NCBI GenBank assembly: GCA_018816555.1 | Contig: JAHIVT010000001.1 | Coordinates: 1 to 53,595 of the forward strand | Reading direction: 5' to 3' | Source of the DNA: Pseudomonadota bacterium | Lineage (GTDB): Bacteria; Desulfobacterota; Desulfobulbia; Desulfobulbales; SURF-16 | Length of the DNA stretch: 53,595 nt | Shown: positions 1 through 53,595 of the stretch, piece after piece | Layout of the letters: the number at the start of each line of letters is the position of its first letter | Numbering within the stretch: position 1 is the first letter of the stretch | Translations under genes and position numbers: made by a program | The notes under the pieces: model-generated | Told to the model about the DNA's origin: nothing | What the model saw: the letters and a program-made list of their open reading frames with translations, nothing else | The model's database searches: none

Positions 1-1536
1 ATCAGGGATATTGCCGACCGCAAACAGGCGGAAAAGCAGCTGGCCCGGCAGGCTTCGGCCATTGAGCAGGCGGCTGAGGAGATCATTATCACCGACAGCG
101 AAGGTATTATTGAATATGCCAATCCTGCTTTTGAACAGATTTCCGGCTACTCCCGAGCAGAGGCCATCAGTAAATCCTTTGCTTTTTTAGAGAGCAAAAA
201 GGAAGACCATGCCTATACAGAGATGTGGGCGGCAATCAGGGCCGGCGAGGTGTGGCGGGGTCGGCTCACCACCAGGAAAAAGGACGGTGGCCTGGCCGAG
301 GCGGATGCCACGGTGTCGCCTATTTTTGATCCTGCCGGCAACCGGATGGGATATGTGTTTGTCAAACGCGATGTGACCGAGCAGATAAAGGTTGAAGCAA
401 TGTTCCGGCAGAGCCAGAAAATGGAGGCCATCGGCACCCTGGCCGGCGGTATTGCCCATGACTTCAACAATATTCTGTCCGCTATTTTCGGTTTTGCCGA
501 AATTGCCAAACTGGAAACTGCGGAAACCTCCGGAGCGCATCGATGTCTGGTAAAAATACTGGAGGCGGCGGGCCGGGCCCGCGACCTGGTCAAACAGATT
601 CTTACCTTCAGTCGCCAGACGGATATCAAACCGCGGCCGATTCAACCCAAGATCATTGTCAAGGAGACCCTCAAGCTGTTGGAGGCCTCATTGCCCTCAA
701 CCATTGAGATCCGTGCCAATCTGCAGGCCAATGAGGCGGTCATGGCCGATCCGACCAGCATCCATCAGATCATCATGAACCTCTGCACCAATGCCGGTCA
801 TGCCATGCGCAAGAGCGGCGGCATTCTTGATATCTCTCTTATCAACGTGGAACTGGACCATGATTTTGCCCGGGTGCACCCTGAGATAAAACCGGGTCCA
901 TTTCTGCGTCTGACCGTCAGCGATACCGGCCATGGCATGAGCCATGACGTGAAAGAAAGAATCTTTGATCCTTTTTTTACCACCAAGGGAGAGGGCGAAG
1001 GAACCGGCATGGGTCTTTCCGTGGTGCATGGTATCGTCAGAAGCCTGGGCGGCACCATCGCTGTGCATAGCGAGCCGGACGAGGGCAGCACCTTCAGTGT
1101 TTATCTGCCCATTCACTCCAGGCAGCAGGTCAAGAAGGAAGAGCAAGAGGAAATAATACCCGGGGGCAAAGAGCATATCGTCTTTGTTGACGACGAAGAA
1201 TTTATCGTGGATATCGCCCAGCAGATGCTGGAGATGCTGGGCTATCGGGTGATGGGCAAAACAGACAGCAGAGAGGCCTTTGCCTATTTCAAGGAGCATG
1301 CCGACGAAGTTGATCTGGTTATCACTGATTTTACCATGCCCCACATGACGGGCATTGATCTGGCCAAGGAGATCAGGAAAATCCGGCCTGAGCTGCCGAT
1401 TCTTCTCTGCACGGGGTATAATACCGGTTTTTCCGAAGCAGAGCTGAAGGAGACCGGCATCAATGCCTTTATCTTAAAACCGGTGGTGCGCAAGGAGCTT
1501 GCCGGGGTGGTGCGCAAGGTGCTGGACGGCAGGTGA
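1..1536 (+). CDS. Hybrid sensor histidine kinase (PAS, kinase, receiver), 5' end outside the window
   Basis: The reading frame is open from base 1, so the first internal ATG at 223 is not the true start; 511 residues are visible. The first residues (IRDIADRKQAEKQL) look like the end of an upstream PAS/PAC unit. A PAS domain follows at about 18-125. The kinase core has an H-box with IAHDFNN (His about 153), an N-box (MNLCTNAGHAM), DTGHGM, FDPFFTT and a GTGMGLS G2 box. A C-terminal receiver begins at HIVFVDDEE and has its acceptor Asp in DFTMP and its Lys in KPV. Such proteins autophosphorylate on His and pass phosphate to the attached receiver. The input signal cannot be told from the visible part. 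It converges with the NtrC-type regulator at 1576. Confidence 0.93.
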   Translation: MRDIADRKQAEKQLARQASAIEQAAEEIIITDSEGIIEYANPAFEQISGYSRAEAISKSFAFLESKKEDHAYTEMWAAIRAGEVWRGRLTTRKKDGGLAEADATVSPIFDPAGNRMGYVFVKRDVTEQIKVEAMFRQSQKMEAIGTLAGGIAHDFNNILSAIFGFAEIAKLETAETSGAHRCLVKILEAAGRARDLVKQILTFSRQTDIKPRPIQPKIIVKETLKLLEASLPSTIEIRANLQANEAVMADPTSIHQIIMNLCTNAGHAMRKSGGILDISLINVELDHDFARVHPEIKPGPFLRLTVSDTGHGMSHDVKERIFDPFFTTKGEGEGTGMGLSVVHGIVRSLGGTIAVHSEPDEGSTFSVYLPIHSRQQVKKEEQEEIIPGGKEHIVFVDDEEFIVDIAQQMLEMLGYRVMGKTDSREAFAYFKEHADEVDLVITDFTMPHMTGIDLAKEIRKIRPELPILLCTGYNTGFSEAELKETGINAFILKPVVRKELAGVVRKVLDGR

Positions 1537-1566
1537 TTGACAAGTGACTATGAACAAATAACAGGT

Positions 1567-1587
1567 AACAATTGGTCATTGTTTTTT
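1567..1587 (+). terminator. Weak hairpin with T-run after the hybrid kinase
   Basis: AACAAT and ATTGTT pair across a 5-base loop and are followed by a run of T on the plus strand. The stem is short and A/T-rich, and it overlaps the 3' end of the convergent gene, so this is a tentative terminator for the kinase gene. Confidence 0.35.
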
Positions 1588-2907
1588 GATCCCATGCTTG
1601 CCCATTTTATAACGCAAAACCCTTTCGCTGATGCCCAGGGAGTCGGCTGCCCTGGTCTGCACCCAGTCGTTTTTTTCCAGCGCGCCAAGGATCATATCCC
1701 GCTCCATCGCCTCCAGTCGATCGCCAAGATTGCCCTGCTCGCTCGCCTTGTGATAGCGCATTTCCGCCGGTAGGTCCCCTATGCGGATCACCGGGCCCCG
1801 AACCATGGTCACCGTCCGCTGGATGACATGCTCCAGCTCGCGCACATTGCCGGGAAAGGGGTATTTGACCAGGGTTGCCAGGGCCTCCGGATCAAAGCGC
1901 ACCGGACGCTGACTGTAACGCTCCAGGAAAAAGTCGACCAGCTGGGGAATATCCTCTTTGCGGTTTTGCAGGGGAGGGATTTCAATTTCCAGGACATTGA
2001 GCCGGTAGTAAAGATCTTCCCGGAACTTCCCCTCCGCCACCAGTTGTCTGAGGTCGCGGTTGGTGGCGGTCAGCACCCGCACGTCCACTTCGATATCCAC
2101 CTCGCTCCCCACCCTGCTGATTTTCTTTTCCTGCAGAGCCCGCAGTAATTTGGCCTGCAGCATCAGCGGCAGTTCTCCCACTTCATCAAGAAAAAGGCTG
2201 CCCGACTGGGCCAGTTCAAAGCGGCCTTTCCTTTTACCGGATGCACCGGTAAAGGCCCCTTTTTCGTGGCCGAAAAGCTCTGACTCAAAAAGATTTTCCG
2301 GGATGGCCGCGCAATTTACCTCGATAAAGGGGGCCTGGCTGCGGGCGCTGAGCAGATGAATGAGGTGGGCAATGAGTTCCTTGCCCGTGCCTGTCTCGCC
2401 GCTGATGAGCACCGCCCAGGGGGTCTGGGAGACACGCTGCACGGTGGACAGCAGTTTGCGCATGGCCGGGCTGTCGCCGATGACCTGCAGCGGCAGTCCT
2501 TTATTGCTGTCGATTGTTTCGGCAATGGCGGCAACATCTTCCTCCATGGCCACCTGCTGCTCGATGTTTTCTATTTTTTCCAGCAGTTTCAGCAGATCAA
2601 CCGGTTTTTCCAGAAAATCATCGGCCCCGAGCCGCATCACTTTGACAGCAGTCTCAACCGCGCCATAGGCGGTGATCATAATGGCGCGCATGAATGGATT
2701 GATCTCCTTCATGTGCGCCAGCAGCTCATCACCATTCATGTCCGGCATTTTGTGATCAAGCAGGGCCAGTTGGATTGGATAGTCGCGGAAAATCCGCAGG
2801 GCCTCTGCACCGTCGGCGGCGCTGAAAACCTGATAGCCCTTTTTCTCCAGAAAGCCTTTCAGGGTTTCACGCTGCAACTGTTCATCATCAACAACAAGAA
2901 TTTTCAT
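1576..2907 (-). CDS. Sigma-54-dependent NtrC-family response regulator
   Basis: This 443-residue protein has the full NtrC architecture. The receiver (1-120) has acidic residues VDDE near the N-terminus, acceptor Asp51 in LLDHKMP and Lys in EKPVD. The AAA+ domain (about 140-370) shows Walker A GETGTGKE (about 170-177), the sigma-54 contact loop GAFTGA (about 217-222) and a Walker B region GSLFLDEVGE. A Fis-type helix-turn-helix closes the protein (about 404-443). It should activate sigma-54 promoters when phosphorylated. It starts 16 bases after the stop of the membrane kinase at 2924-4474, its likely partner. The target genes are not evident. Confidence 0.96.
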   Translation of the reverse strand: MKILVVDDEQLQRETLKGFLEKKGYQVFSAADGAEALRIFRDYPIQLALLDHKMPDMNGDELLAHMKEINPFMRAIMITAYGAVETAVKVMRLGADDFLEKPVDLLKLLEKIENIEQQVAMEEDVAAIAETIDSNKGLPLQVIGDSPAMRKLLSTVQRVSQTPWAVLISGETGTGKELIAHLIHLLSARSQAPFIEVNCAAIPENLFESELFGHEKGAFTGASGKRKGRFELAQSGSLFLDEVGELPLMLQAKLLRALQEKKISRVGSEVDIEVDVRVLTATNRDLRQLVAEGKFREDLYYRLNVLEIEIPPLQNRKEDIPQLVDFFLERYSQRPVRFDPEALATLVKYPFPGNVRELEHVIQRTVTMVRGPVIRIGDLPAEMRYHKASEQGNLGDRLEAMERDMILGALEKNDWVQTRAADSLGISERVLRYKMGKHGIKKQ

Positions 2908-2923
2908 GGGTTAACCTATTATT

Positions 2924-4474
2924 TCAGGTGGTAAGCGGTAAGGTGATGATTGCCCGGAAAACGTCTTCGCTCGGGGTGGCAAGCGTAAGCGTGCCGTTAT
3001 GGGCCTGGGCGATGCGGCGGGCAATGGGCAGGCCAAGACCTGTGCCCCGGGTTTTAGTGGTAAAATAGGGCTCAAGCAGTTGGCTGAGGTTGTCAACGCT
3101 GCCCCGGGGCATGGCGTTTTCAATGGTTATCCGTGCCTGATTGTTTTCAATGTGGCTTGTTACGGAAATATATCCTCCCCCTGTCTGGGCCTCTACGGCG
3201 TTTTTGATGATATTTTCAAAGAGCTGGCCCAGCAGTTCCACATCACCCTGGACAGAATCGGGAAGATTGCTGTTATGGCTGACGGAAATATTTTTTGCCT
3301 CGTATTGCGGTTTGTAAAGCAGCAGAATGCCGTCAATGAGTTGGGTGAGATTGACCGGATTGAGCCTGGCTGTCATGGACCTGCTGTAACGGAGCAGATC
3401 GCCGATAATGGTATTGGTGCGTTTCACCGCATGGCGCATGCTGGCAGCCAGCTCCCGGTGCTCCGGGCTCAGTTCGTCGGCTTCCAGCTCAATGCGCTGC
3501 AGCCCCATACTGATTGCATTGAGCGGATTTCTGATCTCATGGGTGATGGTGGCCGTTGCCCTGCCCAGGGCCGCGTCCTCCCGTTCCCTGGCCAGTTTTC
3601 TCTCAAAATCGGTTATTTTCTGCAGATAGGCGCTCTGGTAACGGTAGAGCAGCCAGGAAAAAAAAACCCCCAGGCAGGCAAGCACCAGAGAGAAGATCAG
3701 CACATTGCGCCAGATCTGCCTGACCCGCATGGAGTACTGGCTGGCATCAAAACCGACCCGCAGCGCCGTATCACCGGCGCTGATGTGCTGTTCGACAATC
3801 ATGCCGGCCTGCGGCGGCGAAGCCTCAGTCGCTTTCTCCTCGATCTTGACGTATTTGATGCCCGGCATGGCTGAAAGTGCCTTGAGCAGGGCCGGCATAC
3901 GCAGCTGCTGATGCAGCTCCTCGATGTTGGGGGCGGAAAAGCCCAGCATAATGCAGCCCTTTTCCGGACGGGGCCAGGTCATGATATACAGGTTTTTCTC
4001 CGGGAAATAATCGAGTATCGCTTTATCGCATGGCAGGGTGGGCAGGAGCGCGGCGCCGGTGCTGACTGCGTTCTTGTCACTGCCGTCTCGCTGAATGCTG
4101 ATGGCGGAAAGTCCGGTCTCCCCGGCAAAGGCCTGCAGCTCCGCGGCGGAAAACGGTTCAACCGAGTCAAGGTAGTCGATGAATTTGGCTGTATTGGCCA
4201 GAAAGGTCTTGATGGTTTGCTGCAGCGCATTTTCCGCCAGCTGGACGGTGCGGGTGTTCTGCTCGATCACGCTGCTGACCACCCGGGAGTGCTCCCGGGC
4301 ATAATTCTGGAAGTTGCGGCGCAACTGGCCGATCTGCCATAGGGAATAGGCAAGAACGATAAAAATCAGACCGCCGATTACCAGCAGGTTGATTTTCCAG
4401 GATGGTCCGAGGGGCGTGGAGTCCGGAGGCTGATGTTGGCCTGTGGCGTCTGTTTCCGAGGGGGGGGGCGTCAT
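2924..4474 (-). CDS. Membrane-bound sensor histidine kinase, partner of the NtrC-type regulator
   Basis: The 516-residue protein has two predicted membrane helices (about 28-48 and 257-278) that bracket a periplasmic sensor region of about 205 residues. A linker then leads to HisKA with THEIRNPLNAISMG (His312) and an HATPase domain with ENIIKNAVEA and RGTGLGLPIA. The layout is that of NtrB/ZraS-like kinases paired with sigma-54 activators. Its start overlaps the stop of the upstream exported-protein gene by four bases (ATGA), implying translational coupling. The regulator follows 16 bases downstream. The periplasmic domain does not resemble a sensor family that I can name. Confidence 0.94.
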   Translation of the reverse strand: MTPPPSETDATGQHQPPDSTPLGPSWKINLLVIGGLIFIVLAYSLWQIGQLRRNFQNYAREHSRVVSSVIEQNTRTVQLAENALQQTIKTFLANTAKFIDYLDSVEPFSAAELQAFAGETGLSAISIQRDGSDKNAVSTGAALLPTLPCDKAILDYFPEKNLYIMTWPRPEKGCIMLGFSAPNIEELHQQLRMPALLKALSAMPGIKYVKIEEKATEASPPQAGMIVEQHISAGDTALRVGFDASQYSMRVRQIWRNVLIFSLVLACLGVFFSWLLYRYQSAYLQKITDFERKLAREREDAALGRATATITHEIRNPLNAISMGLQRIELEADELSPEHRELAASMRHAVKRTNTIIGDLLRYSRSMTARLNPVNLTQLIDGILLLYKPQYEAKNISVSHNSNLPDSVQGDVELLGQLFENIIKNAVEAQTGGGYISVTSHIENNQARITIENAMPRGSVDNLSQLLEPYFTTKTRGTGLGLPIARRIAQAHNGTLTLATPSEDVFRAIITLPLTT

Positions 4475-4896
4475 GGCTCACCGGGGCCTGGCTGTGCAGG
4501 CTTCATAAAGCAGCGCCTGCGGATGCGCGAACGCACTCCTGTTGAGTCCTGTCCGTGCCGCCAGCCGGGACCGGTGATGCGTGTCGCCTGCAGGTTGTTT
4601 TCGTCTTCTTTGCTCAATTCCCCCCACACCTGAATGATATGGTCCGGAGATGCGCAGGGAGGAATGAAGTCGGCTGAGATAATATAGATTTTTCCCTCCT
4701 CAGGCTTCTCGGCCGGTGTCTGTTGAGACTCTGTCACAGGCCCCTGCGGCCTGTACTGGCCACGATTGAGGGCGGAGAGGGTTATTTCCCCTTTTTCCCG
4801 GTCAATGGCGATGACCCGGCCTTTGAGAAAATATTCAGCCCGGACCTGCATCGGCAGGAGCATGATGATGAGAAAAAGCGGAAGAATGAAACGCAT
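4471..4896 (-). CDS. Small exported hypothetical protein, first gene of the kinase-regulator operon
   Basis: The 141-residue product begins with a clear signal peptide (MRFILPLFLIIMLLPMQVRA, predicted cleavage near 20). The mature part starts with a beta-rich stretch (YFLKGRVIAIDREKGEITLS), followed by a Pro/Gln/Glu-rich linker and a basic C-terminal block containing DSTGVRSRIRRR. That basic block resembles a motif I associate with uncharacterised deltaproteobacterial proteins, but I cannot assign a family. The gene is coupled by a four-base overlap to the membrane kinase, so it might modulate or sense for that kinase in the periplasm; this is inference from position. A ribosome-binding AAAGGAG lies about 12 bases before the start, which is somewhat far. 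Confidence 0.75.
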   Translation of the reverse strand: MRFILPLFLIIMLLPMQVRAEYFLKGRVIAIDREKGEITLSALNRGQYRPQGPVTESQQTPAEKPEEGKIYIISADFIPPCASPDHIIQVWGELSKEDENNLQATRITGPGWRHGQDSTGVRSRIRRRCFMKPAQPGPGEP

Positions 4897-4930
4897 TTGT
4901 TTTGGGGCTCCTTTATCTATTCTGAAATAG

Positions 4931-4939
4931 ATTATAGCA
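4931..4939 (-). promoter_or_regulatory. Extended -10 promoter element for the 4896-1576 operon
   Basis: On the minus strand TGCTATAAT lies about 35 bases before the start codon at 4896. It is a perfect extended -10 element; no good -35 sits at 17 bases, as is usual for extended -10 promoters. Confidence 0.5.
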
Positions 4940-5066
4940 ACTATTGCGCCATCTTTCTCTTATTTGGAGATTTGTCAACGATTCAGCACTATTGGTCTGC
5001 ATGACGGGGAGCTTTCTGCCCTGCCCTGTTCGACATTTTCCGTACCCCTCGTCAAAAATGTCGAAA

Positions 5067-6329
5067 TTACAAATCGGAGACAATCATATTCCGGCCGCCC
5101 TCCTTTGCTTCATAAAGATGGAAGTCGGACTTTTTGAGCATATGGTCCAGGCTGTTGCCAAGGTGGGTGGCGATGCCGATGCTGACGGTAATTTTGACCT
5201 CGCCCATGCCGTCATCAAGCACCACCACCGACTGCTCGATCTGGCGGCGCAGTTCGTCAAAAATTCTGTGCACGGACGTCGTATCCATGTTGACCGCCAG
5301 AATGCAGAACTCTTCTCCGCCGATGCGGGCGACAATGTCTGTTTTGCGCAGGCGGTTGCGCAGGATGTTTGCCACATGCTGCAACACCCGGTCACCTGCC
5401 TCATGGCCAAATTGATCGTTTACTTTTTTGAAGAAGTCAATATCCAGCATGGCACAGACCAGGGTAATGGTCTGACGTCTGGCGCTGGCGAACAGCTTTT
5501 CACCGGTGATGAAAAAATATCTGCGGTTATGGAGGCCGGTGAGAAAATCTATCAGGGAGGTTGAGCGGAGCTGCTGGATATGTTCAATGTTTTCGATAAG
5601 AAGCCTTACCATGCAGTAAAATTCTTCCGGCAGAAAGGTCTGCCGAACGAGACAGTGGTTCGCTCCATATTTGAGAAACCGGGCAGCCGTAATATGGTCG
5701 CCGGCGTACACCATGCCCATGATGGCCAGGTCTTCTTTGCCATAGTTGCGCCGGATTTTCTGGATCAGGGTGAGTCCGTCCATATCGTTGACTTCAGAGG
5801 CTGCGATTACCAGCCGGATTTTCGGATTTGCCGCCAGGATTTTCAGGGTTTCCCGGCCGGAATCCGCGGTGAGAACATCGTAGCGATGCACGCGCAGCAG
5901 GCAGGCGATTTTTCCCAGCTTTTCCTCATCCCTGTCCGTCACCAGAATCTGGGTTTCCCCATTTTTTTTCAGCCGGTCCAGCAGGGAGAGAATGTACTCC
6001 AGGCTTAACACATCTTCCTTCAGGACATAATCAACGACCTTGTGTGACCAGACCGTTTGCCGCACCTCTTCACTGACAAAGGCGGTAAAAACAATCACCG
6101 GGATATTTTTTGCGACCACCAGATTTATGATCTCCCCCTTGGTGGCATCCGGTAGATTGAAATCGAGCAGGGCGGCGAAAAAGGCCTCATTTCCCTCGGT
6201 TGCAAGGAGCTTCTCGGTTTCCTGCATGCTGGTCAACCAGGTGACAGTATACTTGCCGGTTTTTTCCAGCCTTTTTTTGATCATGGTCCCTGTGGGAGGG
6301 CTGTCTTCAACGATGAGAATGTGTTTCAT
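5067..6329 (-). CDS. Double-receiver diguanylate cyclase (REC, pseudo-REC, GGDEF)
   Basis: The 420-residue protein carries two receivers and a GGDEF domain, resembling PleD. The first receiver is intact, with acceptor Asp56 in LLDFNLP and Lys in VLKED. The second (about 125-245) is degenerate: the acceptor position is Ala177 (VIAASEV) and the conserved Lys is Arg229. The cyclase domain has the active signature GGEEF (337-341) and a product-inhibition I-site RKTD (328-331) five residues before it. It should make cyclic di-GMP from GTP under phosphorylation control and feedback inhibition. Its ATG abuts the mnmG stop codon (TAAATG), with the GAGGGG ribosome site inside mnmG, so the two are co-translated. 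Confidence 0.94.
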   Translation of the reverse strand: MKHILIVEDSPPTGTMIKKRLEKTGKYTVTWLTSMQETEKLLATEGNEAFFAALLDFNLPDATKGEIINLVVAKNIPVIVFTAFVSEEVRQTVWSHKVVDYVLKEDVLSLEYILSLLDRLKKNGETQILVTDRDEEKLGKIACLLRVHRYDVLTADSGRETLKILAANPKIRLVIAASEVNDMDGLTLIQKIRRNYGKEDLAIMGMVYAGDHITAARFLKYGANHCLVRQTFLPEEFYCMVRLLIENIEHIQQLRSTSLIDFLTGLHNRRYFFITGEKLFASARRQTITLVCAMLDIDFFKKVNDQFGHEAGDRVLQHVANILRNRLRKTDIVARIGGEEFCILAVNMDTTSVHRIFDELRRQIEQSVVVLDDGMGEVKITVSIGIATHLGNSLDHMLKKSDFHLYEAKEGGRNMIVSDL

Positions 6330-8195
6330 TTACAGCAACCCCTCTTTTTTCAGGTGGACCTGCAGTACGGAAATGGCGGCTGGGGTGATCCCGGATATAC
6401 GGGATGCCTGACCCAGTGATCGCGGCTTGATTCTGCCCAGTTTTTCCACCACCTCATGGGAAAGCCCGGGCAGGCCTTTGTAATCCATCTCTTCCGGCAG
6501 GTTGATATTTTCCAGCCTTTTAAAGCGTTCTACCTGTTCCTGTTGCCGCTTGATATATCCTTCATATTTGACCTGCAGTTGGACTTCAAGTGTAATGTGT
6601 GGATCCACGGATATTTCCTGACCGGTAAGGGGGCCCAGGTCAGCTATGGTCAACTCCGGGCGGCGCAGCAGCGAGGCCATGGAAACCATCTGTTTCAAGG
6701 GGGCCTGGCCCGCTGCCTCCAGCCGCTGGTTGATGGCATCTCCGGGTTTTACCTGGGTAGTGTTCAGCCAGTTGAAGGCTGCCGTGATGGCGTCTCTTTT
6801 CCGGCAGAATGCCGCATAGGTGGCATCGTCCACCAGGCCGAGCCGGCGGCCGATCTCCCGCAGGCGCAGGTCGGCGTTGTCTTCCCGCAGCAGCAGGCGA
6901 TATTCGGCCCGGGAGGTAAAAAGCCGGTACGGCTCTTTGGTGCCCCGGGTGACGAGATCATCGATGAGCACGCCGGTGTAGGCCTGGGAGCGATCAAGGA
7001 TCAGCGGCTCTTCCGACCGACAGTATTTGACCGCGTTGATGCCGGCCATGAGACCCTGGGCCGCTGCCTCCTCATAACCAGAGGTGCCGTTGATCTGGCC
7101 GGCCAGAAACAGCCCGCCGATGCGCTTGGTTTCCAGGGAAGGGTGCAGTTCCAGCGGATCCACATAGTCATACTCTATGGCATAGCCGGGCCGGATCAGT
7201 TTGACATTTTCCAGGCCTTTAATGCTGTGCAGCATGGCCAGCTGCACATCCACCGGCAGACTGGTGGGAATGCCGTTAGGATAGACCTCCACCGTGTCAA
7301 GCCCCTCCGGCTCAAGAAAGATCTGGTGGCGGATCTTTTCCGGAAAGCGCATGACCTTGTCTTCGATGGAGGGACAGTAGCGGGCGCCCACCCCTTCGAT
7401 GATGCCGGTGTACATGGGCGAGCGGTCGGTGCCGGCCCGGATGATCTCGTGGGTTGTTTCATTGGTGTAGGTGATATGGCACGGCCGCTGGGGCAGAGCG
7501 GGAACTCCGGCGGTGGAGTACGAGAAGAAGTTGGGCGGCTCGTCGCTGTGTTGCGGCTCAAGTCCTTCGTAGTTGATGGTGGTGCCGTCCAGCCTGGGGG
7601 TGGTGCCGGTTTTCATGCGTCCCATGGCAAAGCCCAGCTCCCGCAGGTTTTGGGCCAGCGAGATGGACGGGGCATCGCCCTGGCGGCCGGCTGGGAAGGA
7701 TTTCAGGCCGATGTGGATCAGCCCGTTTAAAAAGGTGCCGGTGACAATGACCACCGCCCGGCAGGACAGAGTCTCTTCCAGGGAGGTGATGACCCCGGTG
7801 ATCCTGTCCTGTTCCACCAGCAGGTGGTCGGCAAAGGCCTGCCTGATATCGAGGTTTTGCTGGTTTTCCAGCACCGACTTCATGCGCAGCCGGTAGAGCA
7901 GCCGGTCGGCCTGGGCGCGGGAGGACCAGACCGCCGGGCCTTTGCTGGTGTTGAGCCTGCGGAACTGGATGGCCGTTGCGTCGATATTTTTGGCCATCTC
8001 GCCGCCCAGGGCATCGATTTCCTTGACCAGGTGGCCCTTGGCCAGCCCGCCGATGGCGGGATTGCAGGACATGGCGCCGATGGTGTCGGCATTGATGGTC
8101 AGCACCGCCGTCCTGCAGCCCATGCGGGCGGCCGCCAGCGCGGCCTCGCATCCTGCATGGCCTGCGCCGATGACGATAATATCATAATCATTCAT
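6330..8195 (-). CDS. mnmG: tRNA uridine-5-carboxymethylaminomethyl modification enzyme MnmG (GidA)
   Basis: MnmG, with MnmE, modifies the wobble uridine (U34) of several tRNAs using FAD and methylene-tetrahydrofolate. The 621-residue protein has the FAD-binding [17 protein letters not shown] at its N-terminus, the family-typical [20 protein letters not shown] stretch and a C-terminal helical domain ending in [19 protein letters not shown] chose the ATG at 8195 ([12 protein letters not shown]) because family members begin just before the FAD motif. An in-frame ATG at 8234 would overlap the end of trkH. The gene sits 20 bases after trkH and is followed without a gap by the diguanylate cyclase. 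mnmE is not in the window. Confidence 0.98.
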
Positions 8196-8215
8196 TTTCG
8201 TTCCGTTTCTGTTTT

Positions 8216-9700
8216 TCAATGTTTGAGCTGCCACCGCATGACCGGCTTCCTGGCCATACGCCAGAAGTCCGGAGTGAGCAGCACAGCCACGGTATAAAGC
8301 TCCAGACGGCCGGCCAGCATGCAGAAACTGAGCACAATTTTGGCAAGATCGGGCAGGTCGCCGAAATGGCGGGAAGGTCCTACCTCTTGGAGACCCGGAC
8401 CGATATTGTTCAAGGTGGCGATAACGGCCGTCACGCCGGTGAGCAGGTCAACACCGAGGGCCGTGACCACCAGGCTTGCCAGCAGAAAAAAGGAGATATA
8501 CAGGGCAAAGAAGCCAAGGATGGCGATCATGACCTCTTTGGGCACCTTCTGGTTGCCCAGCTTGATGGTGTCCACGGCCCGGGGGTGGACAAGGCTATGC
8601 AGCTGCAGCCTGGCGTATTTGAAAAAAAGCAGGATGCGCACCACCTTGATGCCGCCGCCGGTTGATCCGGCACAGCCGCCGATAAACATCAGGGAAACCA
8701 GGAGCATTTTACAGGCAGGTGGCCACTGGTCAAAATCCGCGGTGCCGAAGCCGGTGGTGGTGACGATGGAAACCACCTGGAAAAGGGTGTCACGGAAGGC
8801 AAGGCTGACATTGTTATAAATGTGATGGGTCAGATTGGCGCTGACGATGAAGATGGTGGTAACGGCGATGAGCAGGACATACAGCCGGAACTCCTCGTTT
8901 TTCCAGTAGTCTGATAATTTGCCGCTCATGAGCGCCCGGTGATGCAGGGAGAAATTGACGCCCGCCAGAAACATGAAGAAGATCAGCACATAGTGTATAT
9001 ACGAGGAGTCGTAATGGCCGGCGCTGGCCGTATGGGTGGAAAAGCCGCCGGTGGCCAGGCTGGCAAAGGCATGGCACACCGCGTCAAAGAAGGTCATGCC
9101 GCCCAGCAGCAGCAAGAGGATCTCCAGCAGGGTAAAGAGCAGGTAAACCCCCCAGAGAATTCTGGCCGTGTCCTGAATTCTCGGGGCCAGCCGGTCTTTG
9201 GTGGGGCCGGGCATTTCAGCCTGAAACAGCTGGGTGCCGCCCACGCCCAGCAGGGGCAGGATGGCCAGGGAGAGGACAATGATGCCCATGCCGCCGATCC
9301 AGTGGGTGGTGGCGCGCCAGAAGAGCACACTGTTCGGCAGGATCTCCACCTCACGTAATACGGTGGAGCCGGTGGTGGTGAAACCGGACATGGATTCGAA
9401 AAAACAATCCACATACGATGGCATTGATCCGCAGAAATAGTAGGGCAGCGAGCCGAGAAAGGCAAGTCCCAGCCAGCTGAAGACCACCACGGCAAAGCCG
9501 TCGCGATAGCCGAGATCCTTTTCCGGGACAAAGGTTGCCACAATAAGTCCTCCCAGCGTTGCGCCGATCAGGGCGCAGCCCAGGAAAACACCCACCATGC
9601 CGTCAGCGAAATAAAGACTGAAAGGGATGGGAGTGAGTAGACAAAGAGAGATCAGGATAAGCAGTTTGCCGAGAATATTGAGAACGCCGCCGGTTCGCAT
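8216..9700 (-). CDS. trkH: Trk potassium uptake channel subunit TrkH
   Basis: TrkH forms the K+-conducting membrane pore of the Trk system and is gated by nucleotide-binding TrkA. The 494-residue protein is strongly hydrophobic, with repeated membrane-pore-membrane units. Selectivity-loop-like segments include [39 protein letters not shown] and [11 protein letters not shown]. The length fits the family. It follows trkA by eight bases and precedes mnmG by 20, so all three are probably on one transcript. Confidence 0.97.
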
Positions 9701-9708
9701 GCCTGTCC

Positions 9709-11055
9709 TTATTCAAAAAAGGCTTCAACGCTGGAGATGGCGTCCTTGGCAAAAAAGACCACCAGGTTGTCGCCCTCTTTCAGCTTGGTCTCGCCGGAAG
9801 GAATAATGACCTTCCCTTTGCGGGAAATGGCTCCCAGCACGGCATTTCTCGGGAATTTCAAGGATTTCAACGGAATGTCCTGAAATTTGGCCTTCTCGCT
9901 TACCTGGATTTCCATCACCTCGGCATCACTGCCGAGCAGGGTGGCCACGGAGACGATTTTGCCGCCGCCGCGCACAAAGCGCAGGATCATGTTGGCGGCC
10001 ACCAGCCGTGGGCTCAAGGCAACGTCAATGCCCAGTTTGCCAAGCAGGGGGATGAAGTCCGGACGGTTGATTTTGGTGATGCACTTGCGTGCCCCATGGT
10101 GTTTGCTCAGCAGGCTTGAGAGAATGTTGGTCGTGTCGCTGTCCGTAACCGAGATGACCAGGTCTGCCAGATCAATGCCCTCTTCCAGCAGGTCATGGGC
10201 CTCCAGACCGTCACAGTTGAGGACCACGGCGTGTTCCAGCTGGCCGGTGAGAAATTCGCAGCGTTTTAGATCTTCTTCCACCAGGCTGACGTTGATTTTC
10301 TGCTTTTCCATCCGCTTGGCCACCATGAAGCCGATGGTGCCGCCGCCGATGATAAAAACCTTTTTCGGCGCCTTGCTGGTGAAATGGAAGTGGGCCTCGA
10401 CCTCGGCAATGTCTTTTTTACGGGCCACCAGATAAATTCTGTCGCCCGGCTCGATTTTGTCGTCACCCCGGGGGATAATGGTGTTGCCAGCCCGGCTGAT
10501 GGCGACAATGAGGAAGTTGCTCTGCCGCTGCATGGCCTGCATTTTATGCAGGGTAATACCCACCATGGGATTGCGTTTATAAACCTCGTAACCAAGGAGT
10601 TCCACCTGGCCTTCTGCGAAATCCGCCACGGCAAAGGCATCGGAAAGCTGGCTCAGTGTCATGATCTCATCGGCCATGGCAATGTCCGGACTGATCAGCA
10701 GGTCGATGCCCAGGGTTTTTTCGGTGTGGGCCTCGCCGGAAAGGTAGAAATCCTCATTGCGCACCCTGGCGATGCGGCTGGCGACATTGTACTGTTTGGA
10801 GAGGATGCAGGCGATGAGGTTGACCTCGTCACTGTCGGTCACCGCGATAAAGAGCTCGGTATTTCTGATGCCCGCCTCTTCCAGTACCCGGGCGGATGCG
10901 CCGCTGCCATGCACGGGAAGAATGTTGAGGTCGCGTTCCAGCTTACGCAGCTTTTTTTCGTCCCGGTCGACCAGCACAACCTCCTGGCCTTCCACGGAAA
11001 GTTTTTCGCAGAGATGATGGCCGACCTGGCCGGCACCGACAATCATTATTCGCAT
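9709..11055 (-). CDS. trkA: Trk system potassium uptake protein TrkA
   Basis: TrkA is the cytoplasmic regulator of TrkH and binds NAD(H) and nucleotides. The 448-residue protein shows the duplicated design: a Rossmann TrkA-N domain starting MRIMIVGAGQVGHHLCEKL, a TrkA-C domain (about 140-225), a second TrkA-N domain (KKVFIIGGGTIGFMVAKRM) and a second TrkA-C domain ending VVFFAKDAISSVEAFFE. The upstream methyltransferase stops one base before its start and trkH begins eight bases after its stop. Confidence 0.97.
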   Translation of the reverse strand: MRIMIVGAGQVGHHLCEKLSVEGQEVVLVDRDEKKLRKLERDLNILPVHGSGASARVLEEAGIRNTELFIAVTDSDEVNLIACILSKQYNVASRIARVRNEDFYLSGEAHTEKTLGIDLLISPDIAMADEIMTLSQLSDAFAVADFAEGQVELLGYEVYKRNPMVGITLHKMQAMQRQSNFLIVAISRAGNTIIPRGDDKIEPGDRIYLVARKKDIAEVEAHFHFTSKAPKKVFIIGGGTIGFMVAKRMEKQKINVSLVEEDLKRCEFLTGQLEHAVVLNCDGLEAHDLLEEGIDLADLVISVTDSDTTNILSSLLSKHHGARKCITKINRPDFIPLLGKLGIDVALSPRLVAANMILRFVRGGGKIVSVATLLGSDAEVMEIQVSEKAKFQDIPLKSLKFPRNAVLGAISRKGKVIIPSGETKLKEGDNLVVFFAKDAISSVEAFFE

Positions 11056-11056
11056 G

Positions 11057-11875
11057 TCAAACCGTTCTCTTTTCCCAGGATAATAAGGCCCATTTCACCC
11101 GGGAACTCCGTCTGAGATAGTATGTGCCGGCTTCATTGTGCTCCAGTCGTTCATCAACATAGGCTGCAAGTCTTGCCTCTTCGTCGGGGCTGAGATCATC
11201 AAACATCCAGCGGCAGCTTTCCATGGCGTCATCTTTGGTGGCAAATGTTTTGGTCTGGTCAATTTCAATATAATCGATTTTAGGATGAATCCCCATCTGA
11301 TACAAGAGATTCACAGTAAAAATATAATCAGGACCGGGTTCAAAGGGGCGGCCGACCGCGGCAAAGAGATCCGGATCAAACGGGCCGCTGCCCACCCGGT
11401 CGGCAATAAATATCTTTTCCGTGGCCCAGTTGTTCATTTTTTCCAGGGCACTCTGCAGGTCAACCACAGACAGGGAGCGGGAGCTGATGACAACTTCATG
11501 CTCCGGGATCCCCAGTTTGCCCCAGTCGTCGGTCCAGGATGCCTGGATGGTGGTGATATTGGTGATCCCCTGCTCTGCCGCCCTTTTTTCCAGTTCGGCC
11601 AGCATGGCAGAGGAAAAATCAATGGCGGTCACCGCGTTCACCCTTGCCGCCAGAGGAAGGGCCAGGGTTCCCGGGCCGCAGCCGATATCAAGCACCCGCC
11701 AGTGCGGTTCAGGTTGCACCAGTTCCAGGAAGCGATCGGCATAGTTTGAATCGATATTTCTTTTGGCAAAGCCTGGGGCTCGCTTATCCCAGTCTCTGTT
11801 GCCCTTTTTCTTCCAGCTCTTCTGCTGGCGCGCCTCCTGCCAGAGGCTGTTCCAGTCTATGTCTTTAAAGTGCAT
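11057..11875 (-). CDS. Class I SAM-dependent methyltransferase, first gene of the trk operon
   Basis: The 272-residue protein has SAM-binding motif I VLDIGCGPGTLALPL (about 61-75), an acidic motif II region (AVTAIDFSSAMLAELEKR) and a motif IV-like EHEVVISSRSLSVVD. The substrate cannot be read from the sequence. The N-terminus is rich in Trp, Lys and Arg. No Shine-Dalgarno sequence is visible: the bases before the ATG are C-rich. Either initiation is unusual or the true start is further in. The gene touches trkA, so it is co-transcribed with the potassium system, but a functional link is not evident. Confidence 0.85.
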   Translation of the reverse strand: MHFKDIDWNSLWQEARQQKSWKKKGNRDWDKRAPGFAKRNIDSNYADRFLELVQPEPHWRVLDIGCGPGTLALPLAARVNAVTAIDFSSAMLAELEKRAAEQGITNITTIQASWTDDWGKLGIPEHEVVISSRSLSVVDLQSALEKMNNWATEKIFIADRVGSGPFDPDLFAAVGRPFEPGPDYIFTVNLLYQMGIHPKIDYIEIDQTKTFATKDDAMESCRWMFDDLSPDEEARLAAYVDERLEHNEAGTYYLRRSSRVKWALLSWEKRTV

Positions 11876-12053
11876 AAGGGGGGAGTGGTCTCATGTTCGG
11901 GGGTGAAAACCGTACGCCTTTTCGGGTAACGGCCAAGTGCATGGAGTGCGGCTAAGCCGATGTAAAAAAAATAACTTTACCATCGCAATACTGTGAACGT
12001 CATATGGGCCGCAACGAAATGGTTAGAGAGGTTATGGTTATTGCCCAAGGCTC

Positions 12054-12368
12054 CTAATCCCTGATTTTCGATTTCAGATCAGGCATGGTTTCCGGTTTGC
12101 GAACGTCCCATATCTTGCTTTCCTTGCCGGTTGCGGTCACATTCTCGTAGACCCCGTCGTCCCGGCGTACCAGTTTGGTGAAGCCGTGATTCTTCAAATC
12201 GCTGTTGGTCTTCGGCGTACTGACCGCACAAAGAGATATTAGCCTTCTGACCGGTTCTCCGCACTCCGGACATGCTGTCAGTCTGTCGCTGTTAATAGAC
12301 TGGCTTATCTCGAAATAGCTGCCGAGTTGGCATGTCAGGCCCTGGTGTTCATACTCGTAGATTGGCAT
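12054..12368 (-). CDS. FmdB-like small zinc-ribbon protein with a degenerate first zinc knuckle
   Basis: The 104-residue protein starts MPIYEYEH, the typical opening of FmdB/regulatory zinc-ribbon proteins (usually MPIYEY followed by CxxC). Here the first CxxC is lost: only Cys13 remains in that region. The second pair is intact (CPECGEPVRRLIS). The rest is charged and lacks clear motifs. Zinc binding through one pair alone would need dimerisation or other ligands. It lies nine bases after the methyltransferase at 12378 and so probably belongs to the uppP unit. Confidence 0.7.
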   Translation of the reverse strand: MPIYEYEHQGLTCQLGSYFEISQSINSDRLTACPECGEPVRRLISLCAVSTPKTNSDLKNHGFTKLVRRDDGVYENVTATGKESKIWDVRKPETMPDLKSKIRD

Positions 12369-12377
12369 GGGAATGGG

Positions 12378-13067
12378 TTATTTTTTCTTTAATCGGTTGA
12401 TAATGATGGTCATCTCCCCTTCGTCGGATTTCATTTTTCTGGCGCTGACCGCAATCTGGTAATCTTTCTGGGCAAGGTCGAGAAATTTGGGCAGGCTTTT
12501 GCGCCGGCCATCATGGGCAATGTAAATCGTTCCCTGCGGGGCAAGATACTGGTTAAAGACATTGAGCAGCGGTTGAAAAAATTCATCGCGGAAAAGGATT
12601 TCCGCGCCGATAATCGTGTCAAAGACTGGCATGGACGGGGGTTTTTTCCAGTCGATTATTCTGAAATCAACGTCCATCAAACCATTTGCCGCCGCACTGA
12701 CCCGCTGAAAATCAAGAATATGGGGTTCGTAATCGCTCAAGGTCACCTTGTAGCCTCTTGCCGCGGCAACAAGCCCCGGAGCGCCAAGTCCGGCGCCCAG
12801 TTCAAGCAGGTTCTGCCCCGGTTCGCAGGGCATACTTGCCATGATATCAGCGAGCATCAGCGATGCCTCCCACAGCTTGACCCAGAATGGAAAAATCGAC
12901 ACATCGGCAAAGGGATCCTTGCCGGCTAAAAGCTGTTCGAGGTCCTGCACCTGAAGAATTTTAAGCTCCACATCCCTGATGCGCAAGGGTTCAAAACCGA
13001 CTTTATATTTTTTTCTGATTCTGTGTAGAACTTCCCGGGTTTTTTCCGGCAGATGTATTTCATTCAC
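12378..13067 (-). CDS. Class I SAM-dependent methyltransferase, protein-lysine methyltransferase-like
   Basis: The 229-residue protein has a motif I, NLLELGAGLGAPGLVAAARG (about 86-105), followed by VTLSDYEPHIL and a motif IV region FDTIIGAEILFRDEF. The LELGAGLGAPG signature and the preceding WVKLWEASLMLADIM segment resemble the METTL21/nicotinamide N-methyltransferase-like group, which often methylates lysine in proteins. The target is unknown. It follows uppP by 26 bases and precedes the FmdB-like gene by nine. Confidence 0.82.
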   Translation of the reverse strand: MNEIHLPEKTREVLHRIRKKYKVGFEPLRIRDVELKILQVQDLEQLLAGKDPFADVSIFPFWVKLWEASLMLADIMASMPCEPGQNLLELGAGLGAPGLVAAARGYKVTLSDYEPHILDFQRVSAAANGLMDVDFRIIDWKKPPSMPVFDTIIGAEILFRDEFFQPLLNVFNQYLAPQGTIYIAHDGRRKSLPKFLDLAQKDYQIAVSARKMKSDEGEMTIIINRLKKK

Positions 13068-13093
13068 TTTTCATAACCTTTTGTTTGAATTTA

Positions 13094-13906
13094 TTATTGA
13101 TAACCAAGCAGCAGGGCAATGGCGACTATTGCGGAAAGGAAAAACCGGTAATAGGCAAAAACAGCCAGGGATCTGGTGCGGACAAATTTCATCAGCAGGG
13201 CGATGACCAGATAGCCGGAAACCGCCGAAGTAAAAAAACCGGTCAGATAAAAGAGAATTTCGCTTTGATTGAGGCCCAGACCGATTATTTTTGGAATTTT
13301 ATAGATACCGGCCCCGAAAATAATTGGCGCGGAAAGTAAAAAAGAAAACCGGGCGGTTGCCGAACGGTTCAGACCGAGAAAGAGTCCTGCACTCATGGTG
13401 CTGCCGCTGCGTGACACCCCGGGGATCAGGGCCAGGGACTGGGCCAGACCGATAATGAGCGCATCTTTGATGGTAATGGCTCTGAAACTGCGCTGGCGGG
13501 TGCCCATTTTTTCGGAGAGCCAGAGAAATAAACCGGCAGCTGACAGGGAAATGGCGACGGTGGCCGGCCCGCGCAGCAGGGTTTCCGCAGCATGGCCGCA
13601 TACCAGGCCAATGGCCACAGCCGGGACGGTGGCCAAGGCAATGTAAATTGCCATGCGACGGCGTTGCTGAGCCTCTGGGCTGGCATCCTTGCCGATGAGG
13701 GCCAGCGCCATCGAGGAAAAATCATGACCGAAATAGGCGAGAATGGCGAGCAGGGTGCCCATGTGCAGGGCGATGTCAAAGGTGAGACCTGCCTCTTCGA
13801 TGTGAAAAAAGGCTTCCGCCAGGGCTAGATGGCCGGAACTTGAGACGGGGAGGAATTCGGTCGCACCTTGTAGAATTCCAAGAAAAGCAGCGTAGAGTAA
13901 GTTCAC
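13094..13906 (-). CDS. uppP: Undecaprenyl-diphosphatase UppP (BacA)
   Basis: UppP dephosphorylates undecaprenyl diphosphate in the membrane, recycling the lipid carrier for peptidoglycan and glycan synthesis and giving bacitracin resistance. The 270-residue protein contains both family signatures: LQGATEFLPVSSSGHL near residues 12-27 and PGVSRSGSTMSAG in the second half. It has several membrane helices, and the length is typical. It heads a minus-strand run with two small genes downstream. Confidence 0.97.
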   Translation of the reverse strand: MNLLYAAFLGILQGATEFLPVSSSGHLALAEAFFHIEEAGLTFDIALHMGTLLAILAYFGHDFSSMALALIGKDASPEAQQRRRMAIYIALATVPAVAIGLVCGHAAETLLRGPATVAISLSAAGLFLWLSEKMGTRQRSFRAITIKDALIIGLAQSLALIPGVSRSGSTMSAGLFLGLNRSATARFSFLLSAPIIFGAGIYKIPKIIGLGLNQSEILFYLTGFFTSAVSGYLVIALLMKFVRTRSLAVFAYYRFFLSAIVAIALLLGYQ

Positions 13907-14363
13907 TTGCTGGTCCGTTTTTGTTCATGCTTTTGGGGTGTGGAGCAGAGCACACCGTTTATTGAAAATAACTGCTTATATTTACTTTACCTGGCAGGGG
14001 CAGCCAATGTTTTTTTACTGTCCGGGCAGAGAAAACATTTTGCCCGATTCAAACAATCCGGGAAATGGAAACAGTGACATGATGGCGGCCTGAGCAGGGA
14101 CTGTCGGCTGAATCAATCAGGGTTAGCCTCGTTGCGGGTGTACTGGACAAACCGCTGGGGCGTCCAGTAACAAAAATCTGTTTCACCACCCGGGAATGGA
14201 GCCGCCCGGAGGAGCTGGAGCAGGTATGCCGCTGTTTGTCCTGAATTCCCCGGTTAACGGCCAGGGAAGCAAATTGTTTTTTGCGTCTTGAAGGTGCAGC
14301 GTGGCATGTGAGAATTTGGGATAATGAGAGGGCTTACAGTTTACGTCGGTAAACTGTATTCAT
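13907..14363. other. Gene-poor interval with a possible coding relic
   Basis: No convincing gene lies in this interval. On the plus strand, 14083-14244 is an open frame without a recognisable start. It encodes about 53 residues of protein-like composition (for example RVSLVAGVLDKPLGRPV) and ends in TGA. I could not match it to a family, so it may be the end of a decayed gene or chance. Confidence 0.4.
14336..14357. repeat. Perfect 9-bp inverted repeat next to a terminator
   Basis: ACAGTTTAC (14336-14344) and GTAAACTGT (14349-14357) are exact inverted copies around a four-base centre. There is no T-run directly after the stem on the plus strand. It could be an operator-like site or a second hairpin after the terminator of the small exported gene. 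Confidence 0.6.
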
Positions 14364-14406
14364 AAAAAAAAAGACCGTTTCATCCGAAGATCAAACGGTC
14401 TTTTTT
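14364..14406 (-). terminator. Bidirectional rho-independent terminator of the small exported protein gene
   Basis: AAAGACCGTTT and AAACGGTCTTT pair exactly around a 12-base loop, with A-tract and T-tract flanks on the two sides. The structure lies 25 bases after the stop codon at 14431 and could work in both directions. Confidence 0.9.
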
Positions 14407-14430
14407 CAGTAGCTTAAACAGGCTAAGAAA

Positions 14431-14637
14431 TTAGCAGCCTTCTACGGCTTTGCCTGATTTAGCTTTCACGTCAACTTTGTCGCCAGCCTTCAGTTTATCG
14501 GCTCCTTCACAGGTCATGGTTACTTTGTCGCCTTCAACGCCATCAACAGTACATTTAATTTTAGCAGCCATGGATACGGTTGCGGTGCTTGCGATAAATG
14601 CTACGGCCAATGCCAGAGTCAAAAGTTTCTTGCTCAT
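14431..14637 (-). CDS. Tiny exported protein of unknown function
   Basis: The 68-residue product starts MSKKLLTLALAVAFIASTAT with predicted signal-peptide cleavage after SMA. The mature part is about 44 residues, lysine-rich, with three cysteines (KIKCTVDGVEGD, MTCEGADK and a C-terminal EGC). Its alternating short strands (VEGDKVTMTCEG, KAGDKVDVKA) suggest a small beta-barrel. I chose ATG 14637 because AGGAG lies seven bases before it and a strong promoter ends close upstream. A longer in-frame start at 14691 would begin almost at the predicted transcription start and would spoil the signal peptide. The thioredoxin-like TlpA gene upstream suggests, weakly, a periplasmic redox connection. Confidence 0.82.
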   Translation of the reverse strand: MSKKLLTLALAVAFIASTATVSMAAKIKCTVDGVEGDKVTMTCEGADKLKAGDKVDVKAKSGKAVEGC

Positions 14638-14701
14638 TTGTTTCTCCTTTTGATGTTTTGCGAATCGATAAAAACTAACCACCCTAACCATACAGATTCT
14701 C

Positions 14702-14729
14702 AGTATACCTTGCCTCTTGAAGATGTCAA
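14702..14729 (-). promoter_or_regulatory. Sigma-70 promoter for the tiny exported protein
   Basis: On the minus strand a perfect -35 TTGACA (14729-14724) and a -10 TATACT (14707-14702) are separated by 16 bases. This fits expression of a short single-gene transcript ending at the terminator at 14364-14406. Confidence 0.75.
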
Positions 14730-14814
14730 CCTCAAAATGAATAGAGACTCAATCACTAAACCGGCAATTCGCCAAACATTTATTATGTTCTCCATTGACC
14801 GGTCAGCGGTTTTT

Positions 14815-15321
14815 TTACGGCAGTAGTTGTTGGATGTCCTGGGCAAAAACAGTGTGACCTACGTAACCCGGATAATTTTTAATCACATTACCCTGCTGAT
14901 TAACCAGAAATGAGGTGGGAATGCCGACGATGCCGCCAAAATCACTGGTTACCTTCGAATCAGCCATGAGAACCGGGTAGTTGATTCCTGTTTTTTCAAT
15001 CACCTTTTTTACCGGGCTCGCGCCTCCCTGATCAACAGAGATTGCCACCACGGTAAAGCCTTTCTCGCCAAACTGTTTTTGCAGGTCGATAAGGGAAGGA
15101 ATTTCCTGCATGCACGGCGGGCACCAGGTGGCGAAAAAGGTAACCAGCATGATTTTCCCCTGCAATTCGTTACTGTCCAGAGTCTTGCCGTCGGTTGCCG
15201 ATTTGAGCGTGAAATGGGGCATGGTGGCAGCGGCCGATGACGGGCTGACCGGAGCAAGGAAAAGGGCAAGCAATACCATCACGAGAAAAAAGTTTATTTT
15301 TTTGAGTGGATTTTTTTTCAT
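14815..15321 (-). CDS. TlpA-family periplasmic thiol-disulfide oxidoreductase
   Basis: The 168-residue protein has an N-terminal signal or anchor (MKKNPLKKINFFLVMVLLAL, ending near SSAAA) and a thioredoxin fold with the redox motif TWCPPC (Cys67, Cys70). The later cis-Pro loop is GIVGIPTSFLVNQQG. TlpA/ResA-type proteins reduce disulfides outside the cytoplasm, for example in cytochrome c maturation. I prefer ATG 15321, which gives a normal signal peptide and has GGTGA before it; an in-frame ATG at 15375 would add 18 charged residues. No electron donor (DsbD/CcdA) gene is nearby. Confidence 0.93.
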   Translation of the reverse strand: MKKNPLKKINFFLVMVLLALFLAPVSPSSAAATMPHFTLKSATDGKTLDSNELQGKIMLVTFFATWCPPCMQEIPSLIDLQKQFGEKGFTVVAISVDQGGASPVKKVIEKTGINYPVLMADSKVTSDFGGIVGIPTSFLVNQQGNVIKNYPGYVGHTVFAQDIQQLLP

Positions 15322-15468
15322 TATTTCACCATATGGAGTAGAACTCGTTAAAATTTGTCGACGGGTTTGGTTCATTTGTTGATTGTATGCATTCTAAGAG
15401 AATTAAACTACTCAAAATGTTCATTTTATGTCAATAAAAAGATATCTTGTCAGGGTTGACTAAGAACT

Positions 15469-16911
15469 GTGGCTGTCTTTGATAAAAAAATTCTGATATT
15501 TCTTGTGGTTGCCTCAGGGGTTTTTCTTTCCACCCTTGACAGTTCCATGGTGAACATCGCTCTGCCCTCGATTATGGCCGAGTTTCAGGCTCCGCTGCAC
15601 AAGACCGAGTGGGTTGTGATGTCCTATCTGCTGACCACCAGCTCCACTCTGCTCTTCTGGGGGCATCTTTCCGACCGCCTCGGCCGGAGCAGGTTCTACG
15701 GGCTCGGCCTGTTCCTGTTCGGTCTGGGTTCCGCGGGCTGTGCCTTTGCAACTTCCCTGAATATGCTGATCAGCGCCCGTTTTTTTCAAGCCCTGGGTGC
15801 GGCAATGATGATGGCCAACGGGCCGGCCATTATCCGGCAGACATTCGCTCCGGAAAAACTCGGTCGCAGTATGGGGTTCATCGGAATTCCGGTTTCGCTG
15901 GGTTTGATGAGCGGTCCTGTTCTGGGAGGGTACCTGATTGAATTTTTTTCCTGGCGGGCGCTGTTTTTTCTTTCGCTTTGGGCAAGCTTATGCTTTGCCG
16001 TGCTGTCTCAGTTCATTCTTCCGCCAACCCCTGCCCGGCAACCGGCAAAGAACCGCTATGACTGGCCAGGGGCCATGCTCTGGACTTTTCTGCTTGTCAC
16101 CGCCTCCATTTCGCTCACCCATGCTTTTTCCGCGCAGATTTCACCGCTGTGGGCTGGAGCACTGTTCTGCTGCGTCATTGCCGGCCTGCTGCTGTTCATA
16201 CGAGTTGAATCACGGGCCGAGGAACCTGTTCTGCCCTTGTCTTTTCTGAAAAAAAGATTTTTCACCATCGGCTTTGTCAGCGCTCTGCTCTCCTTTCTGC
16301 TGCTGTTTTTTGTGCTCATCCTCATCCCCTTTTACCTTAATCTGGTGTTGGGGCTTTCCGCATCAAGGATAGGGCTGATTATGACGACCATTCCCCTTTC
16401 CGCCATGGTTGCAGCGCCGGTTGCCGGCTGGCTTTCCGATTCGGTGGGAGCGAAAATTCTGTCCACCCTGGGGCTGGGCTTTTCCACCATCGGCCTGCTG
16501 CTCCTTGCCTTCCTCTCTCCGGAAACGCAACCTGCCGGTGTTGCTTGGCGCCTTGTTTTTCTGGGGCTCGGTCAGGCTATTTTTCTGTCACCCAACAGTG
16601 CCTCGGTGCTGGCCAGAATGGGTGAAAAAAACAGTGGAACGGCGGCAGCGCTTCTCGCCACGGCCCGAAATCTTGGCATGATGCTGGGTGTTGGCCTGGC
16701 CGGACTTTTTTTCTCCTTTTTTTTCCGGCAGATAACAGGTGGGGTTGAACTGAAGGACTACTCCATGGCCCATGCCGGAGCTTTCTGCCTGGCGCTGCGC
16801 AGTTCCTTCCTGCTGGTTTCCGTTGTGGGCTTGGGCGCCGTGGTTCTTTCCTGGCAGAGGCCGGTATTTATCAGCGCGAAAGTGGGATCAGACGCTGACA
16901 TCAAGGAGTGA
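15469..16911 (+). CDS. MFS multidrug exporter, DHA2 (EmrB)-like
   Basis: The 480-residue membrane protein has the major facilitator signature GHLSDRLGRSRFYGLG between helices 2 and 3 and an early LDSSMVNIALPSIMAEF, typical of DHA2-family drug:H+ antiporters (EmrB/QacA). The length fits 13-14 helices. The start is GTG at 15469, because a TGA lies in frame 12 bases upstream and no ATG fits; the Shine-Dalgarno is weak. No EmrA-like adaptor gene is next to it. Its 3' end overlaps that of the convergent FliK-like gene by 24 bases. Confidence 0.93.
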   Translation: MAVFDKKILIFLVVASGVFLSTLDSSMVNIALPSIMAEFQAPLHKTEWVVMSYLLTTSSTLLFWGHLSDRLGRSRFYGLGLFLFGLGSAGCAFATSLNMLISARFFQALGAAMMMANGPAIIRQTFAPEKLGRSMGFIGIPVSLGLMSGPVLGGYLIEFFSWRALFFLSLWASLCFAVLSQFILPPTPARQPAKNRYDWPGAMLWTFLLVTASISLTHAFSAQISPLWAGALFCCVIAGLLLFIRVESRAEEPVLPLSFLKKRFFTIGFVSALLSFLLLFFVLILIPFYLNLVLGLSASRIGLIMTTIPLSAMVAAPVAGWLSDSVGAKILSTLGLGFSTIGLLLLAFLSPETQPAGVAWRLVFLGLGQAIFLSPNSASVLARMGEKNSGTAAALLATARNLGMMLGVGLAGLFFSFFFRQITGGVELKDYSMAHAGAFCLALRSSFLLVSVVGLGAVVLSWQRPVFISAKVGSDADIKE

Positions 16912-17934
16912 GAAACGCCGGATAGCCGCCTTTTCCTGGAGCGCTTTCTTAAGCTGGCTGACCATATTCTCCTTGTTAACCCGGCAGGTGAAAGAAGCTG
17001 GCTGATAGCCCTGTGTGCCCAGGATTTGGGTAAGCTCCTGGACATGGTCTTCAACATGGGATCTGGCTTTTTCCGAGGCGAGCAAGAACTGTCCGGTGAT
17101 AGTCCTGTCGGTAATGGTTGCCTGCAGGGCAAGAGGTCCGAGCCTGCTCATTTCCAGAAAAAAGGCCAGGTTGTATTGTTCTCCCCGGTCTTGGTCAGCC
17201 TGTTTTTCCATGGAAAAAATCCACTCACCCCAGCCGGCATTTCCCGCAAAAAAACAGGGGAAAAGTAAAAAGTTCTGATCGGTCGTCTGGGGGGGCTGAC
17301 AGTTTATCTGCTGATGAGCGGCCAGGATTTTGACCAGTTTTTCCGTAGTCGGGTCGAGCAGTGGTTTGAGCATGGTTTCTTTTTGCTCAATCGTGTCGAG
17401 CAACTGGGATATGTCCATCTGTGGCCCGGGTGAACCGCCAAGCAGCAGGGACAGAATCTTGATGGCTTCAGGGAAGGATTCCCCGCCACTTGTCGCCGCA
17501 ATTACGCTGCCGGCTATTATCTGTCCGCCGGCAGTTGCTTCAGGAACAAGATTTGGCAGCAAGGAAGAGAACAGGTCGGATAGGCTCATGGCGTTTGATG
17601 AAGGCAATGGGGCCGTGGAAATAAGCAGTTTCAGGAAATCCTGCACCGCCCCTTTTTTGGCGGCCAGGGTCAACAGAGGGAAGCTGTCGCTTTCCCCTGT
17701 TTCCAGCCAAAGCTCACTGCCCAGAGTTAACGGCACCAGGGTTCTGGCTGTTACCGTTTGACCGCCCACATCCAGCAGCACCTTGCCGTCTCCGGTAAAT
17801 CCGGCAACAGTACCTTTGATAAGTTGACCCTGAGCAAAGGGCAGGTTGTCAGGGCTTTTACTTATCGGAACTTTTTGGCCGTCCCTGGGTTCGATTTTGT
17901 AGATGGAAAGATGGGATTGTTCAGATATTTTCAT
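16888..17934 (-). CDS. FliK-like (flagellar hook-length control family) protein
   Basis: The 348-residue protein has a C-terminal region typical of the Flg_hook/FliK domain (LGPLALQATITDRTITGQFL, then a helix pair with HVQELTQILGTQGYQ). A beta-rich N-terminal module contains GTVAGFTGDGKVLLDVGGQ, seen at the front of many FliK-like proteins. True FliK sets hook length and switches export through FlhB. No flagellar gene lies nearby here. Instead it follows a sensor kinase with a 14-base overlap, so it may have another role. The function is uncertain; the family assignment rests on pattern similarity only. Confidence 0.65.
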   Translation of the reverse strand: MKISEQSHLSIYKIEPRDGQKVPISKSPDNLPFAQGQLIKGTVAGFTGDGKVLLDVGGQTVTARTLVPLTLGSELWLETGESDSFPLLTLAAKKGAVQDFLKLLISTAPLPSSNAMSLSDLFSSLLPNLVPEATAGGQIIAGSVIAATSGGESFPEAIKILSLLLGGSPGPQMDISQLLDTIEQKETMLKPLLDPTTEKLVKILAAHQQINCQPPQTTDQNFLLFPCFFAGNAGWGEWIFSMEKQADQDRGEQYNLAFFLEMSRLGPLALQATITDRTITGQFLLASEKARSHVEDHVQELTQILGTQGYQPASFTCRVNKENMVSQLKKALQEKAAIRRFSLLDVSV

Positions 17935-19762
17935 TTTTTGCCAGGGGGAGATTGATCTTCACTTCCAGTCCGGTGTCGTGACGGTTCAGTGAAAAATTTC
18001 CCCCGTGGGCCTTGATAAATCGGTCAACCAGCGTGAGACCCATGCCTGTGCCATAGGTCTTGGTGGTAAAAAAAGGCTCGGTTGCCTTGTCCAGATAAGC
18101 CCCGGAAAGACCGATCCCGGTATCCCGGAGAGAAACATGGACCCACTCGTTGTCAACCGTGGCTGATATCTTCAGGGTTCCGCCATTTGGCATGGCCTCC
18201 ATGGCGTTGCGGATGATATTGAGGAAAACCCGGCGTATTTGCTTGCCGTCCATAAAAATGACAGGGTCAGGCTCGGCAAGGTCCAGGGTCCAGGAAATCT
18301 GATGTTTCACCAGGCTGGTCTGCAGCAGAATGACTGTTTTGCGGATGAGCGGATAGAGGTTGCTGATCTGTTTTTCGCCCTGGGGCTGGCTGACAAAGTC
18401 GAAGAGTTCGGTGAGGGTGGCCTCCAACCTGTCGGTTTCCTTGACCATGACATCAAGATATTTTTTCCATTCCGCCCCTTCAATTTTACGGCCGAGTATG
18501 CGGGCAACGCCACCGATGGAGGTGATGGGATTTCTGATCATATGCACCATCTGGGCCGCCATCTGGCCCAGGGCAGAGTATCTTTCGGCTTCAATCAGCA
18601 GGTCTTTGTTTTTGTCCAGCTCATGGGTCACCTCTTCAAGTTCATCGATCTTTTTCTGCATATCCATATACAGACGGCTCTGCTCAATGGCCAGACTTCC
18701 CTGGCTGGCAAAAAGTTCCAGGGTGCTGACATGGCTGTCCGGAATGGGCTTGCGGGTGACATAGTTGTCGGCGATGATGACGCCGATGGAGCGGCCCGGC
18801 GCAAAAAGCGGAACCACGACAAAGGTGTCTTCTTTGAGCAAGTTGATCAGGTCAGGCGGAACAGGAATCGAGGATATCCCGCAGCTGACCTTAAAGCTCT
18901 GTCTTTCAGTGGCTGATTTGATCAGGATATGGTCGGCAAAGGTGACGGGTATCCTGAGACTTTTGACGATCTGGTTGACGGTATCATCTTCCCGCATGCA
19001 GGCCTGGCCGAGGTTTTTGATGATTTCGTTGAAGTCAAGCTCCTTGGCTCGCATTTCCGCCCATATCTGCGCAGCTTCCTCCCTGCAGCCTGGTCCAATG
19101 GCCATTCTTCCTTCCAGAAATTGATTGCTGCTGTCAAACAAGGCAAGAAATGCACGGTTAAAGCGTAACCCTTCGTTGGCTGTAATGCCCACCAGAATGG
19201 CACGAAGGATCTCATCCAGCTCCACGGCATTGAGGTAGACGCTGTTCATTTTCAGGGAGAGCTGGTGCAGAAGCTGAATGCGGAAATAGGCCTGCTCAAG
19301 ATCGTCCTGGTAACGGCGGTTTTCAAGGATTAGTCGCCTTTTTTCCAGGTTTTTTTTCACCGCCACCATGATTTCGTTGAACTGGACGGGTTTGGTGATG
19401 TAATCATCAGCGCCGTTGCGGATGCAATCCAGGGCAACCTGTATATCCGACTGCCCGGAAAGCATGACAATAGAGACATCAGGATAGTTTGTCGTAATTT
19501 GAGGAAGCAGTGAGGCGCCGTCAGCATCCGGCAGGCCGATATCGAGCAAGACCAGCGCCGCATGTCTGTTAGCCAGCAGACTGATTAATTCACTGCCGCT
19601 GCTGGCATCGGCAACGGCGAAACCGTTCTGTTCGAAATAGAGTTTGAGCGGCTCGCGGATGGCAATCTCATCATCGACGATGACAATAACTTCATCCCCG
19701 TGCAGCAGATGTTCCGGTGCGAGTGAGATATATGGGCGTAGGCCGGTATTTGGGGCGATCAT
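17921..19762 (-). CDS. Receiver-GAF-histidine kinase signalling protein
   Basis: The 613-residue soluble protein begins with a receiver (VIVIVDDE; acceptor Asp74 in LLDIGLPDA; Lys in ITKPV). A GAF-like domain follows (about 170-370), then a kinase core. The phosphorylation segment reads MVHMIRNPITSIGG with His407; the residue after it is Met408 instead of the usual Glu or Asp. The ATPase domain is intact (NIIRNAMEAMP, DTGIGL, FFTTKTYGTGMGL). It overlaps the FliK-like gene by 14 bases, implying coupled translation. Because the receiver is N-terminal, an upstream kinase probably controls it. Confidence 0.93.
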   Translation of the reverse strand: MIAPNTGLRPYISLAPEHLLHGDEVIVIVDDEIAIREPLKLYFEQNGFAVADASSGSELISLLANRHAALVLLDIGLPDADGASLLPQITTNYPDVSIVMLSGQSDIQVALDCIRNGADDYITKPVQFNEIMVAVKKNLEKRRLILENRRYQDDLEQAYFRIQLLHQLSLKMNSVYLNAVELDEILRAILVGITANEGLRFNRAFLALFDSSNQFLEGRMAIGPGCREEAAQIWAEMRAKELDFNEIIKNLGQACMREDDTVNQIVKSLRIPVTFADHILIKSATERQSFKVSCGISSIPVPPDLINLLKEDTFVVVPLFAPGRSIGVIIADNYVTRKPIPDSHVSTLELFASQGSLAIEQSRLYMDMQKKIDELEEVTHELDKNKDLLIEAERYSALGQMAAQMVHMIRNPITSIGGVARILGRKIEGAEWKKYLDVMVKETDRLEATLTELFDFVSQPQGEKQISNLYPLIRKTVILLQTSLVKHQISWTLDLAEPDPVIFMDGKQIRRVFLNIIRNAMEAMPNGGTLKISATVDNEWVHVSLRDTGIGLSGAYLDKATEPFFTTKTYGTGMGLTLVDRFIKAHGGNFSLNRHDTGLEVKINLPLAKNENI

Positions 19763-19845
19763 CTTCGGTCTGCTCTGTGATGTTTCAGTAAGAACTTAAA
19801 TATTATATTTTCAATGTTCACCTATACTACCTTAACTGTCAAGGC

Positions 19846-19886
19846 AAAAAAAAACGCATTTCCGAAAAGAACGGAAATGCGTTTTT
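19846..19886 (-). terminator. Rho-independent terminator of yedE
   Basis: CGCATTTCCG (19855-19864) and CGGAAATGCG (19872-19881) form a perfect 10-bp stem with A-tract and T-tract flanks. It lies about 50 bases after the yedE stop and could act in both directions. Confidence 0.9.
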
Positions 19887-19933
19887 GCAAAAGGTGAAAA
19901 CCGGGCAAGAAGAAAATTGCCCGGGATCTTCTC

Positions 19934-21178
19934 TTACATTTCCACAATCAACTTGTTGGATTCTTCATTCCAGTCAACCGTGATATACCAGAAAAGCAGG
20001 AAGGCGGCGATGAGAAACAATGATCCGCCATAACCCATGACATCGGGCAGGTAGACATATTTACCAAGAACGCCGTCAGCCTCAAATTCCATGTCGTTGA
20101 ACCAGGCGGTCATGATGGAGTTGGTGATGCCGAAAATAGGCACAACGATCCACAGCTTGACCTGACCTTCGCCGACACGCCAGAGGGTTCCGGTACCGCA
20201 GCCGCCCGCCAGCATGGCGCCTAAGCCGAAGACAATGCCGCCGACCACGCCGCCCCAGCCGAAGGTGCCGCGCACATAGTTCATGGGGGCTAATACGGGG
20301 TCACCGTCAAGCCTGACCGGAACACCGTATTTGAGAACCGCTGCCCCGAGGGCTACGATAAAAATACTCAGTGCTACGGATTTAGCCATGGTGCAGTTGC
20401 CGGTCATATGGGGTTCGCGGAAACCCTGGATCATACACCAGCGGCCGCGCTGCATGGAGTAGCCGATGGCTGAGGCAATCAGCATGAGACCGCCAAGCGA
20501 AGCGATATAATCACTGTCTTCATTCCCTGAGTACATATAGGTGCCGGCAATCAGGGCCACGATGGCGACGATGCCGAGCAGGAAGTTCAGCCCCTTGGGA
20601 AATTCGATGGTTTTGGCGCCGCCGCTGCCCCAGGAGATATGTTCCATTTCCCAGTATATGTATTTGAGGCCGCCGATAACGCCGATCACCAAACCTGCCC
20701 ACATGGCAAAACCATGGGCGGACAGATTGCCGATGGCATTGTAGAAACCGCCGACATTACAGCCGCCGGCCAAGGCTGCGCCGATTCCCATGAAGACGCC
20801 GGCAACCAAGGCCTTGCATATTTCCAGCACGGGTGGGATACGGATGGCGAAATCGTTGCCCAGGCAGGCTGAAACAAAAGCCCCGCCCACAAAACCGATG
20901 CCGATAACCGAGCCGGTGTTTGTCAGAATGGAGCCGGGAGCATCTACATAGTAACCGAAAATGCCTGCATCTGAGCCGATCAAGCTGGTGATACCGTACA
21001 TGATCCAGTCGCCCCAGTTGCGGATTGCGCCCACTGCTCCCCATGGTCGCCACCAGGCCATGATCAGGATTGAGAACAAGGCCACCATCACACCCGTCAT
21101 TGTGGCATTCCACTCCGACTGGCAGAGGCTCTTGTACAGCCCCTTGATTTTACTTCCTAAAATGCTTTCCTCACTCAT
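19934..21178 (-). CDS. yedE: YeeE/YedE-family sulfur-compound transporter (YTD cluster)
   Basis: The 414-residue membrane protein is a full-length double-unit YeeE/YedE protein. Each half carries the Gly-Cys signature: GIGAALAGGCNVGGFYNAIG (Cys140) and LGAMLAGGCGTGTLWRVGEG. A third Cys motif, RWCMIQGF, lies between them. In the thiosulfate importer of this family, cysteines line the pathway and pass the substrate by transient thiol contacts. Here it faces tusA and DsrE-like genes across a shared intergenic region, the arrangement named YTD in sulfur-disproportionating bacteria. I infer uptake of a reduced sulfur species (thiosulfate, sulfane sulfur or polysulfide) for hand-over to TusA. A selenium role is less likely because selD is absent. 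Confidence 0.9.
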   Translation of the reverse strand: MSEESILGSKIKGLYKSLCQSEWNATMTGVMVALFSILIMAWWRPWGAVGAIRNWGDWIMYGITSLIGSDAGIFGYYVDAPGSILTNTGSVIGIGFVGGAFVSACLGNDFAIRIPPVLEICKALVAGVFMGIGAALAGGCNVGGFYNAIGNLSAHGFAMWAGLVIGVIGGLKYIYWEMEHISWGSGGAKTIEFPKGLNFLLGIVAIVALIAGTYMYSGNEDSDYIASLGGLMLIASAIGYSMQRGRWCMIQGFREPHMTGNCTMAKSVALSIFIVALGAAVLKYGVPVRLDGDPVLAPMNYVRGTFGWGGVVGGIVFGLGAMLAGGCGTGTLWRVGEGQVKLWIVVPIFGITNSIMTAWFNDMEFEADGVLGKYVYLPDVMGYGGSLFLIAAFLLFWYITVDWNEESNKLIVEM

Positions 21179-21538
21179 CTCTTTTCTCCCCTATTTTAAT
21201 GTTTCCTCATTGACAGCTGCCAATAAAACCGTCTGAACCATACTTCAAAGGAAGTCATTAATCACTTACAATTCATAACATTTTAAACCTTTACTCGCGA
21301 CGAAAAAAATTGTCAAGCATGTTATAGCAATGATTTGTCTTCAAAAAAAGGATAATAAGATTGCCTGAACCATGATTCATTTTTCGTCTTGACATAACAT
21401 TTCTTTCTTGTTATTTCAAAACGTGTATCAATATATGATTACTCATTTAATCATCTCATTCTTGCCTTGTTGAATCGTTTTAACGGGCGGGTTGAGGTAA
21501 AAGTTTTTCAAAGTCAAATCTGTTGTGAGGAGGAAACG
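21179..21538. promoter_or_regulatory. Divergent promoter region between yedE and the tusA operon
   Basis: This A/T-rich interval separates the divergent genes and holds no ORF of note. Toward tusA there is TTGACA (21389-21394), a 17-base spacer and TATTTC (21412-21417). Toward yedE there is TTGACA on the minus strand (21316-21311) but only a poor -10. The tusA ribosome site is GAGGAGGA just before the ATG. A shared regulator binding here is plausible, but no clear operator palindrome was seen. Confidence 0.45.
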
Positions 21539-21796
21539 ATGAGCGACATAAAAAAAGCCCCTGATAACGTACAAGCTGCCCGCACTTTGGATGCAAAAGG
21601 TCTGAGCTGTCCGATGCCTCTGCTGCGTACAAAAAAAGAAATTGATAAGATCAAATCCGGCGAGATTCTGGAAGTCCTCGGCACTGATCCTGGTTCACGT
21701 AATGATCTGCCGGGCTGGTGCACCAGGGCCGGTCATGAGTTTGTTGGAGAGAAGGAAGAATCCGGCTATTTCCGTTTCTTTATTAAGAAAAAATAA
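21539..21796 (+). CDS. tusA: TusA-family sulfur carrier protein
   Basis: TusA-type proteins carry sulfane sulfur on a conserved cysteine and pass it to DsrE-like partners, to tRNA thiolation or to dissimilatory sulfur enzymes. The 85-residue protein has the family motif GLSCPMPLLRTKKEI (Cys24) and a typical C-terminal half ending EESGYFRFFIKKK. The ATG at 21539 is set by a strong GAGGAGGA just upstream; the longer open frame from 21467 has no such site. It is the first gene of the plus-strand YTD operon. Confidence 0.93.
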   Translation: MSDIKKAPDNVQAARTLDAKGLSCPMPLLRTKKEIDKIKSGEILEVLGTDPGSRNDLPGWCTRAGHEFVGEKEESGYFRFFIKKK

Positions 21797-21882
21797 GTGA
21801 CAAGAAATATGTGATGATTAATGACGGCGCATTTGCCAAAAGCGGAGGCGCCGCTCTTGTTTGCTTTTAATGGAGGAATAAC

Positions 21883-22200
21883 ATGGCAAAAAGTATCGGG
21901 ATTTTTGTAACATCTCCCCAGAATATGAGGCATGTGGAGGGTATCACCAAGGCTGCCGTGGCCAAGGGCGCCAAAGTAAAGGTATTTTTTACCTGGATGT
22001 CCGCTCATCTGACCAAGTGCCCAAACTTTAAAACGCTTTGCGATATGGAGAACGTTGATGTTTCCATTTGCGCTGACAGCTATAAGAAATGTGGCTATGA
22101 CGTAGCTAATATTCCGGCGGGTCTGACCCAGGAAAAGATGGCTACCCAGGCACAGCATGGCGCTATCATTGAAGATTATGAATGCTATCTGACTTTATAG
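21883..22200 (+). CDS. DsrE/TusD-like sulfur relay protein
   Basis: The 105-residue protein has a DsrE-like alpha/beta layout: an N-terminal strand (SIGIFVTSPQN), a helix, and a second strand (KVKVFFTWM). A cysteine in SICADSYKKCGYD (Cys63) sits where DsrE/TusD keep the sulfur-carrying cysteine. Four other cysteines (46, 53, 70, 101) are unusual for such a small protein and could bind metal or hold sulfur. GGAGGA precedes the ATG. It lies between tusA and a DsrF-like gene, so it probably accepts sulfur from TusA or donates to it. Confidence 0.8.
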   Translation: MAKSIGIFVTSPQNMRHVEGITKAAVAKGAKVKVFFTWMSAHLTKCPNFKTLCDMENVDVSICADSYKKCGYDVANIPAGLTQEKMATQAQHGAIIEDYECYLTL

Positions 22201-22209
22201 GAGGAACCG

Positions 22210-22530
22210 ATGTCAAAGAAAGTATGCTTTATGTACCCTAGCAGCGACTATATCCTTGATGGTGTCAGATCAGCTCTCGGTCTTGCCGTGGAAAATATGT
22301 ATGCCTATGGTGTTGTCATGAACAACGAGATAGAAGAGAACATGATGACCGATTACCATAAGGAAAACATCGACTGGATTCGTGATATGGAAGGTGAGAT
22401 TTTTTCTATTCCGGATGGCAATGTTGAGAAATACGGCTTGGTGAAAATGACTCTTGAGGAACTTGGACAGAAGCTTCGGGACATGGAAATCATTGTACCC
22501 TATGGCATTATGAGAAGTGATAAGAGCTGA
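22210..22530 (+). CDS. DsrF/TusC-like small protein of the YTD cluster
   Basis: The 106-residue protein begins KKVCFMYPSSDYILDGVRSALGL, whose strand-loop-helix order and the following YAYGVVMNNEI resemble the start of DsrF/TusC proteins. The only cysteine is Cys5 in the first strand, so it lacks a DsrE-type active-site cysteine and is probably structural. The rest is acidic and rich in Met. GGAGG precedes the ATG and the gene follows the DsrE-like gene by nine bases. In published YTD clusters this position is called hypothetical; the DsrF-like reading is my inference. Confidence 0.6.
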   Translation: MSKKVCFMYPSSDYILDGVRSALGLAVENMYAYGVVMNNEIEENMMTDYHKENIDWIRDMEGEIFSIPDGNVEKYGLVKMTLEELGQKLRDMEIIVPYGIMRSDKS

Positions 22531-22573
22531 TTTTTGCAGCTAAGAGTTAAGATCTTACAGGGGAGAATGCAAA

Positions 22574-22747
22574 ATGAAAATCCTGCATGTATACCGTTCC
22601 GAGCCTAATGATGATGTCAAGAAACTGGTTGAGATCGTCTCCGAAGGCCGTGATAATGAAACCTTTAATCTGAATGTAGATGCTCCTGACTATGATAAGC
22701 TGGTCGATATGGTCTGGGGCGCTGATCAGACAATCTGCTGGTGGTAA
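22574..22747 (+). CDS. Very small DsrH/TusB-like protein of the YTD cluster
   Basis: A 57-codon gene starts with ATG at 22574, with GGGAGA upstream. It starts MKILHVYRSEPNDDVKKLVE and ends QTICWW. The opening strand, Arg-Ser pair and following helix match the beginning of DsrH/TusB proteins (for example the LHTLHRSP start of TusB), but the protein is little more than half their length. A single Cys lies three residues from the end. It is the last gene before a strong terminator. Coding is supported by position, ribosome site and clean codon structure; the family link is inference. Confidence 0.6.
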   Translation: MKILHVYRSEPNDDVKKLVEIVSEGRDNETFNLNVDAPDYDKLVDMVWGADQTICWW

Positions 22748-22776
22748 ACTCCGCCCGCTTCGCATAAGCTCATTAT

Positions 22777-22815
22777 AAAAAAAACCCGCCAGGTATTTGC
22801 CTGGCGGGTTTTTTT
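22777..22815. terminator. Bidirectional terminator between the YTD operon and the secretion operon
   Basis: CCCGCCAGG and CCTGGCGGG form a perfect 9-bp G/C-rich stem around a short loop, with A-tract and T-tract flanks of six or more bases. It sits between convergent transcripts (small gene ending 22747 on plus, hypothetical gene ending 22835 on minus) and can serve both. Confidence 0.93.
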
Positions 22816-22834
22816 GTTTTTGGCAATAAGATCT

Positions 22835-23167
22835 CTATGCTTTGATCTGTTCCTCCTGAAGCATATTGTCCACGAAGCCGAGAAGATAGTCTCTTTGTGC
22901 CTTGGTTGCATAGCTGATGCAGGAGCAGTGTAAATTGCTCTGGCTCCTGACCAGCAGTTCGACGATCAGCTTTTTCTCCGCCAGTTCCAGACCAAAGAAA
23001 AAAGGACCGCATTCTTCGTGGCCATGTTGTGCCTCAGCCAGCAGGTCATCCGGGACCGGCAACCAGAACATCCCCTCCATGCCCCCTTGCCTCGCCGTTC
23101 TCTTCATATAGTTATCCAGGTTGTCTCGTTCTTCCCTGCTGAGCTCATCAATTACAAACTGTCGCAT
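22835..23167 (-). CDS. Conserved-looking hypothetical protein at the end of the secretion operon
   Basis: The 110-residue protein is acidic, with no signal peptide or membrane helix. It starts MRQFVIDELSREERDNLDNY and has a central FWLPVPDDLL and a CSCIS segment. I do not recognise the family. Its start lies 13 bases after the gspD stop, so it is probably the last gene of the type II secretion operon, just before the terminator at 22777-22815. The sequence gives no hint of a secretion role. Confidence 0.7.
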   Translation of the reverse strand: MRQFVIDELSREERDNLDNYMKRTARQGGMEGMFWLPVPDDLLAEAQHGHEECGPFFFGLELAEKKLIVELLVRSQSNLHCSCISYATKAQRDYLLGFVDNMLQEEQIKA

Positions 23168-23180
23168 TTTCCATTCCTTT

Positions 23181-25454
23181 TTACCATTTATCTCTAGGGC
23201 TTGCGGCCATAGGCTTGGTGAGTTCCGGCCGCAATTGTTTTATCTTATCTGCAAACTCACGTGAATATTGGTCAAGCACATCCTCTGATTCAATAACATA
23301 GGGTGTGATGATCATAATGAGTTCCGTTTTGTCCTCTTTATCCTTCTGGTACTTGAACAGGTTCCCGAGAATGGGGATATCCATGAGAAAGGGGACTCCG
23401 CTTTGCGTGGTCGATGTATTCCTGTCGATCAGCCCCCCCATGAGGATGGCCTGTCCGTTTTTGACCGCCAGTTTGGTCTGCAGTTCACGCTTTGATATCA
23501 CCGGTGAACTGATATCCGAAAGGGTGTTTTCTTCGGCCTTGCTTACCGTCTGGCTTACCTCAAGCAGAATAATGCCGTTATAGTTGATCTGGGGAGTTAC
23601 TTCCAGAATGACACCGGTATCCTTGTATTGCACAGTCTTGTCAACCTGGCTGACCGTGGTGCTGTTTTCCGTAACGGTTGTGACGATCGGCACCTGCTTG
23701 CCGACATTCACCGAGGCCTTTTCATTGTTTAGCACCAGAATCTGCGGTGAGGAGAGGACGGTTAAATTGTTCCTGGAGGCCAGGGTCTGCAGAAAGCCCG
23801 CCACATCGCCGTAATTGAAGGAGTAAGAAAAGCCGCCGGGATAGGTGGTGGAAGTCACTCCGTTGGTGGTGGTGGTGGATGCGCCCACCGCGGAAAAAGA
23901 AGTGCCGAAGGCATACTTATTACTGGTAAGAAACCATTCGAGGCCTAATTCCAGTTCGTTGGTCAGTTGTATTTCCGCCACCAGCACCTCGACCAGCACC
24001 TGGCGTGGCAGATTGTCGAGCCGTTCCAGCAGTTTGACGATACGGATGTAATCCCCCGGCAGAGCCCTGATGAGAATGACGTTGCGGTCATCGTCGCCAA
24101 AAACAACAGGCGTTCCCATGAAACGAAGCGATGAGAGGGGGCTGCCGGTGGATGTGGATGTGGAGCTGCTGCTGGTGCTTTTTTGGTTGGCGGTGGTCTT
24201 GGTGGCCTTCTGGTCCTTGGTCTGGGTAGTAGGGGTGGTCTTTTTTCCCGTGGTTTTCTGGGTCGTCGGTTGTTCTTCGGTAATAAGCTGGTTGATGAGG
24301 TCGGCAAGGCCTGACGCCACAGAATTGCGCACGTTATAGATATAAATATTATCTCTGTCCTGGGAAGGGACAACATCAAGCTCTTTGATCCAGTCAACTC
24401 CGTTTTGCACCTGATTTTCACTGTTGCTGACCAGCAACAGCGAATTGACGCGCTCCAGAGGCACCACGGTTATCCCCTCAAAATCTTTGCCGTTGATTTT
24501 GAGCGCAGTGAAGATTTCCGTCAATTCATCCCGCAGGTCATAGATCGGGGCGTTATCCACCCTGACTAATTTGATATGAACGGAGGCGAGTGGCGAGATG
24601 TCGATTCTGGCAATAATGCGCAGAATATCCATGACCTTGCTTTCATAGTCACTGACAAGCAGGGTGTTCTGTTGGGGAAGATCATAGAGCGATCCCTGGG
24701 CCGAGAGGTATGGTTCAACGAGTTTCAGCACCTCCGAGGAGGAAAGATGGGCAAGGGGCACGACCTGGATAATGAACTGCGGGGAATCTTTAAGACCGGC
24801 AATTTTTTCCGGGCCGCTGACCCGTTCGTTGCCCAGTTTTTTTGCCACGTAAATATATTGGTAGTCTCCTTCACTACGCATATCAAGGCCGTTGATATGC
24901 AGGATCTTGGTAAAAATTTCATAGAGCTGATTTGTTGGGATTTTGCTGCCGGAGTGGATATTAACTACCCCTTTTACCTGGGGATCAATAATGTAATTGA
25001 GGTTAAGCGTGCCGGCGATTACCTGAATAACCTCGAAAATATCCGCATTATCAAAATTGAGCAGTAAACCCTCAGACTCTGCTTCACCGGCGGCTGCCTG
25101 GGGCTTGCTTGTTGTGCTTGCTGAGCTGGCCTCTGAAATCTTGGCTGCGAAATTATCCCGGCCTTCCGACGGCGGGGTCATGTCTTTTATTTTGATGCGC
25201 GGCTCATGCTTTTCCTGCTGCTCTTCCGCCTCGAGGATAGCAGATTTTTTGTCCTCCCTGCTGACGGCTTTGTTCATCTTGGCCATATCGATGGGAGGGA
25301 GATCGAGTCTGCTGTTAAACGCACAGCCGCTGCTGAGCAGCATCAGCAGAAATGACAGTGCCGCCAGTCTGAAGAGCAGCGAGTGGCTGGCATGAGATGA
25401 TCTCTGCGAAACAGGATCCTTGGTGTGGAAAAAGATATTTTTGCTACCGTTCAT
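23181..25454 (-). CDS. gspD: Type II secretion outer-membrane secretin GspD
   Basis: GspD forms the multimeric outer-membrane channel of type II secretion. From ATG 25454 the protein has 757 residues. A lipoprotein-type signal (LLMLLSSGCAF) suggests lipid anchoring. N-terminal ring-forming domains N0-N3 follow (for example LLLNFDNADIFEVIQVIAGT), then the secretin core (VGKQVPIVTTVTE, then GVPFLMDIPILGNLFKYQ) and a C-terminal stretch. About 45 residues rich in Thr, Ser, Lys and Gln interrupt the N3 region near 24150-24290, a low-complexity loop. The in-frame start at 25538 would overlap the upstream gene by 50 bases and give no proper signal, so I reject it. Confidence 0.95.
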   Translation of the reverse strand: MNGSKNIFFHTKDPVSQRSSHASHSLLFRLAALSFLLMLLSSGCAFNSRLDLPPIDMAKMNKAVSREDKKSAILEAEEQQEKHEPRIKIKDMTPPSEGRDNFAAKISEASSASTTSKPQAAAGEAESEGLLLNFDNADIFEVIQVIAGTLNLNYIIDPQVKGVVNIHSGSKIPTNQLYEIFTKILHINGLDMRSEGDYQYIYVAKKLGNERVSGPEKIAGLKDSPQFIIQVVPLAHLSSSEVLKLVEPYLSAQGSLYDLPQQNTLLVSDYESKVMDILRIIARIDISPLASVHIKLVRVDNAPIYDLRDELTEIFTALKINGKDFEGITVVPLERVNSLLLVSNSENQVQNGVDWIKELDVVPSQDRDNIYIYNVRNSVASGLADLINQLITEEQPTTQKTTGKKTTPTTQTKDQKATKTTANQKSTSSSSTSTSTGSPLSSLRFMGTPVVFGDDDRNVILIRALPGDYIRIVKLLERLDNLPRQVLVEVLVAEIQLTNELELGLEWFLTSNKYAFGTSFSAVGASTTTTNGVTSTTYPGGFSYSFNYGDVAGFLQTLASRNNLTVLSSPQILVLNNEKASVNVGKQVPIVTTVTENSTTVSQVDKTVQYKDTGVILEVTPQINYNGIILLEVSQTVSKAEENTLSDISSPVISKRELQTKLAVKNGQAILMGGLIDRNTSTTQSGVPFLMDIPILGNLFKYQKDKEDKTELIMIITPYVIESEDVLDQYSREFADKIKQLRPELTKPMAASPRDKW

Positions 25455-25488
25455 GGGGTGACCTTTTATGTATGATATCAGCTTGGAT

Positions 25489-26259
25489 TCACTCCGTTGC
25501 AGGTTGAACCGGAACCCCGGGGACCTGGATTTTAGCATTTGGAATCGTGCGGGTGCTTCTTATCGTCCTGGAGGACTGCACGGGGCTGCCGGTTTTCGCC
25601 TTATCGAGTTGAACACGGTTTGTCTTTGATGTCGCCGCCGAGGGAGTTTTTATCTTTTCTTTCGGTGGGGGTGGAGCGGCAATACGGGTCTTTTTCGGGT
25701 CGTTGAGTATTTTTTCTATGGTATCCGGGCCTTTTTGAAATACTATGCGATCCGCCTCTACTTCAACAACTTTATAGCCGCTGAAACTTTCACCTACTGC
25801 CAGTTGCGCATAATTCCTTTCCCTAACCGGGGGTGGTGCGGCTTTCCTGGCTGGAATTTTTCTGTTCAGAGGCGCGGCCGCCTTAGGCGAGGGATAGGTG
25901 ACAAGGCCTTTGTGCACTTCGCCAATGATGATAGACCCGGCATAAAAGACTGTATCCATGTCGACAGTCGGGCCTGTTGAGTCTTCTTCCGTGGCATCGC
26001 CATTATCGACGGCAGCACTCTCAATCATGCGTTCTTCATTAAAAAGGTAGCCCTTATTGAAGTCCGGCAGGGCAACGGGCACCGGCGGATAAAAGATCAC
26101 ATTTTTTTCTGCCGGAAAAGCTGTCTGTGGTTTGGAGGCCTGCTTGCCTTCGCTTGCAGATGGAGCAAGTCTATCACCCGTGCGTAAAGCGATGACCGAC
26201 TCTTTAACCAGAAAAATGAGCGACAGGCTGAGTGCTATGGCTGCGATGAGTTTAAGCAT
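25489..26259 (-). CDS. gspC: Type II secretion inner-membrane protein, GspC-like
   Basis: The 256-residue protein has one N-terminal membrane helix (MLKLIAAIALSLSLIFLVKE), a Pro-rich periplasmic linker and a small beta domain of GspC/PilP type (AQLAVGESFSGYKVVEVEADRIVFQKG). GspC links the inner-membrane platform to the secretin. The C-terminal tail is basic and Pro/Thr-rich rather than a PDZ domain. Position between gspM and gspD supports the call. It overlaps gspM by eight bases. Confidence 0.72.
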   Translation of the reverse strand: MLKLIAAIALSLSLIFLVKESVIALRTGDRLAPSASEGKQASKPQTAFPAEKNVIFYPPVPVALPDFNKGYLFNEERMIESAAVDNGDATEEDSTGPTVDMDTVFYAGSIIIGEVHKGLVTYPSPKAAAPLNRKIPARKAAPPPVRERNYAQLAVGESFSGYKVVEVEADRIVFQKGPDTIEKILNDPKKTRIAAPPPPKEKIKTPSAATSKTNRVQLDKAKTGSPVQSSRTIRSTRTIPNAKIQVPGVPVQPATE

Positions 26260-26818
26260 TTTTTAACGTGTAATAACCTTTCAGATCAATAAAAATTTTC
26301 ATCTCTGATTTTTTATAGGGCTTCAAGGTGAAACTCTCCACCTGAAAGAGCTTGTCGGAGCGGTACAACTGGGAGATAAAATCAACAAACTGACTCAAGG
26401 TCCCGGACAGACGGATCTTGATGGAAATTTCATGATAGTCCCGGGTGGCGGTTTTTGTTCCGCCGCTGACCATGGGGCGGATGGATTCCGGCTCCAGGCC
26501 CACCTTTGTTACCTGCTCCTGCAGCATGATCTGCATTGCCGATGATACCTCTTCCTCGGATGAGCCGCTGAATAGATATTTATCCATCTTGTTCGACTTT
26601 TGCTCGAGCCGGGCCACTCTTTTTTTCAGGGCAGGAAGCTGGTTGACGGTTTCCTGATACTGAGCCAGCAGATTCTGTTTCTCCTCGACCTCGGCAACCT
26701 GGTTACTGTATGCCTGCAGGCTCAGACGACCGAGGTTAAGCAGCAGCAGCAGTCCGGCCAGGGCAAGAAAAAGGATCTTGCGGTCGAGACCTTTGAGAAG
26801 CATGATGAGCTGGTTCAT
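26252..26818 (-). CDS. gspM: Type II secretion assembly-platform protein GspM (PilO-like)
   Basis: The 188-residue protein has a short cytoplasmic start, one membrane helix (KILFLALAGLLLLLNLGRLSL), a coiled-coil segment (about 40-75, VAEVEEKQNLLAQYQETVNQ) and a ferredoxin-like periplasmic domain. This is the layout of GspM/PilO, which pairs with GspL in the inner-membrane platform. It overlaps gspL by four bases and gspC by eight. Confidence 0.8.
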   Translation of the reverse strand: MNQLIMLLKGLDRKILFLALAGLLLLLNLGRLSLQAYSNQVAEVEEKQNLLAQYQETVNQLPALKKRVARLEQKSNKMDKYLFSGSSEEEVSSAMQIMLQEQVTKVGLEPESIRPMVSGGTKTATRDYHEISIKIRLSGTLSQFVDFISQLYRSDKLFQVESFTLKPYKKSEMKIFIDLKGYYTLKNA

Positions 26819-27963
26819 TGGCCGCTTATCTCCACATGGAAGTAAGTTTGATTTTTGCGGCGGCTGGTGGATTTGAGTTTGGCATTGCCAAGAGCATCGA
26901 GTTTGGCTGTCAGCGCGCCTATATCTTCCGTATATCCCTGCAACTGGATATCGCCTGTCTTGTCATCCATGCGTATCTGGTCAAGATAGCTGTTTTCCGG
27001 CAAGGATTTCGTTGCCTTTTCCAGAAAACGAATGATATCAAAGTTTTCACCGATGGCTTCAACCCGGCCGATGGTATCGGCAAGCTGTTTTTCCTCGACC
27101 CGCAGTTTCTCCACCTCTTTGACGTTTGGCCGCAGTGTTGCGATCTCTGTGTCAACCTTTTTTAATACGGTTAAAACGTTATATTCTTTGAGCGCCCCGG
27201 CGGCAATAAGGGCAACCACATTGAGCAGGCAGAGGCCGATGAGAGCATAGCGCAGATAATCCGGCCGACGATAGGAAGGCGGCAGAAGATTCAACTCCTT
27301 ATGCAGGGCCTTTTCAGCCAGGAGCCGTCCCGCATCCTGAAATCCGCTCCCCTCTTCGGCAGCCGGTTTATAAATAACTTCAATGCCCTTCCGGTCGGTC
27401 AACTCCTCCATGGAGGGTTCATTGTAACAGAGGAGTCGGTCTTTGATCTTTTTATCCGAAAAGAGGAGAAGTTTGGGGAAACGGCCTGGCATCAACAGTG
27501 CCCATTCCATTTTTTTGCTGAGCCGTGTCACGTAGCGCTGGCTTTCCGGGAAAAGCCCGGCAAGCTGAAATCCCTGGGCAGTCACCTCTTCCAGCAGGGG
27601 CACAATTGTTTCCTCTGAAGCGGCATACAGGCAGATGTTGTATCCCTGTTTGTCGCGGATAGCCGTAAAGCTGTGCAGCATCTTGCCGTCAAAGGGGGCA
27701 AACATGTCGAGTTGATAGCCGATTGCCTCTTTGAGGTCAGCGGTTTTCAGGGGCAGGGTGAATTTTTTGAAGAAAAGAAGATCTTCGGCAATATAAAAGA
27801 GGACATCCAGGCCAGCCTGGCTCTTTGGCTGGCAGTAGCGGGCGAGGCGGCTGCCTAACTCGGTCACGGGCTGGGCAATAAACTCAACCTCCTGTTTAAA
27901 GGATGAGCTGATATGCACACCGTCTTGCCGGATGAGTATTTCGACTCTCTCTTTCATGACCAT
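26815..27963 (-). CDS. gspL: Type II secretion protein GspL (PilM-PilN-like fusion)
   Basis: The 382-residue protein combines a cytoplasmic actin-like PilM/GspL domain (about 1-230) with one membrane helix (about 241-260, YALIGLCLLNVVALIAAGAL) and a PilN-like coiled coil and periplasmic domain. GspL anchors the GspE ATPase to the membrane platform. The ten-base overlap with gspK and four-base overlap with gspM fit a tightly coupled operon. Confidence 0.85.
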   Translation of the reverse strand: MVMKERVEILIRQDGVHISSSFKQEVEFIAQPVTELGSRLARYCQPKSQAGLDVLFYIAEDLLFFKKFTLPLKTADLKEAIGYQLDMFAPFDGKMLHSFTAIRDKQGYNICLYAASEETIVPLLEEVTAQGFQLAGLFPESQRYVTRLSKKMEWALLMPGRFPKLLLFSDKKIKDRLLCYNEPSMEELTDRKGIEVIYKPAAEEGSGFQDAGRLLAEKALHKELNLLPPSYRRPDYLRYALIGLCLLNVVALIAAGALKEYNVLTVLKKVDTEIATLRPNVKEVEKLRVEEKQLADTIGRVEAIGENFDIIRFLEKATKSLPENSYLDQIRMDDKTGDIQLQGYTEDIGALTAKLDALGNAKLKSTSRRKNQTYFHVEISGQ

Positions 27964-28937
27964 CCTTCTTCCCAGGCAAAATAATTTACCTTGGCGCCCC
28001 GCAGTTCCAATAAGGTCCTTACCTCGACTGCCACCCTTTTCTTCGTGTTGTCGCTTTCTCTGGCAGCCAGGGCTTCAGCATCCACACCTGCTTCACCCAA
28101 GGCAACAATGGAGTAATATCTGTTGTTGCCTGATGAGTATGTCAGCCCTGCCGAACACTGGTCAAAGCGCTCATCCCCTAAAATTTGTCGGGCCTGTTCC
28201 TGGGTAAGGCTGCCATACAGCTCCTGGGCCTCATGGTATTCTTTGATCTTTGTCTCGTCTCCTTCTGCGAGAAAATCAAGCATCATGGGGGTCAGGCTGT
28301 TAAAATTTATTAATCCGCTATCATTGTGCACGGTGAATATTTCATTAGCCTTAAAGAGGCCGGAAAGAGGTTCGGTACCGTAAACGAGAAAGAATTCAGA
28401 GGGATCCATGATTTTGCCGTTTCGTGGAATATAGGGATCATCCAGGTCCTGGTATGTGTCCAGTTCCGCTCCGTTTAAACGGTGCAGATCATCGCCATCT
28501 TCCCAGTCCAGCAGGGAATCGATGATTACTTCCCTTTGATCGGGTTCAATCTTCATGTATTCCAGAAAAAGTTCCAGTAAAGGTTTGTTCAGTTTGTTCA
28601 GATCTAATTTACCAGATTCATTGACCACATAATAGGTTAAAAGACCTGTCTCAAGGAAGGCGTTATATTCGTATCCTTCTAAAAACTTCTCATAATCCTC
28701 ATTAATATATTCAACAGGCTTGTCAAGCAGTCTGAACAGGCCCAGGTTCACTCCGCCCTCAGCCAGGGAGAGTTCGGCGGCTTGGATTTTAGTATTGAAG
28801 GCAACCCGCAGCTCTGTGCGCACGCTCAGGATGAGCTGGGCAGCGAGAAAGGAGATGAGAAGCATGATGACAATAACAACGACTAGGGCAAAACCCTGCT
28901 GCCTGGAGCTTTTCCTCCCTCTTGACCCGATTACCAT
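27954..28937 (-). CDS. gspK: Type II secretion minor pseudopilin GspK
   Basis: The 327-residue protein is the large minor pseudopilin at the pseudopilus tip. It has the prepilin site QQGFALVVVIVIMLLIS, without the Glu at +5, as expected for GspK. The large globular domain contains the family-like GKLDLNKLNKPLLE and VIIDSLLDWEDGDDLHR segments. It probably caps the pseudopilus with GspI and GspJ. Confidence 0.93.
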   Translation of the reverse strand: MVIGSRGRKSSRQQGFALVVVIVIMLLISFLAAQLILSVRTELRVAFNTKIQAAELSLAEGGVNLGLFRLLDKPVEYINEDYEKFLEGYEYNAFLETGLLTYYVVNESGKLDLNKLNKPLLELFLEYMKIEPDQREVIIDSLLDWEDGDDLHRLNGAELDTYQDLDDPYIPRNGKIMDPSEFFLVYGTEPLSGLFKANEIFTVHNDSGLINFNSLTPMMLDFLAEGDETKIKEYHEAQELYGSLTQEQARQILGDERFDQCSAGLTYSSGNNRYYSIVALGEAGVDAEALAARESDNTKKRVAVEVRTLLELRGAKVNYFAWEEGWS

Positions 28938-28963
28938 ATGGTTTTCCTGCCTGCAATGTTTCC

Positions 28964-29314
28964 CTATAAAATGGGTTGCAGTTTCAATGTTGCCAGCTCG
29001 CCGCTGTTGCTTGTAACTTCCATAAGACGGTATTTTGCTCCTTCGATAAAAAGTGTGCCCTGCACTTCTACATCCCCTTCCAGCTGGTTGGCGCCAGTGA
29101 ATTTGATATCCTCGCTGAACGTGAGCAGTTCGTCAAATACAGCTTGGCGTGTTTTGCCGATTTTATCTATGTTTTTAAGAGAAATGGAGAAATTTTGCAG
29201 CACGGCCACATAGGCCAGGCCAAGTATCAGCACGGCCACCAGCACCTCAAGCAGCGTAAATCCCATCTGTTCTGCAGTGCCCTGGGGGACAATTTTTACT
29301 GCCCTAAATTTCAT
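28964..29314 (-). CDS. gspI: Type II secretion minor pseudopilin GspI
   Basis: The product (116 residues from ATG 29314) has a prepilin peptidase site EQMGFTLLEVLVAVLILGL with Glu at +5, and a small C-terminal domain. I chose 29314 because it gives a leader of normal length and overlaps the gspJ stop by only 11 bases. An in-frame ATG at 29368 would overlap gspJ by 65 bases. GspI nucleates the tip complex with GspJ and GspK, which flank it here. Confidence 0.88.
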   Translation of the reverse strand: MKFRAVKIVPQGTAEQMGFTLLEVLVAVLILGLAYVAVLQNFSISLKNIDKIGKTRQAVFDELLTFSEDIKFTGANQLEGDVEVQGTLFIEGAKYRLMEVTSNSGELATLKLQPIL

Positions 29315-29933
29315 CTGTTCGTGTTTCCACCTGGCACCAGGGGGTAAAATTGAATTCCTTGCCATCATAGACCACAGTCACTGAACTGCTGTTCTCCTCA
29401 TAGGAAAAGGACAATGGCCGGCAATTTTCAACCAGTACCTGCATATCCTCGAAAGCCGGGACATAATCCTCGCCATAATCGATGTTGTAAAAATCCTTTT
29501 TTTCCAGGTAATAGAGGGTGGCGCTGTCCGGATCATAACGATACACGGCTATCACCACCCCGGCAAGAGGGTAAAGCAGAGGCGCACGGGTTGTAATGCG
29601 CAGCATGGTGTCATCCGCGGCAATGGCAACCTCTTTTTTTTGCTCATCATACCAGCCGTTCTTAATCTGGCGCAGCAGGATGCCGATCAGGCCCTGCTCC
29701 CGCTCAAGCAGCAGGATGCTTTTATCTCCTTTTTCGGCAAACCGTATGCTGACATTCAGGATGGAGTAGATCATGGTGGAAACCATGGCCAGCATGAGTA
29801 CGGCCACCATCACCTCAAACAGGGTAAAGCCCTTCTGTTTTGCAACACTGTCCGGATGCGACGGTTTCACGGCAGCAAATTTTCTGTTCCTCAGCCAGCC
29901 TCCCTGAACCTTGTTATGGATTTCCATCAGCAT
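29304..29933 (-). CDS. gspJ: Type II secretion minor pseudopilin GspJ
   Basis: The 209-residue protein has a long leader (about 35 residues) ending in the prepilin site KQKGFTLFEVMVAVLMLAM with Glu at +5. The beta-rich domain contains LLEREQGLIGILLRQIKNG and FSYEENSSSVTVVYDG. Length and order (H-J-I-K) support GspJ. An alternative start inside the leader cannot be excluded. Confidence 0.87.
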   Translation of the reverse strand: MLMEIHNKVQGGWLRNRKFAAVKPSHPDSVAKQKGFTLFEVMVAVLMLAMVSTMIYSILNVSIRFAEKGDKSILLLEREQGLIGILLRQIKNGWYDEQKKEVAIAADDTMLRITTRAPLLYPLAGVVIAVYRYDPDSATLYYLEKKDFYNIDYGEDYVPAFEDMQVLVENCRPLSFSYEENSSSVTVVYDGKEFNFTPWCQVETRTDEI

Positions 29934-29936
29934 CTT

Positions 29937-30374
29937 TTAGCGTATCACCGGCAGGGCAGTGAGCGGATCCAGGCTGATGGTCCGGTCCCTGCCGTCGCTG
30001 GACAAGGTAATGGTCGCTGGCGTTACGGTTGACTGCGGTGTGAAGATGACCACCGGAGGTTCCAGGGTCAGTTCGCTTTCCCGATTGAGATCCAGCTCCT
30101 GCACCTCCTGCTCTTCTTCACCCCGGTCCAGCAGGAGATTATGGTCTTCAATGCTTAATTTTATCTGCTGGCCCGAGACAACGGCCTCCAGTCGAACTGC
30201 CCGCATATGGGCCATAATGTCTCCCACCTGTTTTCTGAAATCAAGTCCTGCCAGGAAATTTCCTATGGATGGGGCGGCAATGCCTGCCAGAATGCCCAGC
30301 ATGACAAGCACGGTGAGCAGTTCAAAGAGGGAAAATCCGGCGGAACTGGTATCTCCCGCAAATCTCTTTTTCAT
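29937..30374 (-). CDS. gspH: Type II secretion minor pseudopilin GspH (FimT/GspH family)
   Basis: The 145-residue protein has the prepilin segment SAGFSLFELLTVLVMLGILAG with Glu at +5. The FimT/GspH pattern follows: RKQVGDIMAHMRAVRLEAVV, then a beta-rich C-terminal part with VVIFTPQSTVTPATITL. It lacks the Tyr-Pro-rich core (YRLDNGRYPTT-like) of the major pseudopilin GspG. It sits where gspG often lies, directly after gspF. Confidence 0.83.
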   Translation of the reverse strand: MKKRFAGDTSSAGFSLFELLTVLVMLGILAGIAAPSIGNFLAGLDFRKQVGDIMAHMRAVRLEAVVSGQQIKLSIEDHNLLLDRGEEEQEVQELDLNRESELTLEPPVVIFTPQSTVTPATITLSSDGRDRTISLDPLTALPVIR

Positions 30375-30421
30375 GTGTCCCCGGAATTTTTCCTCTGCAT
30401 TGAAGTCTGCCAGATCCCTTC

Positions 30422-31645
30422 TCAGCCGGCGATGTCATTAATACTTAAGATGACCGTCAGCATTGAGATCACCACATAACCGGCCACCAGGGCAATGACG
30501 AGAATAAAAGCCGGTTCAACGAGCGCGATCAGCCTTTTAATCCGGCTGCGCAGCTCCTGGTCATAATGATCGGCAATCTGTCCGCATACCTCCCCTACCC
30601 TGCCAGATTCCTCGCCGATGGAGAGCAGATCCACGGCAAGTGACGGCAGCAGCGCCTCACCTCTGAGTTTGGTGCTGACCCGCTGCCCTTCCTTTAAAGC
30701 CTCGGTGGCCCGGTGCAGCAGATGCTGGAATTGCTCATTGACAGCGATGCCTGAGCAGATACGCAAGGCGGTGGCCAGATGCACCCCGTTGTTTACCAGC
30801 ACCTCAAGGGTACGGAAAATCCGTGTGGTTTCGAGTTCACAGATAAAATTTGACAGTATCGGTATTTTCAGGGACAGACGGTGGTAGAGCTTCTTGCCCT
30901 CCGGCTGTTTCAGGTACCAGACCAGCAGCGCAACCGGGCCGAAAAGCAGCAGCAGGACCAGGAGATAGTGATTGGAGATAAAGCCGGACACGCTCATCAT
31001 GAAAGCCACATTGGCGGGAAGCTGCTGTCCCATTCCCTGAAAAAGTACCTGGAACCTGGGCAGGATGGTGGTGATGAGAATAATGATGGCAATGATGCCC
31101 ACCACAAGCAGGAAAAGAGGATAAACAGAGGCGGAGATGATATACTGCCGCAGTTCCTGAAAGGTCGTCTGGTATTCAGTGATTTTCGTCAGCATGGCGG
31201 GCAGGATGCCGCCTTCTTCCCCTGCCCTGGCAATATTGATGTACATGGGGGTGAAATGGGGAAAATCAGCCAGGGCCTGGGAGAATGATTTGCCCTCTTT
31301 GAGTTTTCTTTCTATGGCGCCGCAGAATTCCTTGAAGGCCGGTTTCTGACTGTGGTTTTTCATGACCCGCAGGGCGCCGTCAAGGGACAGGCCGGCATTG
31401 AGCAGCATGGCAATCTGTTTGGTGAAAAAATTAATTTCCACGCGGGTTATCCTGTCCCGCGAGAAATGGAGGAAATGAGGCAGGCTGATCTGTATTTTGC
31501 TGCCCGGAGTGTATGACCTGATTTCCAGGGGGCGGATACCCTGCAGCATCAGCTTTTTTGCAGCTGCGGTTTTGTCGGTCTCCTCCACCACTCCTTCCTT
31601 TACTGCATTTTCAGTGTCCAGTGCCGTGTATTTAAAGAGCGGCAT
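30422..31645 (-). CDS. gspF: Type II secretion inner-membrane platform protein GspF
   Basis: The 407-residue protein has the standard two repeated GspF domains and three membrane helices. Typical segments are LNAGLSLDGALRVMKNH, FPHFTPMYINIARAGEEGG and VNNGVHLATALRICSG. The start overlaps the gspE stop by 14 bases. It is the polytopic core of the assembly platform worked on by GspE. Confidence 0.96.
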   Translation of the reverse strand: MPLFKYTALDTENAVKEGVVEETDKTAAAKKLMLQGIRPLEIRSYTPGSKIQISLPHFLHFSRDRITRVEINFFTKQIAMLLNAGLSLDGALRVMKNHSQKPAFKEFCGAIERKLKEGKSFSQALADFPHFTPMYINIARAGEEGGILPAMLTKITEYQTTFQELRQYIISASVYPLFLLVVGIIAIIILITTILPRFQVLFQGMGQQLPANVAFMMSVSGFISNHYLLVLLLLFGPVALLVWYLKQPEGKKLYHRLSLKIPILSNFICELETTRIFRTLEVLVNNGVHLATALRICSGIAVNEQFQHLLHRATEALKEGQRVSTKLRGEALLPSLAVDLLSIGEESGRVGEVCGQIADHYDQELRSRIKRLIALVEPAFILVIALVAGYVVISMLTVILSINDIAG

Positions 31646-33305
31646 TGCTTGCTCCTCTGCTTACCCTGATCACCTCGGCAAGGGTGGTTTTGCCTTCCTT
31701 GATCTTCTGCAATCCATCATGGAACATCTCCTTGAAACCCTCGGCAACAGCGATTCTTTTCAGTTCGCCCAGATCTTTTCTTTTGGCCACCGCCCGGCAC
31801 AGGGCATCGCTCATGACGAGAAGCTCGTAGATGCCGATTCGTCCGCTGTAGCCGGTGTCGGAACAGCTGGCACAACCTTTGCCGGTGTACATTTCAAAGT
31901 CGGCGCCTTCCGGCAGATAACCGAGGTGTTCGGCAATGCGCCCCTGCTGGGTGCGGCAATGCTGACAGACGCGGCGGACCAGACGCTGGGCGAGCACGCC
32001 GCGCAGGGCGGAAGAGATCAGGAAATTCTCCACCCCGATATCGATTAAGCGGGTCACGGCGGAAAGTGCGTCATTGGTGTGCAGGGTGGAAAATACCAGG
32101 TGGCCGGTCAGGGACGACTGGACGGCGATTTCCGCGGTATCCAGATCCCTTATCTCGCCCACCATGATAATATCCGGATCCTGCCGCACGATGGAACGCA
32201 GCCCCTTGGCAAAGGTGAGGCCGATTTCCGGGCGTACCTGGGTCTGGTTTATCCCTTTGAGCTGGTATTCCACCGGATCTTCCAGGGTTATGATTTTGTT
32301 GTGGCCGCTATTGATCTGGTTGAGGGCGCAATAAAGAGTTGTTGTCTTGCCGCTGCCGGTGGGGCCGGTTACCAGGATGATGCCGTTCGGGTAGGAGATG
32401 AGTTCTTTGAACTGCTTTTCGATCTCCTCTCCCATGCCAAGATGCCCCATGTCAAGGATGATAGATCCTTTTTCCAGGATTCGGATAACGACCCCTTCCC
32501 CATAAATGGTAGGCATGGTCGACACACGCAGGTCGATTTCCTTGCCGCCGATGCGCATGGAGATCTTGCCGTCCTGAGGAATTCGTCGTTCCGCGATGTC
32601 CAGGGCAGCCAACAGTTTTGTTCTGGATATGATGGCTGCCTGCATGGAGAGGGGAGGCATTTCAAAGTCTTGGAGAATGCCGTCGATACGGAAACGGATC
32701 AGCTGTCCCCCTTCAAAGGATTCAATATGAATATCGCTGGCCCGCCGGTTTACCGCCGTATCAACTAGATTGTTCACATATTTGATAACCGGGGCCTCGG
32801 AAGCCATATCCTTCAGTTTATCGACGTCAGCCTCGTCAATGATATATTTTTCGGTTTCCTGTTCCTTGATGCCGAGATCATAATGCTCACCCACCATTTT
32901 TTTGACTTCCGTTTCAAGGGCCAGCTGGATTTCAAATGGCTCGTTGAGCTGGGTTTCGGCGGTGGAGAGAATATCACCGTCCAGTGGATCATGGCAGATA
33001 AGGATATTTTTATCACCCCGCTTGATCAGGGCAAAAGGATGATCGCGCAGAAAGATCTTGGCGATGGTGAGGGGCAGAAATGCATCTTCCTCCTGCGGTG
33101 CATAGATGCCCAGGGAAAGTTGTTCGGCAAGGCCTGTAAGCAGGTCCTCCTCGCTGATGAAACCCAGGGAAACCAGGATTTCTCCCAGCCCCTGTGGGAC
33201 TGATTCAAGATGGGTGAGTGCTCGCTCCAGCTGATTTGGTTGCAGTTTGCCCTGGCGGACGAGAAGTTCGCCGATCTTTTCTTTCTTGCTGAAAAATACG
33301 GTCAT
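31632..33305 (-). CDS. gspE: Type II secretion ATPase GspE
   Basis: The 557-residue hexameric ATPase powers pseudopilus assembly. An MshEN-type N-domain (about 1-145) precedes the ATPase core with Walker A GPTGSGKTT (about 314-322), Asp box LEDPVEYQLKGINQTQV, Walker B IIMVGEIRDLDTAEI and His box STLHTNDA. A four-cysteine zinc site follows (CQHC and CASC). MshEN domains in related ATPases can bind cyclic di-GMP, which would link it to the diguanylate cyclase genes in the genome; this is inference. It heads the operon, 28 bases after gltA. Confidence 0.96.
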   Translation of the reverse strand: MTVFFSKKEKIGELLVRQGKLQPNQLERALTHLESVPQGLGEILVSLGFISEEDLLTGLAEQLSLGIYAPQEEDAFLPLTIAKIFLRDHPFALIKRGDKNILICHDPLDGDILSTAETQLNEPFEIQLALETEVKKMVGEHYDLGIKEQETEKYIIDEADVDKLKDMASEAPVIKYVNNLVDTAVNRRASDIHIESFEGGQLIRFRIDGILQDFEMPPLSMQAAIISRTKLLAALDIAERRIPQDGKISMRIGGKEIDLRVSTMPTIYGEGVVIRILEKGSIILDMGHLGMGEEIEKQFKELISYPNGIILVTGPTGSGKTTTLYCALNQINSGHNKIITLEDPVEYQLKGINQTQVRPEIGLTFAKGLRSIVRQDPDIIMVGEIRDLDTAEIAVQSSLTGHLVFSTLHTNDALSAVTRLIDIGVENFLISSALRGVLAQRLVRRVCQHCRTQQGRIAEHLGYLPEGADFEMYTGKGCASCSDTGYSGRIGIYELLVMSDALCRAVAKRKDLGELKRIAVAEGFKEMFHDGLQKIKEGKTTLAEVIRVSRGASNAAL

Positions 33306-33333
33306 AGGACCTCGTTAAGGCTTTTCCCCCGGC

Positions 33334-34743
33334 TTATGATAAAATACGTACGTTTCGTCCTTCTTTCAGGTCTTTCCCTTCTAAATACAGTTTTATGGAC
33401 TCTGCTGCAACCTTTCCTTGATAGACCGCCTTGGCGGCCGTCTGTGGCCCCAGTACGGAGTCTCCACCGGAGAAAATCCACGGTACTGAGGTCTGCAGGG
33501 TAAGCGGGTCAACCACGTAGGTGCCCCAGCTGGTCAGTTCTATCTTCAGGTTGCTGTCGGCAGTGTGGTCAACCTTCTGGCTGATTGCCGGGATAATGGC
33601 GTCAGCCTCAATCATAAAGTTCGACCCCTCAATGACCACCGGACGGCAACGGCCTGATGCATCACATTCACCAAGGGTCATTCTCTGGCATTCAACCCTG
33701 GCCACCTTGCCGTTTTCTCCATGTATCTTAACAGGTGCAGCCAGAAATTCAATATGAACCCCTTCCTCTTCAAGATGATGAATCTCAGCCATGGAGGCGG
33801 GCATTTCTTTTCTGGTTCGCCGGTAGAGGATAAAAACATCTTTTGATCCGGTTCTCAGGGCTGTTCGCGCAACATCAATGGCCACGTTCCCGCCGCCGAC
33901 CACCACGACCTTGCTGCCGAGATTGATCTTTTCACCCAGGCAGACATTGCGCAGATAGTCAACTCCATGGGTGACTCCTGCCAGGTCTTCACCTTCGATG
34001 CCAAGTTTACGGCTGTTATGGGCTCCCACGCTGACAAAAACAGCAGCAAAGCCTTTTTCATCCTTCAGCTGCTCTAAGGTCAGGTTTTTGCCTATTTTAA
34101 AATTATTCACAACGGTTACGCCACAATTTTTTAATGAATCGAATTCTGCATTGATGATGTCACGGGGCAGACGATAGGGGGGAATGCCCACGGCAAGCAT
34201 GCCGCCGAATACGGGCAGACTTTCAAATATCGTACAATGATAGCCTTCATGGGCCAGATGGTAAGCCGTTGTCATTCCCGCCGGTCCTGAGCCGATGATC
34301 GCCACTTTCTTGTCCTTGGGCAGAACGCAGGGAACTGCTAAATTTTTTTGATTACTGACCATCCAGTCCACCAGAAAACGTTCAAGCATACCAATGGCAA
34401 CCGCATCACCTTTTTTGCCGCGGATACAGGACCCTTCGCATTGAAACTCATGGGGGCACACCCTTGAACAGACCGCGGGCAGGGAGCTGGTTTCACGTAT
34501 GGTCCAGTACCCTTCCTCAAATCTCCCATTGCGAAGATGTTCAATAAACCCCGGAATATTGTTGTTTATCGGGCACCCTTGGCGGCAGGTTGGCTTTTTG
34601 CACTGCAGACAGCGGTTTGCTTCGAGAATGGCGGTTTTCTCGTCATATCCCCGCGTAACTTCATCAAAATTTTTTATCCGGTAATTAACTGAAAGTTCAG
34701 GCGCTTTTTGCCTGGGGATGGCAAGACGATCTTTCGGCTTCAT
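33334..34743 (-). CDS. gltA: NADPH-dependent glutamate synthase small subunit-type oxidoreductase
   Basis: The 469-residue flavoprotein has two N-terminal cysteine clusters for [4Fe-4S] centres (Cys45, 48, 53, 57 and Cys92, 96, 102, 106). A FAD site (VAIIGSGPAGMTTAYHLAHEG) and an NADPH site (VVVVGGGNVAIDVARTALRTG) follow. This is the stand-alone homotetrameric small-subunit form (GltA/SudA-like), which transfers electrons between NAD(P)H and a partner. No large glutamate synthase subunit or NfnA is adjacent, so the partner is unclear. It lies 28 bases before gspE and could share its promoter. Confidence 0.88.
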   Translation of the reverse strand: MKPKDRLAIPRQKAPELSVNYRIKNFDEVTRGYDEKTAILEANRCLQCKKPTCRQGCPINNNIPGFIEHLRNGRFEEGYWTIRETSSLPAVCSRVCPHEFQCEGSCIRGKKGDAVAIGMLERFLVDWMVSNQKNLAVPCVLPKDKKVAIIGSGPAGMTTAYHLAHEGYHCTIFESLPVFGGMLAVGIPPYRLPRDIINAEFDSLKNCGVTVVNNFKIGKNLTLEQLKDEKGFAAVFVSVGAHNSRKLGIEGEDLAGVTHGVDYLRNVCLGEKINLGSKVVVVGGGNVAIDVARTALRTGSKDVFILYRRTRKEMPASMAEIHHLEEEGVHIEFLAAPVKIHGENGKVARVECQRMTLGECDASGRCRPVVIEGSNFMIEADAIIPAISQKVDHTADSNLKIELTSWGTYVVDPLTLQTSVPWIFSGGDSVLGPQTAAKAVYQGKVAAESIKLYLEGKDLKEGRNVRILS

Positions 34744-34907
34744 TGGAAATTCTCCTTATAGAAAAGCTTCTTGCTAGGTATTTCTACTAGTTTTGCTGCA
34801 ATTTTAAGTTGTTACCTATTTAATATGTTTATAGGATCATTTCAAGTACCCTTAAATGAACTTATCAAAAACACTTTGTTAAATTAACATTTTTATTATT
34901 ATGAGCG

Positions 34908-34935
34908 TTGAATCTGAAAATTGTTGTGATATAAT
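34908..34935 (+). promoter_or_regulatory. Sigma-70 promoter for cheX
   Basis: TTGAAT (34908-34913) and a perfect TATAAT (34930-34935) are separated by 16 bases and lie about 80 bases before the cheX start. The surrounding 34744-35015 interval is A/T-rich and holds no other gene; it also carries the upstream region of gltA on the opposite strand. Confidence 0.6.
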
Positions 34936-35015
34936 CAGCTAATAATAAAGATTTTTTTATTTTAAGAGCATAATTTTACTTGTATATCAATTGGATACCA
35001 ATAACAGGATACCCG

Positions 35016-35492
35016 ATGAAAGCAGAATTCATAAATCCGTTTTTAAATGCTGCGAAAAACGTCTTGGAAACCATGTGTCAGACACAGGTTAAACCGAAAA
35101 AGCCCAGCCTCAAGGATAATTCACTCACCTATGGTGAAGTCTCCGGCATTATCGGCATGGTTTCTGATGAAATATCCGGATGCATGATTCTCAGCTTTTC
35201 CGAAAATTGTATTCTGCATGTGGTGGCGAATATGCTGATGGAGCCCCCGAAAGAAAAAGTTGATGAAGAGATCGTTGACGCGGTGGGAGAGTTGACAAAT
35301 ATGATCTGTGGCGGGGCCAAGGCCCAGCTTGCCAAACTTGATTACAAGTTTAATCTGGCCACCCCGACCATGGTTGTGGGGAAGAATGTTGAGATTTCCT
35401 ATTATTCCGATGCACCAACCCTGGTAATTCCCTTCAGTACAGAGCATGGTGATTTTGTCATTGAGGCAAATCTTGGCGGGAAGAATAAATAG
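35016..35492 (+). CDS. cheX: CheX-family chemotaxis phosphatase
   Basis: The 158-residue protein matches CheX, which dephosphorylates CheY-like receivers. The catalytic helix motif E-x-x-N is present in VGELTNMICGGAKAQL, and a second helix region (GMILSFSENCILHVVANMLM-like) precedes it. Start ATG 35016 has ACAGGA seven bases upstream; the longer frame begins with TTG at 34980 without a ribosome site. It stands alone between divergent gltA and the terminator shared with the ATP synthase operon. No chemotaxis cluster is near, so it may serve another two-component system. Confidence 0.88.
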   Translation: MKAEFINPFLNAAKNVLETMCQTQVKPKKPSLKDNSLTYGEVSGIIGMVSDEISGCMILSFSENCILHVVANMLMEPPKEKVDEEIVDAVGELTNMICGGAKAQLAKLDYKFNLATPTMVVGKNVEISYYSDAPTLVIPFSTEHGDFVIEANLGGKNK

Positions 35493-35513
35493 TGCGGCAA
35501 ATCCGGCAGGAAC

Positions 35514-35551
35514 AATAAAAAAAGCCGCCCATGATGGGCGGCTTTTTTTAT
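35514..35551. terminator. Bidirectional terminator between cheX and atpC
   Basis: GCCGCCCAT and ATGGGCGGC form a perfect 9-bp stem with a one-base centre, flanked by A-tract and T-tract runs of seven. It lies between the convergent cheX and ATP synthase transcripts. Confidence 0.93.
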
Positions 35552-35569
35552 TGTATGAAGCTAACTTAC

Positions 35570-35989
35570 TTACTTGGAATGCTTTTCAGCAACTCTTATT
35601 CGGGCAAGTGCCCGCTGCATTGCAGCCTGGGCACGGACCATGTTGATTTTTTCTGTCTGAGTTTTCGCTTCTGCAAGCCTTTTTTCAGCCCTTTCTTTTG
35701 CCCGCAGGGCACGATCAACATCAATCTGCTTCCCTGCCTCGGCTGATTCTACGAGAAAGGTGATTTTATTGTTTGATACTTCGCAGAAACCACCGCTCAC
35801 CATAAGGTAGTTTTCCTTGCCATCCTTCTTGTAAACCAAGCTCCCGATCTTAATGGTACTCAGAAAAGGGGCATGATTCGCCAGCACTCCAAAATCACCA
35901 CCGTAGCCGGGGGCGCTGACTATATCAACATCATCACTGACTATAGGACCTGATGGTGTGACAACCTCTAAATGTATTGATTCAGCCAT
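35570..35989 (-). CDS. atpC: ATP synthase F1 epsilon subunit
   Basis: The 139-residue protein has the N-terminal beta-sandwich with [19 protein letters not shown] and [15 protein letters not shown], and the C-terminal helical hairpin ([20 protein letters not shown] onward). Epsilon couples gamma rotation and inhibits hydrolysis. It is the last gene of the operon. Confidence 0.97.
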
Positions 35990-36065
35990 TGGTCTTTACC
36001 TTGACTTGTTGTAGCTCCCAGTGGGAGTACATTCAATAAAAAAAATACGTAATATAAAAAATAAA

Positions 36066-37523
<1,458 letters not shown>

Positions 37524-37559
37524 TTAAGAGGTGGTTGCCCTCCACTCCGAAATTTATTG

Positions 37560-38438
37560 TTATCCTTTCAGTGCTTCAGCACCACCTACAATATCCATGA
37601 GCTCGCCGGTAATTGCTGACTGGCGCGCTTTGTTGTATACCATTGTCAGGTTACTGATTATATCCTTACAAGCTTTGGTCGCATTGTCCATGGCCGTCAT
37701 ACGGGCGGCATGTTCACTGGCGCCGACCTCAAGCATGGCATTATAAACCATAACATTTGTGTACAGAGGAAGAAGAACATCCATAATCTCCTCTGGGCTG
37801 GGCTCATAGATATAGTCGCCTGCCTGTTTGGTTTCGGTTTTTTCCGCATCATCTGTTGCAACTGATTTTACCGGCAGGAAAGGCATTGTTTTTGGTAACT
37901 GTCTGGCAACGCTTATGAAGCTGCCATATATGAGATGTACTTCATCAGATCCGCCTGCAATAAAGTTTGCAGCAACATCCTGGGCAATTGCGCGGGCATT
38001 GAACATCTGGAAGTTGCCCATGATATCAATAAATTTTTCACGGACCTTGCCGGTTTTGCGAAAGTAGCGATTTGCTTTTTTACCGACACAGACGAGTGTA
38101 ACTTTTTTCCCTGCAGCCTCATGCTTATTCATCAGCTTTTCAGCCATTTTGATGATATTCGCATTGAAACTGCCGCAAAGGCCACGGTCGGATGTAACGA
38201 TAAGGATTTCGACAGTTTTCACCTCGCGTTCCTGCATTAAAGCAAACGCGCCGGACTTCATATTGCTGCTGATGGAGCGAAGCGCTTCATTGAATTTCCC
38301 GGCATATGGCCGAAAAGCCTCCATCTTCATCTGGGCGCCCCTCAGTCTGGCCGATGAAACCATATTCATGGCCTTGGTGATCTGGGCTGTCTTCTTGACA
38401 CCAGCTATCTTCATTTTGACATCTTTTAGACTCGGCAT
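37560..38438 (-). CDS. atpG: ATP synthase F1 gamma subunit
   Basis: The 292-residue central-stalk subunit has the N-terminal helix MPSLKDVKMKIAGVKKTAQI, the ILIVTSDRGLCGSFNANI Rossmann segment and the C-terminal coiled-coil helix (AMDNATKACKDIISNLTMVY then ARQSAITGELMDIVGGAEAL). Confidence 0.98.
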   Translation of the reverse strand: MPSLKDVKMKIAGVKKTAQITKAMNMVSSARLRGAQMKMEAFRPYAGKFNEALRSISSNMKSGAFALMQEREVKTVEILIVTSDRGLCGSFNANIIKMAEKLMNKHEAAGKKVTLVCVGKKANRYFRKTGKVREKFIDIMGNFQMFNARAIAQDVAANFIAGGSDEVHLIYGSFISVARQLPKTMPFLPVKSVATDDAEKTETKQAGDYIYEPSPEEIMDVLLPLYTNVMVYNAMLEVGASEHAARMTAMDNATKACKDIISNLTMVYNKARQSAITGELMDIVGGAEALKG

Positions 38439-38455
38439 GACTCGTTACTCCAGAT

Positions 38456-39979
38456 TTATTGAATTCCTTTAGATGCCTTGAACGTCTCTGTGAAGGCCTT
38501 GATGGTGCTGTGCATTTTTTCCTCAAGAGCCTTGTCGATTACCTTTTTTTCCTTCAATGTGTCAAATATGGCAGGCTCGTTACTCGCTACGTAGGTATAA
38601 AGATCCTGTTCGTAATCTGCCAGTGTGTCGAGGGGCAGCTTATCAAGGTATCCCTTGGTGCCTGCGAAAATGATGGTTACCTGTTTTTCCATGGACAGTG
38701 GCTGGTACTGAGGTTGTTTCAGAATTTCAACCAGTCGGGCGCCACGGGTCAGCTGAGCCTGGGTCGCAGCGTCAAGATCGGAACCGAACCCGGCAAAGGC
38801 GGCAAGTTCACGATACTGGGCAAGGTCAAGCCGAAGTGTACCGGCAACCTGTTTCATTGCCTTTACCTGAGCTGCACCACCAACCCTTGATACGGAAAGA
38901 CCAACGTTAATAGCCGGACGGACACCTGAGAAAAACAGGTTTGGTTCCAGGTATACCTGACCGTCGGTAATGGAAATAACGTTGGTGGGAATAAAGGCGG
39001 ATACGTCACCGGCTTGAGTCTCGATAATGGGCAGAGCGGTCAGTGAGCCTGCGCCCAATGCATCGTTTACTTTCGAGGAACGTTCCAGCAGACGTGAATG
39101 GTTAAAGAAAATGTCACCAGGATAGGCCTCACGTCCTGGTGGGCGGCGAAGCAGCAGGGACAACTCACGATAGGATACCGCCTGTTTGGAAAGATCATCA
39201 TAGATGATCAGGGCGTGCATGCCGTTGTCCCTGTAATACTCGCCAATTGCGCAACCGGTAAATGCAGCCACGTACTGCATGGGCGCAGGGTCAGAGGCGC
39301 AGGCGGCTACAACGGTGGTGTACTCCATGGCGCCATGTTTTCTCAAGTTCTCAACAACCAGAGCCACGGTTGATTTTTTCTGGCCGATGGCAACATAGAT
39401 ACAGTGCACATCAGTTTCTTTCTGCGCAATGATTGCGTCAACACACAGCGATGTTTTGCCGATCTGGCGATCGCCGATGATCAACTCCCGCTGTCCGCGA
39501 CCAACCGGGGTCATGGCGTCAACAGCCTTGCTGCCGGTATAACATGGTTCATGGACGCCTTTTCTGGCGATAACACCAGGGGCCAGAACTTCCATTTTTG
39601 AGAATTTTTTTGCGTTGATCGGGCCCTGGCCGTCAATGGGTTTACCAACACCATCAATAACCCTGCCTTCAACTTCAGGTCCTACCGGAACCTCGGCGAT
39701 TCTTCCGGTTCTCTTGACGATATCCCCTTCTTTGATGTACCTGACTTCGCCGAATATGGCGCAGCCAACATTGTCCTGTTCCAGGTTCAGGGCGAGGCCG
39801 AGGATTCCGTTCGGAAACTCCAGAAGCTCCATAGCCATGCATTTTTCAACCCCATGGACACGCGCAATACCATCACCAACTGAAATTACGGTTCCAGTTT
39901 CACTCAGATCAACTTTCGTTTCGTAGTCTTTGATCTGCCCCTTGATAATCTGACTGATTTCTTCAGCTTTAATTTGCAT
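38456..39979 (-). CDS. atpA: ATP synthase F1 alpha subunit
   Basis: The 507-residue subunit has Walker [10 protein letters not shown], the non-catalytic site region and the alpha-family signature [17 protein letters not shown]. It follows atpH by three bases and precedes atpG by 17. Confidence 0.99.
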
Positions 39980-39982
39980 TGC

Positions 39983-40528
39983 CTATTCACTCCCTTTAAT
40001 GGACTCTTTTAAACCCTCAAGCTGCGTTTTGATGCTGCCATCCAAAATGATATCACCAACTTTGGCTATCATACCGCCGATAATGGATGTATCAATTTCG
40101 GTTTTCAAAACAACCTGCTTTCCTGTTATCTTTTCCAATGTTTGCTTTGCCTTATCCAATAGCGCAGGCTCCAGAGCCTTGGCTGTGATCACAATTCCCT
40201 GGCAGACGTTTCTTTCAACATCAACCATGCCCTGAAATGACGCAGCTATTTCAGGCAGTACATTGGCCCTGTTTTTCTGGGCCAGTAAATTGAGGAAGTT
40301 CCCCATGATCTTGGATACACCGGCATTTTTTACGATTGCAGCCATGACCTTCTCGCGAACGTCGGCCGGGTATATCCTGTTTGTCAAACCATCGCGAACC
40401 TCAGGTAATGTCGTATAGAGTTCCGCAAAATCTTTCAGTGTCTTGGCATAATCGTCCAAGGCATTTTCTTCTTTACCCACAATAAAAACGGCCTTTGCAT
40501 AACGTTTGGCCAGAATATCATTTTTCAT
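39983..40528 (-). CDS. atpH: ATP synthase delta (OSCP) subunit
   Basis: The 181-residue protein starts ILAKRYAKAVFIVGKEENAL, the usual opening of the delta subunit, and ends with the conserved VGDIILDGSIKTQLEGLKE. It joins the peripheral stalk to the F1 head. It overlaps atpF by four bases. Confidence 0.97.
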   Translation of the reverse strand: MKNDILAKRYAKAVFIVGKEENALDDYAKTLKDFAELYTTLPEVRDGLTNRIYPADVREKVMAAIVKNAGVSKIMGNFLNLLAQKNRANVLPEIAASFQGMVDVERNVCQGIVITAKALEPALLDKAKQTLEKITGKQVVLKTEIDTSIIGGMIAKVGDIILDGSIKTQLEGLKESIKGSE

Positions 40529-41220
40529 TTTTTCAAACCTCCCAACTTGGTCAGGTAATCCTCAACCAGTTTGTTCTGGTCTGTGTCCTGGAGATTCTTC
40601 TTGATGATTTCTTCCGCCATGATTGTTGCCTGATCGGCGACTTCTGTTTTCAGGCGGCGTTTGGCTTCGGCAATTTCATTCTGCACGACCATTTCAGCCT
40701 GGCGTTTAATGCCCTCAGCAGCGCGGTTTGCTTCTTCGATGATCCGCGCTTTTTCAACCTGGCCCTGAGCGATCGCTTTTTCAACCATACCCTTCAACTC
40801 GTCATCAATGCCGGCGAGTCTGGCTTCATATTCTTTGTAATTCCGTTCCGCATCGGCCCGGCGGGTCTCAAGATCTTCAAACTCGGCTGCGATACCCTGC
40901 TGCCTGCCCTTTAAGGCGTCAACCAATGGTTTTTTCAGGAACTTGATCAGAATGACCATCAGGGCGGCAAAGTTCATTACCCTCCAGCCGAGATCCTTCA
41001 GTTTTGCAGGAGACAGAGCGCCATGGGGGCCTGTCATGGAGGAGCCGCCATGTGCCGCTGCTGCGCCTTGTGCCTCTCCAGCTGCTTCGGCAGCATGCCC
41101 TGCCGCCTCTACCGCATGCGGATCACCGCCTGCTGCGTAAATGATTCCTGCTGTCCCGATAACAGCCGCAAGTGCCAAAGCAGTTAATGCAATCTTTGAC
41201 CACCTCTTGTTGTTTTTCAT
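40525..41220 (-). CDS. atpF: ATP synthase b subunit with an N-terminal signal-like extension
   Basis: From ATG 41220 the protein has 231 residues. It opens with a signal-peptide-like segment (SKIALTALALAAVIGTAGII, ending YAA), then an Ala/Gly/His-rich stretch to about 70, and only then the usual b-subunit membrane helix (VMNFAALMVILIKFLKKPLV, about 81-100) and long coiled coil. Normal b subunits start directly with the helix and are about 160 residues. GGGAGGG precedes 41220; an in-frame ATG at 41274 would lie inside atpX. The stop overlaps atpH. Confidence 0.94.
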   Translation of the reverse strand: MKNNKRWSKIALTALALAAVIGTAGIIYAAGGDPHAVEAAGHAAEAAGEAQGAAAAHGGSSMTGPHGALSPAKLKDLGWRVMNFAALMVILIKFLKKPLVDALKGRQQGIAAEFEDLETRRADAERNYKEYEARLAGIDDELKGMVEKAIAQGQVEKARIIEEANRAAEGIKRQAEMVVQNEIAEAKRRLKTEVADQATIMAEEIIKKNLQDTDQNKLVEDYLTKLGGLKK

Positions 41221-41221
41221 T

Positions 41222-41647
41222 TTACAGAGCCCTCCCGAGTACCTTACCGGCCATTTCTGTCGCAAAGCTTTCAACCTGCCCCTTTAAAGACTGTTCAGCA
41301 GCTTTCACTTCCGAGGCAACGATGCCCATTTGAGCAGCTTTTGCCTTGTCAGATTCACTTTTAATCTGCTGCAGCTTTTCCGTACCTGCCGCCTGAGCTT
41401 CATTTCTTGCCGCATCAAATTCAGTCTTGGCTTTCCGCCTTGCATCCCTGAATTTTTGGTCAAACTGTTCCGCCCTTAATTTGGCATTTTTGTTAAATGT
41501 GTCCACATCGGTGTTTAAGTCACTAATCTTCTGTTTTCGCTCTGCAAGTATTCGTCTCACAGGGCGATAAAGAACTGCATTGAGAACCACGATCAGAAAC
41601 AGGATGTTTAGGATGTGGATCGGCATGGTGATGTCAACTGTAATCAT
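41222..41647 (-). CDS. atpX: ATP synthase b' subunit (second peripheral-stalk subunit)
   Basis: The 141-residue protein has an N-terminal membrane helix (IHILNILFLIVVLNAVLYRP) and a long charged coiled coil (DLNTDVDTFNKNAKLRAEQF onward). This is the b' type that pairs with b as a heterodimer in several bacterial groups, including many Desulfobacterota. It is the first gene of the seven-gene operon; the a and c genes are not in the window. Confidence 0.93.
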   Translation of the reverse strand: MITVDITMPIHILNILFLIVVLNAVLYRPVRRILAERKQKISDLNTDVDTFNKNAKLRAEQFDQKFRDARRKAKTEFDAARNEAQAAGTEKLQQIKSESDKAKAAQMGIVASEVKAAEQSLKGQVESFATEMAGKVLGRAL

Positions 41648-41729
41648 TTAGCGCCCCCTTACTATTGAATAACTTAATGATATGTGGTTTCTGCTTAAAA
41701 ATGAATCGGGCTTCATTTAAACATGGAGT

Positions 41730-41758
41730 TGTCTACTACATTCTTTTTTGGCTGTCAA
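41730..41758 (-). promoter_or_regulatory. Promoter of the ATP synthase operon
   Basis: On the minus strand a perfect TTGACA (41758-41753) is followed after 17 bases by TAGACA (41735-41730), 82 bases before the atpX start. It is the best sigma-70 candidate in the alaS-independent interval 41648-41880, which otherwise holds no gene. Confidence 0.5.
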
Positions 41759-41880
41759 CTTTTTTTAACCCAATATTTTGGTATTATATTTCTCACAAAA
41801 TCTTGAATAGTTACTAGTTAATTTACAAAAAATGAATTTTGTGTCACATTGTTACGCTGTTATTTCCGGAGACTAAACCT

Positions 41881-44526
41881 TCATTGCAGTTGCTTTTCTA
41901 TGATGGCGAATACTGCCTGTAGTGCCCGGGGTAGTTTATCTGGCATGGTACCGCCTGCCTGGGCCATATCCGGGCGTCCCCCTCCCCCGCCCCCAACCAG
42001 CTGAGCCACCTCTTTAATTATATTTCCAGCCTGGATAGTACCGGTCAGATCCTTGCTGACAATGGCCAGAAGCGAAACCTTGTCATGAAGAATGCCGCCC
42101 AGCACGGCCACGCCGCTGCCCAGTTTATCTCTTACCCGGTCTCCCACCTCGCGCATTGTTTTGGCTGAATCAAGGGGGACCTGAGCTGCAACCACCCTGA
42201 TATTTTTCACTGTCCTGGCGCCGTCAATAAGTGAGTCAAGGTTTGCCAGTGAGAGCTTGGCGTGCAGGTTGCCCACCTCTTTTTCCAGCTCCTTGATCCG
42301 TGCCATGAGCTTATCGATTTTAGCCGCGGCCTCGCCAGGGGCACAGCGCAGGAGCCCGGTTATCAGGTTCAGCTTTTCATCTTCCTGCTGAAATCGGGCA
42401 AATGCCTCCCGGCCGCTTACCGCTTCAATGCGGCGCACGCCGGCTGCGATGCCAGTTTCCGAGACAATCTTCAACAGCCCGATTTCCCCGGTGGCCTGCA
42501 CATGGGTGCCGCCGCAGAGTTCCTTGCTGAAGCTGTCAATGGTCACCACCCGCACCGTGTCGCCGTATTTCTCCCCGAAAAGGGCGGTGGCGCCGGACTT
42601 GATGGCCTCTTCTTTCGTCAGGTTATCAATGCAGAGTAGTGCATTGGACCTGATGGCCGTATTGGCGATGGCTTCTATTTTTTGGATTTCTGCAGGGGAT
42701 AAGGGCGAGAAATGGGTGAAATCAAAACGGAGCCTGTCCGCCTCAACAAGGGATCCGGACTGCTTGACATGATCCCCCAGTACCTGTTTCAGTGCAGCCT
42801 GGAGAAGATGGGTAGCCGTATGATTGCAGGCGATCGCCTGCCTTCTGGCATCAAGCACCGTCAGCTCCACCACATCACCGCAGGAAATGTTCCCGGCAAT
42901 CATTTCCGCCTCATGCAGGATAAGGCCGCCACCGGCCTGCACCGTGTTGACCACCCTGGCCTTGCCTGATGGCCCGCTGATTTCCCCCTGGTCCCCTATC
43001 TGGCCGCCCGACTCGGCATAAAAGGGTGTTTCTGCTGTGACCAGCAGCCCCTTTTCCCCCTTGGCGGCCTGCTCGCTGCTCTCTCCCTGTTCATTGATGA
43101 TGGCCACAAGGGTTGATTGATGCTGCCGGGTGGCGTAGCCGACAAAACTGCTTTTTACGCCACTGGTGCTGAGCTGGCGCAGTCCGGCGCTGAACTCGGT
43201 CAACCCGCCGCCCTTCCAGGATTTGCGGGATTGCGCCTTCTGGGCCTCCATGGCGGCATTATAGCCGGCCTCGTCAATGCCGTACCCTTCTTCAATGGAG
43301 ACGTCTCTGACGATATCCACCGGAAAGCCGAAGGTGTCATAGAGTTTGAAGATGAATTCCCCATCGATGATTTTTTTCTTTTCTTTTTTCAGGCGATGGA
43401 TTTCCTTGCCCAGCATTTCCAGCCCGTTGCCCAGGGTTTCAAGAAAGCGTTCCTCCTCATTGCTGACCACCTGCTCCAGCAGCTCAACCGCGTCATTGAG
43501 GTGGGGATAGGCCGGGGACATCTCCTGTACCACCTTGTTGGTAATGGTGCTCAGGAAAGGCCTGGTCAAGCCCAGGGTGCGGCCGAAACGGATGGCCCGC
43601 CGCATGATGCGCCTCAGCACATAGCCCCGGCCTTCATTGGCAGGCAGTACGCCGTCCGCCACCAGGAAGGCGGTGGTGCGGCCGTGATCGGCGATGACGC
43701 GCATGGCGGTGTCGGCACGGTCGTTTGCGCCATAGCTTGTGCCGGCAACCCCGGCGATGGTATCAATGATGGGGGTGAACAGGTCGGACTCATAATTGCT
43801 GTGCACGCCCTGAATGACCGCGGCGATACGCTCCAGCCCCATGCCCGTGTCAATGCTTGGTTTGGGCAGGGGCGTCATGGTGCCGTCCTCACTGCGTTCA
43901 AACTGCATGAAAACAAGATTCCACAGTTCAAGGAAACGGTCGCAATCGCAGCCCACCGCGCAGTCCGGCCGGCCGCAGCCCACTTCCCTGCCCTGGTCGA
44001 TATGGATTTCCGAACAGGGGCCGCAGGGACCGGTGTCACCCATGGCCCAGAAATTGTCCTTTGCCCCCAGGCGCATGATGCGGCCCTTGGGCAGATCTTC
44101 AATCTTTTCCCAGAGCTGATAGGCCTCGTCATCATCTTCAAAAACGGAAACCCACAGATTATCAGGGGACAGACCGAGAACCTTGGTGAGAAAGTCCCAG
44201 CCATAGTTAATGGCGTCCTTTTTGAAATAGTCGCCAAAGGAAAAATTGCCCAGCATCTCGAAAAAGGTGTGATGCCGGGCCGTATAACCCACATTGTCCA
44301 GGTCATTGTGCTTGCCGCCGGCCCTGACGCAGCGCTGGCAGGTGGCAGCCCGGGTGTAGTTGCGTTTCTCCTCGCCGGTGAACAGCCGTTTGAACTGCAC
44401 CATGCCGGCATTGGTGAACAGCAGGGTGGGGTCATCATGGGGAACCAGGGCGGAACTGTCAACCACTGTATGGCCCTTGCCCGCAAAGTAAGATAAAAAT
44501 TTTTGGCGAATGTCGTTTCCAGTCAT
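41881..44526 (-). CDS. alaS: Alanyl-tRNA synthetase
   Basis: The 881-residue class II synthetase charges tRNA-Ala. The catalytic domain starts NDIRQKFLSYFAGKGHTVV. The editing domain has the zinc-binding HTATHLL and CGGTHVQATGEIGL. The C-terminal DHHA1 domain ends with a Gly run and GRPDMAQAGG. I chose ATG 44526 (MTGNDIRQ), which matches the family start; an upstream in-frame ATG at 44589 would add 21 unusual residues. It lies 119 bases after recA, a frequent neighbour. Confidence 0.98.
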   Translation of the reverse strand: MTGNDIRQKFLSYFAGKGHTVVDSSALVPHDDPTLLFTNAGMVQFKRLFTGEEKRNYTRAATCQRCVRAGGKHNDLDNVGYTARHHTFFEMLGNFSFGDYFKKDAINYGWDFLTKVLGLSPDNLWVSVFEDDDEAYQLWEKIEDLPKGRIMRLGAKDNFWAMGDTGPCGPCSEIHIDQGREVGCGRPDCAVGCDCDRFLELWNLVFMQFERSEDGTMTPLPKPSIDTGMGLERIAAVIQGVHSNYESDLFTPIIDTIAGVAGTSYGANDRADTAMRVIADHGRTTAFLVADGVLPANEGRGYVLRRIMRRAIRFGRTLGLTRPFLSTITNKVVQEMSPAYPHLNDAVELLEQVVSNEEERFLETLGNGLEMLGKEIHRLKKEKKKIIDGEFIFKLYDTFGFPVDIVRDVSIEEGYGIDEAGYNAAMEAQKAQSRKSWKGGGLTEFSAGLRQLSTSGVKSSFVGYATRQHQSTLVAIINEQGESSEQAAKGEKGLLVTAETPFYAESGGQIGDQGEISGPSGKARVVNTVQAGGGLILHEAEMIAGNISCGDVVELTVLDARRQAIACNHTATHLLQAALKQVLGDHVKQSGSLVEADRLRFDFTHFSPLSPAEIQKIEAIANTAIRSNALLCIDNLTKEEAIKSGATALFGEKYGDTVRVVTIDSFSKELCGGTHVQATGEIGLLKIVSETGIAAGVRRIEAVSGREAFARFQQEDEKLNLITGLLRCAPGEAAAKIDKLMARIKELEKEVGNLHAKLSLANLDSLIDGARTVKNIRVVAAQVPLDSAKTMREVGDRVRDKLGSGVAVLGGILHDKVSLLAIVSKDLTGTIQAGNIIKEVAQLVGGGGGGRPDMAQAGGTMPDKLPRALQAVFAIIEKQLQ

Positions 44527-44645
44527 ATCTGTGTGGTGCTTAATTAAATGGTTAAGGGGTGGAGCTCGGAACGCACGTACACGCTCCATGACAAATAATC
44601 ATCGCTCTTGCAGCGGGATTGTTGAATTTTATGAATCTGCCGGTA

Positions 44646-45683
44646 TCAGGCAGACGCAGCAGGCGTTTCAGCCTTTACGTCTACGGCAACGGGCAGTCCA
44701 AAGCCCTGGCGGACCTTCCGATCTATTTCCGCCATCATCTCAGGGTGTTCTTTCAGAAACTCCTTGGCATTTTCCCGGCCCTGGCCGATTCGTTCGTTGC
44801 TGTAAGAGTACCAGGCCCCGCTTTTTTCAATGATGTTCAGGTTCGCGGCAAGATCAAGAATATCGCCGGCCTTGGAGATGCCTTCTCCGTAAACGATATC
44901 AAACTCTGCATCTTTAAACGGGGGAGCAACCTTGTTTTTGACGATTTTCACCTTGGTGCGGTTGCCTATGATATCCTGTCCATCTTTGATGGCAGCCTGT
45001 TTGCGGATGTCAAAACGCATGGTGGAATAGAATTTGAGAGCCGTGCCGCCGGTGGTGGTTTCCGGGTTGCCGAACATGACGCCGATTTTCATGCGGATCT
45101 GATTGATAAAGACCAGTGCCGTGTTGCTTTTTTTCAGGATACCGGTCAGTTTGCGCATGGTCTGCGACATGAGCCGGGCCTGCAGTCCCATATGGGAATC
45201 GCCGATGTTGCCGTCTATCTCGGCTTTGGGCACCAGGGCGGCCACCGAGTCAATGACAATCACGTCAACCGAGCCGCTGCGGATAAGGATTTCGGCAATC
45301 TCCAGGGCCTGTTCGCCGTAGTCCGGCTGGGAGACCAGCAGGTCGTCCGTATTGACCCCGAGACGATCGGCGTAGTGGATATCAAGGGCATGCTCGGCGT
45401 CGATAAAGGCCGCGGTGCCACCCGCCTTCTGGGCCTCGGCAATGAGATGCAGGGCCAGGGTGGTTTTACCCGACGATTCCGGGCCGTAAATTTCCGCGAT
45501 CCTGCCCCTGGGAAAGCCGCCGACGCCGGTGGCGATATCCAGGCTCAGAGCACCGGTGGAGATGACCGGTATGGCCTCGGTTTCGGCGGAGCCGAGACGC
45601 ATGATCGACCCTTTGCCGAATTGTTTATGTATCTGCAGAATCGCTGTATCTAGGGTTTTGTTTTTTTCCTCAGAGATGGCCAT
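44646..45683 (-). CDS. recA: Recombinase RecA
   Basis: The 345-residue protein has Walker [10 protein letters not shown], Walker [15 protein letters not shown], loop L1 region [17 protein letters not shown] and the conserved [20 protein letters not shown]. Length is typical. CAGGAG precedes the ATG. No canonical LexA box was recognised in the 112 bases before it, so SOS control cannot be judged. Confidence 0.99.
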
Positions 45684-45795
45684 GGTCTATACTCCTGCGT
45701 CAAACCGGCTTTTCCGGTATCAATAAAATAGATAAAGAAAGATGAATAAAGTTACGTAAAGCACCGTATCGTTTTTCAGCATGAAACATTTATCA

Positions 45796-47049
45796 CTACC
45801 AGCCGCTATCGATAAAGTCAAGACCATGCAGATGGCGGCGTAAAAGATCAAGCCCGGTCATGGCGGCTTTGGTTTGCACCGTATTTCTGTTGCCGTTGAA
45901 GTGAAACCGGAAGGAAAGGGTTGTGCCCCGGCTGGCAACGGCAAAGCAGACCGTGCCCACCGGTTTTTCAGGGGAACCCCCGTCAGGCCCGGCAATGCCG
46001 GTTATGGCCAGGGCAAGGTCGGCGCCGGTGATTTTTTTTACCCCAAGTGCCATTTCCCTGGCTGTTTCCTGGCTGACGGCACCGCAGTTTTCCAGGGTAT
46101 CCGTTCTGACGTGCAGGATCTCTTCCTTGACCCTGTTGGCGTAGGCGACGATACCGCCAAGAAAATAATCGGAGCTGCCGGCAATGAGGGTGATATGGTG
46201 GGCCAGCAGGCCGCCGGTGCAGGATTCCGCCAGGGCCAGGGTCTTTTTCTGCTCTTTGAGGCTTCTGCCCACAATTGCCTCCAATGTGTCGCCGTCATCG
46301 GAGTAAATGCAGCAGCCGAGAATCTTTCTGATGGAGGCTTCCCCCTGGCTGAACTGCGTCTCGGTTTCTTCGTGGGTTCTGCCGCGCACCGTCAGGCTGA
46401 GATGCACCTCGGCCGCATTGGGATAGTAGCCGATGCGCAGTTTCTGGTTGCTTTTTTCCAGGTCTGCCAGCATTTCCTGCAGCATCGACTCGGGCAGGCC
46501 GAAAACCTTGAACACCTTCTGCTTCACCAGGGTGATGTTGTTGCCGCCCCAACTGGCCAGCCGGGGAATGACCCGGTCAAGCATCAGTTCCCGCATCTGA
46601 TGGGGAACGCCGGGCAGGAAAAAAATCGGTTTTTCATGATAGACCAGCAGATAGCCGGCGATCTTGTCACCCGGTTTCAGGATTTCCGCCCCTGACGGCA
46701 GCCATGCCAGTTTTTCCAGGGAGGGCATCTCCTTAAACGACTGCGACTGTTTGATCTTGTCAAAAATCTCCGGATAAAGGATGGTGGGCAGGTTCAAGGC
46801 GTCCGCCACCGCGGCATTGGTCATGTCGTCGTTGGTGGGGCCGAGCCCGCCGGTGACAACGACAAAATCCGCTCGTTCAACGCTTTCCCGCAGGGCCTTG
46901 CCGATCATCTGCGGCTCATCGCCGATGGTGGCCATGGCGGCTATTTCGTGGCCGGCGGCATAGAGATGGCTGGCCGCGAAATAGCTGGTTGAGTTGAGAA
47001 TCCTGCCGGAAGTCAGTTCATTGCCGATTGCGATAATTTCTCCGATCAT
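45796..47049 (-). CDS. cinA: CinA-family protein (nicotinamide-nucleotide amidase / damage-inducible)
   Basis: The 417-residue protein has both CinA halves: an N-terminal MoCF-like domain (IGEIIAIGNELTSGRILNS; VVTGGLGPTNDDMT) and a C-terminal amidase domain (LALAESCTGGLLAHHITLI; ITGIAGPDGG). The amidase converts nicotinamide mononucleotide to nicotinate mononucleotide in pyridine-nucleotide recycling. It overlaps mtaB by four bases and precedes recA, a cinA-recA order found in many bacteria. Confidence 0.96.
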   Translation of the reverse strand: MIGEIIAIGNELTSGRILNSTSYFAASHLYAAGHEIAAMATIGDEPQMIGKALRESVERADFVVVTGGLGPTNDDMTNAAVADALNLPTILYPEIFDKIKQSQSFKEMPSLEKLAWLPSGAEILKPGDKIAGYLLVYHEKPIFFLPGVPHQMRELMLDRVIPRLASWGGNNITLVKQKVFKVFGLPESMLQEMLADLEKSNQKLRIGYYPNAAEVHLSLTVRGRTHEETETQFSQGEASIRKILGCCIYSDDGDTLEAIVGRSLKEQKKTLALAESCTGGLLAHHITLIAGSSDYFLGGIVAYANRVKEEILHVRTDTLENCGAVSQETAREMALGVKKITGADLALAITGIAGPDGGSPEKPVGTVCFAVASRGTTLSFRFHFNGNRNTVQTKAAMTGLDLLRRHLHGLDFIDSGW

Positions 47050-48368
47050 ACTGTCCGCCCGAAAACAATGCCGTCTTCCAACCGGTCAAGGAAGACATCA
47101 ACAATTTGATTGCTCACATTCTCCTGTGCCGGAAAGAGAACAGGGATATAGTTTTCCGTAAAACCCCGCATGAGCCGGTAATGGTTGTTTTTGTTTTCCG
47201 CCAGCACCCGCTGGGTTGTGCCGAGGTGCTGTTGGTAAAATGCTGCTTTTTTCTGTTCGCTGAGCAGGCGCAGGCGCGCCACCCTTTCATCTTTTACAGG
47301 ACCAGCTATTTGATGAGCCAGGCCCGCCGCAATGGTCCCCGGCCTTTTCGAGTAAGGAAAGACATGGAGATAGGTCACCGGCAGGCCCTCCAGCAACGCG
47401 TAGGTATGGTTAAAGGCCGCATCGTCTTCATTGGGAAACCCGACCAGCACATCCACCCCGATGGCCGCATGGGGGATTTTTTCACTGACCCGGCCGATCA
47501 GCCGGGCAAAATCAGCGGCCTGGTATCGGCGGTTCATCTCCTTTAGGATTCGGTCGTCACCGCTCTGCAGGGGGATATGGAGATGGGGCATGAAGTTGGG
47601 CCGGGCGGCCATGAGATCAAGAATTTCATCCTGCACCTCGCCGGGCTCAAGCGAGCTCAGTCGGAAACGGATGGCAGGGTAGTTTGCCGTGGCCTGATCG
47701 ATGAAATCGAGCAGGCCGGCAGGAGGGGAGAGATCAAGGCCATACATGCCCACATGGATGCCGGTCAGCACGATTTCTTTGTAGCCGTTTGCGGCAAACA
47801 CGCTTATCTGCTGCAAGGCGGCATCAACAGGCAGGCTGCGGCTGCGGCCCCTGGCATAGGGTACAATGCAGTAAGAGCAGAAGTTGTTGCAGCCGTCCTG
47901 GATTTTCAGGAAAGCCCGGGTGCGGTCGTCCGGGAAATGGCTAACGGGCAGGGGGCAGATTTCTTTTTTGCTGCCGATATCTCCCATGTGCATTTCCAGG
48001 TCGCAATGCTTTTCCGACAGGGCGATGTCCACCAGCCGGTGCTTGTAGCCGTTGCCGACAATACACACCGACCAGTCGCCGATCTCCAGCACCTTCTGGG
48101 TGGCCACCTGGGCATAACAGCCAGTGACGATCAGCCGCGCCTTGCTGTTGGTCTTCAGCGCCCTTCTGATCATCTGCCGGGACTGGGCCCCGGCCTTGCC
48201 GGTCACGGCGCAGGTATTAATGATATAGACGTCCGCCTTGTGGGAAAAGCGCACGATTTCCGCACCCTGCGCCAATAGACCCGAGAGAAAGGAGGCCGAC
48301 TCAAACTGGTTGACCTTGCAACCCAGGGTGGTGATGGCCACCTTTATGGTCTTTTTTTTCGCTGTCAT
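47046..48368 (-). CDS. mtaB: tRNA t6A37 methylthiotransferase MtaB
   Basis: MtaB adds a methylthio group to t6A at position 37 of tRNAs decoding ANN codons. The 440-residue radical-SAM protein has the N-terminal cluster cysteines (TTLGCKVNQ Cys17, Cys53, Cys84) and the radical-SAM CxxxCxxC (DGCNNFCSYCIVPYARG, Cys160, 164, 167). LGCKVNQ distinguishes MtaB from MiaB and RimO. It overlaps mnmA and cinA by four bases each. Confidence 0.94.
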   Translation of the reverse strand: MTAKKKTIKVAITTLGCKVNQFESASFLSGLLAQGAEIVRFSHKADVYIINTCAVTGKAGAQSRQMIRRALKTNSKARLIVTGCYAQVATQKVLEIGDWSVCIVGNGYKHRLVDIALSEKHCDLEMHMGDIGSKKEICPLPVSHFPDDRTRAFLKIQDGCNNFCSYCIVPYARGRSRSLPVDAALQQISVFAANGYKEIVLTGIHVGMYGLDLSPPAGLLDFIDQATANYPAIRFRLSSLEPGEVQDEILDLMAARPNFMPHLHIPLQSGDDRILKEMNRRYQAADFARLIGRVSEKIPHAAIGVDVLVGFPNEDDAAFNHTYALLEGLPVTYLHVFPYSKRPGTIAAGLAHQIAGPVKDERVARLRLLSEQKKAAFYQQHLGTTQRVLAENKNNHYRLMRGFTENYIPVLFPAQENVSNQIVDVFLDRLEDGIVFGRTV

Positions 48369-49396
48369 GCTCTGCTTACAATCTCTCCGCCGCCGATGAC
48401 CTCGTCATTATCATAAAAAACGGCAAACTGACCCGGGGTGATGGCCCGCTGGTCCTGGGTAAAAACGACCCTGAGCAGCTCTCCTTTCTCGTAAATATCC
48501 GCCACGGCAGCCTGATGCCGGTAACGGATCTTTACCTCAAAGCGGGCGGGCAGCGGCGGGGCAGCTCCGGAAAGCCAGTTTGCGGCCCGGACCAGCAGTT
48601 CATTGTGCCACAGATCAGCCTCCTTGCCCACGATGACCTGTTTTTTTTCCGCATTGAGTCCGGTGACATAATAGGGTGTGGTGTCGCAGACACCAAGCCC
48701 CCGGCGCTGGCCGATGGTGTAGTGAAAAACACCCTCATGGCTGCCGACCTTTTCACCGTTTTGCGTGACAATATCACCTTTTGCGCAATCTGTCTTTCTT
48801 TTCAGAAAATCGCCGGGTCCCTGGTTTTTTAAAAAACAGACATCCTGGCTTTCAGCACTGGGACGGTGGTCCAAACCGAGGCCACGGGCCAGGCGGTAAA
48901 CCTCGTCTTTGGTCAGCCCGCCCAGGGGGAAAACAAGGTGCTGCAGCTGCTCTTGGCTGAGGCCGCATAAAAAATAGGACTGGTCCTTTTTGCGGTCCAG
49001 GCCTCTCAGCAGATGGCTGCCGTTTTTATCATGGGTGACGCGCACATAGTGGCCGGTGGCCATTTTGTCGATGCCGCTCTCTCGCACCGCGTCCAGCAGT
49101 TTGCCGAACTTGATGCGGGGATTGCAGATGACGCAGGGATTCGGCGTTCTGCCCGCCGCATAGCTCCGGCAGAAATAGTCAATGATTTCCCTGGCGAAAA
49201 TGTCGGCCAGATCGATAACCTCCAGGCTGATACCAAGCAGCTCGGCAACCATGCCCACCCTGGCGATCTGTTCCATTTGGTCCGGCAGTCCAAGGTTCAT
49301 GAAAACCCCGTGCACTTCATGGTCTTTCCTGAGCAGTGCTGCGCATACCGTACTGTCGACGCCGCCGCTCATGGCAACGGCAATTTTTTCAGCCAT
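48365..49396 (-). CDS. mnmA: tRNA 2-thiouridylase MnmA
   Basis: MnmA thiolates U34 of Glu, Gln and Lys tRNAs using sulfur relayed as persulfide. The 343-residue protein has the ATP pyrophosphatase loop MSGGVDS (about 9-15), catalytic Cys88 in TPNPCVICN, and the second cysteine in SAESQDVCFLKNQGPGDF. It heads a coupled run mnmA-mtaB-cinA. The TusA-like protein in this window is a conceivable sulfur donor, although it is clustered with other genes. Confidence 0.97.
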   Translation of the reverse strand: MAEKIAVAMSGGVDSTVCAALLRKDHEVHGVFMNLGLPDQMEQIARVGMVAELLGISLEVIDLADIFAREIIDYFCRSYAAGRTPNPCVICNPRIKFGKLLDAVRESGIDKMATGHYVRVTHDKNGSHLLRGLDRKKDQSYFLCGLSQEQLQHLVFPLGGLTKDEVYRLARGLGLDHRPSAESQDVCFLKNQGPGDFLKRKTDCAKGDIVTQNGEKVGSHEGVFHYTIGQRRGLGVCDTTPYYVTGLNAEKKQVIVGKEADLWHNELLVRAANWLSGAAPPLPARFEVKIRYRHQAAVADIYEKGELLRVVFTQDQRAITPGQFAVFYDNDEVIGGGEIVSRA

Positions 49397-49483
49397 TGAA
49401 GCATCAGAAGAAAAAGGTTAATCTGGTCCGGAAAAGACCCCATTCAACCAGTTTCGACTTGAACCAGTCAACAGTTTTTTAAC

Positions 49484-49491
49484 GGAGGAGG
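49484..49491 (+). promoter_or_regulatory. Strong Shine-Dalgarno that sets a TTG start for the U32 gene
   Basis: GGAGGAGG lies seven bases before TTG at 49499, the ideal spacing. The later in-frame ATG at 49562 has no ribosome site. This supports TTG initiation. Confidence 0.65.
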
Positions 49492-49498
49492 TTCATTA

Positions 49499-50830
49499 TT
49501 GGACCTCTTATCCTTTGCGCAATATACTGGAAGAAATAAGATCGTGAATCTATCGACAGATATGAATAACAAACCCTTTTGCGAGTTGCTTGCCCCGGCC
49601 GGCAGCCTCGAGAAACTGCGGACGGTGATCCATTACGGGGCCGATGCCGTTTACCTGGGCGGCAAGGAGTTCAGCCTGCGAGCCCATGCCACCAATTTTT
49701 CCGAAGATGATCTGCTGGAGGCTGTCCTGTTTGCCCATGCCCGGCAGGTCCGGGTCTTTGTCACGGTTAACATTTTCGCCCATAACCGGGATCTGGCCAG
49801 ACTTCCCGCCTATCTTGAGCGGCTTGCGGAGATCGGGGTGGACGGTCTGATCATCTCGGACCCCGGGGTGCTGCGGGTGGCAAGACAGGTGGTGCCGACC
49901 ATGTCCATCCATCTTTCCACCCAGGCCAATGTGACCAATGTGGAAAGCGCTCTTTTCTGGCAGGAGCAGGGGGTTTCCCGGCTCAATCTGGCCCGGGAGC
50001 TGACCCTGGCCGAGATCAGGGAGATCAGGCAAGGAATTTCAGCCAAAATTGAGGTCTTTGTGCACGGGGCGCTGTGCATCTCCTATTCCGGCCGCTGCCT
50101 GCTCAGCCTCTATCTCACCGGCCGCGATGCCAATCAGGGCAATTGCGCCCATCCCTGCCGCTATGATTACCGCTTGCAGGAAGAAAAAAGGCCTGGCCAG
50201 TTTTTCCCGGTGGAAGAGGATGGCCGCGGCACCTATATCTTTAACTGCAAGGATCTCTGTCTGATCAACCGCTTGCCGGAGATCGTCGCGGCCGGGGTTG
50301 ATTCGATCAAGATCGAGGGCAGGATGAAAGGCATCTATTATGCGGGAGGCATTGTCCGCATTTACCGGGCGGCCCTGGATCATGTCCGGCAATACCTTGA
50401 GGAAGCGCCCGGCGCGCCTGTGGTCATGCCGCCGCATTTCATGGAGGAGATCGTCAAGCTCGGCACCCGGGGATACACGGAGAATTTTTTGGACGGCCCG
50501 CCCACCGAGAGTGACATGTGCTATACCGGGGCGGTGGTGGATCAGACCTATGTGCCGGCCGGCATTGTGGTAACGCCGGGCGCCCGTCCCCTGGTTGAGG
50601 TGCGCAACCGGATCAGGCCCGGCGAGCGGCTGGAATATATGGCGGCCGGGTTGGAGAATGTGCCCTTTGAGGTGCTGGCGGTGACCACCGCAGACGGCAG
50701 GCCCCTGGCCCAGGCCAATTCCGGCAGCCAGGTGCTCTTGACCACCAGCCCGGAACTATCGTGGCAATCCTATGGCCTGATCAGGAGAATCCAGGGCGGG
50801 GCAGGGGACAGTACCGCCAAAAACGGCTGA
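49499..50830 (+). CDS. U32-family peptidase-like protein, TrhP (YegQ)-like
   Basis: The 443-residue protein has the U32 signature (EVFVHGALCISYSGRCLLS), the start CELLAPAGSLEKLRTVIHYG and conserved cysteines in QGNCAHPCRYDY and NCKDLCL. The YegQ/TrhP branch takes part in hydroxylating U34 of tRNA with prephenate; others are called peptidases or act on rRNA. The TrhP call rests on the SYSGRCLLS to CAHPCR arrangement. Translation probably starts at TTG 49499 because of the strong ribosome site, adding 21 residues before the more typical MNNKPFCELLAPAG start at 49562. It is divergent from mnmA. Confidence 0.9.
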   Translation: MDLLSFAQYTGRNKIVNLSTDMNNKPFCELLAPAGSLEKLRTVIHYGADAVYLGGKEFSLRAHATNFSEDDLLEAVLFAHARQVRVFVTVNIFAHNRDLARLPAYLERLAEIGVDGLIISDPGVLRVARQVVPTMSIHLSTQANVTNVESALFWQEQGVSRLNLARELTLAEIREIRQGISAKIEVFVHGALCISYSGRCLLSLYLTGRDANQGNCAHPCRYDYRLQEEKRPGQFFPVEEDGRGTYIFNCKDLCLINRLPEIVAAGVDSIKIEGRMKGIYYAGGIVRIYRAALDHVRQYLEEAPGAPVVMPPHFMEEIVKLGTRGYTENFLDGPPTESDMCYTGAVVDQTYVPAGIVVTPGARPLVEVRNRIRPGERLEYMAAGLENVPFEVLAVTTADGRPLAQANSGSQVLLTTSPELSWQSYGLIRRIQGGAGDSTAKNG

Positions 50831-51000
50831 AGGCACTGGGTTTCATGCAGTGTGAGGGGACTGCCGCTGTCCGCAAGGGCATGCGGTGTTCAGTTCGCCA
50901 CCAATAAAAAAACAGAGGGGGTTAACTTGGCTGCCAGTGGCCGGATTGGTTGTTGCAGAGTCCTGGAGGTAATATCCGGTTGACCATGAGGCGATTACCT

Positions 51001-51035
51001 CCCATAATCGCATCATAAGGTGAAGCGATTATGGG
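51001..51035. repeat. 11-bp inverted repeat with an alternative pairing partner
   Basis: CCCATAATCGC (51001-51011) and GCGATTATGGG (51025-51035) are exact inverted copies. GCGATTA also occurs at 50991-50997, so the TAATCGC part can pair with either side. It lies in the 249-base gap after the U32 gene (50831-51079), which holds no gene. Confidence 0.75.
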
Positions 51036-51047
51036 GTGATTATGAAC

Positions 51048-51074
51048 GCCTACCTCGCAGGCCGCGAGGTAGGC
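51048..51074 (-). repeat. Perfect 11-bp hairpin after the DUF5661-like gene
   Basis: GCCTACCTCGC (51048-51058) and GCGAGGTAGGC (51064-51074) pair around a five-base loop, six bases after the stop of the gene ending at 51080. No T-run follows on the minus strand, so it is not a standard terminator, but it may protect the 3' end of the transcript. Confidence 0.75.
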
Positions 51075-51079
51075 ACATG

Positions 51080-51526
51080 TTAGATCCGTTTTTTCAATTG
51101 GTTAGCCACCGATTGATTCAGCACATTCCGGGCCTGGATAAGTTTTTTATACTTTGATTCTATTTTCTCGAGATTCCTGGACAGAACAGCCTTCAGTAAG
51201 TCGCCTTCTATTTCCGCCACATCGATTCTTTCATAATAGTCCATGGTCTCTTTAAGATGGGCGATAACGATCTTGCCTGTCAGGATGGGGTGGTTGTTCG
51301 TGACATTTGCATCCTCAAATCTTGTCCCATGCTCAAGCTCAACTTCTAAACCTTGTCGGAAAGTCTTAACGGGAATATCCATCCCTTTGGTATTGACAAT
51401 ATTGAGAATCGTGAATGCTTCTTCGTCCGCAACGGTTGGCTCCGTGATTTTGGACCAATCGCGCAAACCAATTTTGGTGCAGACTCTTTTTACTTCATCA
51501 GCAGTTATATACTCCGGCAGTTGCAT
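51080..51526 (-). CDS. DUF5661-like protein of unknown function
   Basis: The 148-residue protein has the pattern FRQGLEVELEHGTRFEDANVT followed by HPILTGKIVIAHLKETMDYYERI, which resembles the DUF5661 family found on phages and mobile elements. An N-terminal helix pair and a C-terminal charged helix flank it. AAAGGAGAAAA precedes the ATG. It lies 26 bases after the ParE toxin gene in the same direction, so it may be read with the toxin-antitoxin pair. The function is unknown. Confidence 0.65.
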   Translation of the reverse strand: MQLPEYITADEVKRVCTKIGLRDWSKITEPTVADEEAFTILNIVNTKGMDIPVKTFRQGLEVELEHGTRFEDANVTNNHPILTGKIVIAHLKETMDYYERIDVAEIEGDLLKAVLSRNLEKIESKYKKLIQARNVLNQSVANQLKKRI

Positions 51527-51552
51527 GGTTTTCTCCTTTAACGTTTTTTTTG

Positions 51553-51879
51553 CTATTTTATTAGTCTTTTCAAAAGAATATCTTCAACATTCTGACGAGA
51601 ATCAATTACCGACAATACGTAAACTTTTTTGTCAGAAACTCGATATACGATTCTCCATGGTGCTAATATAAGTTCGCGATAGAGAAATATACCCTGATCT
51701 TGCAGTTCTGGAACTATGCGCCCCCTTTCCGGCAAATGGGTGAGGCTCGATGCCGTTTCTTTTATCTTCTCAAAAATATTTCTAGCGTTGGTGGGACTAT
51801 CTTCTGCGATATACAGAATTATATTTTTCAGGTCTTCTTCGGCAATGCTGGCCCAGTGAACTTTGAATGGTGTACTCAT
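51553..51879 (-). CDS. ParE/RelE-superfamily toxin
   Basis: The 108-residue protein fits the ParE/RelE fold: VHWASIAEEDLKNIILYIAE at the N-terminus, a helix with NARNIFEKIKETASSLTHLP, then GRIVPELQDQGIFLYRELIL and a final strand APWRIVYRVSDKKVYVLSVI. ParE members poison gyrase; RelE members cleave mRNA on the ribosome, and the sequence alone does not decide which. It overlaps the antitoxin gene by four bases, the usual coupling. Confidence 0.88.
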   Translation of the reverse strand: MSTPFKVHWASIAEEDLKNIILYIAEDSPTNARNIFEKIKETASSLTHLPERGRIVPELQDQGIFLYRELILAPWRIVYRVSDKKVYVLSVIDSRQNVEDILLKRLIK

Positions 51880-52157
51880 TTTTCTTTATTGGCCAACATT
51901 TTTTCAATGTCTTTAAAAACTCTCTCCTGGCTTTTGATGTTACCTTGTTTGACGTCTTCCTCTCCCAGGGATATAAGCTTTAACAGGCCAATAGCTTTAC
52001 GCATATTGTCATAGCTCTCAGGGTCTTGGAGAACGCCCCTGGGTTCACCATTTTGAGTAATTACAATGGGCCGATGAGTCTCATTAATTTGTTTTAAGAT
52101 GTCTGCTGCGTGGGATTTAAGAAAAGATACTGGTTTGATATCGGATGATATGTTCAT
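51876..52157 (-). CDS. Phd/YefM-family antitoxin
   Basis: The 93-residue protein has the Phd/YefM DNA-binding fold: IKPVSFLKSHAADILKQINE, then RPIVITQNGEPRGVLQDPESYDN. The C-terminal tail is charged and probably neutralises the toxin. AGGAGGTG precedes the ATG. The 26-bp palindrome directly upstream is the likely operator for autorepression. Confidence 0.9.
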   Translation of the reverse strand: MNISSDIKPVSFLKSHAADILKQINETHRPIVITQNGEPRGVLQDPESYDNMRKAIGLLKLISLGEEDVKQGNIKSQERVFKDIEKMLANKEK

Positions 52158-52169
52158 GGTGCACCTCCT

Positions 52170-52195
52170 GTCTTAATATGGTACCATATTAAGAC
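52170..52195. promoter_or_regulatory. Perfect 26-bp palindromic operator of the antitoxin-toxin operon
   Basis: The site reads GTCTTAATATGGT then its exact reverse complement. It lies 13 bases before the antitoxin start, just upstream of the ribosome site. Antitoxins of the Phd/YefM family repress their own operon from such sites. Confidence 0.88.
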
Positions 52196-52205
52196 TATAT
52201 GTCAA
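52178..52205 (-). promoter_or_regulatory. Promoter of the antitoxin-toxin operon
   Basis: On the minus strand TTGACA (52205-52200), a 16-base spacer and TACCAT (52183-52178) form a sigma-70-like promoter. The -10 lies inside the palindrome, so antitoxin binding would block it. Confidence 0.6.
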
Positions 52206-52224
52206 TGAACAATATATGGGTTTT

Positions 52225-52257
52225 AATCGCGGCGCTGACCCGTGGAGCGCCGCGATT
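52225..52257 (-). repeat. 12-bp perfect hairpin upstream of the antitoxin promoter
   Basis: AATCGCGGCGCT (52225-52236) and AGCGCCGCGATT (52246-52257) pair around a nine-base loop. A smaller G/C hairpin (52260-52272) follows. It lies after the small acidic gene and may end or stabilise its transcript; there is no standard T-run on the minus strand. Confidence 0.75.
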
Positions 52258-52304
52258 GCCGGCGGTTCGCCGCTATATTTTTTGTTTTTATTTCAATGTG
52301 TTCG

Positions 52305-52508
52305 TTAAAATGGGATTGGCCCGTCGTCGTCATCATTGTATGGTGCCATTTCACTTAATACGCCAAGAAAAACACCCAGTGAATCACAAAGGTTTTTTAC
52401 GATTTCACTGTATTTTAATTTTTCCTCTGGTGTCGTTGCTTTTGCCATTGCTTTTAATGCGATTAAGATTTCTTTAGAAATACCATTCATTATTTTTTCA
52501 GGATCCAT
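52305..52508 (-). CDS. Small acidic hypothetical protein
   Basis: The 67-residue protein starts MDPEKIMNGISKEILIALKA, is mostly helical, and ends with an acidic tail (YNDDDDGPIPF). GGAGAG lies six bases before the ATG. I do not recognise a family. Its leader sequence (about 31 bases) is repeated at 53134-53164 in front of a dead start, which suggests a rearrangement or a lost relative. Confidence 0.6.
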   Translation of the reverse strand: MDPEKIMNGISKEILIALKAMAKATTPEEKLKYSEIVKNLCDSLGVFLGVLSEMAPYNDDDDGPIPF

Positions 52509-52535
52509 AATCTCTCCTACTTTATCGATTTATAT
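52505..52535. repeat. Copy A of a duplicated 31-base leader and start-codon sequence
   Basis: Covers the ribosome site and first codon of the small acidic gene. It matches copy B at 53134-53164 with one mismatch; on the minus strand both read ATATAAATCGA, one variable base, then AAAGTAGGAGAGATTATGG. Confidence 0.8.
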
Positions 52536-52556
52536 TGGATAGTTGGGTCGATTCAA

Positions 52557-52907
52557 TCATCGTTCTATGTCACGGAATCTGGTATCGATGGCGCTAATAT
52601 TTTCAATTCGGAGCAGAGCATCAAAATAATCTTTATCCTCTAATTTTTCCAGATGCATTAAGTGGTCCCCAACTTCCTTAACGAATCCGGTGAAGGTTTT
52701 TCCTGAATCAAGGGTAACAGAAATTTTCTTGCCGATAAGCGATTTTAAGTTGTCCGTCAAAGAGAAACTAACATTATAGCTTACTCCTTCAATGGCAACG
52801 GTTGTTGTCTTTGCCTTCGCCGCCATTGGTAGCACAAGTATGGTTACATACAACAGAGTAGTCAAAACTAATCCCACAGAACCAAACATCTTTGATTTTC
52901 TCATCAT
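52557..52907 (-). CDS. Exported small protein with an Sm-like domain
   Basis: The 116-residue protein has a signal peptide or N-terminal anchor (about 1-32, with LVLTTLLYVTILVLPMAAKA). Near residues 54-110 comes a beta-rich segment whose pattern (LIGKKISVTLDSGKTFTGFV, then DHLMHLEKLEDKDYFDALLR and IENISAIDTR) looks like an Sm/LSm fold. LSm proteins normally bind RNA inside the cell, so an exported one is odd; similar folds also occur in small periplasmic proteins. GGAGGG precedes the ATG. The fold is inferred from pattern only. Confidence 0.6.
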   Translation of the reverse strand: MMRKSKMFGSVGLVLTTLLYVTILVLPMAAKAKTTTVAIEGVSYNVSFSLTDNLKSLIGKKISVTLDSGKTFTGFVKEVGDHLMHLEKLEDKDYFDALLRIENISAIDTRFRDIER

Positions 52908-52909
52908 AA

Positions 52910-53217
52910 TAACCCTCCAATCAATGTTATAAATTTCAAGTTTTTGCTGCTGACTAATTCTGCTAACAAAATCTGCGGCTTGACCGCAGCATTTTTTTGT
53001 TGGAATTAGGCATCATATCCCTGGAACTCCAGGTTGACCATGAAGCGGGTACGAAGATCGCACCAGCGGCGCGAGAGGCATGGGGCTTGAAATGGTAAAA
53101 AAGTGGCAATTCAAGACTTGACCCTCGTGCCCCCCATAATCTCTCCTACTTTTTCGATTTATATGGGTTATATTGGTCAATTTATAACGTCAGACATCCT
53201 GACCTCGGGAGAATTTG
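52910..53217. other. Non-coding interval with repeat fragments beside the transposase
   Basis: No gene is seen. It holds a CTGCGG/CCGCAG hairpin with a T-run on the plus strand (about 52974-52998). It also has a GGTTGACCATGAAGCG stretch (about 53032-53047) that resembles GGTTGACCATGAGGCG after the U32 gene (about 50978-50993), and the duplicated leader at 53134-53164. It looks like the scar of one or more insertions. Confidence 0.5.
53134..53164. repeat. Copy B of the duplicated leader, with a dead start codon
   Basis: Same 31 bases as copy A but one. On the minus strand the start codon is followed by only seven more codons (GGTRVKS) and a TGA, so it no longer leads into a gene. Confidence 0.75.
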
Positions 53218-53595
53218 TCATGACACCAGTTCGTAGACCAAGCGCATGGAGGTGCCAGGAAACGGGGTCATGGTGGCATTTAATTCCTCACATAAATGGC
53301 GCAGGACCTCACTGCTCATTCGATTGTCCAGATGATGCAGGCGAACCGTCAGCGTCCCGGCATTCTCATCCGGAATGAGGTCCGCCTCGGTTGCATAGGC
53401 GGCTCGCAGCAGGCTCCGGGCATCATCATGGCGTCTCAGCTTCTCCCGCACAATCGTGGACATGGCCGTCTCCGCCCGGTAGGCGATCATCTTGATCGTA
53501 TCGATAAAATGCTTACCCTGCGTGGCAAGCTGCCGGAAGCGGTCCTCCGCGGGCAGATCCGCCATGGTCACATGCTTCGGCGTAGCCTTTCTGCA
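53218..53595 (-). CDS. C-terminal part of a transposase-like protein, cut by the window end
   Basis: The frame is open to the end of the window (…KATPKHVTMADLPAEDRFRQL), so the 5' part lies beyond 53595 and the gene is not necessarily broken. The visible 125 residues contain HFIDTIKMIAYRAETAMSTI, a basic helix, and a C-terminal RHLCEELNATMTPFPGTSMR. I associate this C-terminal pattern with proteins annotated as putative transposases, but I cannot name the IS family. The nearby repeats and toxin-antitoxin genes fit a mobile context. Confidence 0.65.
   Translation of the reverse strand, partial: CRKATPKHVTMADLPAEDRFRQLATQGKHFIDTIKMIAYRAETAMSTIVREKLRRHDDARSLLRAAYATEADLIPDENAGTLTVRLHHLDNRMSSEVLRHLCEELNATMTPFPGTSMRLVYELVS

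Follow-up and report, generated by a model that had tools for sequence, protein, structure and literature searches.

The system closest to the locus described here was named DsrEFH type II in 2026, when homologues from the cable bacterium E. aureum were found to form a 1:1:1 complex and to transfer sulfur in vitro between TusA and Cys67 of DsrE and on to DsrC (PMC13293266). That study counted the system in 985 genomes. The same trio of small proteins was modelled independently in a second report of that year, which reached the same structural conclusion (PMC13047784). The trio is part of the YTD cluster, whose proteins are raised during thiosulfate disproportionation (PMC9751629). The cluster has been surveyed in disproportionators, and alone it cannot serve as a marker of that metabolism (PMC12998232).

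The window, a 53,595-nucleotide stretch of DNA, carries at positions 19934-22747 a real member of this known and recently characterised DsrEFH type II/YTD system. It shares with the published examples the five genes and their order, the active cysteine of DsrE, a reductive DsrAB and two small proteins that lack a family annotation. Nothing essential sets it apart. The first-pass annotation had called it a little-described system, a description overtaken by the modelling (PMC13047784) and biochemistry (PMC13293266) of 2026.

Other described systems resemble this locus in part. DsrEFH type I of Allochromatium vinosum (2HY5) likewise has three small subunits, a DsrE-type fold and a single conserved DsrE cysteine, but its F and H subunits have no recognisable sequence similarity to those of the window, where DsrH has 57 amino acids and no conserved cysteine; the Dsr system of type I is oxidative, whereas that of the window organism is reductive. 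The TusA-TusBCD system of E. coli (2D1P) has the same relay logic, a parallel cysteine motif (NICVAAA in TusD, SICADSY in the DsrE of the window) and, in TusB (95 amino acids), a Trp at the end as in the 57-amino-acid protein. The E. coli relay leads to TusE and tRNA thiolation, whereas that of the window would lead to DsrC and Dsr. Finally, the TsuA-TsuB (YeeE-YeeD) thiosulfate uptake system also pairs a Sulf_transp channel with a TusA-like partner, and the three cysteines used in transport and the two arginines of the hand-off are conserved, but the halves of its transporter stand in the opposite order, and the partner protein in the window scores as TusA rather than TsuB.

Organization of the locus

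Translation of positions 19000-23800 placed five open reading frames where the first-pass annotation had put them, each preceded by a Shine-Dalgarno-like stretch. The features of the locus are as follows.

19850-19886, minus strand: intrinsic terminator downstream of yedE; 15-bp stem, folding z -5.9
19934-21178, minus strand: yedE; membrane protein of YedE type (Sulf_transp); 414 aa; PF04143, 1.8e-40
21179-21538: divergent yedE/tusA intergenic region
21539-21796, plus strand: tusA; 85 aa; PF01206, 1.4e-27
21883-22200, plus strand: dsrE type II (dsrE-like); 105 aa
22210-22530, plus strand: dsrF type II (conserved hypothetical protein, CHP, of the YTD cluster); 106 aa; predicted DsrE/F fold; no conserved cysteine
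22574-22747, plus strand: dsrH type II (CHP of the YTD cluster); 57 aa; no conserved cysteine
22778-22815, plus strand: intrinsic terminator at the end of tusA-dsrEFH; 17-bp stem, folding z -7.5

A yedE-related gene, tusA, a dsrE-like gene and two conserved hypothetical genes thus lie adjacent to one another, with YedE and TusA clear by Pfam, and the claim of a complete YTD cluster holds. The yedE gene is oriented away from tusA, and the gaps between tusA, dsrE, dsrF and dsrH are 86, 9 and 43 bases. Terminator-like sites are no more frequent in the region than chance predicts (5 found, 5.3 expected), but the two that flank the cluster are exceptional in strength, in agreement with the strong terminators that had been noted at both ends. 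Promoter-like matches in 21179-21538 did not exceed chance. Between tusA and dsrE (21797-21882) a hairpin was considered and dismissed, its z of -1.8 lying within the range of chance.

When species genomes were searched with the 106-aa protein, 80 related loci were recovered. On contigs of sufficient length the gene order is the same in nearly all of them, and yedE is either divergent or lies upstream in the same direction. The genes are real: most of the 80 loci, at DsrF identities of 47-97%, repeat the order of all five. In a second set of 50 loci from further genomes, many of them far more divergent, the group of DsrE, DsrF and DsrH stays intact at almost every locus, whether TusA and YedE are adjacent or not, so that the synteny of the trio typical of DsrEFH type II is kept in close and divergent loci alike. 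Seven loci (L120, L121, L122, L129, L131, L132 and L133) have dsrEFH type II and neither yedE nor tusA within 4 kb, and it is therefore the trio, not the whole YTD set, that forms the invariant core. The order tusA-dsrF-dsrH-dsrE replaces the usual tusA-dsrE-dsrF-dsrH at L123, L124 and L130. Two metagenome-assembled genomes have two trio loci each (L014 and L026; L061 and L068), and some organisms may carry two copies of the trio.

The two small proteins

Neither the 106-aa nor the 57-aa protein matches a Pfam or NCBIfam family, and their weak sequence and profile matches to PDB, Pfam and NCBIfam entries were set aside as chance, with nothing meaningful among them. The first-pass annotation had likened the N-termini of the two to DsrF/TusC and DsrH/TusB and had proposed profile-profile searches and structure prediction as checks. 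The former gave no signal when hhalign was used to compare DsrF, DsrH and DsrE profiles with E. coli TusC, TusB and TusD, a comparison of low power with templates of one sequence each.

Structure prediction was more informative. The 106-aa protein was modelled by AlphaFold2 from its alignment with a pLDDT of 92.8, and the best PDB matches of the model are all of the DsrE/F/TusBCD type, with Z scores of 10.5 (3mc3), 9.7, 9.6 (YchN), 8.9, 8.8 (TusD) and 8.6 (A. vinosum DsrE, 2hy5_A); unrelated folds reach at most 6.5. The model superimposes on 3mc3 at 3.1 Å over 96 residues, on TusD at 2.8 Å over 97 and on A. vinosum DsrE at 2.7 Å over 97. The predicted DsrE/F fold is that required of the DsrF subunit of DsrEFH type II.

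The 57-aa protein is also modelled confidently (pLDDT 92.7), as a beta-alpha-beta-alpha-beta unit, but its fold is not distinctive. A. vinosum DsrEFH (2hy5_A) ranks fifth among its matches (Z 4.4, 2.5 Å over 56 residues), tied with unrelated proteins, the chain being too short to yield a decisive match; Foldseek and VIA-align returned generic matches only. Its identification as DsrH rests on position and synteny, on conservation of its partners and on the literature. Its relatives end in a conserved Trp-Trp pair (W57 in 51 of 51 sequences, W56 in 50 of 51), and neither DsrF nor DsrH has an invariant cysteine in relatives.

These results could also be read to mean that the two are unrelated accessory proteins, neither DsrF nor DsrH, as the missing family matches and the generic fold of the smaller one would allow. 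Given the DsrF-like fold match of the 106-aa model, the constant co-occurrence of DsrE, DsrF and DsrH, and the 1:1:1 co-purification of the homologues (PMC13293266), we consider this very improbable. The likeness to DsrF is thus upheld by fold and that to DsrH by synteny and literature. The trio is completed, as expected for the full but reduced EFH-like relay that had been suggested, although 'reduced' is a fair description of the 57-aa DsrH only, set against the 95 aa of E. coli TusB. Some YTD clusters have a third hypothetical protein (chp1-3 in PMC12998232).

Conserved cysteines of TusA and DsrE

The tusA product scores as TusA and not as TsuB/YeeD (65 versus 17 bits). It has a CPMP motif with the active Cys24 (codon 21608-21610), which is invariant in relatives. 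The DsrE of the window reaches 15.4 bits against the DsrE family, below the cut-off of 22.7, and its relatives reach 1.6e-5. DsrEFH type I and TusBCD are recognised by DsrE/DsrF family matches above the cut-off; besides the subthreshold score of DsrE, the F and H subunits of the window have no match at all. Within SICADSY, Cys63 of DsrE (codon 22069-22071) is invariant in 49 of 49 divergent relatives and corresponds, by motif and by comparison with TusD, to the active Cys67 of the E. aureum protein. Cys63 is presumed to be the sulfur-accepting residue.

YedE and its relation to TsuA

YedE is the sole Sulf_transp protein found in its own genome. It consists of two homologous halves, which match the Pfam model at positions 152-309 and then 1-155, an order opposite to that of TsuA. 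In profile positions of the alignment to TsuA (6leo), residues 230-351 of YedE match TsuA 6-117 and residues 92-175 match TsuA 246-330. A profile built from the C-terminal half reaches 76 bits against the N-terminal part of TsuA and 3 against the C-terminal part, one from the N-terminal half 43 bits against the C-terminal part and 9 against the N-terminal part, and E. coli TsuA gives the same swapped match for the C-terminal half. E. coli YedE is colinear with the protein of the window. On curated scores the window YedE remains outside the TsuA (YeeE) family (87 bits where 645 are needed, and 73 where 400 are), with its halves in swapped order, and outside the selenium YedE/FdhT family (107 of 350 bits) although it is colinear. 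A literature search of limited extent found no earlier description of the order of halves in YedE and YeeE.

The transport cysteines and hand-off arginines of TsuA are nonetheless retained. TsuA C22, C91 and C293, to which roles in transport have been assigned, and R28 and R98, implicated in the hand-off (PMC11582611, PMC11073785), correspond to C248, C327, C140, R254 and R334 of YedE, all five of which are invariant in the alignment (70 sequences for the cysteines). The retention of these residues argues for a conserved direct hand-off, in which YedE would pass sulfur to its TusA-type partner. We tentatively propose, at somewhat less than even confidence, that the YedE of YTD clusters is a relative of the thiosulfate channel TsuA with exchanged halves and with its hand-off residues kept, and that together with TusA it makes up a direct import-to-persulfide port feeding DsrEFH type II and DsrC, which would let reductive-type DsrAB run backwards here and in many other sulfate reducers. 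The half order and residue map offer a concrete mutational test of import, the least understood step of the route.

Genomic background and proposed route of sulfur

The genome from which the window derives encodes dsrA and dsrB followed by dsrD, which is a hallmark of reductive-type Dsr. There is one DsrC, ending GACKMAGLPKPTGCV with both C-terminal cysteines present, a single DsrF-II, and AprBA with QmoABC, the last recognised by gene order after aprBA and by domain content. The dsr, apr, qmo and dsrC genes sit on other contigs than the window, and because the assembly comprises 183 contigs with 4% contamination, mis-binning of those with dsr and apr is possible. AprB of this genome (945-1373 of locus L113, contig C79) is 142 aa long; an AprB shortened at its C-terminus has been put forward as a marker of disproportionation (PMC12998232).

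The likeliest function of the locus is to import sulfane sulfur and pass it on to DsrC and DsrAB, and we hold with good confidence that the operon specifies a line leading from YedE through TusA, DsrEFH type II and DsrC to Dsr, Apr and Qmo. YedE would import a sulfane-sulfur compound through its cysteine-lined channel, with polysulfide, thiosulfate and persulfide as candidates; with TusA of cable bacteria, thiosulfate produced no persulfide (PMC13293266), which keeps the choice wide. Cys24 of TusA would receive the sulfur from YedE as a persulfide and, by analogy with the cable-bacterial homologues, pass it to Cys63 of DsrE within the DsrEFH type II complex, where the 106-aa DsrF and 57-aa DsrH would be structural partners without conserved cysteines. 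Sulfur would then move to DsrC and be processed by the reductive-type Dsr, Apr and Qmo. The flow in vivo is probably oxidative, in sulfur oxidation or in the oxidative half of disproportionation.

Distribution of DsrF type II and alternative roles

We searched a sample of 297 genomes of the Desulfobacterota group with the DsrF-type-II profile and for DsrA. DsrF-II was found in 54 and DsrA in 145. DsrA is present in 53 of the 54 genomes with DsrF-II and in 92 of the 243 without it (odds ratio about 87, Fisher p 3e-18, uncorrected for phylogeny), and other sampled members of the genus of the lone exception carry DsrA. The genomes are not independent and the association is partly phylogenetic. 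It supports a role linked to Dsr, and lends no special support to disproportionation.

The latter role was first proposed in the YTD literature and was echoed by the first-pass annotation. The relay mechanism would be the same as that favoured here, with a different physiological purpose: YedE and TusA would take up S0-derived sulfur or thiosulfate specifically for disproportionation, and DsrEFH-II would act as acceptor. All S0 disproportionators of one survey have the cluster (PMC12998232), but among 63 cultured disproportionators only 25 carry it, and many sulfate reducers without this metabolism possess it as well (PMC13293266), and in our sample the trio tracks DsrA generally. With these distributions the specific tie to disproportionation is weak, and we judge such a dedicated role possible but unlikely.

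The DsrA association also bears on whether the locus serves biosynthetic trafficking of sulfur (or selenium), with YedE importing for tRNA thiolation or cofactor synthesis and the trio acting like TusBCD. The fold and cysteine motif in common with TusD would suit such a role, as would the colinearity with the YedE of E. coli, whose annotation is that of a putative selenium transporter. A housekeeping thiolation pathway would not be expected to coincide with DsrA in 53 of 54 trio genomes, however, and YedE scores far under the selenium YedE/FdhT cut-off, and it is DsrC that accepts sulfur from the homologues in vitro (PMC13293266). We therefore consider it improbable, and retain relay to DsrC and DsrAB as the preferred reading. 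If DsrEFH type II marks a capacity for sulfur oxidation, sulfur may also be oxidised by roughly one in five of the known sulfate reducers and disproportionators (PMC13293266), and the window adds a further carrier with a full Dsr, Apr and Qmo background.

A neighbouring gene at 22835-23167 on the minus strand, convergent with the operon, encodes a 110-aa protein without a Pfam or NCBIfam match. It adjoins the operon in close relatives and was considered as a sixth part of it, an idea that we rejected since in other families the gene is located elsewhere and the neighbourhood is not shared. The protein occurs in 107 of the 297 genomes, nearly always in single copy, and 102 of these have DsrA (Fisher p 1e-37, uncorrected for phylogeny). 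With invariant C53, C81, C83, H50 and H80, it is possibly an undescribed metal-binding protein associated with sulfate reduction.
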